A stretch of DNA of 64,000 nt from Cinnamomum chago (taxonomy: Eukaryota > Streptophyta > Magnoliopsida > Laurales > Lauraceae), in contig CP142461.1 in the NCBI GenBank assembly GCA_038049695.1, forward strand, positions 30,077,001-30,141,000. The letters are read 5' to 3'. Of the stretch, positions 1-64,000 are shown piece by piece (position 1 is the first letter of the stretch; each line of letters begins with the position of its first letter). The notes beneath the pieces were generated by a model. That model did no database searches. It was given only the letters and a program-made list of their open reading frames with translations, and was not told the DNA's origin. The translations under genes were made by a program, and so were the position numbers.

Positions 1-1723
1 TCCAGTTTTCAACATTTAGTAGTTATGATCAGTTGTGGGGCCCATTGACCATCCAAATGAGCATTTATCAGTGTCCTAAGCCCGAGTCAACGGTGTGGCT
101 CAACCTTGACTCGCGGGGACCACAGTTTAGGGTTTAGGTTATTAATCTAAGATGATTCGATCTCTAAGAGTTGTCAACAATGCCCTTAACCAACTAAGCA
201 CCAATTATAGTATTTTATGGCTTTAATGACACCGTTTAGAGATCGAATTACCGGAGATAGACCTGAATCTAAAGTGGCCTATTACCTAGGATTGGACCGT
301 TGGATTTCTCGTTGATTCTCTGATTGAAGTTTATACTTCACTGTTATTATTACTCTGTCATTCTTAGATCTTTAGAATAGTTGTTTACTATTAATTGAAC
401 ATAAATGAAAGACCTGAACCTAGGGTATCTAGAGGTGACCCGATAGTGTGATTTCGGAGAACATTGACCCGTGTCTGTGTCTAGGCGGGCCCTTAATGGG
501 CCTAAGTGTGGAGATGTGAACCCTTTAGCTTGAAGAGGTAGTTTTTTTTATTGGACAGTTAAGTTATATGGATTGGAATGGAATTGTTCATCAGTATAAG
601 TGGATTAGTTACCTCGTATGGACAGATTTAGACCAGGCCATGTACTGATGGGCCTTGGTATGGATCCAACGAGTGGGCCTGGACCTTGAATGAGATCCAG
701 AGACTGTATTGAGATGTGTAGACCTCTTAGAGATATTGTTAGGACCTTGTTCACGCAAGGCAAAGCCTAGACAGACACAGACCTTAGAGTATTCTCGAGT
801 CGGCATGAACATTCACTCGGTTGATTTAAGCTCAGCCTGTGGACTGATCATCCCCGGTAGGAGCTAGTTGAGTATTGAGGAGCTATCATGATGAGCTGTG
901 TGGTTGAGATGGACGGTGTGATACCGTGCCGGTCTGGAGTGTTGAGATGATGAGTTGATGAGTGATATGTGGGATTAGTTATTCCCACCACTGGTGAGAT
1001 TTCCCCGCCGCAACTGTGTTCAGTATGGGAGGGCCGCGGCATAATATCCCGCGGTATTCCAGCTCGTGTGAATGTGCCACCTTGTTGTAGTAGTTTAGAT
1101 GATTTCATTTATACTGATTCCTTATGATTTAAATGCACAACTGCCTAGTTCATTTCCCTTGCTATTCATTTAATTTATGTACCTGTCTTTATTTCCTTTG
1201 ATATATATGTTCTATGTTAGTAGTATGTTGTAACTTGCCAGATCGTTTAGATCTGACCCATTCATTGGTGCTTAGGCCTTGATCCCGAGATCCCAGACGA
1301 TGCACTAGCTGTAGTGGAGGCACCCGTTGCAGGAGAGTACGCATGGGGCCCGGCCGACACGGATGTCGAGCCGGAGGGTGGAGACGATCTATATGGGTTT
1401 TGAGGGACTCTCTTTTATTTTGGGTTTGAGAGACAATTTTGTAGCGAGATGGGTAGATTCAAATGTATAAGTTTTGATTAACAACTGATACTGTAACTAG
1501 ACCTTTGTTCTGCTCACACTTTATATATCGATACCTATTGCTTCCGCATTGTTTAATTGTTATGCTTCCGCAATTTAAATGTTATTATTATATGGTTCAA
1601 AAAGTTTTAAATTGGACCTCACTGCGGCCTACGATCTTGGAAGTTCTCGGATTTTTCGGGAAGTAGCGCGCCAATTTCGGGTATTCGAACGAGTATATCG
1701 GTATCCGGAATTGGGGCGTTACA
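1..1723 (-). mobile_element. Terminal part of a long LTR (cut by window edge)
   Basis: This stretch is the reverse complement of 33446-35181. It ends at 1723 with the complement of the TGTAACGCCCC terminus, followed by unrelated sequence (CCCTGGCTAG). It therefore represents roughly the first 1.7 kb of the same ~4 kb LTR, in opposite orientation, with the rest beyond the left edge. In a sample of about 120 aligned bases near position 1 I count four differences from the other copy, so both copies look fairly young. Whether it is a solo LTR or the outer LTR of an element lying to the left cannot be seen here. No coding domains are recognisable; open frames within it are chance frames in LTR sequence. 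Strand is given relative to the 33446 copy. Confidence 0.85.
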
Positions 1724-3254
1724 CCCTGGCTAGCTCGACTCGGGCACGGCCCGTGACGGCATGACTCATTTGACATCCCTATGGGCATTCATATGCCGAT
1801 CGAGTTGGAAATCAGTGGTGGGGGGCCTCAAATGAGACAAACAATTTTAGCAAAAATGAATATATTTGTTTGCTAGAATGGAGAGTGTTTTCTTCCTCTC
1901 TGTTTTGTTTTGTATTGGTATTTTTTTTTTTTGTGTTTTTTTTTTTTTGGGTAATTAGAATGGACAGTTGAACCTATGAGCTTTCACACACACATTCCAA
2001 CCAGGTGAACTACTTCATCCACTGGGCTCGAGCATAACCTATTCCAGATGGGTTGTTCTCCTCTGCCTCTTTAGAAGTTTAAGCATTAAGATATTAAGAA
2101 TCAACAATCTTCTTATATCCATCTTGTGTGAGATTGGAGAGATCTCCTCAACACAAGAAACCCTTGCCACCGAAAATCAATACTTCATGAAAATGATAAT
2201 TTTGGCATAAATGGAACACACACATGATTAACATGACAAACATCTAAGTATAGGAGAAAATAAGTTATGATAATTATAAAGATATTGCAAGGTACGCTAC
2301 ACCTCAGGAGCACTCATTTCTTTTCTTCTTTCAGGAGTCTGAAAGCCCATTATGATTGTTGCTCCAAAATCCAAATTGTCACCAAGCGAGCAGGGATAGC
2401 AAAGGGTTGGATTAAATAGTTGACCCACCGTGAGGCCCACTTATATCATGGTTATTGTGGTTCACTTGCCATCTAGACCCTTCCTCTAGTGGGTCCCACA
2501 ATAAATGGGCTCCACACCCACAATATATATATATATATATTTCCTCGTACCCGTTGTGGGGTGGCAAACGGGGGGTGGGGGGCGCTAACAGAAGTTGGAT
2601 TAACAGGGGCTGTGGAGGGGTTTAGGCTCAACTCGTATTTGACCTATTTTTAAAACAAGTCAAGGATACGGAACTTCAACCTACACCTAATGTGCGTCAA
2701 CCGGTATATCCTGCGTTCAATGTGGGTCAACTCATTTAACCCGACTATAGAATCATGGCTTGAACCCAATCCTTTTCAAATGTTAAGGCTGTATTTGACT
2801 AAACTTGCCCGCAATAAAAAAAAATCCCACTATAAGCTTCACTCATTTTATAAAAAATATACTATTTTAAATGTTAAAACATTAAATAACCAAATTATTT
2901 AAATGGGTTTAGATATATGGATCAGCCCTAACCAAACACATTTATATAAGTTAGGTAGGTTCACCCCCATCATAATAGAACCTTTTTACGTATGGGAAGA
3001 GGAAGACTGCTAAGAAAAATGATAATGCGAAAGATTAGGCCATGCATATGAAAAGGGTGACTTACTTAGAGATCAAACCCTTGACAACGGATTGACATGC
3101 GGGAGTGCCAATTGGGCAACCCATCCTTGTTGTTGGAATTAGTACTTGAGTGCTCCCGAGGAGTACTTTACTTTTCCCCGCAAAATCATTTACATCCAAT
3201 TGGCTCGAAGGTCTACCCATCTATCTCATCCTAGAGAAGGAAGATATTGTTATC
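1724..3254. other. Intergenic, no gene seen
   Basis: AT-rich unique-looking sequence. It contains T-rich tracts near 1921-1948, a short (TA)n tract at 2522-2541, and a G-rich stretch at 2566-2583. No tRNA, coding exon or transposon ends were recognised. Confidence 0.5.
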
Positions 3255-3464
3255 ATGGGAAGAAGCTGGTCTTCTTCAATTTTCCGGTGGCCGGATTTTG
3301 ATTTTTCAGGGCTTTATCCGAACTGGGCACTGCTATTTCGATGGTCAGATATGGAGGTATGGATCGTGGACAGCGTTCTGTGGACGGTCGTGATGGTGTT
3401 AGAGTCACTGGCTTTGGTGGCCATGCTCTGTTTCTTCTTCATCTTCTGTGGCTGCAGCATCTAG
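3255..3464 (+). CDS. Possible small single-pass membrane protein (69 aa)
   Basis: Starting at the ATG at 3255 (MGRSWSSS), the frame gives 69 residues ending in FFFIFCGCSI and a TAG stop. Residues about 1-36 are polar and rich in Trp and aromatics. Residues about 37-66 form one long hydrophobic helix (VLWTVVMVLESLALVAMLCF), and a Cys-Gly-Cys sits at the C-terminus. This architecture, an amphipathic head with a C-terminal anchor, looks like a real tail-anchored micro-protein rather than a chance frame. I have the impression of similar short plant proteins but cannot name a family. The frame is open upstream to an ATG at 3150; the internal start is preferred because the composition changes there. 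No intron is needed. It could still be spurious. Confidence 0.45.
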   Translation: MGRSWSSSIFRWPDFDFSGLYPNWALLFRWSDMEVWIVDSVLWTVVMVLESLALVAMLCFFFIFCGCSI

Positions 3465-3716
3465 AAGGTTCTTCAAGCAAATCTTTCAACTTTTGTTTGC
3501 TGTTTTGGATTGTTGTTTACTGTACATCAAAATTGGATATATGAGGGAATACAATTCCAGCTGTGTATGTTTGGCTTTCATTCGGGCTGGATTTCGGTTT
3601 GAATTTTGGGTTAACTTACATATGTTGGTCTGGGCTTAGGTTGAACCAATATCCAATTCAACCCTAGGAAGTTGCAACTCCACTGGTGACCGCTCAATTT
3701 GAGCCTGCCTTTGCGC
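3465..3716. other. Downstream of small ORF, nothing distinct
   Basis: AT-rich sequence that would serve as the 3' region of the small frame at 3255-3464. No other feature is seen. Confidence 0.4.
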
Positions 3717-3898
3717 TTTTTTTTTTTTTTAATCTATCGGAGGTTTTTAACCATTTATTTGGGTTGGACTAATCCCTCTAGGCCCGAAAGGAAGCTGGGT
3801 AAACTCCCCTATAACCCCAGTGTGGTAGTGTAGTTTCGAATTTACAACCTTCGAATGCAAACCATGGTCCTATGCCAACTGAGCTAGCCCTTGGGGTT
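3717..3898 (-). mobile_element. tRNA-derived SINE, minus strand
   Basis: Read on the minus strand, it begins near 3898 with a tRNA-like head. The A-box-like GGGCTAGCTCAGTTGGC is complementary to 3874-3890. About 35 bases on comes a degenerate B-box-like stretch (AGGTTGTAAATTCGAA), then a non-tRNA body, and then an A tail, seen as the T run at 3717-3730. Flanks CTTTGCGCTTT (left) and CTTCGCTTTG (right) could be decayed target duplications. This order of parts is diagnostic of a plant SINE. The head is too divergent to be a working tRNA gene. Confidence 0.75.
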
Positions 3899-5340
3899 GA
3901 CTTCGCTTTGAAATATGAGAGAAAGAAGAAAATCTTGTGTCCTTCATATCCATCAATTCTCAACTGCCTTTACTTCTTAAATTTAGACTGCCAAAATAAT
4001 TGTCCTTGTTGTGTATTATGCATTATTAGCACAAATGTCACTTTGATTAGAGTTAGCTCCAAACATGGTCGAATGTAAAATATATGATCAAGAATAAAAA
4101 AGAAACACGAAGTAGAATGAAATTTAGTCCATTTAATGGGCATATTTGTTTAGCCACTATAAAGTAAAAGTAAACCCAATGGTCATATATTCCCCCCTTA
4201 CTATCGATGTTTAGATGAAAAGGTAGTGTGGCAATGTTTAATCGGCACTTTATTTTACCACATGACTTACTACAAGCTACTTTTTCTTTCCCACATAAAA
4301 GCATGGTAAAATGTGATACCCCAGGCACCAATGCTCAGGGAAGAGTCATGCTAGACCGAATAAGGAAGCACCGCACAAAGTGGAAATAGGAGTTCACTTC
4401 CATGGAAACTACCCTGCACAAACATACTCTATTGGTGGTGAAGATTCTGATTCCTCACTCATGTGGAAATGAAAATCTATAAAGCCCAAAATCCTTGAGC
4501 TGTTGAAAGGGCCAATGACCCGCGTAACAAGCCCATATCTTTCCATTATTTTCTTTGTTTTTGTTTCCATTGGAGAGGCAATTCAACTTCTATTGGTTTG
4601 AATACGGAGACATTGAAAAGTAATTTTGTTTAAACGAATATTTATTACTCTGCACATTGAAGAGGTAGTTCTTAGTTGAATTTGTCAAGTCTGTGTCTTC
4701 TAACTGGCTGCAGAGATATGGGGAAAATTGGGTTGTAGGCAGATTTTTTTTGTTTTGTAAGCAGATCAGTGTTTCACATTGGATGTGGACCCACAAATTG
4801 TCTTTACAGGTTTGCTTTTATACTGGTTAAGAGCTGCCCATATGCTGTTACACAATGAAGAAAGTAATCCTATCTTTGCACAAACCTGTAGTTGTTACTG
4901 GGTCGGAATGGACCCTATACGTAATTGGGCCTGACCCACCTGAAAATCAGGTTTGCTCCACAAAAAAAAAAAAAAAGAATTCCTGGAAACTCTAGCTGGA
5001 GGACTCAGACGAGTCTGGCCAAGTACACAGTCTGTGTTCAGACTTGGCCTGACTCGTTCTATTATCTCAACTCAGTACTTATTGAGCCAAATTGGCTTGG
5101 ATGAGTCATTACAAGGTTTAAACTATGGTTTGTGCATACAATTAAGTAGATTTGTCTAAATACTCTCAAATCCCAATTCAGAAAGAAGAACAAACAAGCA
5201 GCAAAAAACTAAATTCCTTATACTACTGTTTTCTCATCATACTAAAGAAAAGGTTCATGATCTCTGAGTAGAAGTTGGTGAAGATGGAAAACATACTTAT
5301 ATGATAATAAGATGTAGAAAAAAAAAAAAAAACAGAAAAC
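3899..5340. other. Intergenic; 3' region of the WRKY gene
   Basis: No exon or element ends were recognised. It holds an A15 run at 4961-4975. The part from about 5220 to 5340, including an A-rich stretch at 5319-5333, is probably the 3' UTR and flank of the WRKY gene, which is transcribed leftwards. Confidence 0.45.
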
Positions 5341-6029
5341 CTAAAAATTGGAAGATGGTGGTGAGCTAAAGATGTATTGCGGCTGTTGTTGTTGATGGTG
5401 GTGGTGGTGATAATGATTCGATACAGTGGCCATATCCACCGTCGATGAGAAACCAGCCAAGACCTCATCAGAATTCAGTGGAATTGGAGGTTGCGGGACC
5501 GTTGGATTGGGATGTTTGTGCTGACCTTCATATGTTGTCACAACGATTGCAGGATCATCAGATGATCGTTCCACTCGTTTTTTAACACCACACAAGTGAC
5601 TAGTGCAACGGTAGTAACTCCTGAATGACAACAGTATCAACAACATTAATATTTCACATGTTACATCCTCCCTCTAGATGTCTATGATTAGATAAGATGA
5701 ATAATTAGAAATTAGAGATGGGGGAGTTCATACTTCATACCTTGGAAAAGGACTATCTTTCACAGCTTTCTGACCATATTTTCGCCATCGGTAGCCATCT
5801 TCAAGATGATCGACTTGGCTCTTAGTTATGAAAGCAAATTGAGGTTCTCTCTCCCTCTTCTGTTTCTTGGTTTTTTTCTTCTCATATTTCAGTCTAATGA
5901 AGAAAAGAATTATTTGGAAAATGTAATTAAAATCCTCAAATGTAAGAAATCACCCTAAAACTTTAATCACAAGGCCCCAGAAGTTAAAAACAATTTCCAT
6001 GTGGGGGGTTTTATTATTATCAATGAAAT

Positions 6030-6070
<41 letters not shown>

Positions 6071-8394
6071 GTTTCATGAGTGTCAAAATGGGGGGACTAG
6101 TTCCATGTGGGAACTCATCATGAAATGATACTGCATGTAAAGGAATGTGATTGATCACAAGTTAGCCCAGGGGACTATCATAGGCCCCAGGCTTTTAACA
6201 TTTCTCTTTAGCAGCTTGGGCCTTTGCATATACATCCCCAAAGAGGCGCATTTTTAGGAATGACCGGCAATTCTTAAATCTGTTGTGATCAATTCAAATC
6301 CCTCACACTACCCTCTTTCAGTTACAGTTATGCAAATCTGACACTCCCATGACACTCTTCTTTGTTAGATTGAATAAGAAAATTTGACACTCATTAAACT
6401 TTATCTAATAATTAGGGTTTGAACCTGTTTGGGACCCGTAATAGTTATTAGTTTTTATACAAAGATTGGTCATAGAAAAAGATTTTAAACCCCTTAATAC
6501 ACCAATGAGTAAAATTCAAGAAAAATATATGACAAATTAATCTATTCCCCCATTTGTTTCATGGAACTGAATCTCAAACAATTCTGAAATTTTTATTTAT
6601 AAAAGTCGTTAATGATGAAGAAACTAGGAAGAAGATTCATAAATGCTCATCGAATAATTACCCCTTCAATGGAAAATCATTTAAGGGGATATGGAAAACA
6701 AATACTCATATACCACCATAGAAAGTTAAATATAAGGAAGGAAGGGTTTCATCTACATCTCTACCTTAAACCCTTCACACCTCACCAATTCTAGTGCAAT
6801 TTGTGTATAGTTTGAGAATGCATTCAATGGACATATCCCTTTTTCTACGGAACGGAATATCCATTCCTATTATAATTTAGTAAAGAGGAGGGTTTTGGCT
6901 TTGATTTTGACCATTAGTTGGGATTTTAACCGTAAGTTATTCTTTTTTCAAATCTTTTCTCCACATTTATGTAACCACCTACTTACTTTATTTCATTATC
7001 AAAACCACCTACAGCCACTCCCCACTTCTCTTTTTTCTGCAAAAACTCCATTTTAATATAAACTCTATCATTTCCTTTCTACTCTAATTCTCCTCTTTCC
7101 AGCACTAGCTATTGAATTACATAAATAGGTACTCTCATAATCTTTTTATTCTTTTGTTTTCTTTCTAAAATCTATAAAAAAATTAATGCATGAAATTTCA
7201 AATTGCAATGTTGGCCATATCCGTGCTGAACACGTTATGCTAGTCACTCTTAAAGGAGATGATTTACCTTGACATTACAAATACACAATTGCTAAAACTA
7301 CTTTTCCTTAAAAAAAAAATGTGTTACGCCAAATTGTTAAAAGAAAACAATCGCGGAGAAGCCACTACTTTTAGGTGAACAAGGTTTTATACAACATGCC
7401 CCTAGAAATCTTATGTTGGAACCATTTGACCATGAATTCCATTCTTCTCGAAGGGGCACTAAAGTTGGTATTCATTTTATTTTAAAGGAGAATACTTTCC
7501 TAAGGACAATCCACATAGAGACATCTATGCAGAAAAATTATGTGGGGCCCACCAAGGCATTGATCCAAATGGACCATCAAAACCCCCAGCCCCTACTTCT
7601 AGAAGATCCGTTGGATTTGCACCAATCCAATTGAATTAGACCGTTGGATTGAGGGTCAAAAATATAAAGTCATTAATCTTGTGGGTCACAATCAAGGGTT
7701 AGCGTGATCTGATTGATTTACAAATTTGCAGATAGGTAGGTTACACCAAGATCTTCCGATCCCCCCACCTCTCGTCCATCTGTGATTGATGTGGCCCTAA
7801 GTGGGCCCCACAAGGCCGTCCGCACGACATCCTCAATAACTGTATCCAGCAGAGAGCATGACCGTATACTATAATATATATATATATATATAGTAATTCG
7901 ATTTAGTATCTAATTATGATGTCATGGTGATCTCATCATTCATGGGTTGGTGACCAGGCTCAACTCAACCTTAGTAGTCTTCCCATAATCATACCTGGTC
8001 CAGTTTAATAGATTTAAAGAAAAAGAATCGTACAGAGACTACTGAGCTGAAGATAATATGCAAAGACTCAAATGCATCCATCCTAAAACAAGAGAACTCA
8101 CTCTTTCTTGCTCTTCTTCTCTTCTTCTTCTACCTCCACTTTGATGTCATCTTCATTCCCAACCTCATTCGACGAAGATGAGTTGGGAGTCCCAGGAGGA
8201 AGCGTGGGTGATGCTGTTGTCATCCCCACCGTCGATGGTGGTGGCAAGTCCAACATAGACGGTCCAAAATCTTCAAGTTCCAGCAAATCCATGAAACCTA
8301 AGGAGCTGCCTTCGGGCACACCCACGTCTCCAGAAAGATCAAAGATGCTTGTAAAAGCAGAGGTGGGCTGAAACTCATCATAAAATGACTCCAT
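5341..8394 (-). CDS. WRKY transcription factor, group IIc (241 aa, 3 exons)
   Basis: Sequence-specific activator or repressor that binds W-boxes (TTGAC) in the nucleus. Exons on the minus strand are 8394-8102, 5893-5741 and 5620-5341. They join in frame to 726 nt, and all introns are GT-AG. The N-terminus has a SLGFMDLLEL motif (about residues 31-40) like that of WRKY23/48-type proteins. An acidic run and then a Lys-rich run lead to the domain. WRKYGQK is at residues 134-140. The zinc finger is C-X4-C-X23-H-X-H (C154, C159, H183, H185). The second intron (5621-5740) splits an Arg codon just after PFP, the conserved R-type position. The C-terminus is His/Gln-rich (NHYHHHHHQQQQ). The start is the ATG at 8394; an in-frame ATG 13 codons upstream lies in CT-rich leader sequence and is less likely. 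Group IIc is secure; the exact orthologue is not. Confidence 0.94.
6034..6068. repeat. (TA)n microsatellite
   Basis: About 35 bases of alternating TA within WRKY intron 1. Confidence 0.95.
6865..7243 (+). mobile_element. Short non-autonomous Helitron-like element
   Basis: It starts TCCTATTATAATTTAG and ends with a hairpin CGTGCTGAACACG followed by TTATGCTAG, with T next. This is the classic Helitron 3' layout of a short palindrome, about 5-10 bases, CTAG, then T. The same family recurs at 57360-57691: both copies share GTTTTGG-like 5' sequence, GATTTTGACC-like blocks, pyrimidine-rich middles and the terminal hairpin plus ATGCTAGT. No inverted terminal repeats or target duplication are seen, as expected. 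It lies inside WRKY intron 1 and has no coding capacity. Confidence 0.62.
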
Positions 8395-8920
8395 AGAGAG
8401 AGGGAGAGAGATATGGAATGGTATGGTATGCAATGGTATGGTTTTAACTTGTAAGGTGAGAAGGTGAGAGGAGAAGAAGTAGGGAACACGTTGTCTATAA
8501 TCTCAAATGACCGCTGTCACAGGTCGGCTTTGGCTTTGGAATGTGAATGAGAACAAGTGGGGTGTGGACTCATGTGTCAAGTCAACCAACCCACCAATAG
8601 TGATGTTGGTATAATCCAAACATCCGATTGATCTGTAGTTATTGACATTGTGCCCACCTGATGATCTGATCTCCAGATGGGCCATGCCAATTTTGATGGT
8701 TGGGATTAGAGGGTCAGGACAGATGGGGGCTGATGAGCTTCTGCCAGGCCCTCTTACCACGACCATGTGTTTGGTCATTTGATATTTTCGGCTTTGTACT
8801 AAAACGGTGGTATGAATGCGGATATGCACGCGGAGAGGAATATCGGCCGCAAACATTGATCTCACTTTGGCGCCGCGTGCATGCATCCGCTTAGCCGAGC
8901 CTTTTCTCTCTTGGTGCGTG
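8395..8920 (-). promoter_or_regulatory. WRKY upstream region with W-box cores
   Basis: Immediately upstream of the WRKY start, the minus strand shows a CT-rich leader (8395-8480). A weak TATA-like ATTATAGA lies near 8495-8502. At 8576-8586 the minus strand reads GGTTGACTTGAC, two adjacent TTGAC cores, the first a full W-box TTGACT. This would suit autoregulation or cross-regulation by WRKY proteins. A 140-residue open frame across this region shows no recognisable domain and is not called a gene. Confidence 0.4.
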
Positions 8921-9773
8921 TGCAAGGGAAGAAAATTTTGAATTGATTGTTTTCAATGAAAAGGATTTAGTTTAATTTCATGTAAACTAGTTAAATTCGT
9001 AGAATCTCTTGTAAAGGGTCATTTATTCTTATGCAATTGATTTATGTTTGCTTGTGTTGTTTTAAAAATGTGATGCATAATAGATGACTTATAAATAGAG
9101 TCATTTGCACACCAAAATTTTCACACCATGATCCGTGTGAAAGTGATTCAAACTCCTCTTGCAAAAAAAAAAGCATCAATTCACTTTTTACAATGTAATT
9201 GCATTTTCATGGGGACCATCACTACCTTTTATGTTCTCTAATTCTTTTGTGCCTCATATTTGTAATCTAAACTGTTTATTTAGCGTATTGATCGGTTGAT
9301 AAACCCCAATTTCTTAAAGTTCATTATATTAAATATTCAAAGGTTTTGAGTATCTTTTTTGTGAAAAAAGTCTCAAATTATATATTTAATTTTCTACACT
9401 TTTTTGGAACTCCAATTCATATATAATTTTCATTGTTCATTATTCTTGTATTAATGGTAAATATAAGGATTTTTTGTTTTATTTCTTAATTTTCATGAAT
9501 TTTAAGAAATTTGTGAAAAACGTAACAAAAGTTCAAATAAATCTAAAATTATTGGATGTACTCATTTACTAATGCCAAAATATATAGTGATTTTGATAAA
9601 CTTATATAGTGATGTGTTTCACATGTGACATGTCTAACATTAATTTTATATGTAGTGCTTATATATATTTAATTCTTATTTTCCTATCACATGTGTAAGA
9701 GGCAAATGACCCCAGGAAAAAGGAAAATCCATAGAGCACAAAATCTCTCGTTGCATGGACATACTATTTAGGT
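8921..9773. other. AT-rich intergenic, nothing recognised
   Basis: Very AT-rich stretch without recognisable exons, RNA genes or element ends. The last eight bases (atttaggt, 9766-9773) form the left target duplication of the neighbouring hAT-like element. Confidence 0.5.
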
Positions 9774-10907
9774 CAGGGATGGAGGGAGAGGGGGTAGAGA
9801 AGGGTCAATTGCCCCCCTCAACTTCTTCCATTCCTTTGAATAGATGAGAGAAATTTTAAAAACCTCTTAAAGTTATTTTTTGGTTTAGTGCCATTTTGCC
9901 CCTCCTCATGTGTTTTTGTTTTCTAAAAAAGTAAGAATTTAAGAAGCCTTTGAAGTTACTTTTATCTTCTTTTTTTTTTGAAAAGTAAGTTAAGCCTTCA
10001 ATTTCTCAAAGAAAATATACAGAAAGGGGGGTCTCTCTTCAGAAAGAAGATAGAACCTTCCAAAACAAGTCAGCCAGTCATTCCCCAAGATTTAAGGAGA
10101 GTTTCAAGTAAATCAATCCAAATTTCCTCTTTTATCTCCAAAATGGAAGTCTCCACACGACAGAGGTTCCTCCTTTACAAAAATTGTCCATCTCTACAAC
10201 TAGTTATTTGGGCATCTTGGCTATTAATTGGACTCAAATAAGAGTTGGTCCCATTGTATTTACATTTAATTATATCTTATAGTGGGACCAGCTTCTAATG
10301 GAATAAAATTAGGGGGGAGCCCATTAAAGAAGAGTTCATTTATTCTAAATAGCATGGATAATTGATATTCAACCGTCCATGCCTATCATAGGCATTGTGG
10401 CCCATTAAAAATTTATAAGTAAATGATCATCAGATTTTTGTTAATTAGTTATAAGTGGTTTGGTTAAATGTGATTAAATTAATATAGGCCCTACTTTGAT
10501 TAGAGTGGGATTCAACTCTCAATCCAAAAATAATAAGTAATAATTATTTTGAACGGCTTAATTAGATTCATTAATTAGATTCATTAATATAGGCCCTACT
10601 TTGCATTTTAATTGACCTCAAAGTTCTTGAAGAACTATATCCTTAAAGATATTGAGGTACTTTAAGTTCAGGTTTCTTCTCTAAACATTAGTTAAAGACT
10701 CTGTAAAAATAAATGAATTTATTCTTAAATGATAAATAAAGAAATCAACAAATATAAGATAAAAATAAATAAATTTAATCATAAATGATAAATAAAGATA
10801 TCAATAAATATAAGATATTAATTATCTCCTCTAAAATATATCTTGGCTCTGCCAATGTTAATTGACTATCGCTTGCCCCTCTGGAAAAAATCTTGGCTCC
10901 ATCACTG
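9774..10907. mobile_element. Non-autonomous hAT-like element (1.13 kb)
   Basis: The ends are inverted. The left starts CAGGGATGGAGGGA; the right, read from outside, starts CAGTGATGGAGCCAAGA. This resembles the common plant hAT terminus of the CAGTGGCGGAGCC type. Flanks are atttaggt (9766-9773) and ctttaggt (10908-10915), an 8-bp target duplication with one mismatch, as expected for hAT. The interior is AT-rich and contains near-duplicate stretches (aagataTcaAtaaatataag-like around 10730-10815) but no transposase. The right duplication overlaps the first bases of the adjacent Harbinger MITE. Confidence 0.7.
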
Positions 10908-10912
10908 CTTTA

Positions 10913-11248
10913 GGTCATGTTTAGCAACCAAATCCTAAGAGATTTCTCACTTATTTTTTTTATAAAGTCATGGAAAACCTACCTTTGGCCATTGTAAAAT
11001 CTCGGATAATTGTGCCAGTGAGAATTCTCAATAGATCCGACCTCTCCCCATACGATGTAAAAATCCTCATTTTGTTGATTTACACACTTATACAGATTTT
11101 TCTTAGTTATATACATCTATATATACACGCTAATATCAATGTAAAATCCTCAACAAAATTAATCTTCAATGAAGAATCTCCATTACAAGGGTAGTGATGA
11201 ATCCTCAAATCTGTTGATTCTTCTCCTCACCTATTACCAAATGTGCCC
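10913..11248 (+). mobile_element. PIF/Harbinger-like MITE, copy A
   Basis: A 336-bp element with ends GGTCATGTTTAGCAACC and, read inward from the right, GGGCACATTTGGTAATAG. It is flanked by TTA on both sides (10910-10912, 11249-11251), the typical PIF/Harbinger duplication. A second copy in the opposite orientation lies at 11841-12186. No coding capacity. Confidence 0.7.
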
Positions 11249-11840
11249 TTATGAAATTCGTCAATCCTCATAGTGTGGCTACAAACAAACACATGCTTCG
11301 GAGTTGGGCTGACCATCCTTTCAGGAAGGTCCATATATCATCATAAATATTTTGGACAGGGCATGTGGCCTTAGTTCATACAACGCTTCCCCTTTGGTGT
11401 TCGTGGCTCTTAAGAGGAGGCTTTGTTTGAAAAAATTTCAGATTATGGCCCCACTGATAGAAAGTCCAGACATACAATTTCTCTGATTCTCTAATTGACA
11501 GGATCTGGACTCAAAACATAAAGAATGCACGAGGACTTGGACCCTCCCCTCGCAGTGCGAGACCTACCGCTATTGACGTTGTCGCCTGTGCCTTGCTGTC
11601 TAGGGAGGAACAAGGAAACAAAAATCCAATAAACGATGAGAAGATAAATCCAAAATATTGAAGTCAATAGTCAATTCAAAACCCACTTTGACCGCTATTA
11701 CCCATTTCCTTCTCATCCATCACTCATTCCATCTCCTGCAGGTTACTTCCATTGCCACTTGATTGGTGGACCTTTCACTTGACCAGGCCTCCGCCCGGCC
11801 CCGGCCCCGGCCCCAACATCTTTCCAACTATTCGACAATA
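11249..11840. other. Spacer between two inverted MITE copies
   Basis: No gene recognised. It contains a short GC-rich run of repeated GGCCCC units at about 11786-11813, unusual against the AT-rich surroundings. Confidence 0.5.
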
Positions 11841-12186
11841 TGCATGTTTGATAACAAGTGAGGAATCTATAAGAAATCTGTAAATGCGGAGATTTCTTAC
11901 TACCCTTAGAGCAGGGATTCCTCATTGGAAACTTGTATATTGAGGATTTCGATCGCATGAATGTATATTCATGTGTACAACTACGAAGAAATAGTATTGA
12001 TGTTTAAATTCACAAAAATGAAGATTTTCAATTCTTATGGGGAGAGGTCAGACATAAAAATCATCGCAAATGAGGATTTTCACGGACTCAAATCCTCATA
12101 GATTTACAATTGTCAAACGTGAATTTTTTATGACATTGTGAAAAACTATAGAAGAATCCCCATGGATTTTTATTACCAAACATCAC
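11841..12186 (-). mobile_element. PIF/Harbinger-like MITE, copy B (inverted)
   Basis: Reverse-orientation relative of 10913-11248. It shares the CATGTTTG-type ends, the block GACCTCTCCCCATA (present here as its complement near 12040-12055), and ATCCTCAT-rich stretches. The ends are TGCATGTTTGATAAC and, inward from the right, GTGATGTTTGGTAAT. The target duplication is not clear. Copies A and B together form an inverted pair about 590 bp apart. Confidence 0.6.
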
Positions 12187-12940
12187 TTTTAAATGGTTTG
12201 TGCATGCCCACAGCCAGCATGTGTAGCCATTGGGGCAAAACCAGGCCTTCATCCAGCGCATGGTCCTATGGAGTATGGACTCATCCCAAGTTAAGGTCAG
12301 AGATGAGAACTCATTCCAAGTGCTTGTTGACCAGCCAAATTGCAATGCAACTCAAGATAGTGATGTGATGAAGATTGGAAACCTGTCATTAAGGAAAATT
12401 AATGAGACCCAATTATATCATAATCCTAGCCATTTATCTTCTGGAGATGAGACCCAGAATGGGCATGAGAAGTGTGGACTTGATGGTCCTTTTTCTCTGT
12501 TTGAATGCCTCATTTCTTTTTCTTAAATTATTACTGCCCTACCTAGACCTTCATTCTGAATAAAGTCATGAGGGTGGGCCAACACTAGAACCTTTCAAAT
12601 GACGAGCCTGTAATCATAACTTAAAGACTTTTGGAAGGAAGTTGATGGGTCAAAGTTATTCAGCTCCCACTATTACATGACTTGGAGAAAGGAAACCTGA
12701 TATACAGGTTTAGCAAGTATTTCTTGGGTCACCTCTGTTTTAAGTCTGCTGTTTGTTGATAACTTTTTTTTTTTTAGTGAGATTAGAGTCCTGAATGGGG
12801 TCCATTCCATTAAATATCTTAAGATATTTAAGTAAGATTCACACTACATGGCGCACATGGATAGGTTTGGACGTGGATTACAGTGGATACGATAGCGGCC
12901 TGATCAATTGATTGTGTTTCTTAAAACAAGGTTTTAAAAT
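12187..12940. other. Intergenic, nothing recognised
   Basis: Open frames of up to about 98 codons (12138-12526) have no recognisable domain or splice context. No RNA gene is seen. Confidence 0.45.
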
Positions 12941-13160
12941 TAGGCCCTGTTAGTTTGCGTTAAATGCATAGGAATAAAATAAATACGGTATAACAGTTAA
13001 AAAGGAAGATCAAAGGTGACATCAAATACGTTTTTCTCTTGATTCTATTGCATTAAAGGAAATGGAATTTGATATTTATTTCGAAAAATTCAGCTTTAAT
13101 CTTCATTTTAAACCATCCTGCGTAATCAGTTCCGATGTATTCTAATGCAACCAAACATGC
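12941..13160. mobile_element. Small Tourist-like MITE (approximate ends)
   Basis: The left end GGCCCTGTTAGTTTGCGTTA pairs imperfectly with the right end read inward, GCATGTTTGGTTGCATTAGA; similarity continues for about 30 bases (CATNGGAA blocks). Size about 220 bp, non-coding. No clean target duplication, so the boundaries are approximate. Confidence 0.45.
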
Positions 13161-13809
13161 ATATCATGTAAATTTATTTGTCATGAAGTCAAATGGTGTC
13201 TAAAGGCCAGCTCAGTTCCAAATTGGCAGGGTCAATCCAAGGAAGTTGGTGTGTAACAAGGGATTAGATTTATTGTTGGTAAGGAACATTATATATATAA
13301 AAAAAAAAAAAAAAGGATGGGAAGGGGCATTATTTGAAGATTTGCCTTTAAAATGTACATGTAATCTGTTTAAGTATCCCCTACAAATGGGGCCTAATGT
13401 TCAGTTCAATTTTAATTTTGAATTGAGGAATTCCCTTTCAATGGTTTGAAATGTGTTAACAAAGGAGATTCGATTAATCATATAGGCCATCTCTCATATG
13501 AAAACAGAAAATTGCACACAAAGTTCTTCAATTTTTTTTCCCTTTTTTTTAAATATTTCTCTTATTAATTAAGTGTTACATAGGAGTTGCAAAAATGTAA
13601 ACATTGGTGAAGAGATATTCTCAAGTGTCCTTAGTACTACGTTTTAACCAAGAAGATGTGTAATTTCAGAGAATGACCTCATTTACACACACTATTTACT
13701 AACCTCATTTACATATTTGATTGTAAATGGGTGCAAATAAATGACTCATAAATATCTCATCTTTTTACAGAAGTATCAAGAGCTGGAAGTTTCGCTACAA
13801 ATTGCTTGT
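13161..13809. other. Intergenic, nothing recognised
   Basis: AT-rich, with an A15 run at about 13301-13315. No exon or element ends seen. Confidence 0.45.
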
Positions 13810-13820
13810 ACTTTACAAGT

Positions 13821-13973
13821 TTGAAAAGAACAGCTCCTTACCTGAGTGGTTAGGAGTGTTAATTCTTACACGGCTACCCGGGGTCTAAACCCTGGGTGCA
13901 TCACATCTTTTCTTTTGTGCAGGCTCTCTCTTGGGTTCCAACCCCTCGACTGGGTTAAAAAAAAAAAGAAAAA
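13821..13973 (+). mobile_element. tRNA-derived SINE with perfect target duplications
   Basis: The head resembles a tRNA-Leu-type sequence. The A-box-like TTACCTGAGTGGTTAGGAG is at about 13838-13856, and the B-box-like GGGGTCTAAACCC at about 13880-13892. A pyrimidine-rich body follows, then an A-rich tail (13957-13973). Exact 11-bp duplications actttacaagt flank it at 13810-13820 and 13974-13984. The perfect duplications imply a recent insertion. It is not a functional tRNA gene, because the body and tail follow the head and the internal boxes are altered. Confidence 0.88.
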
Positions 13974-13984
13974 ACTTTACAAGT

Positions 13985-14319
13985 CCGGAACAAGTCATCG
14001 AGCCCACTTTCATGCAGAGATCCCAGGTTTCAATATGGATTAGGGCTTTGTATAAAACGGCAAAATAAAGTAATTGTGGCTCTCTCTTTAAGGGTTTGAA
14101 GTCTAATGATTATATAAGTGCACGATTAAATATGAAAGATAAAAATTGAAGCCCTAGAATCGAAAAAAAAAAACCTCGTCTTATAGGGATGGAGACAACT
14201 CTCCACAAGGGTATGAGATATAAGAAGGAAAAACAACATGATGACCCCATTGGCCTAATGCGTTGTCTTGGGCTCCATGAATACCTTTCAATTTTCATAT
14301 CTTGCAAGGTGAGAAGTCC
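13985..14319. other. Intergenic, nothing recognised
   Basis: Non-coding by eye. A short A-rich run lies at 14163-14173. Confidence 0.4.
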
Positions 14320-14321
14320 TA

Positions 14322-15416
14322 GGGCTTGTTTGGCAAATCTTATCTTTATGAAACAGATCTGTATGATATAGATCTATTTCAAATTGAGCGGTTTGAAATT
14401 GATGTTTTAAAAATAGACTGTTTGGTAAGACATAGATATTTTAAAAATAGACTGTTTGGTAAGACACATGTAAAAATAGATCTAATGGTCTGGGCATTTT
14501 GTAAATATTTCAAGATCTGTGATCATCCAACGGTTGAAATTTTATCTCAAACACGTGTTTCACATTTTAATGACTATAGGCGGTTTGGATCTTCATTTTG
14601 GTTTGGATCTTGCATTTAGGGGCCATGATTTAAAAGAAAGTATATATAAATGTCTGTCGTTTTTTGTAAATATCTCAAAATCTATGATGATCCAATGGCT
14701 AAAATTTGGACTCTTAGTGGTGAATGATCTTTTGAATATATCCAATGGTTTAGATCATGATTTATGATTCCTGAATTTAAAAAAAAAATTAAAAAACCAC
14801 ACTGCTGTGTACAACTTCAAGACTCTTATTCTAAAACAGACACCAGTAGGCCCCTAAACAAGACATCAGTTACTAAGGCATGGGACATCAATGGTCAAAA
14901 ATATTTTTGTAAATATCTCAAGATCCACTTTGAATTATAGGCTCACTTTTGGGCCCATAGCCGTTTTTGGCCCTCCAAAGAGAACCAACGGACCGGATCG
15001 TGATTATGAGGCCCACAATGTCCAGAATATTAGATCGAATGGCTCACAATTTTTTGCAAATATCTCGAGATCCAAGATAGATCAACGGTTGAAATTTTGA
15101 CACATGGCCGTGTTTGACCTTCTTCATATATCTAGCGGTCCGGATCATGACTTTGGGTCTCAGAAATTAAAAAAAAATGAAAAAACGGACTGTCCCTTGA
15201 GGACGTCCGTTTCACTGTAGCGAAATGGTCTTTCCGCTTCAGACAACTACCACTGATTCAAATCTGCATCTTTTGCTGGCTTCTTGAAATGGAGGCCAAT
15301 CATCTAAATACCATTGCAAATAGACTTAACACCTTGAGTTACCAAACAATCTTAAAACTTTTATAAACAGTTTTACGACAAATAGAGGCAATTATAAGAG
15401 ATGCCAAACGCCACCC
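14322..15416. mobile_element. Probable TIR element with internal degenerate repeats
   Basis: The left end GGGCTTGTTTGGCAAATC resembles the right end read inward, GGGTGGCGTTTGGCATCTC. Flanks share aagtc, so a hAT-type duplication is possible but incomplete. Inside, the phrase GTAAATATCTCAAGATC followed by CCAACGGTTGAAATTT-like sequence recurs in altered form near 14501, 14665, 14908 and 15053. The interior therefore grew by degenerate duplication. No coding sequence. Confidence 0.5.
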
Positions 15417-15419
15417 AAG

Positions 15420-15938
15420 TCAACACATTAATTGCTATCGTTCTTTATACAGTGTGAAACAAGAGCTATTCAATATTTCAAGTATTTCTGTGGACGGGCA
15501 AAATGGGCTGAAACTAGCCCACCTCATGTTACACACATGAAATAAAAAGGCATAGTGTGTGATCACAACTGATCAATAGATGGGGCACACCATTGATAGA
15601 TTGTAGATATAACCCCTTTTACTGCAAACCATGCAAAACCTATCTTCTTCTTTTTGGTTGGAAGGATGCAAATCAAATTAATCGTAACACTCAAATCATT
15701 TTTATTCTAAGTGTGTTTTAGCAACCATTATAGATGTTTTTGACTCCCAATAACAAATTCAAGAAAAGCGCTCACCAATTTTGATCTAGTAAGAAAATAT
15801 AATAGATGAGAGGTAACCTCACAATTACAAAACCCAACAAATTAAATTGAATCTTATTGTGAAGGCTGAAACTCTACATGACCCTGTCTATGTCGAAAGT
15901 TTCAACAACTCAAATGCATTTTTTCTTCTTTTATAAAA
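15420..15938. other. Intergenic, nothing recognised
   Basis: AT-rich, no exon or RNA gene recognised. Confidence 0.4.
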
Positions 15939-16089
15939 GAGGATTTTACCAAAAAACTAACTTTACGTCGCCGGTGCACCGAATAGAAAATTTAGCCTAA
16001 TTCACACCAAACATGGAATCCATATAGAAAAACCAAGTTTTTAAACCTTTATTTTTTGTGGTCGATGTCGACATTTATTTTTTGTATTG

Positions 16090-16162
16090 TCGACCCTTGC
16101 TATAACAAATGAGAGTCACCGTCGACCTTCGCTATAACAAGTGAGGGTCACCGTCGACCCTG
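16090..16162. repeat. Short tandem repeat in inverted arm
   Basis: The unit GTCGACCYTYGCTATAACAA plus a GTGAGGGTCACC-like half occurs about twice in the left arm. A single related unit appears in the right arm near 18812-18840. Confidence 0.6.
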
Positions 16163-16843
16163 AGCAGGCATAAACTCCTCATCTTTTTTATTATTCATCT
16201 CTTCCTCAAACCTAAACCACTGATGGGGAGTTTGGATTAGGCGAAGTTGGATTGGGGATGGGTTTGGTAGATGATAAAGATGCAAGAAAGATGGTGTGAG
16301 TGGGTCTTTTGAGATTAACAGTGATGGAAAGGTGTGAGGGTCTAGGGTTATGGTAAAGTTGGAGACGAAAGGAGATTGGCTTTTGATTCAAGTGTTTTTC
16401 GTGAAGGTGATGATGTGTGGTGGCGCTTTGGCCACGGACCTGAGGTGTTTGGTTCGGTTTGTAATCCGTGGGAACATTGATGGCTCTCGGTTGGGGTGTT
16501 ATTTGCAGGGACACGAGGGATCTGATGGAATGTCCCTGCAAATAAAAAAAAATTATGCATGTTTAATTATGGTCTTCATGTTTAGCTTACTCTAATCTTC
16601 TTTTTCATGTTTAAGGCTCTGTTTTGGTGTTTCTGCTTTTGATAGTCTCCGAGATAAACATTACTCAAAGCTGTAAGAGGATTAAGAAAGCAATTTGAGG
16701 TCTGAATCAAAAATCCTAAATGACGCTTTTTCATTTTTTTTAATATTATTATAAATATTTTATTTAAAATCTATTTTTCTCGCTTTTTGTGATGCAAAAT
16801 TACTAATTAAGTTAGGGCCTTATGTTTTGCTATTAGTAATTAA

Positions 16844-18173
16844 GGGCTTATTTGGAATTGTTCTAGTGGGATGTTCCCATGTTCCCCTGAGATAAGGTTG
16901 TGGAAAACATGTTTGGTATGTGTAAATTACTATTCTAGATTTTTATCTCACGGGAAGAAATCTCAAAATCTTATCCCGCTGGCATAAGAAAGTAGAAACG
17001 AAAAAATTTTATATTTTTTTTAAAACTACTTGCTGGCACAATTTTTTATTACTTATCTCTTACCTTTTAAAGAATGTCATTTAAATACTCTAAATCCTCT
17101 CCTTGTCCTAAAGGTAGGCCCCCTGTTGACAATCTCAAAGAAGGTAGTCACAATTTATAATTCTTAAAAGTGAGTCATGTGGTTACAATCACAAAAGGTG
17201 GGCCATATTATAATTTTATAATGGCGAGACCACATTAAAAATCCTATGAATGTGGGTCATATCTACTAATTTATAAAGGTGGGTATCACGTTATAATTTC
17301 TAAAGGTGGGTCCCATGTCTACAAACTAAGAAAAGGTGGCCCCACTTTATAATTCTTTAAGGTGGGCCATATGGTCACAATCACAAATGGTGGAACCACA
17401 TTGTAAATCTTATGAATGTGGGCCCACATTGTTAATCCTATGAATGTAGCCTCATGTTCAAATTTCTAAAGGTGAGTACCACATTGTAATTTTTTAAAGG
17501 TGGGTCCCATATTCACAATTACAAAAAAGATGACCCCCACATTATAATTCCTATAAGGGGGGGGCGGGGGGGGCATCCCTCTGGTTCCGCCAGTGGCGAT
17601 GTTCAAATTTCTAAAGGTCGGCAACACATTGTAATTTCTAAAGGTGGGTCATGTGTCCACAATCAAAAAAAATGTGGCTCCACTTTTTCATTTATAAATA
17701 TTAGTCACATTGCCACAACCACAAAAGGTGGACCCACATTATATATCCTATGAGTGTGGGCCCCTTATTCTAATTTCTAAATGTGGTATCATGTTGTAAT
17801 TTCTAAAGGTGGGTCACATATTTACATTCATAAAAGGTGGCCTCACATTATAATTCCTATAAAGGTGGGCCCACATTATAAATCTTATGAAAATGGGCTC
17901 CATGTTTTAATTTTTAAAGGTGGGTACCACATTGTAATTACTACAGGTGGGTCCCGTGTACGACAATAATAGAGCGGCATAAACAATAAAATGTGGGTCT
18001 CAAATTATAAATCATACATCTGCTTCTTAGATCAAAACTTTTATAATGTTAACAAACAAGTTCCGTACATCATATTCTCAGTAGATTAATTTAATATAAT
18101 GATGCCAAACAAGTTCAACAGAGTTTAGTCTCGGCACAACATGATCTCAATACAACCTGATCCGAACGGGCCC
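16844..18173. mobile_element. Harbinger-type element filled with minisatellite
   Basis: 1330 bp with ends GGGCTTATTTGGAATTG and, inward from the right, GGGCCCGTTCGGATCAGG. It is flanked by TAA at 16841-16843 and 18174-18176. The termini and TWA duplication fit PIF/Harbinger (Tourist-like) elements. The middle (about 17100-17960) is made of degenerate units such as TTCTAAAGGTGGGTCCCAT and TATGAATGTGGGCCCACATT. No transposase is visible. It sits inside the larger inverted-arm element 15939-18968. Confidence 0.68.
17100..17960. repeat. Degenerate minisatellite
   Basis: About 860 bp of loosely repeated units built on AAAGGTGGGTCCCAT, ACATTGTAATTTCT and TATGAATGTGGGCC. Spacing is irregular, with a G-rich spot near 17556-17571. 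The units alternate 'gtggg' and 'cacat' phrases. Confidence 0.75.
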
Positions 18174-18968
18174 TAAGTCACAACTCTCTAGGAAGCTAAA
18201 GCTGTAATAAACCACATAGCCAATATTACTCACGTGATGCGGGATGTGGGACTTCCCAACACTCCCCCTCACGTGTAAGCCCAACAGATTTCATAAACAG
18301 GTCTGTCACGTAGGCTACACAAGAACAACGGGATCAGAACCCACTCTGATATCATGTAATAAACCATATACTAACCCAAAAGCTTAAGCTGATGGAAGAC
18401 ATATATATGTATATTAAGACATGTCAAGCCTATTACTCACACGATGTGAGATGTGGGACTTCCCAACAAAAGCTTCAAGCATTGGTCAAACCATTTTAAA
18501 GTGGAAAAGGAGAGGAAAAAAAATATGTATATATAAATATATATATAGAGAGAGAAAGGGCCCGGAAGATAAGAAATGGACATATCTTAATTAGGCAAGA
18601 GGAAATGAAGATCTTGATTGTATCTTCTCAAGAGAAATTTATTTCGGGGCCTAATTTTTACGGAGAAATAAAATGATGCCAGTTGTTGTTTTGAAATTTG
18701 AAAAGACGCCACTTGCTATTATCAGACCTTATATTTTGCATTTTTGGGGCCATATTTTAAGAGGCCTAAAGCAAGGGCTTTCCTTGCTTCATGGTAAAGC
18801 ATGCCCTCATTATAGCGAGGGTTGCTGTCGACCCTCAATATCGACGTCAACAAAAAAAAAAAATAGTAAAGGAATTTGATTTTTCTTTATAGGATCCTTT
18901 TTTTGCGCAAGTTAGGCTAAAGTTCCCTATTCGGTGCATTGACCATATAAAGTGATTTTTTTAAAATC

Positions 18969-20530
18969 ATCTGAGAACTTAGAACATTAAAAATTATAGA
19001 TGATATCATTTTATTATTTATTTTTTAAGTATTTAGTTTATGTTTTATTATATGATTGTTTAGTTTGCATGTATAATTAATTAAAGTTTTTCTCTATTTC
19101 TTAATTGAATGAGCTCTAAATTTATAATTTATGGTCTTCATTATTTTAATATATACTTTTTTAAATGACAGTGTAGAAAAATGTGACCTTGGTCACATAT
19201 TGATTACAATTGAAATTGGGTATATTAGGGATGTCAATCTGGGGTTAGGGATTTTTTTAATTGGAAATATTTTTATTTTAGGGTTACGAATTCCAAATCT
19301 TGGTTTAGTAATTTCTGAAATTGGAAATATAGATCAATTGTGATTAGGAATTTCAATTTGGGGTTAGAAACTTATGAAATTAGGAATATACATCAATTGT
19401 GATTAGGAATTTCAGTTTGGGGTTAGAAATTTATGAAATTAGGAATATTTTTGTTTGGAGTTTCAGGATGTTTGAAACTTGGATTAGGGATTCCAAATCT
19501 ATAGTTAGCATTTTCTGTGATTGAAAATAGGATTTCTCAATTGCTAATATTGGCTTTTTTTTTTAAAATGATATAATTTAGTACATTTTTCATCTCTTTT
19601 CTATCTAAGAATTGATGTAAAGTAGAAAATATGTGAGTTCTTTTGTACTTTTGATTGATTTTGATTTAAAATGTTTTTAAAGAATGACAAAATCTAGCAC
19701 ATTGGTAAATCTATTTTCTATCTACAAATTAATAGAAACCATGTTTTGCCATTGTTGCACATGGTAATAGCATCCTCCCTATCGATGACTATAGGTAAGC
19801 CTAAATAGTCTTTTTTAAAGAAATAATGTTGTGTTTTAGATCTTGGATAGTTTACACATATGAGATCTAATTAGTTTTTTTACTTTATTATAAAAAAAAT
19901 AAATGATAGCTTTTTGTATGGATTCTTTGACCATCCTAAGTAGGGACGTATTGACTGATCCAGATAAGGGTGCTCTTGGACTGGGCCAGCCTGAGCCCAA
20001 TCAGGGACCAACCTGCTTTAGGCCGGGTTTTAGCCTTAGGTTTTGGAGCAGTGGCCAAAATTGGACCTAAAACCTATGTAGTTTTAAGACTTGGACTCAA
20101 TGGCATAGAACTCGAAGCCAGGTTCGACCAAAATAAGATACACAATTTAATATAAAACATCTTTATTAAAGGGATGGAGATTCAAACACATGTACTTTCT
20201 CATGTGCATACACATTCTAATAAGTTGAGCTACTGCTTGGAGCTGATAGTGGAAACATTTTTATTTTATATAAACATTTCCCACCTGGTGTTAGGCTTTA
20301 CATTTTGTAGATGGGTCGGGCCAAGTACTTTGCCACGGGATAAAAACGTATACCATATATCATTGATTCCTTTTGTTCAAATAGTACAATAAATCTTTGG
20401 TATAAAAATTTAGACCATTGCAAGTTATAGATGATATCATTTTGTTATTTATTGTTGAGGAATATTTTAAGTATTTGGTTTATATTTTATCAGATGATTT
20501 CTTAGTTTGCAGCTATAAATAAATATACGA
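18969..20530. other. Intergenic with a tandem repeat
   Basis: AT-rich. Apart from the repeat at 19210-19450, no gene or element ends are recognised. Confidence 0.45.
19210..19450. repeat. Tandem repeat, ~59-bp unit
   Basis: Units containing ATCAATTGTGATTAGGAATT start at about 19333 and 19392 and are nearly identical. More diverged units with TTGGGGTTAG and AAATTGGAAATA precede them. Confidence 0.8.
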
Positions 20531-20558
20531 TCGTGCTCAGCACGAGCTACGATGCCAG
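20527..20558 (+). mobile_element. Degenerate Helitron-like 3' end
   Basis: A perfect hairpin CGTGCTCAGCACG is followed by ACGATGCCAGT. Compare TTATGCTAGT after the same type of hairpin at 7220-7244 and 57664-57692. CTAG is altered to CCAG, so this is at best a decayed terminus; the rest of the element is not delimited. Confidence 0.35.
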
Positions 20559-22128
20559 TGGAAACTTGATTTTTATTCAAGTCATATAATACGAACTAAT
20601 TAAAGTAAATCGAAACACTGGGCACTAACATAATTTATTAATATTCTCTAGTCATATACTTCTTTCAAATCCAAACTTGATTTTTTTCAATTTACATAAC
20701 CCAAATTAAAATTGGTGAAAATGTTGGACATCAATCTAATTGGAAAAATCTAGAAAAACTTATTTATGTCCAATAGTCCGACCCATTTAAAATTTTGTTA
20801 TGTGATATAAAACTATACTTCAGAAAATTGAGAAAATTAGGTTTGTATCTAGTATTTAAACCATTTTAATTTGAGTTATGTGATATGATTTGGACAGGAA
20901 TCTAAGTGAAAATCCCGTTTGAATATGAGGTTGGATTGACGGCACCAGCTGAATCGCATCCCCGATCTAAGAGAAAATTTCTTTTTTTTTCCAATTAAAA
21001 GATGTAAATACAACTTTTATTTGATAGTGCCTTTTCAATCCTTAAACATATGATTTCAATGATTTCAATGCTTTGAATTTAATTGGACTATCGACATTTA
21101 GATATCCAAGAAAGTGCGGATTGATGTATAAAACACATGGTTTTTTATTTATTTTTTATTTTATAATTTATTATTATATTTTTTACAAGCTCATTCTTAC
21201 GATTGCGCCAACTCAAATTGGAATAGAATTTTCCCACACACCATTTAAGAGGAGGATATCCATTTGGGGGACTGAGATTATCAAGAGGTGGGCCCGTATG
21301 AAGTTTAACTTATTTATAGGGTGAGTGAGACTCTCATGAGATGATACTTTGGGAAGAGAGTGAGAAAATGGGCAAATGTAAAATCTAGTAAAACAGGGCA
21401 ATCTGAATCTCCATACTGGCTTGTTTCCGTAAATTACGTAGGAATTGATTATATAAGAATTCATGGTGATTTGAGTAGCATGGAAGGATTATTAAAGAGG
21501 CAAGTAGTAAAGTATTTATTATTATGATTATATGCAAGGTAAGGGGTGCTGAAGGATAGGAGGAAAGGGTCACAGGACTTAGGAAATGTAAATGGGAGTT
21601 TGACTTTCTTAGGTATTGAAATTACTAAGGTGATGGATAGGTTTTCAACTTCGGAAGGGTGGTTCTTCCTTTTTTTTCTTTTCCTAAGCTGGCCTCTTGG
21701 CTAGGAGAGAGTAACTAAACCTACTCACCTAGGGGTTGATCCCAAGGCAGGTCTGTTGGGAGTAATGTGTTATCCACAATAATAACCCTCTAACACCCAA
21801 GGGGGAGGTTATTTGATGGTCATTTTTTTTTTTTATATTCACCAATGGTTCTTCATACATACATACATATATATGCATCTATATATGTATGTATATATAC
21901 ATACATACATACATACATATATACATACATACATATGGGGGACATTCATGTGCATTCATCTCTAACCATATAGTGAAAAACACTTACATGGCTTTCCCTA
22001 TTTGCATATGAACATTCTTTTTCTGCATCTTATCATATATGACTTTTCCTCTTTTGCACATGAATATTTTCAATTATGTAAGTGTCTCTTACCATATGGT
22101 GAGGGATTGATGCACATGAATATTCTCA
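20559..22128. other. Intergenic, no gene seen
   Basis: Contains a palindromic (CATA)n/(TATG)n region at 21856-21935. At about 21665-21830 a T-rich run is followed by sequence that may be an old SINE but could not be confirmed. Confidence 0.4.
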
Positions 22129-22140
22129 TATATATATATA

Positions 22141-22370
22141 TGGAAAATTTTCAAAAACTCCTTAATTAGTTAATTTCTCAAAAGGGGAGTTTCTGCCTTT
22201 ATCTAATAGCCAATGATTTGTTAGTATTTTAAGATATTTACCTTTGTAGGAGAATATTTAGAAGAGAGAATCAGATATTTATATCACCGATGACATGTGT
22301 CACACTTTTATTGGCTAAAAGATGGGCCTTTTTAAGTAGAAAAAACTCTCGGAGAGTTTTGTAACGTAAC
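22141..22370. mobile_element. Short element between (TA)n tracts
   Basis: Lies between TA tracts at 22129-22140 and 22371-22389. The ends GGAAAATTTTCAAAAACTCC and, inward from the right, GTTACGTTACAAAACTCTCC are weakly inverted-repetitive. Non-coding; the first of a series of TA-flanked insertions. Confidence 0.4.
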
Positions 22371-22389
22371 TATATATATATATATATAT

Positions 22390-22513
22390 GAAGATGCTCA
22401 TATGAGAGATATCTCTCATCTTATATATGGGTGATGACCCTCACATTTAAGTTGTTGGTATTGGATATGGATGTGAGGGCCCCCACCTTATCTTTCATAG
22501 TAAGGTGAGAGCA

Positions 22514-22521
<8 letters not shown>
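22390..22521. mobile_element. Short TIR element between (TA)n tracts
   Basis: The ends GAAGATGCTCATATGAGAG and, inward from the right, GAGAGATGCTCTCACC share GAtGCTC. It is bounded on both sides by long (TA)n tracts. 132 bp, non-coding. Confidence 0.5.
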
Positions 22522-22566
<45 letters not shown>

Positions 22567-22597
22567 GATCCCTCTCCGAGCTGAGGAGAAGATCCGC

Positions 22598-22612
22598 TCA
22601 GCACGTGGGAGA
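22598..22612 (+). promoter_or_regulatory. G-box in left TIR
   Basis: CAGCACGTGGGAGA contains the CACGTG core. The same site is preserved in the right TIR near 27911-27918, so each arm could act as a promoter reading into the element. Confidence 0.35.
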
Positions 22613-23062
22613 TGAGACACAGCTGTTTGAAAAGTCTTCATCAAAAACACATTTGATGGCCCGCCAGATTTTCAGATCCGACGAAAATATCGCACTTGGC
22701 CCGCCCATTTTATCTAAAACCCATACGACATCGGACATTCCCAGAAGTCTCCTCTCTGAGCCCTACCCTCCTCCTCGAGAGTGAAAAGCTCTCGCTTCCG
22801 CTCCCGTGTCCGCTTGCCGGCCTCTCTACCAGGTAAGGACTCCTTCCCTGTCCTGTTCTCTCCCTCTCTCCTCCCGACCCCTCTGTTTTTTTATCCTTTA
22901 GTGCCTATCAAGATGAAACTGAATCGATGATTTTGGTCTGGAAATTTGATTGTTTGGGTTATTAAGTGGGGCTTCTTTAACAGAGACTGGTTGGAGCCTT
23001 CTAAGGATAAGAAGGGCATTAGCAATTGAGCATGATTGCAATGAATCCATTGGCTTTGTAAG

Positions 23063-23232
23063 CCCATTCCTTTGTCATAAGCTCTCTTTTCTGCCTTCCT
23101 GTTTAGATTTGCGGTTGCCACAGTAAGATTGTCATGGGCTTCATACGCCCATTCCTTTGTCATAAGCTATCTTTTCTGCCTTCCGGTTTGGATTTGCTGT
23201 TGCCACATTTAGATTGTCATGGGCTTCATGCC
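23063..23232. repeat. Tandem duplication, 85-bp unit
   Basis: CCCATTCCTTTGTCATAAGC starts at 23063 and again at 23148, followed each time by a TTTTCTGCCTTCC block and ATTGTCATGGGCTTCAT. On the minus strand the units encode related peptides (EAHDNLxVATANxNRKAEK). This could be a duplicated captured exon, but its source is not recognised. Confidence 0.75.
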
Positions 23233-24239
23233 ATGTTGCCCAGAACAAGTAAAAATATTTAAAGCTGCTTCCTTTGGTCAATGAGAGAGAGATGGAATGT
23301 GGTGTCTTTTGAATAATCTCACGACAAAGGGGAGCGAAAGTCTTCCTTTTGGGTTGCACGGAACTTGTCCATAAACTAATATCTAGAAGATATAGACTTC
23401 AGCTGAGAGAGAGTACTGAACACCCATGACAAGTTGGTTGGGTTGAACTTATCTCTGTCCATTGAAGATTGGATAACAACTTGAATTGGACGCATTTGGT
23501 TTGGCTTCGTAAAGGATGCCGACATCAGGAGAACCCATTTGACCCTTCCCACTGCCCTTTGATCTTTGATCTGGTGGCCATAAAATTCAAGAATAATTAA
23601 TGGAGTTCCTCCCCTGCAGTTGTTCACACTTCATGAGGAAATATCCCCTTGTATTTTAGCAAAGAAGACAGACTAAGGTGTCTGTCAAATGCTTTTTAAA
23701 CTATGTCTGTACTATCTTCTCATGCAAATGCAAATGCTAATCGCATGTGTACAAGATGCAATGTATTCATCACTTGGGCCCTGCTTTGGCCGTTCCCTGG
23801 ATTAAACATCTGACTGAGACAGATCTGACTTTCAAGCATAAACTCACTGGAAAACTTTACGAACAGGGATGTTCTCTTCCCCTCACCTCTGATTATTTCT
23901 CTTCCGGCATGTTTTCACCTCTCCCAAATCAACTATGAGTCTCCTGTTTTGGTTTTGCTTCTGGGAGTGGGATTATGGGAAAACTTAGTTAGAAAAGGAC
24001 ATGCCATTTTATTCCATAAAAATAAGCTCAGGTTGGGTGAAAAGTGGGATTATGAGACATTGCAATATTTAAAAAAAAAGAAAGGAGAAAGCAACGAAGG
24101 GAGGACTTCGCGGTTGCAACAAAAGTGGGGTATCACATGACAAGAGAAATTACCCAGTGCTACTTAATAGGTAAACAATAACAAATCCCTTGCTATTATC
24201 CTATATGTTTCATTATGACATAGTACTTATAACACATGA

Positions 24240-24345
24240 TTTCAGATTAAGAGGCGAAGACGAATACAATGATCCAAATTTGCATCTTAACAGTAGCAAG
24301 AGTTCGGAAGACTCTGATATATGCAGACATTCAGTGCACTGTAGT
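24240..24345 (+). other. Possible captured exon inside the MULE
   Basis: Between a TTTCAG acceptor-like site at 24240-24245 and a TTCAG near 24335, the plus frame reads LRGEDEYNDPNLHLNSSKSS and onward through EDSDIC. This is a polar, exon-like composition unlike the surrounding AT-rich sequence. Sequence further on (24430-24700) resembles a coding end and 3' UTR. I do not recognise the protein family. Confidence 0.3.
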
Positions 24346-27300
24346 GGTATTTTCATTTTGACTATTGAATTACTCTTCATCTTGCACATTTTCATGTTTG
24401 CATTATTAAAATATTTTTCTTATCTGCGGGGCCAGCATCTGCTGTAGTGGTATTTGGAACTGGAGGTGTAGCAAGCTATTTTGGATGTTGTGTCATATGA
24501 TTCAGGTAGTAGTTACCTTTACTAGTGTTGAGAATTTCTTTGCTATTGTTTTAGACTTATTATTTACTATCTTCGATGATCATAAACCTGCAGAATCCAT
24601 GGAATGCGACCATTTTGGAGATGTTCTTTGAGGGTTCGAGGGTGAACGAGGTGTTGTCTAGTGATTTAGTTTGTGGCTGTACTGAAACATTGTAATGCAG
24701 TCTATGGTATTTTTTTTTTTTTTTACTATGAATGTGATGGAGTTTTTAATATCAATGAGCAATTGAATCTGGCATGCTGTAAATGATTTTCATGTTTTTT
24801 TATTTTGAATGTGACGGATTTTTTTACCATGAATGAGCAAGTGAATCTGATGATGTCAAATGTAAGAGCACATAAGATTTTGATGTTAGTGCATGGCTTT
24901 ATAGAGTTCATAAAAAGGCAACCAGTTGGCTGGTTTCTAACTATGAATGTGATGAAAATTTACTGTAAGTGCAATTACTATACAGGAGTTGAGCCATATA
25001 GGTTTCTAAGGAATGTGCTGCAGTGGGTGACTGAGAAGAAATTTTTAAGATCCAATGTTTGAAGAGCGGTGTTGGTGTAAGGAAGGAACCAGGGTGGGTG
25101 GCAGCTATCCTCCCTCTTTATCAAAGCCTTCACCCCATTATGTGGGTTTTCAAGGCTAGTGTTTGGCTGTTTCGTATGATTGAGCAAATTTCCATTCATG
25201 ATTATGTTTCTGGGAAGCTGGTTTTTTCCCATTGGTTCCCTTGACTTCGTATTTCTTTGATCAATCTCTCCCTTGAACAAGAGGATTAGAAGAATCAGTG
25301 GCCATAGTAAGTGCCACAACAGGTAGCAGTGTTCCAGAATCCTAATTCTTGCAAGTGCAGAGTGAAATCTAGTGACATTACTTCCACGGCTGGACTTGGT
25401 CAGTCTCAAAGAGTTAAATTGCAGAAAAATGGATCCCACCAAGACATGATATTGATTAGAAATTTTTTTTTTTAAAGTCAACTTTTGTCTTTGCACATAC
25501 ACCAGACGATCGGAAAACCTTATATGGGATTACGTTATGAAGGATGTCAGATTCAGAGGATTTGAGGAGGGCTTCAAATTTGCAAACTCAATATCCCCAC
25601 TTCCATAAATGCTTGATACCAACTGCACGAGGTGAGTTTTGTGTATTATTTTATATTAACAAATATATGAGTTGCTCATGAATATGAGAGCACCTGGGGT
25701 TGTGGGGTGGGGTCTGGCAGCAAAATCCTGAACTGAGTTTCACTTGGTCCAAAATATATAAATTGGCCATGAACCTGATAAAACCGCTACAAAAACAATC
25801 CCTCGTTGCAGCGGGTCACCCATTTTTTGGTAACCCAGCTAAGGGTGTGGGACCTTGTGAGACTCATACATGTGAGGAAATAACCATTTTGGAGCCATGA
25901 GAAGAAAGAAAACACTACAGAAAGAAATGAATAGAAGGGCCTTTAAGATTGTAGGGGCTGTGCCTGCTATACCACAAATTTCAGGCTGGATTCTGTTGAA
26001 GGAGCATGACTAAAATTCACCAATTTGGGATAAAAAAAAAAAAAAAAGAGACACAGCATATCATACCAACATTTGATTTTTTTTTCTTTAAAACTACACT
26101 AGAACTTCTTAACTACAAACAAGCTAAAGACAAATGACAAAATCAAATTGATCAGTCATGTTCCAAATGATCCAAACAAATAATTTTGTTCTTTCTTAAT
26201 CAAAGCATCCCTGCCCAACAAGCAAAATAAAACAAAACGCTCTTGTGCCTCCCACATGAGAACAATGTCTACATCAACTCAAAGAAATAGGCAAGTCCAT
26301 TTTGTCCACACAACATGTACGATGCAAAGAGAAGAATTGCAATAAAATAGGCACGGCCATTTTTGCATCTACTTCCCTTAATTTGAGTCTCTGCGCTTTC
26401 ACACACTCAGACGTCTTACTCTTAGGCGCAGCTCTTCAATTGAGTCTTCATTTCTTCTAATCTCACTGCAATTTGGATTTCACAAACATTTGACATAAGT
26501 ACACATTGAGTTCCGACTTTATCCATCCAAATCAAAATACCACAGCCCTAAACAAGATTACTAGTACATTCAAGAGAGTACACAATAGTCCAAGGTACAA
26601 CAACTCTGTCCTGCAAGGCCAAAAGAGAGAGACTTAAGTAAACATAGGCATGGCCATCAAATAACCCATCTAGTAAGGTTCTACCAATTGTGAATTTTCA
26701 AACCCCAAAATTTTACTTCTTCCAAAGTAAAGCATGCATAAAAACAGTTCCAAATTCCAATGAATTTGATAAGCTTAACATATTCTTTAAATAAAAAAAA
26801 GGTTAACATGGATGGAAGAGAGAAAAGAAGTATGTTGGACAAGAAGTAGCCATTCACAATAAACATGTTCAGAATCTTTGTTTATATATTCCACCACATT
26901 CACGCATTATCTCTGCTACAGTCTATGTAATCTGAGACGAGGCCCACAAAATGGTGAGAAGACTCTAGCACAACAGCAGTTTTCTTCAGAAACAAAATAT
27001 AATATAACAGATTATAAAGGAAAAGATTTCCAAATTTTAAGAGGCATAAATAAACTTGTTGAAATTTCCAATTTATATATAAGAAAAAAAAAATTGGGAC
27101 ATTGCCCTAACATAACCACAATGTTTGTTTAGTAAATTACATTAAAGTCCGAAAGAAATTACTAACAATGCTGATATTTTATTATCAATTTAATACTATA
27201 GAAATTCACAGCGCAAAAGAAGTAAGATTCTAGAGTATTTAAGTTGGATTGAATCAATGCAGATGAAGTGATTAATTTGTTCATCTAATCATTATCGTCT

Positions 27301-27973
27301 GCACTTTTTCAATGAACGGATAATATTGATATTTGGGCATGTCCGATTCACTACGAGAGGAATTCATCTCATTAGGATTCGTCGAAAGTGGACTCCACAG
27401 TCGACGTGTACACTGCACTTTGTGGTTATCAAGGTGCAGCAGATTGTTGCTCTTTAATAAAAAAAAACCAGAGAGGTCTGGGAGGACAGAGGGAGAGAAC
27501 AGGAGAGGGAAGGAGTCCTTACCTGGCACACACTACAGCGCTTTCCGGATAGACGATCGCAGGAGACAGATCGTCGATTTGGGCGTGCTTTCCTAACAGA
27601 CGATCGCAGGAGAGGGATCGATGATTTGGGCGTGCGTCGCTTCAAACCTCGCTCGATGTTGGGGCCTTTCCAAATGGACGATCGCAGGAGAGAGGTAGAG
27701 AGGCCGGCGGGTGGACGCGGGAGCGGGAGCTTTTCTCTCTCGGGGAGGAGGGTAGGGCACAGAGATGAGACTTCTGGGAATGCCCGATGTCGCATGGGTT
27801 TTGGATAAAATGGGCGGGCCAAGTGGGATATTTTCGTCAAATCTGAAAATCTGGGCGGGCCATCAAATGTGTTTTTGATGAAGACTTTTCAAACAGCTGT
27901 GTCTCATCTCCCACGTGCTGAGCGGATCTTCTCCTCAGCATGAGCTGAGGAGAGGGATCCTCTATATGTATAT

Positions 27974-28329
27974 GAGCAAGATTCTTCTAAGTTCAAGCTT
28001 AGGAGAAAATTTTGTAAGCTCATGCTCGTGGGGCCCATCTTTAGTCCATCAAAATGATCCAAACACATGACCCTCCTAAATTACACACGTCCACAAACTT
28101 TCGGTCAAATCCGAATTTACTAGACTGTTGGATCGACTATGCATCGATCCGAATGAACTATTGTCTATTAAACTTTTGAGCCTATATTGAGATGATAGAA
28201 ATCACGGTTGGGACATATTTTTTGTAGAGAGGAGGATCCTCGGGAGTCCTTAAAACCTCCCCCCATCTTCATCCCCATACGGGTCCCTAAGTGGGTCCCA
28301 CCACACACTTGAGCTTAGGAGAGTTGGCA

Positions 28330-28331
<2 letters not shown>
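27974..28331. mobile_element. TIR-like element between TA-rich tracts
   Basis: A left block near the end, CTTCTAAGTTCAAG, matches the right end read inward, CTCCTAAGCTCAAG. It lies between the TA-rich junction after the MULE and the (TA)n at 28332-28378. Non-coding; same TA-flanked pattern as its neighbours. Confidence 0.42.

Positions 28332-28378
<47 letters not shown>
28332..28378. repeat. (TA)n microsatellite
   Basis: About 47 bases of perfect TA between two TIR-like elements. Confidence 0.95.
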
Positions 28379-28381
<3 letters not shown>

Positions 28382-28592
28382 GGGCTCTCTTAAGTTGCAG
28401 CTTATATCTTAACTTGAAATTGTCTGCAAAATCTTCTGCTTCGTAAACTACCTCAAATCATCGTCTCTAGCTATAATCAAGAGAAATTCAATCAGAACTG
28501 AAAAATGCAAAGATAGGCAACTTTGATTTGTAGGACCAGCAGTGTCTTAGTTTAAAATAACATAAGTTACAGCTTAGGAGAACCTCTCAATC
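28379..28592. mobile_element. Short TIR-like element next to (TA)n
   Basis: The left CTCTCTTAAGTTGCAGCTTA pairs imperfectly with the right end read inward, TTCTCCTAAGCTGTAACTTA. About 214 bp, non-coding. Its terminal CTC-TAAG motif is shared with the 27974-28331 element. Confidence 0.45.
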
Positions 28593-28979
28593 TGTATATA
28601 TTGCATTATAATGTAAACAAGTTGCACTTATTATTTGTCACCAACTAGTAAAAAATTAAGGGGACAAGCTTCTGTGTCATGTTTCATATGATAGTTACAC
28701 ATGGTTTTAAAACTCACATAAATTAATTCATATCTCCCAATATCTAATGGTTTTTTCCATGATCGGATTGATTTTTAATTATGAATTCAACTTGAAACCA
28801 AAAAAGTATTGAAACTGTATTGTCACCACATTTATAAGGTTTTAGCATTGGAGGCTACAGTGTATGAAACTGTTACAAAAGCAATGAATTGCATACAATA
28901 TTGTTCAATACATGAATTAAGAAATAAAAGAGATAAGGAAGAAAGAGACGAACTGCCAATAAGAGATATACATAGACCA
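28593..28979. other. 3' flank of the UPBEAT1-like gene
   Basis: AT-rich, no other feature seen. Its right part is probably the 3' UTR of the minus-strand gene ending at 28980. Confidence 0.4.
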
Positions 28980-29381
28980 TTAATTAGAATCTGATAAAAC
29001 ATTAACCAAAATCTGCATAACCTTCACTTGCATCTCTAAACAGAGAATATAATCAGCAGCCACCAAGAAAAGCCCATCCAAGCCCCTAGAACTCCCATTA
29101 GGAAGAAGCTTTTGTAGAACTTTAATCCTTCTTTCCACCCCATTCAAGGGCTTTCTGGAACCTTCAAGACTAGCCCTTCTCTTCATGAAGATCTTGGGCC
29201 TTCTGTAACATCTATGGATTCCCATTTTCCTTCTGAGCCATAGTTTCTTATGCTGTATCCTTCTCTGGGCCTTAAGTTCCAAAGCCTTCTTCCAAAGAGT
29301 CCTACTTGGGGACTTACAAATACCCTCCTCATCTTCTAGTGCCATTCCCTTCAAATCAGAGTCTGGTGAGGAGAACCCCAT
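28980..29381 (-). CDS. UPB1: UPBEAT1-like atypical HLH protein (133 aa)
   Basis: Intronless gene for a small nuclear HLH regulator. A long Arg/Lys-rich stretch (about residues 31-72, including RRKMGIHRCYRRPKIFMKRR) precedes the HLH. Helix 1 is about residues 82-95 (VERRIKVLQKLLPN), the loop about 96-103, and helix 2 about 104-128 (LFLVAADYILCLEMQVKVMQ, then ILVNVLS). The close match of ADYILxLxMxVKVMQIxVxVL to plant UPBEAT1 proteins gives the name. The basic region lacks the His-Glu-Arg triad of E-box binders. In Arabidopsis UPB1 represses peroxidase genes and sets the root proliferation/differentiation boundary; the same role here is inference. The first ATG (29381) is used; a second in-frame ATG at 29345 is possible. 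PAR-type HLH proteins are the main alternative. Confidence 0.85.
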   Translation of the reverse strand: MGFSSPDSDLKGMALEDEEGICKSPSRTLWKKALELKAQRRIQHKKLWLRRKMGIHRCYRRPKIFMKRRASLEGSRKPLNGVERRIKVLQKLLPNGSSRGLDGLFLVAADYILCLEMQVKVMQILVNVLSDSN

Positions 29382-29491
29382 GAATAGTGAAGGACCCTAC
29401 ACAAGACCCAATTTCCAGTAGAGCTTGGGAGTACCTCCCTTGAACTCTAGGAACAAGATCAATTTGCGGAAGGACCTGCAGATGGTGAACG

Positions 29492-29500
29492 CCTTTTATA
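29492..29500 (-). promoter_or_regulatory. TATA box of the UPBEAT1-like gene
   Basis: The minus strand reads TATAAAAGG about 110 bp upstream of the ATG. This predicts transcription starting near 29465 and a leader of roughly 85 nt. Confidence 0.65.
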
Positions 29501-30613
29501 CACATTGCTTATGCATGGAATCATATAAGTTGGCTGAGGTGGGCCCTCATACAATTTCCTCCTAGTTTCCATGAGCATGAGATTTGGGATTAATGAATAG
29601 ATAGATCCCATGTCTCACTGGGCTTCCTTGTTGCTTTGGACATGCTGTCCAACCCAAAGCACATGCATCCACATGAGCCCTCAATGCCCAACCTACAACC
29701 ATCCTTCTCCACTTCCCACCCTCTTATCACTGTCTCATCAAAACACCCTGGATTATTCCTTCCCCTTTTCAAATTCAATGTATATTCTATGCCACTTGGG
29801 GTTCCTCAATTTCCTCACTCCTACCTCAACCAAAGTGACATGAAGAGACTCCACCCTATGTTGGGCAATCCATCAAGATTCATGAACCACAAAATTCATA
29901 TATAAGGAGAAGAAAGTACATATCATAATCTAATATGTCTGGTTCAAGTTAGGCCACCACGGCAGCGAACTGACCGGCCTGACAGGCATGTTTCATGGAA
30001 GAGTGGATAAAAGAAGATGAAAAGGGGGATAAAAGGCTCATGTCAATGAAGTGGACTTTATTAATAAACATGAAATCACATGTTGTTGCGGGTAATTAAA
30101 CTATTATTTAATGTAACTTGTGAGGATAAGATCAGTGGATTGTTTCTATTAAAATGAGAGCTGGTTTCTTCATGCTAGCTAGTGTGGAGATAGTTGACCA
30201 CTATGCTGGTAGCTAAACAAATCACAATAATCCGCAATTATCTGGCTCTCATGTATGACATTAGTCTAAAGTTCAATTAATATATATTGACGAGTTAAAA
30301 CTGCCATTCACAATTAATTAGTAGAATTATAAACATACTTTAGATGCCTTAATGTTGGGTGCATGTCATATTAAACCTGTGACCCCCACCTACAGGTTTA
30401 TGATGCTACTCAGTTGCATGTTCTTCATTATATATATTCCAACAATGCAAATTATTTTAAACTTGACATGGTATTTGATACATATCTTTTGGCTGTACAC
30501 CGAGGCCCCACTCATATCACAGTTTCTACTGGACAACCATTACAAATCAGTTAAGCCGATCGATCATATTGACTTCTAAGATTTCTCTTTCAAAATTGGG
30601 CTTCTTTTTTCTT
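29501..30613. other. Upstream/intergenic, no gene seen
   Basis: No further exon recognised. Open frames at 29610-29905 lack domains. The last nine bases (ttttttctt, 30605-30613) are the left target duplication of the next element. Confidence 0.45.
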
Positions 30614-30761
30614 GAGGATTTAACTGGAGAAATTTTTTTTTAATGTGCGTGTGTGATGCAATCAAATACTTTAAATGGTGGTGTGCCAATTAGAGCAATT
30701 GGGCAGATTTTTTTATTTATTTTTACCTATTTGGCATATCGTCGGCGCTGACTTTATTTAC

Positions 30762-31075
30762 ACTAAAAGTTGTAACTTTTCTAGGCATTTTTAGGAAAAA
30801 ATTTATAAGTCAGGGTCGGTGATAACCCTAACAGTGTAAAATAAGGTCATCACCGATGCAGGCTTCTTATTTTTTTGACCAAAAGTTGTAATTTTTCTAG
30901 GCGTTCTCGGGAAAAATTCTAAGTCAGAGTCAATGATAACCTTAGTAGTGTAAAATAAGGTCGTTACCGACGAAAGTTTACTATTTTTTTGACCAAAAGT
31001 TGTAACTTTTTTCAACCATTCTCTGTAAAAAGTTCTAAGTCAGGGTTGGTGATGACCCTCGTAGTCTAAAATAAG
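30762..31075. repeat. Tandem repeat, ~115-bp unit, three copies
   Basis: AAAAGTTGTAA begins units at about 30765, 30881 and 30995. Each unit continues with a GGGAAAAA-type block, AAGTCAGGGTCGGTGAT and a GTGTAAAATAAGGTC block. Confidence 0.85.
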
Positions 31076-31388
31076 TAATACAGCATCAATGGTGACATTG
31101 TATAAATTTGAAAAAAAAAATTCTAAGGAAAGGGACCAATATATTTACATCAAAAGCCCCTTAAGTGCTTCAAATACAACATTTATGAATTTTAATGCAA
31201 ACAAAAACATTTCATGCATTCAATTGACATTCAATCAATCCATCAACATCCCATATATAGTTACTTAAATTGCATGCACATCTCCTAAGTTTAAAGGTAC
31301 AAATTGACAATATCCACAACATGACCACTTCAATTACAAGTTACATTAGGATCAATATCCAAGAACACTTATAGCACAACAAATGTAG

Positions 31389-31393
31389 TTTTT

Positions 31394-31424
<31 letters not shown>

Positions 31425-31426
31425 GG
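31389..31426. repeat. T15-G23 homopolymer junction
   Basis: Fifteen T are directly followed by about 23 G, inside the Mutator-like element. It may be real or an assembly or base-calling artefact. Confidence 0.9.
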
Positions 31427-32130
31427 TTTCACTGCACGTCAGGCGGCAAGACCGGGAGTGGAGAGAGGTTAGGATAAAGCACTCAAACATAACTATACAT
31501 ACGAAAAATGACAATTTGAATAACGGTAGTTATATATCGAAAGAAAGTTCAATTGATTAGTGGTTGTGTTGTAGAGAGTATACAAACTGCGTTCGATAGC
31601 GATGGAAATGTGATGCTCTTGCCCGCACAAAAGTTGGCCTGATTGTGCATTTGAGGTACCGGCCTCGTTGTAGGGAAATTCGTCATTACTTGTATTCTCT
31701 TTAGACATCTTTGTACATCCAAATTAGACATGATAGCATTGAATGTTTTGAAGGCAAGCATACATAAAAAATGTTGACAAGACGGAAACAGTGAACACAA
31801 CAAAATTTCATACTTGCATGGAATAGTGAACACTAAAAAATGTACATTTCATAACAATCCAATATTAGAGATAGATTACGCCCACTTGATGTAAGAGATA
31901 AATGGCTTTGTCTAACACCACAATGGTTAAAGTTCATGAATGGTAAATTATTGATTTTGCAATGAAGTAAAGGATGTATTATCAATTATTTGTAACCAAC
32001 TACAGTTGTTAATATTGTTAATTTTACTTATTAATTGCATCGTATAAAAAAATATGCACTAAAAAATTGGTGCATCTCCAATTTTTACTCTCTTTACAGT
32101 TTTCATATTACAAATTTAGTTGGTTGTTTG

Positions 32131-32161
32131 CCCGTGCTCAGCACAGATTTCTCTTTCCTAG
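32131..32161 (+). mobile_element. Possible Helitron-like 3' end
   Basis: The hairpin-forming GTGCTCAGCAC is followed after 15 bases by TTCCTAG and then T. This matches the family at 7243 and 57691 in layout only. The 5' end is not seen. Confidence 0.3.
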
Positions 32162-33445
32162 TAAAGTATGAGACAAATATCATTATAGTTAAATTATCCT
32201 AACATTTTTATTTTATAACCTTTATCTTTGTATATAAACCAATATTCCTTTAAAAAATAGTCCGGTTAAAAATAGTTTCATTATTGATCGCATGGTGGTT
32301 CCCTGATAACAGTTTCAGACCTGGTTCAACTAGAATATAATTTCATAAAGAAACTAGTGACCATTTTTTAAACATGAAATGACCTAGTTTTTTGTCACTT
32401 GACTAAGACATGTTTTCTATATGGATCTCATGCATTTGAGTTGCATCAATGAGGTAGGTTTGGGCAACATACAAAAAAACCAATCAAATAAAAGGAAACT
32501 AATCAAACTATAATTTTAATTTAATTACAGATCCAACTGAATACCCAAAAACAGGATGAATCTGTTATCTTAAAGCTTTGAGACGAAAATCAACTCAATC
32601 CATTTCACAAAACAAGAAAAATGAGCAATGAGAACAAAGTCATTCTAACTGCCAAAGACGGTAACTCCTCTGAAACCATCGTCTTTCTCAACTGAAAAAA
32701 CCCCAAATTTGGAATACCACAAACCCTAGTCCATTCAAACGAACAATCTACAAATCCCACAATGACATTAAAGCCCATGTACCATGCACTTCAATAACGT
32801 ATGCGGGATTATGGGAGAACCAAAAGGAAGGAAAATACAAAGATATAGAGAAAGATTCAAATTAAATTGAAACGAGATAGATACCTCTGCAGTCAAGATG
32901 AAAAAAACATACGATAGAAAAACCGATCGAGAGCAAGAGATGCAGTTGAGGAGGAAGTTTAGAACTTGGTGCAAGTGGAAATGTCAACTACCACGCAAGA
33001 GCACTCGTCCAAGGTTTATCTCGGCGGCATACTGGAAGAGAGACGAAAATAATGAGAAGAAACAAGATTTCGAACCTTAATAGGGTTCGCGGACAAACTC
33101 AGCACCGACCTTATGCAATATAAATAAGGTCGGCACCGACAATATGCCAAATAGGTAAAAAAAAAAAAAAAAAAAGCTCTAATTGGTTCACCACCATCTA
33201 AAGTGTTTGATCGGGTCACATGTGCGCATTAAGTATTTTTTCCGCTTAATCCTCTTTTTTCTTTCTTTATTATTATTATTATTTATTTATTTTTCTTGCT
33301 AAGTTGCAAAAGAATTTTAGAAAATACCAGCGATTAAAGAAAATCCCCCCAAAAATTGGGGTTGTCATGCTACTATGTCTTCTTGATAGTTCACCAAATA
33401 GTTGATTCCTATGGATGTTATAGCATCCTGAAAAACATTAAACGG

Positions 33446-36400
33446 TGTAACGCCCCAATTCCGGATACCGATATACTCGTTCGATTTCCCGAAATTGGCG
33501 CGCTACTTCCCGGAAAATCCGAGAACTTCCAAGATCGTAGGCCGCAGTGAGGTCCAATTTAAAACTTTTTGACCAACATAGTTATAACATTTAAATTGCG
33601 GAAGCATAATGATTTAAACAAAGCGGAAGCAATAGGTATCGATGTATATATATATATATTAAGTATGAGCGGAACATCAGTCTAATTAAAATGATTCAAT
33701 ATTAATAAAAGTTAATACATTTTGAGTCTACCCAACTCACTACAAAGTTTCGCTCAAACCCAAAATAAATGGAGTCCCTCAAAACCCATGTATAAACTCC
33801 TCGTCCTCCGGCTCGACATCCGTGTCGGTCGGGCCCCAAGCGTACTCTCCTGCAACGGGTGCCTCCACTATAGCTAGTGCATCGTCTGGGATCTCAGGAT
33901 CAAGGCCTAAGCACCAATGAATGGGTCAGATCTAAACGATCTGGCAAGTTACAACATACTACTAACACAGAACATATATATCAAAGGAAGTAAAGACGAG
34001 TACATAAATTAAATGAATAGCAAGGGAAATGAACTAGGCAGTTGTGCATTTAAATCATAAGGAATCAGTATAAATAGAAACATCTAAACTACTGTAAACA
34101 AAGTGGCACATTCCCACAAGCTGGAATACCGCTGGATATTATGCCGCGGCCCTCCCATACTGAACACAGTTGCGACGGGGAAATCTCACAGTGCTGGGAA
34201 TAACTAATCCCTCAAATCATCTCATCAACTCGTCATCTCAACACTCCAGATCGGCACGGTATCACACCGTCCGTCTTAACCACACAGCTCATCATGATAG
34301 CTTCACAATACTCAACTAGCTCCTACCGGGGATGATCAGTCCACAGGCTGAGCTTAAATCAACCGAGTGAATGTTCATGCCGACTCGAGAATAACTCTAA
34401 GGGTCTGTGTCTGTCTAGGCTTTGCCTTGCGTGAACAAGGTCCTAACAATATCTCTAAGAGGTCTACACATCTCAATACAGTCTCTGGATCTCATTCAAG
34501 GTCCAGGCCCACTCGTTGGATCCATACCAAGGCCCATCAGTACACGGCCTGGTCTAAAACCGTCCAAACGAGGCAACTAATCCATCTACTACTGATAAAC
34601 AGTTCCATATAATCCATATAACTTAACAGTCCAATAGAAACTACCTCTTCAAGCTAAAGGGTTCACCTCACCACACTTAGGCCCAATAAGGGCCCGCCTA
34701 GACACAGACACGGGTCAATGATCTCCGAAATCACAGTATCGGGTCACCTCTAGATACCCTAGGTTTAGGTCTTCCAATTATGTTCAATTAATAGTAAACA
34801 GCTATTCTAAAGATCTAAGAATGACAATAAATGATAACAGTGAAGTATAAACTTCAATCAGAGAATCAACGGGAAATCCAACGGTCCAACCCTAGGTAAT
34901 GGGCCACGTTAGGTTCAGGTCCATCTCCGGTAATTCGATCTCTAAACGATGTCATTAGTGCCGTAAAATATTGTATTTGGTGCTTAGTTAGTTAATGGCA
35001 TCTAAGACAACTCTTAGAGGTCGAATCATCTTAGATTATCAACCAAAACACTAAACAGTGGTCCCCGCGAGTCAAGGTTGAGCCATACCGTTGACTCGGG
35101 CTTAGGACACTGATAAATACTCATTTGGATGGTCAATGGGCCCCACAACTGATCATATCTCCTAAATGTTGAAAACTGGAACAATCAGTGTTTTCCAGGT
35201 GAACCTGATGTGTGGTGAGCTCGGTTAATCTCCTGGTCGGGAGAATCAACCGAGTGCACTGACAAACCTGAATCAGGCTTCCTGGACAACTTAAATCGTT
35301 TCTAAAGGCTTACAGCGTGTCCGGTCAAACAACCAGGCCTAGTGATTGACCGCATACTCTAAAAACCTTAGAAAGATTGATGATCCAGCTTTAAACACTT
35401 TCTAAATGCTAATTCTAAGTTTCAGGTTGATTTGGGTGTAACCAGACTGAATTTCGGGTGAAAAGCCAACTTTCAGTCATTCCCTGCGAAAACCATGTAT
35501 AACGGGTCAACCTGGGCTAAGCCGGGTCAACCAAATTAATTGAAATGGGTTTTCTGCAAGAAAATGGCTGAAGGCCAATTTTTCCCCAAAATCTTAGTAG
35601 TCTCGGTCGACCAGGATAGGTCCCAGTCGACCCAGACCATAGAAAAGTCAGTCAGCAGAACAGAGCTAACTGGGAGCTGAAAAATCCACTTTTCCAGTGT
35701 TCTCGGTCGACCCAGAACACTGTCGGGCGAGTCCCGGGCGAGTCAGGCCGAATCTGCAGAAATTTAACTGAGGCTCATCTTTTTCAAAAATGCAGTGTCG
35801 CCGGTCGACCGAGAGGGGTCTCGGTCGACCGAGCACACTGAAATTTCAGTCCCAGTTGCATTTCTGCAACTTCTCCGTTTTGACTCCTTTTTCGCCCAAA
35901 CCACTTCCAATCACTTCCAAACTTCACCCAAACACTTCTAAACTATAAACAACTCATAAACCATCCATTAATCACCTTATGGCCCACTGATCTTCCAAAT
36001 GGGGGGTGAAAACCCCCATCCATCAGTGACCTTTCATCCAAAACAGAAAAACAGAGCTCCAGGGTGTATTCTAAGACTGAATTAAACACAAGCATGATAT
36101 TGAGCTACTGAAATCAAGAAATAAACATATGTGTGCTAAGCTAGGAGTATGAGCTCTTGCCTTTTGTAGTGAGAATTGATTTGTAGAGAGAAGAGAGAAA
36201 TAACAGAGAAGATCCAAGCCCCAGCTGTGAAGTGAGGAAGAAGAAGAAGCACAGCTGCTGTAGCAGCTCTTAAGAGTTGTTTCTAGCACAATAACAGCAG
36301 CCTCCAGCACAAAGAAATCTCAGAAGTGAGGGAGAGGAAGTGGAGGGAAAAAGGGTAGTGGCTGTAGCAGTAGCCTAAGTGGAAATTCCAGTAGAATAAC

Positions 36401-37421
36401 AGTAGTCCCGAGAGAATTGAGAGAAGGAAGAAGGGGATATGAAGAGAGATGGCAGCTGCAGTAGCTCCAATGGGTTCCAGCAACAGATTCAGCCCAGCTC
36501 AATAACAGTGACTGGGAAGGGGAAATAACAGAGGAAGAGGAGAGATGAGTGAGATGGGTTGCAACAGCTGCTCCCAGCTGAAATTGAAAAAGAGGAGGAG
36601 CACAGCAACAGAGTGGGTGTAGCAGCTCTAGAGAATGGCTCTTCCAGCACAACAGAGTAAGTGAAGAAGAAGGAGATGACCCAGCAGCAACTCCTAAGAT
36701 GGATTCCAGCAGTAACAGCAGTGGCTTGGGGACCTTCCAGCAGAGTGACAGTATCCCGGGTGGAGAAATGAGAGGAAGAAAATGAAGAAGAGGGTGTAGT
36801 AGCTGTAGCTCCAAGAGGTGGTTCCATCCAACACAGCAATATCAGCCGTTTGGTAGAGAGATTGAGGGAGATGGGAAAGAGGGAGTGGAGAAGAGGAGTA
36901 GTTGCTGGTGGTTTTCTTGGGATGGGGGCTGGGGGTAGTTGTCTTGGGATTAGGGTTTTGGGTTTGCAAGAGTTAAGAGACATTAAATAGGTTTAAAGGG
37001 GTGACTAGTGACTAGTTTAGCCTTAGGGTTTTATGGAAATTAGGTTTAGGGTTTGGGGTAGGCTGGTCATTTGGCTAGAAGGTTCTAGAGAGCACCATTA
37101 GCATAACTAAACCCTCCTAATTACTTAATTAGACCCAACTAACTAAGCCTAGGATTGACTCAAACCCTATTCTAATTAAATTAAACCCAACTAACCCCAA
37201 AACTAACTAAACCAAGCTAGTCTAACTATAACCTAGGGAAATCTAACTAGTCAATCTAATTAGCCCCTAATTAGCCCAATTAATTAGTAATTAACAATGA
37301 TTAGCCATAATTAGCAATAATTAGCAGAGATTAGTAGTAATTAGCCAATAATTAACATAGATTAGGATAAATTAGTCTATAAAATAGTATTTAGAGGGCC
37401 CACCAAGGGTGGGACCTCACA
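33446..37421 (+). mobile_element. Solo LTR, about 4 kb, with 5-bp TSD
   Basis: It begins TGTAACGCCCCAATTCC and ends GGGTGGGACCTCACA, giving TG...CA ends. Exact AACGG duplications flank it at 33441-33445 and 37422-37426. No internal retroviral-type domain or primer-binding site lies between, so it is a solo LTR left by recombination. A length near 4 kb is unusually long. The first 1.7 kb matches 1-1723 in inverse orientation at high identity, so the family is relatively young. Family assignment rests on the ends and length, which suggest a Ty3/gypsy-type plant element; coding sequence is absent. The block 36100-36980 is purine-rich with many repeated CAGCAG-type words, and open frames there are not convincing genes. 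Orientation is chosen from the TGTAACGCC start. Confidence 0.85.
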
Positions 37422-37426
37422 AACGG

Positions 37427-39083
37427 CCTTTGATTATACTGGCAAAAAATTGTTCTTTCTTTCCTTCTTTTTTTCTTTTTACCCTGGTTATGATACATGA
37501 TACTACAGGCTACATGATACCCAACAATGGATACACAGTTTTTAGTCGAAGATTCACGACGATGGCTATCTCCAATGTGAGTTTCTCCTAACCCTAGCTA
37601 GTTGGAAGGATTAGTTACACTTTTTTCTGTGCAGTTATTTCAATAAAATTAAAATCAAAGTAAATCTTGTTACCATATACTTTGTATGATGCAATTCTAT
37701 AAACTAGTCTTGTTGGTTCCTATCTAATTGAAAAGTTTGAGAACTTGTCACATTTCATCATTGAGTAAAATGCCAATTGTTTCAGTTTCATATTTACCTT
37801 TAAGCGCTTCGTTGTCATACCATCTGAACTTTTTTTTTCAGAAATTAAATGTCACCATGATTATCTTTGTTGTCATTTGATTATTGATGGTTCCTTATAT
37901 TGCTTGTACATTTACAGTGATGTTTGTTTTCACTGATCCATGTGTGAGTATTTTCACATCCTAGGTTCTGTTAAACTGAAAGACTATGTATTAAAATTTT
38001 CAGGTATGTTGTTCTATGTTGTTCAAATACCTTTTTGTTAAGATACTTTCATGGGTTGGCGAGTTCTTTGCAGATTTAAAAGGCCAAGCTAAGGGATTAC
38101 TATTTCTATTAAAACCACAGGATTAAGAGTGACTTGGGCACTAGAACAGTTGTGACAAAACGTTCTGCCTGAAGTGCAGCCTGAGATTGTGGTTAGTCGT
38201 GTTCTCTAGTGAGCCAAGTTGACTCTGTTTCAATGCGTCATTGAAAAAAAGAAAGATTTTGGCCAATTTCAATGCAATCTTCTAATTGTTGCATATGCTA
38301 TGTTATTTAATTCTTTTTGTCTTCTTTAGTTACTAATTCCCTTTTGTAGTTTGTGGTCTATGTTGCAATTTGTTATTCACTAAGAAAGAAAGGGTACTAA
38401 TCCTTCTTCTTTAGTTACTAATTCTCTTTAATTCTTGACTCCTTTTTTGTAGAGATTTGTTGGTCATTTTTTTTCAATACTTTCTAAAAACTGTTCCAAC
38501 CCATTTCTCTATATATATTTTTTTGTGTGCAGAAGGAGGATTCTTTGAAAATGCATATGTTAGAAAAGTAATTGGGCGCAAAGAAAGCATTGAAATTTGA
38601 AATTGAACAATTAAAAGGGAAGTTACAAGTTCTATTGGAGGGCTTTTTCCACCTGAAACACCAGACTTGGTAGGTAGACAATTTCGGAGAAGAAACACCA
38701 GACTTGGTAGACAACTTCGGATAAGATTTAAGGCACAACAAATATGATGAGATTGTACCCTTTGGTTTTTGCTTTTATTTATTTTTTGTTAGAAATAAAA
38801 TTGATGAATGTTGTTAGAAGGTTATAAGAGTTTAATGTAATATTTATGGATTTTCAAATATTGTAAGTTGTACATTTGAGCTCAAACTTGTATATATTGT
38901 TGCCAGCTCAAAAGGTCCCAAGTAGAAACAATCTATATGGGCAAGTGGGTGACATCATGCCATTTAATCTTCTTTGAATTTTTGGGACAAGCAAAATGGC
39001 ACCCATGTGGTGTAAGACTTTAGAATACAAAGACCATGTACCTTTTTATTCTTTGTTCTTCGTATCATCTTTTCACTCCTAAA
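37427..39083. other. Intergenic, nothing but a small duplication
   Basis: A 19-bp word GAAACACCAGACTTGGTAG occurs at 38655 and 38692 (37-bp period). No convincing gene. Confidence 0.45.
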
Positions 39084-39097
39084 AAAAATTTCTTCTT

Positions 39098-39267
39098 TCT
39101 TTTTCTTTTTTGTTTCCTTTAAAGGAAGTTACTCCAACCTTTTGGATCAGAAGAATTTCTATGTGTCAAGGGAGAGTCGGGTAAATTTCCCATCATAGGA
39201 TTTCGAATCTTCAACTTTAAAATAAAAATCATAATCATAAGCCAACTGAACTACCGTCGGAATTTTT
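39098..39267 (-). mobile_element. tRNA-derived SINE, minus strand
   Basis: On the minus strand the head GGTAGTTCAGTTGGCTTATG is an A-box-like tRNA sequence. AAGATTCGAAATCC follows as the B-box, then a body and a T-rich run on the plus strand (39098-39120), which is the A-rich tail. Near-identical flanks AAAAATTTCTTCTT (39084-39097) and AAAAATTTTCTTCTT (39268-39282) are target duplications differing by one base. Confidence 0.78.
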
Positions 39268-39282
39268 AAAAATTTTCTTCTT

Positions 39283-40300
39283 GGACTAATTTTTCTAAAA
39301 GGAGAGAAAAAGATGCTGGGGGATGGGAGTATGGGACAGATGAGGAACTTTTTTACCCTGGACAAGTTGCCCACGTGGGAGATGGCGGGCCCCAGTGGCA
39401 CGCAATGTCCACGGTGTTCATGTTCTGTTCCTTGATCATGTGTGTCGTGACGTGGTCACATGCCGCTAAATGATTTTTACACATGCTAGCCACCACTCGA
39501 TTCCACCCTTTTACAGATTCTCTGTCTTGTTAGCGCTCCACGACATACAAGCCTCTAGCTTGTTAGCTAGCTTGCGGGCAGATGACGTGGGCCTTTGACC
39601 CCATAATGTCAAAATTGCTCAAAATAAATATCTTTTCAATGCATGCAGTATTCCTTAATTTACCCTACTCGAAGTGGGGTGTCAGTGTCACTGTAAGTGA
39701 CTGTTCAATTAGAAATGTAGTTAATACAGCATCTTCGATATTCAATAATCACTTTTGTTATCAAACGCTCAATCTTATAACGAAGCCACGTTGTTTTTTG
39801 GTCAAACTTCGAGGGTGTGGGCGTTTATTAAGTAGTTTGAACTTTCAATAGCGTAAGTCTACTTTAGAGTTTTAATTACTTCTTCAACTAAGGATTTTTC
39901 TAGCATGGAGTTTCACTTCTTCAACGAAGGATTTATGTAAGTGAAAGTCTTCTTATAGTGTAGCCGCTCAAAAAGAACACCCTACCTTTATATGGGATTT
40001 CCTTAAAAATATTAGCAGCCAAAAGTAAATGTCATTATTTCTTTATCGGTAAAGTAAATGTGATGATAGGAAATGAGATTTCTTTAAGTTTTATTCGAAT
40101 AAGTTTTGGTCTCTAAGTTGATAATATGATAATAACATAATTAACAATAAATAAGATTATATTAAAAATATTATTCGTTATAGATCATTTTATGGTGGAC
40201 GACTCTAAGTGGTGCAGTGAGGTCCAAGAAGAAGAGGGCCCCTAATGGACCCCACCAAGGAATCTTTCCCATTAACTCATTAAGTGGTTTCCTTAATTAT
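39283..40300. other. Intergenic, nothing recognised
   Basis: No exon, RNA gene or element end could be supported. Confidence 0.4.
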
Positions 40301-40309
40301 ATTGATTTA

Positions 40310-40640
40310 ATTTTGTTAAGAGAATAATTGATTTGAGTCAATTAGTGTGATATTAGCCATCATTAGGTTGTTTTGATTCTGTTAGAGATTAATTAGAATG
40401 ATTTTAGCAATCATGCATTAATTAGATTTCTCCCTTATTAAGCCATTCCTCTATTATAAATAGAGAGGAGCTTTTAATTGTAATCATGCTATTTGATAAT
40501 AAAGTATTGAGAGTATTGTAGTAAGTTCTTTTTTGGATATTTTCTCCTAAGTGATCTTAGGATTTATATCTAAGGACTCAACCACACCATTGAAGATGCT
40601 AATCTTTCATCGATTATGGTTGGGCTGCACTACTAACACA
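40310..40640 (+). mobile_element. Probable short LTR remnant
   Basis: A TATA box TATAAATAGAGAGGAGC (about 40455-40471) is followed by an AATAAAGTATTGAGAG polyadenylation-type stretch and ends near CTACTAACA. Candidate TGTTA starts lie at 40314 and 40380. The order of promoter, signal and TAACA end is like copia or TRIM LTRs. No target duplication was found, so the boundaries are uncertain. Old and non-coding. Confidence 0.42.
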
Positions 40641-41736
40641 GGTTTCTTTATTAGAGTTTTTGACATATTTTTGATGTGTTGGAAAATTCAGAACATAATG
40701 TGTTTCCTTGTCTCTTGACAATTGCAAATGTCTTATTTGTTTACCATAATTTTATAAATGTCTCAAATTTCAACTAAGATCTTAAGATTTTCAACTCCTT
40801 TTATCTTTTTATAGTGTAAGTGCCTAAAAATTACTGACCTAGTTAGGAGAAGATCAAACTCTCAATTTGATTATTTGGGAATGGATTATCCTCCTGGAAC
40901 CTGAAAGGGAAAGCAAAGACAAATGTCAGAGCCCCTAGCTGCAGGCAGCCGAAGGCACTCCGATGCCTGAGTTAGTTTGGTGACTAAACTGAGGAGTGAC
41001 TGAAAAATAAGAAAGAGTATATGAATATCTCTTCTTGCATACCTTTGGTGGTTTTACCTCATGCATATATATATATATAGGCGTGAGTTTCATCATTAGG
41101 CCAAACCCCTTAGTGGGGGTAGGTGGAGATGGAAGTCTCATCAACCTGCACTTTGCCTCCTCCTGAGTGGGGGTAGGTGAAGATACTGTCCTATCTGTTC
41201 ATGCCTCAATGGCTGCGGATGTGATCGTGAGATAAGACTGACTACTTATCTAGGTCCGGCACCTAGTTTTCCTATCAGCTCGCCGTCGTACCTTTACGGT
41301 AGCACATTTATGGCTGAATGACAGCAGAGACCGAAGTCAGGCTAGGACCGAGACTAAGGTGTGCCCTGCAGATATTTTCACTGGGATGAGTTTTGGGATC
41401 TTTTCAGACTAGCACTTCTGCCGAGCTGAGTAAGATCGAGATCAAGAGTTATCCCGAAATCAAGAAATGCCTCCACACATATAGAATTTATGAATGTTCA
41501 TGAACTAAGAGAAGCATCCACGAATTCCATTATGCATGGTTACCTGGAATTCCATTATGCATGGTTAACTGACTGGAAGTCTCTTAATTCTTGAGTAAAG
41601 AAACAGGCTTCTCCTGGCTTCTCCATATGTGAGAACAAACAGCCACGTTTTACTGTTCCAAGGGTGACAAGTGTTATGGAGAACAAACAGCCACGTTTTA
41701 CTGTTCCAAGGGTGACAAGTGTGTGTTTGCCAACGT
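40641..41736. other. Intergenic with two local duplications
   Basis: A 21-bp word GAATTCCATTATGCATGGTTA occurs at 41522 and 41547. A 43-bp block starting GAGAACAAACAGCCACG occurs at 41631 and 41679. Both lie just left of the CACTA insertion. No gene seen. Confidence 0.7.
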
Positions 41737-42090
41737 CACTACAAAAAAAATGTCTTAATGAGTCACTTTTAAAGTGTCTTAAAAAGTGGTTTGTGTCGCT
41801 TTTTTTATTACTATGCAAGCGTCTTATCTGCCGGCGTCACTAAAAGTTCGTAAAAGCGTCTCAAGAAATACATTTGTTGTGTCAGTTTCTGTTATCAAAG
41901 TGACACAAAAAAATGGTTACTTATGTCACTTTAAACCCAAAAGTGACACTGAAATAACTTAAAAGCGTCACAAGAAAGATAACTTTGTTGTCTCGCTTTT
42001 CAAAAGCAGTGATCAATATGTTGTTTTTGGACCAAAAGTGACACAAGTAGTCATCAGTTGTGACAGTTTCCATAGAAGCGAGATACCATC
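41737..42090. repeat. CACTA left subterminal repeats
   Basis: Dense short words AAGTGACAC, AAGCGTC and TGTGTCGCTTT occur on both strands. These are the usual transposase-binding arrays of CACTA elements. Confidence 0.8.
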
Positions 42091-42542
42091 CATTTTTTTT
42101 AAATAAATATTTCTTTTTTCCCCCTTTTTTGGGACATTTTTTTCACTTTTATGGCCTATTTTTTAAGGATCTGAAATTTCATTAATAGAAACATCAAGAT
42201 CAGACTGATAAAAACATAGTTTATCTGTAAACAACCACAATATGGAAACAAGGAATTTAGAAGCCCTATTGATGCCAAGTATGAAGTGTGACAGATGCGG
42301 AGAAAGGAAGCTCAAAATATAAATGTGCCAAAACAAGAACCAACAAAATCAGGATAAGAAATTGTATTCAAGTCGCAACCTACATTCCTTCAATACAAAA
42401 TACAACATACACCTTAATACACAACTTAACTTTTATATAAATAGAACAATTGGCCAAGAAAATGTCCATCCAAACATCACCAAATTTTTCTTGCAAAGTT
42501 CAGCAACCTCACGGAAATACAGGCCATGTCTCACACTACCTG

Positions 42543-42720
42543 TTAAGCAGGTTGATCTTGGGAAGCAACTATAGCAACATTTTCAATTTCTTCATTTTGT
42601 GGAGCACCACTTGAACAACAAACTACAGGAGAGATGTTGATGCCCACAAACCCAACCATGATGGCAGCACCTCCAATGTAATCCATGAGATGAGGTGTCC
42701 ACAACAGCAGCCATGGGAAC
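42543..42720 (-). pseudogene. Captured last exon of a membrane protein
   Basis: An acceptor TTTAG precedes 42720, and the frame runs to TAA at 42543. The peptide starts FPWLLLWTPHLMDYIGGAAI. It has a hydrophobic helix (about residues 12-32) and then a polar acidic tail ending SQDQPA. It looks like the final helix and cytosolic tail of a multi-pass transporter. The family is not recognised, and upstream exons of the same gene were not found here. Confidence 0.45.
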
Positions 42721-44824
42721 CTAAATCGTGAGCCCTGCCGTTGTTGCTGTGGGTGTTGTTAGGAGAACAGCTTGTGCCCATAAGTAATTGCTCAGTACAT
42801 TATCTAGTAGACCTGAACATCATAGTAGTAACAACACTTTTCAGACTGATATTCTATAACTTAAGCAGAAATTATATATATAGTCAGCATCATCGTCATA
42901 CACAGAAATACAAATGAGAAAACAAGAAGATTTAAGGAAGAACAGGATGACATGTTTAAGAAAAATGGGCTAGAACACAGTAACCTAACCCTGAGATATG
43001 TAAGGAAGCCTGAAAAGTGGGTGAGAACCATGTGGATGTAAATATTTCTAAATCACTGTCAGATTAGGATTCCTTATTTGTTTATTTTTCATTTTTATTT
43101 AGGAGTTTAATGGGTATTTTGTGATCTATATAAGTAGGAAATGTTCTATTACTAGATAAACCGAGCTTCAATAACAAATGTTTGAATTGCTTATCATTCA
43201 ATTGAAGACATGGGTTCTAATAACCTGAACAACGAAAGAAGAGTTGTGAAGTACAATGAATGAACAGATGATCCTGTTGATGTCCATCAATTGGATCCAA
43301 CAAGACATGAAAAAACAGAATCCCAATATCAAAAACTCCCAACAATTATAAATTATAAATTCAAGAAGCAGATGAAGGTGCAAGGTGGAGCATCAAAGAA
43401 AAGAAGGGATTTTCATAGCAAAAATCTTACCTTTGAGTATTCTTACGAGATGTTGGCTCAGTTTTCTGAAAGTAAATTACAACCAAAGCATTGGTCAAAC
43501 TCAGCTATTGATTTAGAAAAAGAAATGAAGACACATATCTTCAGCCTGACAGCTTCCCTTTAGCTACAAATTCAAATATCCAATTTTTTTTTTCTCTGCA
43601 GTGCTGGGTAAATTGCACAAATAGCTTCTAACTACCTGTTCACCAACAACATTCAAAACAGGCATAAGATTGACATGAAAAAGGTAGAAGTTGCCAGGAT
43701 GTGCTATATAAAGCTTAAGACTAATTAATTGTTCAAGAGATCTTAAACCTGGGTGTTATCTAGACTTATCTGGGTTCAATAAAATTACATGCCCAAGTCC
43801 CTTACCTACACAATGGGAAAATTGATCCAAAGCCTCAATGAAACGCCAAACTCGATATCCCCTGACTATATCACCAAGAAAACAAGTAAGAAAGGATAAT
43901 AATTAACTTCAGAATATTAAAAAGAACAAAAAAGAAAAACAAGTCAGAAAAGACAGAAGATGTAATCCAAGAGTGGGTACTATCTTTCCATTCAATTAGA
44001 ACATGCTCAAGAATAAGGCAATTCACTCATATTACGATTGTAGGCTTATATTCTCATTTGGGTGAGTGAAACTCAATTCATTACATATGGGCATGTTTCC
44101 TCATTTGGGTTTGTGAGAGAATAAGATGAGGAAGATTGGGTGAAGTTGTTATACTTAGATAAGCATAAAAACTACTAACAAAGCAAGAAATACTATTACT
44201 TGTGCTAATAGTATCACTCACCTTCCAATGAAGAAACAGAGTGAAGAAACAGGAAACAAATAAAAATCATATTTTTTTTTCTTTGCTTACAGAGAAAATC
44301 TTTGTTTCAGAGGAGGGGCTCTCTTTTTTCTAACTTTTCATACCTCAAGTATGAAATGGAATGCCAAGAAATTCACTGATAACTCAATGTGAGGCACCTC
44401 CTTTATAAAAAGAAACAACCAGAGATTAATCTCTGGCTCTGTAGCAATGATAGCGAGGGACTTGAATGAGTGTGTGAGAGTACTCAACAAAAAAATATAA
44501 GATTGAAAAACAAAAAGAAAACGGCAAGAGGGTGGGGGCTATCATTAGCTCGTGGTCAAGTGGGGACTAAAACACCATACATCCTGCAGTGGATCATCCA
44601 CCAACAGTGATAATATGCAGATAAGGTATTTCAAACAAGTCTTTAGATAACAAAATTGAAGAGCATTGTCAATGTAAACCAATTAATTAAGTATCCATAT
44701 AGATCATAATATTAGATAAAACCAGGTGTAATCCACATTGGTTTCAAATATGAACTTGCAATAGTGACTCAAAAATAAACAAAAACTTAGTTTCAGTACA
44801 CAGGATGAATACAGTCGCAGTTTA

Positions 44825-45001
44825 TCAGGTAGTTAAACCCTGGAAGCGGCAAAACAACAGATCAGAAACTCCTGCATATTCAGTCCTAACTCTTGTGGCA
44901 GTATCCGGGTCGTTGGTGGGGTTGGCCACTATCATATTACTCAGGAGGGATTCATTAGTTATCAACGGCTGCTTTAGTTCATGATGAGATTCATCAGCCA
45001 T
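44825..45001 (-). pseudogene. Captured coding piece, unidentified (58 aa)
   Basis: An ATTAG acceptor-like site precedes an ATG at 45001. The frame reads MADESHHELKQPLITNESLL and continues with ANPTNDPDTATRVRTEYAG to a TGA at 44825. A possible donor (CAGGGTTTAA) lies near the end. The composition is coding-like, but I cannot name the source gene. Confidence 0.4.
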
Positions 45002-45162
45002 AGAACCTAATGTATATGTATGAAATGCGTCAGTAAAATTCTTTCATTACATCTGCAATTTGTTTTCACTTTTCACACTCTCTACTCACTTTTTTTTTTC
45101 AAGGATAGCAAGAAAAATCTGAGAAAAGTATTTCCCAAACTAAGATCAATCAAGAATCATAC

Positions 45163-45244
45163 CACATAGATCATTAACTTTCTTGGCCATTTCCTTAACT
45201 TCCTTCTCGGCTTTCTTTATGCTCGCAGAGTAAGGTCCCAGGCC
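45163..45244 (-). pseudogene. RPT1: Captured exon of proteasome ATPase RPT1
   Basis: An 82-nt exon with AG acceptor and GT donor encodes [20 protein letters not shown] and then KKVNDLCG. This matches the N-terminal coiled-coil region of the 26S proteasome regulatory ATPase RPT1. The AAA+ domain and all other exons are absent. It is an isolated captured exon, not a working gene. Confidence 0.85.
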
Positions 45245-45616
45245 CTGCCATTATTAGAGAAAAAAAACACCCAAAAAAAAATCAAGATTATGATTCAGAG
45301 GCTCTCACTACACTAGCTCAGAAAACAGTAAAGAAAAAGAATGCAGAAAGAACAGAAAATCAAAATCAATGACTCCCTTCAACACTGCATCAAATATTCC
45401 CTGCTGTGTTTCTGAGTTCAAAACAGAGAAGGCTTTCAGAACAAGAAATAAATGAAATCCATAGCTTGTGCAAAACAAGTTTGTCCTTTTTTTGTTGGAG
45501 AATATCATTATAACAACAATACTAACGAAATACCTGCCCAGAAAATCTTACACAAAATTTCTTCACTTAATAATGAGATATAGACAAAGGAGGGAACAGG
45601 AACCCTCAAAGGATAC

Positions 45617-45698
45617 TCCATGAAGTAAATAAGGCCTCCATTTGGACCTAAGCCGAGTTCCTCCATGACATCATCCAAGCATATGAGTTCTCTAATAT
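45617..45698 (-). pseudogene. GPN3: Captured exon 3 of GPN-loop GTPase 3
   Basis: An 82-nt exon encodes DIRELICLDDVMEELGLGPN, then GGLIYFME; the first Asp codon is completed by the last G of the preceding exon. GLGPNGG contains the Gly-Pro-Asn loop that names the family. Donor GT lies at 45616-45615. Joins in phase with 45808-45916. Confidence 0.93.
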
Positions 45699-45807
45699 CT
45701 GAAGGCAAAGAATTCATCAAAAGAATGTACATAGTTTTCAAACAACAGAGTAAAAATTTACAGTTCAGAAGACTTGAGAATAAAAAGGAAATGTAACTAG
45801 TAGATAC

Positions 45808-45916
45808 CCATTGCTACAGGATAGTCAAAGCTCTCTGCTGCAGGATCTAGGTTCACAATATGCATCGTTCTCCGAATGGTTTCACAATGTCGGTACAAAC
45901 TAGAGCAGTAAGTAGA
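45808..45916 (-). pseudogene. GPN3: Captured exon 2 of GPN-loop GTPase 3
   Basis: A 109-nt exon encodes [20 protein letters not shown], then [16 protein letters not shown]. In intact GPN3 it follows the first exon, which carries the P-loop. Here the upstream side is instead a long A run (45930-45953 on the plus strand). So the nucleotide-binding P-loop, and all exons after exon 3, are missing. Intact GPN3 helps RNA polymerase II assembly and nuclear import. Confidence 0.93.
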
Positions 45917-46827
45917 CTGATTCAGCAGAAAAAAAAAAAAAAAAAAAAAAAAAAGGTCAGAGAGGCCAAAGGATACAGTGGCTTCCATTGAGTAATTGTA
46001 TTATGTTGTAAATGAAAATTAATCCTGCCATCAATAGAACAGATAACTGCAATAAACCCATTCATCATTAAAAGTTGAAAAAAAAAATTAGGACCTTATG
46101 TAAGGAAAATACTCAGGCAAGCATATTAATACCCAACATTAGACTTCTTTTCTTTCACAAGGCAAGGTGATTTGCTACCCATACACAAAATCCACTAGTT
46201 AACATGCTATCATCTTAAAAGAAAAAACTTCATCAACATCACAAAACCACAACCAACTTTGCAAGTATGTCAAAAAGACAAACCATGTGAACTACTTAAA
46301 ACAATAACTTTGACTGATATCTTAGAGCTGAAAGTTAAAACTTCATTGTCATGATTTTATATTATGGATTACATAATAATTTAGTACCTGTCATACAGAG
46401 AATGACACTGCCTGGAGAGATCCAAGCCTCCTTTGGATTGCCATTGAAAAGGGATGGGGGATCAAAAGAGAAGAAAAAATCACACTGGATAAATCCCCCT
46501 AAACCTGCTATCGAAAACCATGCTGGAGTTTCCCATCTGCCCTACAACCTGATTGATCCAGCAGCAAAATCTGTACACGAATTCTCTGTTTACAAGAACA
46601 TTACACAAAACAGAGAGTCCAATCCTGGAATTTTCTGGGCAGTCCACACTAGCATTTCATGATTAGAACAATGAATATGACATTAGAAATGGGACAAAGG
46701 TTATAGTGTATTGCTGCCTCCTAAACAGGAGTTTACAAATGAAACAAGAAAAGAAATAAATGAAATAAAAAGGAACAGAAAAGAAGAAAAATGGGATGAA
46801 TAAACAATACAATACCTCAAATTGACA

Positions 46828-46959
46828 TCAACATAGATGAATCATGTGCTGGTATAACTTCTGTATGTAGTTCCCAACCACATGCATCTTTCTATCTGAA
46901 CAACTGTTTGGAGCCAAAAGGCTGAAGTTGGTGAGTCGTTGACCAATTTGGAGGCAGCA
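46828..46959 (-). pseudogene. Captured exon-like piece, unidentified
   Basis: After a pyrimidine-rich TTTTGCCAG acceptor, the frame CCLQIGQRLTNFSLLAPNSC continues with SDRKMHVVGNYIQKLYQHMI to a stop at 46828. A GAG-GTATTG donor context follows near 46813. Coding-like and helical, but the family is not recognised. Confidence 0.4.
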
Positions 46960-48290
46960 CTGGCAAAACAATATTTTAATCAGTTTTGAACAAGAACAAT
47001 TTAGCAATTTACAAGTTTTGAGTCTATAACATGTACAGATTATTGTAAACAATTTAGTTGTAATCAAGATCTAATCATTTATATGCAGATTGTAATCAAG
47101 CCCATGATATAAGGCACCTAGAAGCAGATTGTAATCAACCCATGAAATATCGACACCTCATACTGTACATGGGACAATCCTCTCAAGGAGAGGCAGGTTA
47201 TTCAATTGCAAATTTCTTGGTTTCTTTTGAAATAGATGGTATCAGTCTCAGAGCAAGGTTGCCCAATTGAGAGTGGGTCCTGTCCTAGTTGTATAAGTTC
47301 TGTTCGCCTTTGGGTTGTGGGCGGACTCAGCTCTCTGTTCCTTGTCTCATTTCCAAAAGATGGTTTTTGACCCACTGGTGTACTTGAAAGGGGAGAAGCC
47401 TGGGGTTCTCAAAGCCCTAGGGTCTTGTGGTTTTAGTTAAAAACCTAGTTAAAAACTCTACACAATTCATAACCCACTTGATAAAATGATACCAAGTATG
47501 AGATCTGAAAGGCACTTTCTGGGAATAAGTACCAAAAGGAAAACTACCAAAATGCCACTGCATGCAGATCACAAAAGAAATGAACATCAATAATTTAGGC
47601 TGATGGCATTGTCATCAACACATGATTAGGTAGTGTAAAAAAGATCAGAACACCAACAACTTTAATTTCACTTTGATACTTGTCATAACTACAATGCGAA
47701 AATAGAGGCACCATCATCAGATTTCACATGCTCATGCAACATAGCATCCAATCCATTCTCACATCTAGATACCCATCTTAAGACCTTTTCCAAAACCTAA
47801 TTAATTTCCATTAAAAACTTTCAAATGGACAACTAAACCCTAAATGCTTTCGATATTATGGGGGAAGAAACATGAAGCAAGAGATGGGATTGAAACGGAA
47901 CTCTAGCAAGTCACAGAACATGTGAATATAAATGAACATTTCGGGACTCAAAATCATCAAAAAAGGCAAAAGGTTATAACAAATTAGAAGCTCTTATGAG
48001 AGTGCCATAGAGAGGAAGCAAAATGAAAGAATCTGAAAGTAAACACAAAGTAAATCAGAACATGAAAACTCCTCAATTCAAGGCAAAATGAAAGAATTCG
48101 CTGCCATGCCTGTCGATTGGGGGAGAGTGAAGAAGAAGAAGAAAAAAAAAAGGGATTTTTTTTTTGTTTGGGTCTCAGCAAAATCAAGGCAGAGAAAGGG
48201 GAAAATTGGGCATTTTGTGAATCCTGAAGAAATCACATCACAATCCCTCGAAATCCAAATGACCCAGATCACAAAATCCAGAGAATTCAC

Positions 48291-48375
48291 CTGATTCGCC
48301 TTCGGCGAGCTTCTCCAGCTTTGCCCCAACCAAACGCCTCTCATCTACACCACCAGCTTTCAGCTCATAAATCAC
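48291..48375 (-). pseudogene. TWD40-1: Captured exon 2 of TWD40-1 (TSET/TPLATE subunit)
   Basis: An 85-nt exon encodes VIYELKAGGVDERRLVGAKL, then EKLAEGES. TAG acceptor, CAG-GTGAAT donor. It continues exon 1 in frame. Later exons of this >1000-residue WD40 protein are absent. Confidence 0.9.
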
Positions 48376-48456
48376 CTACAAACAAGAACCCACAAATGAT
48401 CAATCAAGTTGCATCAGAGAGAGAAAGAGACCAATTTCAAAGAAGAAGATACCCAC

Positions 48457-48588
48457 CTGGCGATGCTCCCAGTTCCATACGGATACATGATCCGATGCGT
48501 CTGCCGTGACGAGCCATGGATGCGTCGGATGGAGCTGGATCTTCACGATCTTGTCGTTTGAAGGACGAAATGCTCTCAATCGCAGCAT
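48457..48588 (-). pseudogene. TWD40-1: Captured exon 1 of TWD40-1 with its ATG
   Basis: A 44-codon exon starts MLRLRAFRPSNDKIVKIQLH and contains a WD-repeat strand (PWLVTADASDHVSVWNWEHR). It ends at CAG-GTGGGT. This matches the start of the plant TPLATE/TSET endocytic adaptor subunit TWD40-1. The leader and perhaps promoter (48589-48790) appear to have come along, which could drive transcription into the element. Only two exons are present. Confidence 0.9.
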
Positions 48589-48814
48589 ACTTTTCGAGTG
48601 GAGGATTGAAAGAAATTTGAGGAAGTAGTGGAGACTAGTAGAGATCTGAAGGAGATGGAAGCAAATCTGCCATTAACGGATGGAAGTCTCTTGAGGAACG
48701 AATACGATGCAGGTCTGGTTTTTTCTGCAGTGAGATGCGTAGTGGAGTCGATTAGGGTTGGAGTGAGGGAATGAAATGCTTACGATGGAGGGAACCCAAA
48801 TTATCACTTGCCCA

Positions 48815-49455
48815 AATTCATGTGTCGCTTTTCTTTCCTATTTCATGAAAGAAAATAACAATCAAACTTCTTGTGTCACTTTTGTTTAGTGGGGAAAATC
48901 ATAAATTTATTTTATGTGTCGCGTTATAGAAAAGTGACCCAACAAACCTCCTCCTCGTTAAGAGCAACTCCAACAGAGGAGTTATTTCTCCATGTCAGCA
49001 TGAGTTGGCAAGAAACGGTCAAAAATGGCATATGGGGATGACCTCCAACAGAGATGGTAAAAGTGAGTTGGAAAAGGCATATGGGTTGATATGTTTTTTT
49101 TTGCATATGGAAAGGCAACTTTCATTTCTTACTTTTTCAATATAATAATACAAGTTAGTGGTTCTTAGGAGATATATGTAATAAAGCAAATGAAGTTTAA
49201 ATGAAAAAAGAATAAAATAATAATTTGACATCTCTCTTGGTGTTGCCCAAGTGAGATGCCAAATTTACATATGCCTTTTTTTTGCCACATAAGCCATTTT
49301 TTTTAAAAAGGCATATGGAGAAATAAAGTAGCTCTTGGAGATGCTCTAACTCCTCCTCTAAAGTGACACATCAGACCATACTGTGTTACTTTATTGTAAA
49401 AGCGACACAAAAGCTCGTTTCAAAAGCGAGACTAAAAGTCCTTTTTTTTATAGTG
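48815..49455. repeat. CACTA right subterminal repeats
   Basis: Words TGTGTCGCTTTT, TGTGTCACTTTT and AAAGTGACACA match the left subterminal array. They are interrupted by a MITE at 48962-49346. Confidence 0.8.
48962..49346. mobile_element. Harbinger-type MITE inside the CACTA end
   Basis: 385 bp with ends GAGCAACTCCAACAGAGGAG and, inward from the right, GAGCATCTCCAAGAGCTAC. Both continue to ATTTCTCCAT and GGCATATG-like words. Exact TAA duplications at 48959-48961 and 49347-49349 fit PIF/Harbinger. It interrupts the subterminal repeats, so it is younger than the CACTA insertion or rode along with it. Non-coding. Confidence 0.82.
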
Positions 49456-49458
49456 CGT

Positions 49459-51662
49459 GCAACCTAGCTGTCATTTGGATGGGACAGCTGAATAGAACAT
49501 AAATGGCTTACTTTGCTGCATCTATCTCTCCCTCACTGTATCATTTCTCTCCCACTTTTTTTTTTTTTTCAAGCTTTTGGATCTTTTCTGAAGCTGAAGT
49601 TGAAGAAAATATCACTTTGATTGGCAAAATTTAAGTAACAAAGTAATAGTTTGGCCCTCTTAACACAGCTGGCATAGAGCTCGACTGGTCAATTCACTAT
49701 CAAAATGAAATATACAGTTTAAAGTGAATTGGACCATTTGATCATTTGAATGGTCCCTGGTCATGTGCATTAATGGATTGGTTGGTGAGAGTGCTCACAC
49801 ATGTACAATTGAAGTTTTCAAGAATGTCATTATCTTTGATGGCTCACGCATGTGTTTGTATGTCTTTGCCCCGCAAGACATGCAATGACAGAGAAGCAAA
49901 CAAAAGATAGGCATCAAAATGGTTGCTTGGGTGGGCCCCAATGATAGTGATCACTCATTGCACGTGTCGAGCGATGGGATGTTCTCTTCCATTGATGCGT
50001 CACATTGCACTAATGGCACCACTAAACAAGAAAAGTACTTCTATTACCTGAAAAAACTTTGAGAAGGGGTTGGTTACAAGCTGTACACCCCACCACCCAA
50101 GATAAAAAGTTTAAAGAACGCAATTCTTAAAAAGGATGTAATCCTACGGTGGAGTTAACTATTGAAAATCTGAGTTGATCAAAATAAAATCTCTCTTTAT
50201 TAGGTATCTTGAAGTCAGTCCAACCATATAATTAATTAGACATTTGATAAAAAAAAGTGTCCAACGATATGCATAAGATCGTATTAATCACAATTTTAAT
50301 CAATAGTCAATCTTATGGTAGAACCTATTGGGTATTTTCTAAAAGACCCACTATTAAAAAATAATAATAATAATTCTCAAGAGGCACTTAAGATTGGATG
50401 TGTCTTTTCAAAATCAAGTGTTTTGTACCATTTGGATGAGATGTGATTTTTGGGCCCATTTGAGTGGATGTGACCCAATTTCAAAGGTTGCTTTCAAACA
50501 TTATAAAATAAGGTGATCTGAAGCTTTTCAGAGTATTCAAAAAGATCCAAAGATGAATAGAAGACAATATTTTTTGGAAGCACATTATTTAAGAGAAGTT
50601 TCTTATCTTTTATTATTTATTTTGATTTTAAGGACAATTCCATATTTCTGATTCTAGTGTGCAGACTTCAAATCAAAGTTGGAAATTGTATTTCGGGACA
50701 GAATTTCATCAAAACCACCTCCATGTGGGAATTTGCTGCCTTTAAGAAAGCATCATAATTGGTGTACCTTGCCCATTTTATTCCTTTTTTAGATGAGTTT
50801 ATCACTTTCACAATCATTCACTTTTATACACCAATTATTTATACTAATTGCTTATTTGATTTTATAATTGCACATTTTTCGTAACTAATTTCAGTGTAAA
50901 GATATAAATTTTTCCATATTACAAAGAAATCTGCAATGATGAGTAAATGAGTTTTTTCATCTTCAAAAGAAAGATGCGGTTGTTATTAAGAAAATTTCAG
51001 ATGTTTATATCACATCCAAAGTATGTGTTTATCATTCAAGTGGTTCAATCTCATGCCATGATTATTTGCACAAATAGATTTATTTTGTTGGTCGCTAATA
51101 CCAATACCTCTACATTAATGATGAAAATTTTCATGTATTCTCGTACACTCCACCCACTATTCAAATGCTGAATTTTGTGCATTTGTTTCATATTTAGATG
51201 TTGGAAATCTTTGCATTTTGATTGGCAATTGTGTGTTATACCAATTGCTTAGGGTGTTAAAAATTCATACATACTACCTACTGCCACACACTGAAAATTA
51301 CATGCATGTATTTTTACTATTTAGGTACGTACTACTACTCCCTTGACGAATTTTATGCACTATTTCTTGCATGACTGTCGCCGTTTCGTTGGCTTCATGA
51401 GAAAATGACTCAGAAGAAGTACATATCTTGAAAAAGAAAATGCATGTGACTGCCGATCTCTACTACTTTTAAATAGTAGAAAAAGAACTGACAACAATAT
51501 TCTGCTGAATATTTTTTTTATCTTTCTCTCTCTTAACCTTGGCAGATGTCATGATATTAGACACTAGATGTTCTTTAAACTCATTTGTAATTTTCCCAAA
51601 AGAACCAACTCTCATTGGAGTAATAAAAGTTTTGATATACCCTACATGCACTAAAAGGGGTT
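49459..51662. other. Intergenic, nothing recognised
   Basis: 2.2 kb of AT-rich sequence with T and A runs. No exon, tRNA head or TIR pair was found. Confidence 0.45.
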
Positions 51663-51827
51663 ATTTTTTTTTTTTTTTTTTGTAACTTGGAAATCCGCCG
51701 ACCCTTTTCATTTGATCATTGGTAAACCCCCGGATACATAGAACCACCTACTAACCCAATATATAAAGATTCGAAAGGAGAACCTCTGAATTAAAACTAA
51801 ACGTCCTAACCACATGAATATTTTACG
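51663..51827 (-). mobile_element. tRNA-derived SINE, minus strand
   Basis: On the minus strand the head TTCATGTGGTTAGGACGTT is A-box-like and CCTTTCGAATCTTT B-box-like. A body follows, then a long A tail (T run 51664-51681 on plus). Flanks taaaaggggtt and taaaaatggtt look like decayed target duplications. Confidence 0.62.
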
Positions 51828-52681
51828 TAAAAATGGTTTTTTGTTTTTGGTAAAAAGAAATTTCATTAAAAAAACAAAAACAAAAACATAAACAAAAGCA
51901 AAGCCAAAACAACAATTAAAAAGCCCAACCCACTCCTAACAACATCCTCCTTAGAAAAACTCCTACCAAGCCTAAAACAATGTTCGGCCAAAGCCTCATT
52001 CAAAGTTCTCAAAAATAAAACAGAAACTAACCAAAGAAAATTAACTACATTGACTTCTAATGTACAAAATGATTTAGTGGCTGAGACTTTCACTCCAATC
52101 CATGGGATTTCTGGATTTCTTTTGAGTCCAAGCCTCAACAGTTCTGACTCTTTCTACTCTGTGTCATTCTTCATCCTTCTACTTTGGGCATGTTTGTACA
52201 ACCCTCCCAATCAACGATCAATTCACAATTCTAACTTTAGAGAGGCAAGCGGGAGGGTGTAAGATCTAACTTAGGCCGCATTAAAGGGTGCGCACATGGT
52301 GTGGTCGCCTATGCTCATCTAGTCACTCATGGCATAGCCCAAGTGGCTAATATTAACATACCACCAAGTACAAGTAGTGGCAATGAATTGGGTATTAATC
52401 TAAGCTTTCAACTTTTAGCTTTTCCCCAAACATCCAATTGATCACAGTGAAAATGAAATGGCAAAATCTGGGTGTTCTATGCTTTAACAAACTTTACAAG
52501 AAAAACACTAGGAGTAATTTTCAAATTGAGAATTTTAAAACTTCCAAATCACTAGCTTTTCTCCCCCAAAATCAATATAAATGCTAAAAATCATTTTCCA
52601 CAAAACCTACAAACAAAACTGTATACAACAAAAATACATCAACTTCAAAAACAATAGAGGAGAGAGAGAGATATCGATCTA
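51828..52681. other. 3' flank of the HLH gene
   Basis: Low-complexity A-rich stretch at 51871-51925. No exon recognised. The (GA)n-like stretch at 52659-52672 is likely in the 3' UTR of the neighbouring gene. Confidence 0.45.
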
Positions 52682-53263
52682 TTATATCTCTCTATTGGCC
52701 CATGGCGGTAGAAGCCGATCCGATTGATTAACAGCCGCCGCAGAGCCGGAGAGAAGCTCGGCTAGAGAACGCATGGCTCGAACCTGCATCTCCAAAGCTG
52801 CGATGTAATCCGTCGTTTCATCCAAAAGAACCGGAAACGACACTTTCCGGCAACCGGGAACCAACCGTCCCAGCGTACGGAGCCTCCTCTGCAGAGCCGG
52901 TAACCTCCTCTCCTGCAACCGGCAGAACCCAACACCCGCCTCCCTCGACCGGAAGCTCCCGGTCAACGCCTTCTTCTTCTTCGCCTTCCTCATCAACCTG
53001 AGCCGGCTCGAGAGGATCGCGCGGCTCCACCTCGACCGCCCCCGCGCCGCCTTCGCCAGCACCCGGTCGGCAGCCTCTCGCACGGCTCGGCTAGGCGCCG
53101 GAGCCGCTGGTGAAGGATTCCTGCGAACGTGCCGCAGGGCTTCTAGAAGCTTCGATGAGTAGCTCAGCCGCTCGGCTTCCGTTCTCCATCTCGTCTGAGA
53201 TTTCTTCTTCTCTTTCAAATCGCGCGATTTGTCGGATACGCGTTTCGGTATCGGAGGCGACAT
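52682..53263 (-). CDS. bHLH147/AIF-type atypical HLH protein (193 aa)
   Basis: Intronless, GC-rich gene against AT-rich surroundings. The conserved plant block [20 protein letters not shown] (residues 25-44) is followed by [20 protein letters not shown] and RAILSSR (61-87), then a Lys run. The HLH lies at about 120-171 ([33 protein letters not shown]). These are hallmarks of the bHLH147-150/AIF group, HLH regulators that bind poorly or not at all to DNA, heterodimerise with other bHLHs and restrain brassinosteroid-linked growth. The typical E-box-binding residues are absent. The start at 53263 (MSPPIP) is chosen over an in-frame ATG 11 codons upstream because that extension looks like leader. 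Role in this plant is inferred. Confidence 0.92.
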
Positions 53264-53853
53264 ATCGGTCGAGAGAACACGATGATAGAAGATCAAACGG
53301 CGATGGAACTCTCCGACATATCACGAGATGTTGAGAAGGGAAAAGGAGAAAGCCTAAGCCTGTATGGATAAAGAGGTTCAGATTTCAGATAAAAACCGAA
53401 ACAGACGAATCGGATATCAAATCCGAATTTTTCCCGTTTCTGAAGATTCGGGTGGAATAAAACAGATCGGATTTAGGGGATATTATCTGCGAAGGAGACT
53501 AAGCGAATAGTTGGTTTTTTTTTTTCGTAACGGAATCAATTTTTTTGTAACGGAATCAAATCAGACCTTTCGAAGAGGAGAAGAAGGTGTAGAAGCAGAG
53601 ATTTCGGAGAGAGAGAGAGAGAAAGCGGGGATTTTAGAGGAATAGAAGGAAGGAAATGGTCACAGAAGAGCGAGAGTGCTATGGCTTTAACGTATCTCTC
53701 TACCTCCAGCACATTAAATACCTCTCTCACAGGAGTCCATTGAAATAGATGGCCAGGATGCACCCATCTTTAATACTTTTTTCATCTCATCTCATGAATT
53801 TTATTCACGAATTGAATCTTGGAAAAAAAAAATTTTGATACAAATATCCCTCG
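53264..53853 (-). promoter_or_regulatory. Leader and promoter of the HLH gene
   Basis: On the minus strand a long pyrimidine-rich leader (CT repeats opposite 53604-53622) precedes the gene. TATTTAA, opposite about 53715-53721, is a possible TATA element, giving a leader of about 400 nt. The last eight bases are the hAT MITE duplication. Confidence 0.35.
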
Positions 53854-54213
53854 TAGGGCTATAAATGTGTCCCCATTTTTCGATTACCGGAAGGTTTCGA
53901 CCCATTAAAAATCAGGCATGGACTTTTATTTAGGCCCAGATAAGTAAATAGGTTTGGGTTGGATTCCACTTTCGTTTGGACTCGTGGACCTTAAACCAAA
54001 TATATTACCTCAATTTTTGAAAATTTCTCTTAAAAATTATATTTTTTTAATATCATTTTTTACCTAGACTCATACTCGAATTCAGACTCGTCCCAAATAT
54101 ATTTCTGGTTCCGATTCCGAAGCAAAAAAAAAAAAAAAAGAAGGGGTTCTGAAACGATTTCGGGTCTGGATTTAGTTCCACTTTCACCAGAACTGACTTG
54201 TTTTATAACCCTA
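53854..54213. mobile_element. hAT-type MITE (360 bp)
   Basis: The ends TAGGGCTATAAATGTGTCC and, inward from the right, TAGGGTTATAAAACAAGTC are inverted. They are flanked by atccctcg (53846-53853) and atctctcg (54214-54221), an 8-bp duplication with one mismatch. Non-coding, with repeated words such as TCGGACT/AGTCCGA-like family-specific phrases and an A15 run at 54125-54139. It lies about 600 bp upstream of the HLH start codon. Confidence 0.8.
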
Positions 54214-54221
54214 ATCTCTCG

Positions 54222-57200
54222 CATGCCCAATTTGGAGGAACCTGAATAAAATAAGGGGCGGGAGTCTTAACTCAACACCTTTGAGAAATCTCTTAAACCA
54301 AGAGTTGTGCTGATCTGGTGGGGCAGATTCTTTGGATCTGCAATAGCTTTTCATTTGCCCCCACTATGCTCGATCAACTTGCATTTAAGTGGGCTCGTGC
54401 GTGTAGGATAACATTGGCTACTTAAATCATATGGGTGCTTGAGACTAGAGAGTTTTGTTTGGGTCAAGAGCTTGTAGACAAGTAGACGACGGATTTGAGA
54501 TGGGGCTGGCTCATGTGCAAGGAATGCTTCTATTGGGAATTGAACCGTGAATTTAAGGGTCCCTTTCTCAGTTCTGTGTCTTCTGAGTTCTGACCACTAT
54601 AAATGGGAGGACCAAAACTTGTTAAGAGTGGTCACTGCATCACTTTTTTTTTTTTAATAGAATAAGTATATATTTGAAATATAGTTATGTATATATCTTC
54701 TTTTTTGCAAGGGTCAACCAACCCGGTTGAATATAACCCAGTTGAGTTGGCAGGTGGGAGTTCTGGCTCAGCCAATGAGGCTGGGTTGGGTTTGGGCATG
54801 GTTGGCTGATAAAGTATGTACCAACTCAACTAGTTTGTTAATAATTTAGAGCAGAAACTGGAGAGATTTTCACTTGTGCGGACCGCCCTATGTGGAGCCC
54901 AATTTCTAAGGTTAACGTAGAGGTAGGCCCGTGCATTAAAGCAGGAGATTGGTTGGTTTTCACGCAAGAAAGTCCGTAGTCGTAGGTGAAGTTCTTTTAA
55001 AAAAACCATGCACTGAATTATACTGGATTACTGGGTCAAATTTTAGCTAAGTTGGGATAGGATTAAAAATTTCAAAATAACCTTTGTCCTGAGACACCTG
55101 AAATTCTTGTTTCCTTTCACTGGACCCTTGAAAGGCAAAGCTTTTTGAATGACCAAAGCAGCCCTGTAAAATTAAAGCATGCAAGGCTGCTTGCCTTTGA
55201 TGCATAAAAGGTTGGGCAGTGTGATGGAGCTGCATGTGCTGCATTGGTGTGTTTTTCCATCACATCCCCTCTTTTGTTCTCTCCCTTAATAACTGTCTAC
55301 AACCTACAAAGAAACCCACTTGTTGGAAAAAGAAAAAAGAAAAAAGAAAGGGGAAAAAAACCAGGAGACTAGAACAAAATCCCAGTCAAGTAGTAACTAA
55401 TGGGATAAAAAGGAGTCAGGTCCGAGCTGGGTCCATTCTCCATCGTTCACTCGAACCCAAACTACTAGAACAAGACTAGGGCCCAAAGACCCCAAACTAG
55501 AATCTAACATGGTCCAACTTGAATTTAAAGACATTCCATCCTCAGACTCCATCTGAGAGCCCAAAATCAGGTCCTCAACGGTAGTGGGAAAATTAGCATT
55601 CCTAGTGATTTTGTGTGACGAGAGAATTCTGTGATAAAAAGGAAGATTATTTTGATTTTCCATGGAGTCTACTCTTATGTTGTTCGGTATCACACAATTT
55701 CTTGTGAGATAGGAAAAAAACGAAGTGGTTCTTTCTATAGAGATGATTTTGATTGCGCTCGAATAGAAATACAGGATTCATCTAGTTGAAATTTGCATAT
55801 TGCAAAGTTCTCTTGTTAAAGAGGAAATTCTTGTAAATCATCTTATTGTTTTTAATTTTTGGATGTGGGCAACAGCAGAACTAGAAAGTGTCTCTTGCAC
55901 CGGCCCTACCTACTCACAAGAGAGTTTTGTTCCATAATATGTGGGGGTTGACTAAATAAGTTCTATTTTTTTGTGTTATCTCAGAATTTATATTTGGGTT
56001 TTGATAAAATCTTACGCCGGTTGTTAATCTACCTAACGCAATTCTCCTCCTTTATCTGGACTTGAGACTCACAGTAAAAAGTGGCAAAGTATTTTTTTAT
56101 AGTAAATATAAGTCTTACAATTTTCAGGAATTCAATTACATGGAAAAAGGGCTTTTTAAACCAAACTTCAGAATTTATAATTTAAAATAGAGAGGGTCAA
56201 CCGAATCCTTATTCTAATACCCTAACTCTACAATGGGGGAACCATGCTGTCCTCACAGTCGTTATCCTGTCCTGTCTGTTTTGGTGCTCCCTCAGCCCCT
56301 TCCCTTTTTGTATTGCCCACCCTGAAGTCTGTTGTTATTCAATTTTTTTTTTTCATAATAGATAATGAGGTGTGAGAGCACCATTGGTTATACTTGGGTG
56401 GGTTGCAATAATTGGCTCCAAGTGGGGCAAAGAGTTTTTGTTTTCTTATCTGTGGCAATGATTAGTGGGTGATGGATAGATAGTGTGAAGGAGAAAGGGC
56501 TTTTGTATAACAAAATACATGTGGTTGTTGAAACTTTCCAGGGAACTTTCTCTTTTTGATTCTTTTCTTGTTTCTTACTTTCTCATGTTTGGATTTTTCT
56601 TCTCCCTTCTTTAGGAGTGGACGGTTTTGCTCTTAGATTTCATACATGAATCCCTCTCTCTCTCTCACTCACACTTGATGGGTTAGGAAACAGGCAGTAT
56701 TCAACCACTTTATGATACAAAGAAAGGTAGATATTGAGATCTTATTTTGGATGACCTGAATCTAATTTGACCCCAATACCCTGACCTAAGGCCTGCGTCA
56801 TGTATGAGTCGGTCAAGAAATCCTAACCCACATTTAAAGGAGTTTGCCATTAATTGACAGACCCTCCTAACCAAATTGACTTTTAGAGCCCAAAAAAAAT
56901 TAACCTACTGGTAAATGGGTCAAGGTTGGTTGACCCACAACTGGTAAAGGTTGGGTATCTGACCCATGTGATAAACGGATTTGACCCATTCACTGTATAT
57001 TTTCTAGATCCACGCAACGAAAATTGCTGTTATTAAACCATTCACTTAACACACACACACACACACAAAAAAAAAAAAAAGGAAAATAATTAGACTTGCT
57101 ACTATTGATTGATTTCGAGGACTAGTCATGACCCAGCAATTCAATAAGCAGATGCTATAATGTTTGGAATGACCTGATCCAAGATACTTTCTAGGGCTAA

Positions 57201-57359
57201 GTCATGCCCTTAATAATCTAATTATCTAATTAGGTGGCAAACATTCTGTTTAAGAGTTGGGTCTATTTCTAATGTAAACAAAGAAAAAAAGAAAATTGCA
57301 TATATAATCATTTTTTTAATTTTAAATTTTAAAATTTTAATTTTTTTCATGTTGGGTCT
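54222..57359. other. Intergenic, no gene supported
   Basis: Contains A-rich runs, a (CA)n tract at 57051-57066 and an open frame at 55397-55693 without known domains. The stretch 55380-55900 has the flavour of an old repeat, but no ends were found. Confidence 0.4.
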
Positions 57360-57691
57360 TCTACATATTATAATATATTAAGCCAAGAGGTTTTTGGATT
57401 GAATTTTGACCGTCAGTTACGATTTTGAATCTTTTCAATTTTCACTATAGCTATCTCATACAAACTACCTTTGAAACCACCACTTTGTTCCCACTTTTTC
57501 ACTTTTGAAACTTCTACATCTCCCTTTCTATCCAAAACTCCATCATTCCCTTTCTTCTTCTGTTCTTTTCATTCCTTCTTGTCCCATCATGTAACCTTTT
57601 ATTCATTTATTTTCTTTTTATGATTTATGGCTATTTTTTATAATGCATAAATGTTGGTCATACCTGTGCTGAGTACGGATTATTATGCTAG
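57360..57691 (+). mobile_element. Short non-autonomous Helitron-like element, copy 2
   Basis: Starts TCTACATATTATAATATATT and ends GTGCTGAGTACGGATTATTATGCTAG before T. Shares family sequence with 6865-7243 along its length (TTTTGACCGTCAGTTA against TTTTGACCATTAGTTG; TTTCTTTxTA; the terminal hairpin). The palindrome is weaker here than in copy 1. Non-coding. Confidence 0.6.
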
Positions 57692-59340
57692 TGTATGTTT
57701 AAGCTATGATGTGTGATTGCTTCCTAGTATTATATATACAATGTAATTCTCTAAAATATATGATGTCTCTGTTACATGAAGCTTTCCGTATATGTGGGGC
57801 CTACCATGTGGCTCATGTTTTAGTGGACCTGAATGTTTACAACTTGACATGATGTTTTTTCTACAGTGGATAGGAGATGCTGCTAAATTATTCCATGCTT
57901 CAGTATAATGGGCCCCACAAAACATGGAAATTCATCCAAGCATATCCTCTTGATTTTCTTCTTCTCAGCCACACAAAAGAAAGCATTTCATAGAATAATA
58001 AGCATGTCAGTTGCTGATTGCTTGGCTTTAGTTTGAGCAAATCTTGATTGCAACTTTTTGACTCACTAATTACCTATCTAACAATAAGCTAATAGGTCAA
58101 TTCCATAACTATTAACATATAAAGCTCTTGGTGTGTAGCTTTTGTTAGGTATTGACACCTAAACCTAGCTTTCCAATTGCCTATTATCTTAAGTAATTGA
58201 GACTTAAAGCTAACTCTTTCTCCTATTTGTTAAACTTCTACAACCTAACCCTCTACCTCTCTCCATATTTTCTAAAATAATGGAAAATGGTATGATGGAA
58301 ACATCCAACCATAATATTCATATAGTTATGCATGTGATAAGGTTGATTATAGAGGATGGAACCAGTCTAGCAAATGGGCCTTGCCATTGATGGGGCATGT
58401 TCTAAGAACAAACAATTGGATAGTCCTTGTCAACCACTTTTTTTCCCCTTAGATCCTCATGAATCTCGAGAATTTTACGAAATTAAAGAAAAACATCTAA
58501 ATCCCTATGGAATTGTATATAAAACTGATATAGATCCTTTCTTGCTCTTTAACTAGTTCCAAGTATGACCTGTTCAAAATTTCAAGTTTTCTCATGACCA
58601 AAGAAGGTCCATGGAAAGCCCTAGCTGAGAAAGGGAGTGATAAACTGGTTTAAATTACAACTTTAAACTGTTTTTCATAGCACAATCCGAGGGTGCCCAT
58701 TGTCACAACCAAGAGGTTTAGGGTTTCACTCGCGTTTAATAAAATAAAAAAAACATGGGGCTTATCTCAATGTCCTTGTCAGGATGGTTGTTTATCTGTG
58801 TCATTAATAACATCTGATTGCAAAGCTTCTATAATTTGTTGCAATCAAACAATAATTCAGATGGATAAAGCAAGCTAAGGATGCTTAAAGACAAAAGCTC
58901 ATGTGACTCACGAAAGAATACTTGATTGGTTGTCTTTGTACACTATTCCTTAACATGGGTAACAACGGTCCCTAATTTTATATTTGCACAGTTTCCCACC
59001 ATATCTTATAAATTAATGATAGTCATTGTGGGGCAGTTAGATTGGATTAGGAAAGGGTTTACAAGTTGGTGTCGGTGTCGGTGTCCCTCCCAAATGCTGA
59101 TTAGTGCATGTTTCAATGGATCAGATCGGTCTGATCAGTTGATCATCTCTTGTATTTTGGCAGATAGAAAAGGACAGTGTGGACCCCCAAAGGAAGGAAA
59201 GAAAAAAATTCCAAAAGTGGATGCTGGACCATTGTTGAGATACCTATGGTTTGGACAGTCCAGATTGATCAAGATGATGGCCCACAAAAAAATGGAGATT
59301 ATCCGGGTGCTATTATCTGTCATGAGAAGATCATCTTAAT
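57692..59340. other. Intergenic, no gene supported
   Basis: An open frame of 137 codons at 58926-59339 has no recognisable domain and mixed composition. Nothing else stands out. Confidence 0.4.
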
Positions 59341-59549
59341 GAAATCAGAATGATTACAATATGAAGTTCTGGAGTTGATTGGATCAATTAGTATGGAGTC
59401 TTATAGGAAAACCAGATTCATTTGAATGTCAGACATTGGGAGTCATGGACTGATGTTTTTAGGGCAACTGAAACAAGTCCAACAACGTTTAAACTTCTTT
59501 TAAACCCGTTTTCTTATTGTCTTCTTTCATGTTATGGATTGAAACACCA

Positions 59550-61300
59550 AAATAAATAAACAAATTGTTAGTTTGTATCGTCTCAATCCATTAGAAGATA
59601 TAATGAATTGATTAATTAATTTATTTATCAATAATGTCATGCTTTTCTTTCATGAGATGAATGATGTTTTATTACTTAATGCACATAACCAATACATACG
59701 ATATGATGGTTCATGAGATGAACCAGATCTCATTAGTATATTAGATGTGATATATGTGTATGGATAAGATCCACATACGGGAGACATATGTCACAAATCT
59801 TATACTTAAATATCTTATACTTAAATATCTTCACAACCAGTGATGAGACTGTGCATCTCATCTGATAAGGTTGTAGCACTTTGATCACTATGAGATAGTA
59901 TGATTTGTCTCGATCATCAAAATGTAAGATTCTGGATCATAGTGGTGGACCATTGGATGTATTGAAGGACCATGAAAAGCACCTTATGGAACACTATCTC
60001 AATTTTAAGGTCTGCTCTCATAATTCCCTAGCAATAGGCTCTCAATCTTGAGATATTGATGAACTCAAGTTTCTGTCTATTCATTTACTTTGAGTCACCA
60101 ATGAGTGAAGCCAATTGTAGATCAATACCTCGGTGTCTTGGGTACGTGATAGTAGAACTGTTGGAACATTCAATGGTCAATATGAAATCTATCTATATTA
60201 TCTCATTGTGCCAATTAATGGATTTATTATTAGTAAGTGCGCACCGATCTCAATTAAGAGTTAATTGGATGGTACTGATGATCACTGTGATTAATTATGA
60301 CTCAAAGATAATAAGATGTGGATATAAAATTGGAAGGTACAAATTTAATCCAATTGATTCAGGGATATTGATAGATGGGTCTACTTGTGGTAATTGAGAA
60401 GTTTATGTTCTTATTTATAATTTATTCCTAAGACTGGATTGCAATTGTATTTATATAGTGATATTATTTGCAATTAACTGTGGGCCCGAATTGTACATGA
60501 GATGTGGGGTAGCGGTGTTTCAGTTGGAGCAAACTTTCTGTGGAATTCCTAGTGGTCCCCACGCTAGCCCAAGTTATTAGAAAGTTATTAATCTTGCTTA
60601 AGCTCTAAAAAGAAGGAATTAGAAAGTTATTATTTCTATTTGAAGTGAGACTTCTAATAGTGGTAATAGTAGGTTATTAATTGTTGTGGAAGTGACTTCT
60701 ATAATAATTAGAAATGAGAAAGTTACTAATTCTTAATGGAAGTAGGACTTCGATTTTAATTAGTAGAAAAAAAGGAGTTGCTTAAAGGCTATAAAAGGAG
60801 GAGCTATGGGGTTGGACGTCCAACATTGGAGTACACGTCCAAACCTTAAAAAGTGTGCAAGAGTTGCACTACTTTTTCCATCTCTCTCTTCTAGTTCTCT
60901 TATAATTCCTTTAGAGCTTTTAGTTGGTTTTCTCTTGAAGATCTTACCATTATTTTTGAGAAAAGAGATTTGATGGCGGGTCATAGCGTGGAAGAAAACA
61001 CGATCTTAGATATCATAATTTGCTTCAAGAAGAGTTCTTATTCAAACTTATTGTTTTCTTCTCCATTAGAGCACAACCGAGCTCCAAAGGTATGATCTAT
61101 TTCATTGGATGTTGTTGATTTTTGGTTGCTTGTTTGTTACTGATTTTTATTTTTTAGATAGAGTTTATTGTTGTACATGATTGATGAGATGGAGGGATTG
61201 CATCCTGAATGTGCTTTATGGCCTTATGACTACTTGATCCCTGAATTAAGTGGGTCAAAAATTTTGAAAACATACCCACGAGTCCCACCTACTTCCAACA
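59550..61300 (+). mobile_element. Probable LTR-derived sequence, ends uncertain
   Basis: A TATA box CTATAAAAGGAGGAGC (about 60789-60804) is followed by a pyrimidine-rich leader-like stretch (TTCCATCTCTCTCTTC). The unit seems to end at ACTTCCAACA near 61300; a matching TGTTGGAA start lies at 60159. TGTTGGAA...TTCCAACA inverted ends with an internal TATA box are LTR-like, but no target duplication or coding domain was seen. Treated as an old LTR remnant of undetermined family. Confidence 0.38.
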
Positions 61301-64000
61301 CAAATAAGTTACATGGAATTCTTCAATGCATTGTATAAACAAGGAAAAGATCTTCCATATCTTGTCCTATTAGGTTTGAATGTACTAATCCATGAAACTT
61401 CAGTCAAAACTGTTTGTCAACCAATTCATTTATGTGACATAGTATGGAGAAAGCTATTGAACTTCTAACTAGTACCACCTAGTCCCAGACAAACAGAAAA
61501 ATTGAAGTATCCACATGGGCTACTAGGGACTTTATTATTTTTAATAACTACCTATGACTTTCTCCAAACCCAAATGAATCTGATTCCTAAGAAGCTTCTG
61601 AAAGTAGATAACTTCAAAGCTTTCACACTAGACTTTATTAAGAAAACCATTTCTTTGCTTGGAAGAACAGCTAGATTACATCCATAATATCTTAATTAAA
61701 TGCTTGTACTTGGAGCATTTCTTGAAGAGAACTCAAAGCTGCAGCTACCCTTTTTATTATATATTCATCTAGCGTTTTGCTGTAACATCCGGTGCTCAAA
61801 TTGCCCATTCCAGCAGACTAGAATCTATGAAATGCAAGTTACAGAACTTGCAACATATCCAAGGGCCTGTATGATTTGGAGAATTTGAAGAGCTCATGTT
61901 GGGAGAATTTGGAGAATTCCTCAAAAGCTACCTCCTAGAATTCTAGAATCCAAAGGGCTTGAAGTGGCAATTTTCTGTAGCAAATTCCAAAATCAAAGAA
62001 AGTTCTCTGACATCCTCTGATGGGAACTTGTAATTCCTATAAAATATACCAACAAACATGCTTGGCCAATTCTCCTTGCTGCTTAGATATGCTTGTAGGA
62101 GATAAATGGATATCTATACATATGTTAGGTGACGGATTTGGTACCACAAACATGTATTAGGTGGAAATTACTTTTAATGGTACAATCAACACAAATGATT
62201 GCAGAAACTTTACATATACATTTATGTCTAATCATGTTGTCTGGGACTCAAATTTTTGTTTTCAGTTAAATATATATGTTCATATGCAAGGTATATAGGG
62301 GGCTAATCAATTTTTTAGCATTGTTTAGATGGATATAATTCCAATCAATGACCAAGCACTATCATCAATTAATTAAAGACAAAGTGCATGACCTTCTCAA
62401 GATGACCCCCAAAGCAAGAAAACTAGACCAATCTATATCCTATACAAATTAGACATATTCTAACACAATTAAAAGTTGGCTAGTTTGGTGGGACACCAAT
62501 AAGCTCTTATTTTACAAACTAATATTTATGGGCAGAGAAGCTGAGGATTGGCTCCAAGGAGGGATCACAAGCATCAACCGATGTTATTGTTAGGAGACAT
62601 GGAATTATGGATCACTGTATACATTTATAGCATGAAGCAGTCATTGCCTTCAGAGTTGAAATCTTCCCTTCACCATGTATTAGTTGAAAAGAATCTTATT
62701 TTCAATGCTCTAAGGAGGATTGTTTTTTGGGGAACCCAGCTTAGAGGGCCGGGACCAAAGCCCTCTGGTGAGGGAATGTGCCTGCCCATGTTCGAATCCA
62801 GGATTGGCAGGTAAGAACTCATATCTCTTACTACTAGGGTAAAAGGTAGTTCTTACTCTAAGCGAGATTGTAAAACTATAGAAGGGATGAGAAATTAAAT
62901 ATGTAATGGTGTTTCATTCTCAGGTAGGGCTGCAAACAGGCCCCAATGACCCAGCAACCCAATAGGCGCAACCCAAAAAATCCGATTATAGACCATACCT
63001 GAATACCATCACCCAAGTGTACTAAATAATCTCTAACATAAATTGTGTAATTAATTGCATTCATCCATGAAATCATCTACTGAGAGGTATCTCTGGTCAA
63101 ATTCGGCCGCTAGCATATAAATGGTATTAATATATAAAACCATCTCACCATAGTATTTCCCTGTATCATCAACATCATCAAAGCCTTGTCTCAAATATGT
63201 TGGGGTCGGCTACAAGAACTATGTTTCTCCCGAGCCAAACCTAGGCTACATACAAAATTATTGCATTTAATAATAAAGTTAATGACAATCAGATAATTTA
63301 TCTAGATCAAGATCCAATCACATCGATCATGTCCAAGTCCATAACTATAGTATCCACCTATTAAAAATCAGGTATAGTTTAAGGTAGCCTACGAATCATT
63401 TACAAAAATGTCCTTTTGAATTGGTGTTTAACTCAAGGTAGGAAAACATGGCAAGTTGACTCTGACTGTGCCAAGTCACCTTGTTTTGACTTTTTGACTC
63501 TTGAATCTGCTGAGGTGTCACCTCATTTTGATGAATGACTGAATCAAATATAGGGGGAACATGGCCAATCCAATCCGTTTGATAAGTTCTTTGCATTTTG
63601 AATTATTTGATGGGTAGATTCAGTTTTAAACAATTGATGTTGATGTTTAAGTAATTAATCATTAATTATTTAGGTATGGAGTTATCAAAATAAAAATGAT
63701 GATCAAAATATAATTTAAGACTCATATTTGGTCCTTCACTTATCGTTGATGCCTGCACTTAGGGGTCGTTTGTCTACACCCATTTACGTATGTAAATGGT
63801 GAATATGCGTAATATTTACGCACCAGTCATATTTCTCTACACGTGTTTACGCGTAAATGATCCATTTTCACACCAAGGTTTGAACACCTGTTCAGGTGGG
63901 AAAAAGAGAATACCAAACACATATGAATACCCGTTGGAGGTGGACGGTTTGGTTTTAGGCAATCTTCGTTATATAGGTTTTGGCTTTGAAACCCCATCCA
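61301..64000. other. Intergenic with scattered repeat traces
   Basis: No gene supported. A B-box-like ATGTTCGAATCCAGG at 62792-62806 may mark an old SINE. The phrase TTGGGGTCGGCTACAAGAAC (63198-63217) is a variant of a motif widely dispersed in plant genomes, probably a retroposon tail. From about 63763, GGGGTCGTTTGTCTACACC looks like the start of a MITE cut by the window end. Confidence 0.4.

What the first reader, a model, noticed from the sequence alone, without database searches (positions are those of the whole stretch)
41737..49455. CACTA element carrying exons of three or more unrelated housekeeping genes
Exact CACTA ends, a CGT target duplication and subterminal arrays enclose exons 1-2 of TWD40-1 (endocytosis), exons 2-3 of GPN3 (Pol II assembly), one exon of RPT1 (proteasome) and at least three further coding-like pieces. 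All are in the same orientation, with splice sites preserved. Multi-gene capture in one CACTA element is unusual, and a same-strand arrangement suggests selection for, or a mechanism of, oriented capture (for example RNA-guided or successive gap repair). It could also be a source of small RNAs against essential genes.
Basis: partly seen in the sequence, partly recalled or inferred. Interest (0 to 1): 0.88.

Follow-up and report, generated by a model that had tools for sequence, protein, structure and literature searches.

The report
Jumping gene carrying plant gene scraps
A plant cut-and-paste transposon has picked up short pieces of at least four unrelated host genes; such gene-gathering elements are already well described in several plants, so this is a tidy new example rather than a new phenomenon.

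Summary
Mostly right. Bases 41737-49455 (7719 bp) form a CACTA element: matched CACTACAAAAAAAA-type ends (1 mismatch in 13), a CGT target duplication, and AAAGYG-type repeats clustered at both ends. On the minus strand it carries TWD40-1 exons 1-2, two GPN3 exons and one RPT1 exon, with GT/AG borders and two introns kept. A fourth gene is the broken last exon of an SLC35F5/THI74-like transporter. No transposase was recognised: a non-autonomous Pack-CACTA. Retained introns argue for DNA-level capture. Multi-gene capture is known: soybean Tgm-Express1 carries five gene fragments, spliced into one transcript, and maize Pack-CACTAs often hold several loci. Four of four genes on one strand has coin-toss probability 0.125, so oriented capture is not shown; the full exon chain goes out of frame. 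Parent loci, other copies, transcripts and small RNAs were not examined: the host-genome search did not complete. New member of a known kind.

The parts
41734..41736 (.). left target-site duplication CGT
41737..49455 (.). complete non-autonomous CACTA element (7719 bp)
41737..42086 (+). left end: CACTACAAAAAAAATG terminus and subterminal AAAGYG-type array (10 motif matches in 350 bp)
42543..42812 (-). last exon, with its stop codon, of an SLC35F5/THI74-like EamA-family transporter; broken by an in-frame TAG and a frameshifting deletion
   Evidence: gene name from source labels of P0160, P0194 and P0197; borders placed by eye
44839..45006 (-). unassigned coding-like ORF between an AG and a GT (borders placed by me); gene unknown, may be chance
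45163..45244 (-). one internal exon of RPT1 (26S proteasome regulatory subunit 7)
   Evidence: E 1.5e-9 to chain 8amz_H; AG/GT borders
45617..45698 (-). GPN3 exon 3; acceptor clear, donor placed at GTATCC and uncertain by a few bases (the PDB alignment runs one residue past it)
45699..45807 (-). retained GPN3 intron (109 bp, GT..AG)
45808..45916 (-). GPN3 exon 2
   Evidence: joined with exon 3, PF03029 1.2e-22 and PDB GPN3 2.3e-18
48291..48375 (-). TWD40-1 exon 2
48376..48456 (-). retained TWD40-1 intron 1 (81 bp, GT..AG)
48457..48588 (-). TWD40-1 coding part of exon 1, with start codon
48589..48805 (-). probable TWD40-1 5' untranslated/upstream DNA; outer limit uncertain
   Evidence: lies between the start codon and the right subterminal array; inference
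48806..49455 (-). right end: subterminal array (7 motif matches in 650 bp) and TAGTG terminus, interrupted by a nested MITE
48962..49346 (.). nested MITE-like insertion, ends GAGCAACTCC / GAGCATCTCC, TAA on both sides
49456..49458 (.). right target-site duplication CGT

Best explanation
This is a non-autonomous CACTA (En/Spm) transposon of the Pack-CACTA kind in a plant genome. It keeps the ends needed in cis (terminal inverted repeats and subterminal arrays); in place of its own genes it holds fragments of at least four host genes taken up at the DNA level, probably in successive events. It would be moved by a transposase supplied in trans. Shown here: ends, target duplication, arrays, gene fragments, retained introns, splice borders, no recognisable transposase. 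Inferred: mobility in trans, stepwise capture by gap repair or by fusion of neighbouring elements, and occasional chimeric transcripts as in Tgm-Express1.
For: Ends and CGT duplication; end-restricted motif arrays (10, 7 and 1 in left, right and middle); GPN3 (E 2.3e-18, PF03029 1.2e-22); RPT1 (E 1.5e-9); TWD40-1-like (best E 1.6e-40, 97% over all 72 residues to an Ilex paraguariensis protein); SLC35F5/THI74-like (best E 8.1e-25). Of the 11 relatives of the TWD40-1 piece that I read, P0007 and P0010 run on past the exon-2 end into KGKPTEAI, six (P0001, P0002, P0004, P0008, P0020, P0021) leave the shared sequence right after EGES or EGET, P0003 two residues before, P0024 at the exon-1 end after HRQV, and P0013 earlier; so the exon limits agree with other plants. 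Introns of 81 and 109 bp kept. No Pfam match among 84 further ORFs. Same anatomy and size class as Tgm-Express1 (5.7 kb, five fragments) and Tpn1 elements (339 copies, mean 7081 bp).
Against: No second copy with these ends was seen, because the host genome could not be searched; with one copy, mobility is inferred. The middle holds no cluster of end motifs (1 match), so the tandem-fusion capture model of Pack-CACTA gains no support here. In 100 shuffled windows one matching end pair with equal flanks also turned up, so the ends alone are significant only at about 1%; the arrays carry the case. The name TWD40-1 is recalled: the solved structures nearest to that piece are coatomer subunits (best E 5.4e-15), Pfam WD40 is below its cut-off, and source labels read 'WD40 repeat protein', 'hypothetical' or, for P0013, 'Anaphase-promoting complex subuni'.
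Confidence: 0.93

Rival explanations
1. Oriented capture under selection: pieces are kept on one strand and in first-internal-last exon order because the element is transcribed and spliced as a gene-like unit, which either makes a chimeric product or hides it from silencing.
For: On the minus strand the element runs from a first exon with start codon (TWD40-1) through internal exons (GPN3, RPT1) to a last exon with stop codon (SLC35F5-like). TWD40-1 exon 1 joined to the two GPN3 exons stays in GPN3's own frame, 107 codons in all. In Tgm-Express1 all five fragments are used as exons of one transcript, hence on one strand (inference).
Against: Four of four on one strand has probability 0.125 by chance (0.0625 if the unassigned ORF is counted). 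The chain of all six exons stops after 77 codons, and the last exon is broken. In grapevine Cactavine-5 a captured fragment lies opposite to the transposase gene, so direction is not fixed in every CACTA element. No transcript data.
Confidence: 0.1
2. Capture from mature RNA (reverse transcripts) instead of DNA.
For: Exons dominate what can be recognised.
Against: TWD40-1 intron 1 and the GPN3 intron are present with GT/AG borders, and the single RPT1 exon is flanked by splice sites. Only unspliced pre-mRNA would remain possible.
Confidence: 0.03
3. A Helitron or Pack-MULE rather than a CACTA element.
For: Both also gather gene fragments (for maize Helitrons; for rice Pack-MULEs with several loci).
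Against: The ends are CACTA..TAGTG inverted repeats with a 3-bp duplication. The 9 bp on either side differ (TGCCAACGT and CGTGCAACC), against the 9-bp duplication of MULEs; Helitrons have neither inverted ends nor a duplication (both recalled).
Confidence: 0.01

Closest known systems
Tgm-Express1 of soybean (CACTA; PMC1947982)
   Same: CACTA element of 5.7 kb with five unrelated host gene fragments, exons and introns with canonical splice sites, all usable as exons of one transcript, hence on one strand (inference).
   Different: Other genes captured; sits in intron 2 of F3H, whereas whether this element lies in a gene was not tested; transcripts shown there, not here.
Tpn1 family of Ipomoea nil (CACTA; PMC5105172)
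   Same: Non-autonomous elements with conserved ends and subterminal repeats whose interior is replaced by host gene DNA; 3-bp duplications in all but one; mean length 7081 bp (passages).
   Different: Tpn1 ends are 28-bp inverted repeats with 122-bp and 104-bp subterminal tandem repeats; here short AAAGYG-type units.
Pack-CACTA of Arabidopsis and maize (PMC8903248 and sources cited there)
   Same: CACTA ends, captured coding DNA, several loci in one element.
   Different: Annotated there as clusters of related copies; copy number unknown here. No cluster of end motifs inside, which the fusion model might leave.
CACTA-captured genes of wheat chromosome 3B (PMC4290129)
   Same: CACTA-mediated capture of gene fragments, some transcribed or chimeric (passages).
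   Different: Those were found as genes flanked by two elements of one known family; this family is unnamed.

Membership tests
CACTA (En/Spm) superfamily | terminal inverted repeats beginning CACTA | tested here: met
   12 of 13 end positions agree
CACTA (En/Spm) superfamily | 3-bp target-site duplication | tested here: met
   CGT/CGT
CACTA (En/Spm) superfamily | subterminal arrays of short direct and inverted repeats | tested here: met
   10 and 7 motif matches at the ends, 1 in the middle; shuffle maximum 2
CACTA (En/Spm) superfamily | transposase gene (autonomous members only) | tested here: not met
   no transposase family among 90 of the 95 ORFs of 40 residues or more; the other 5 overlap identified exons. 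Short or decayed remnants could be missed. So non-autonomous
Pack-CACTA | host coding DNA inside, no transposase | tested here: met
Pack-CACTA | multiple copies / mobilised in trans | not tested
   The genome search did not answer in nine tries
Tgm-Express-like multi-gene CACTA | exons of several unrelated genes with splice sites on one strand | tested here: met
   for five exons of three genes; for the fourth gene
Tgm-Express-like multi-gene CACTA | chimeric transcripts | not testable with these tools
   no RNA data
Pack-MULE | about 9-bp duplication and long inverted repeats (recalled) | tested here: not met
   flanking 9-mers differ
Helitron | no inverted ends, no target duplication (recalled) | tested here: not met
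   inverted ends and CGT duplication present

The most novel reading that the evidence does not exclude
CACTA elements gather exons in a fixed transcriptional direction and in first-internal-last order, so that the whole element behaves as one spliced pseudo-gene (as in Tgm-Express1), through a capture route tied to transcription or through selection for being spliced out harmlessly or escaping silencing.
Probability: 0.08. Interest if true: 0.6.

Novelty: new member of a known kind. Interest (0 to 1): 0.25.

Why it matters
It adds a clean multi-gene Pack-CACTA, with pieces of essential genes (endocytosis, Pol II assembly, proteasome), to a known class. The useful part is the gene-like order of exons on one strand, which a genome-wide survey in the same plant could test as a general rule.

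Tried and rejected
Host-genome search for parent loci and other copies: the genome search 'own' gave no answer in nine identical tries. Identity of the ORF at 44839-45006: nothing in Pfam at E 1, in the protein collection (no candidate, unpadded query of 72 residues, so only proteins of similar length were eligible) or in the PDB at E 10. A third coding-like piece: none among the 90 ORFs of 40 residues or more scanned. Rfam over the whole window at the gathering threshold: no match. Internal cluster of end motifs as a trace of element fusion: 1 match in 6719 bp. A coding role by in-frame fusion: the full six-exon chain stops after 77 codons; of 31 exon subsets that start with TWD40-1 exon 1 the longest open frame is 136 codons. 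Species: the TWD40-1 piece is nearest to Ilex paraguariensis, which does not fix the species; one paper search for CACTA in Ilex (listing only) was not followed up. Direction of captured pieces as a published topic: searches gave no paper on it that I saw. Papers asked for but not held: PMC6379663, PMC1242261; Kawasaki and Nitasaka 2004 was seen only as a reference in other papers.

Full report
Element. The finding's coordinates hold. The left end CACTACAAAAAAAATG begins at 41737 and the right end ..TTTTTTTTATAGTG closes at 49455; both are flanked by CGT. In the first 13 positions the ends differ once. A search of the whole window for CACTA/TAGTG pairs 0.5-20 kb apart with equal 3-bp flanks gave 18 pairs, of which only this one has ends that agree to within one mismatch; 100 dinucleotide shuffles of the window gave one such pair in all. 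Short AAAGYG-type repeats stand at both ends: 10 in the left 350 bp, 7 in the right 650 bp, 1 in the middle 6719 bp and 10 in the 56281 bp outside the element, against a maximum of 2 in 500 shuffles of each end. These features define a CACTA element.

Cargo. All recognisable pieces are on the minus strand. (1) 48588-48457 and 48375-48291 encode MLRLRAFRP..EGES, found at up to 97% identity over all 72 residues in plant proteins (127 hits of 127 candidates, 120 listed). The gene name TWD40-1 is recalled; no source prints it. The nearest solved structures are coatomer subunits (E 5.4e-15), Pfam WD40 stays below its cut-off, and one hit, P0013, is labelled as an anaphase-promoting complex subunit. 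Of 11 relatives read, P0007 and P0010 run on past the exon-2 end into KGKPTEAI, six leave the shared sequence right after EGES or EGET, P0003 two residues before, P0024 after HRQV at the exon-1 end, and P0013 earlier. (2) 45916-45808 and 45698-45617 encode GPN3 residues (GPN-loop GTPase 3 in the PDB, E 2.3e-18; PF03029, 1.2e-22). The donor of the second is my placement and uncertain by a few bases. (3) 45244-45163 encodes 27-28 residues of RPT1 (26S proteasome regulatory subunit 7, E 1.5e-9). (4) 42812-42543 is the last exon of an EamA-type transporter: 78 relatives, best E 8.1e-25, with source names such as 'solute carrier family 35 protein F5' and 'THI74-like'. A premature TAG stands where relatives have a glutamine, and five residues are missing across a frameshift. 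P0125, 93% identical in the alignment (85% over 63% of the query), lacks that deletion. The deletion fits a loss of 17 bases between two CACC repeats (inferred from the protein, not from parent DNA). (5) 45006-44839 is an ORF between AG and GT with no relative found. Of the 95 ORFs of 40 residues or more in the element, 84 gave no Pfam match at E 0.01, 6 none at E 1, and 5 overlap exons named above.

DNA or RNA. TWD40-1 intron 1 (81 bp) and the GPN3 intron (109 bp) are retained with GT..AG borders, and the TWD40-1, GPN3 and RPT1 exons carry splice sites (TWD40-1 exon 1 its donor only). Capture of mature mRNA is therefore unlikely. Break points could not be mapped without the parents.

Orientation and frame. 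Four named genes on one strand has probability 2 x (1/2)^4 = 0.125; counting the unassigned ORF, 0.0625. This is not evidence for oriented capture. The order first exon, internal exons, last exon is gene-like and worth noting, but the chain of all six exons stops after 77 codons. Leaving out TWD40-1 exon 2 keeps GPN3 in its own frame, 107 codons in all; if the RPT1 exon follows, the frame ends at codon 117. The broken last exon further argues against a maintained product.

What is known. Tgm-Express1 in soybean (abstract, passages and sections 5 and 8 seen) carries five unrelated gene fragments in a 5.7-kb CACTA element, and the larger cDNAs contain all five as exons, so even the one-strand arrangement has a precedent (my inference from the splicing). 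PMC8903248 (passages, sections 9 and 10) finds coding DNA of more than one locus often in maize Pack-TYPE elements, most in Pack-CACTA; in rice only Pack-Mariners showed a significant number. Tpn1 elements of morning glory (passages) replace their interior with host gene DNA and average 7081 bp. Wheat 3B shows 140 CACTA capture events (passages), and in 22 Mb of maize 5 CACTA elements carry gene fragments (passages). Chenopodium CACTA elements also hold captured gene fragments (passages). In grapevine a CACTA family holds a fragment in opposite orientation to its transposase (passages). A 2026 review (PMC13317346, passages) describes capture by fusion of neighbouring Pack-CACTA elements.

Verdict. 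A well-preserved, non-autonomous Pack-CACTA with pieces of at least four host genes: a new member of a known kind. Untested: other copies, parents, transcripts and small RNAs.

Noticed in passing
48959-49349: A 385-bp MITE-like insertion (ends GAGCAACTCC/GAGCATCTCC, TAA on both sides; PIF/Harbinger-like by recall) sits inside the right subterminal region, so it probably landed after the element had formed.
   Followed up: partly
41631-41721: A 43-bp sequence occurs twice (starts 41631 and 41679) just outside the left end of the element, and a 21-bp one twice at 41522 and 41547.
   Followed up: no
1-1725 and 33444-35180: Two inverted copies, 91% identical over 1745 columns, one with a TGTAACGCCCC-like start and the other cut by the window's edge; probably one repeat family.
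   Followed up: no
30640-33232: Another stretch with inverted ends (121 columns, 78.5% identical) and internal direct repeats near 30754-31075, perhaps a second DNA transposon.
   Followed up: no
5341-8502: Minus-strand WRKY gene: end of the WRKY domain at 5341-5673 (E 6.5e-14); the ORF at 8098-8502 may be its first exon (by eye, no Pfam match).
   Followed up: partly
22552-22892 and 27462-27973: Inverted copies 89-92% identical of a short repeat.
   Followed up: no
45929-45954: Run of 26 A (T on the minus strand) that ends 12 bases upstream of GPN3 exon 2.
   Followed up: no
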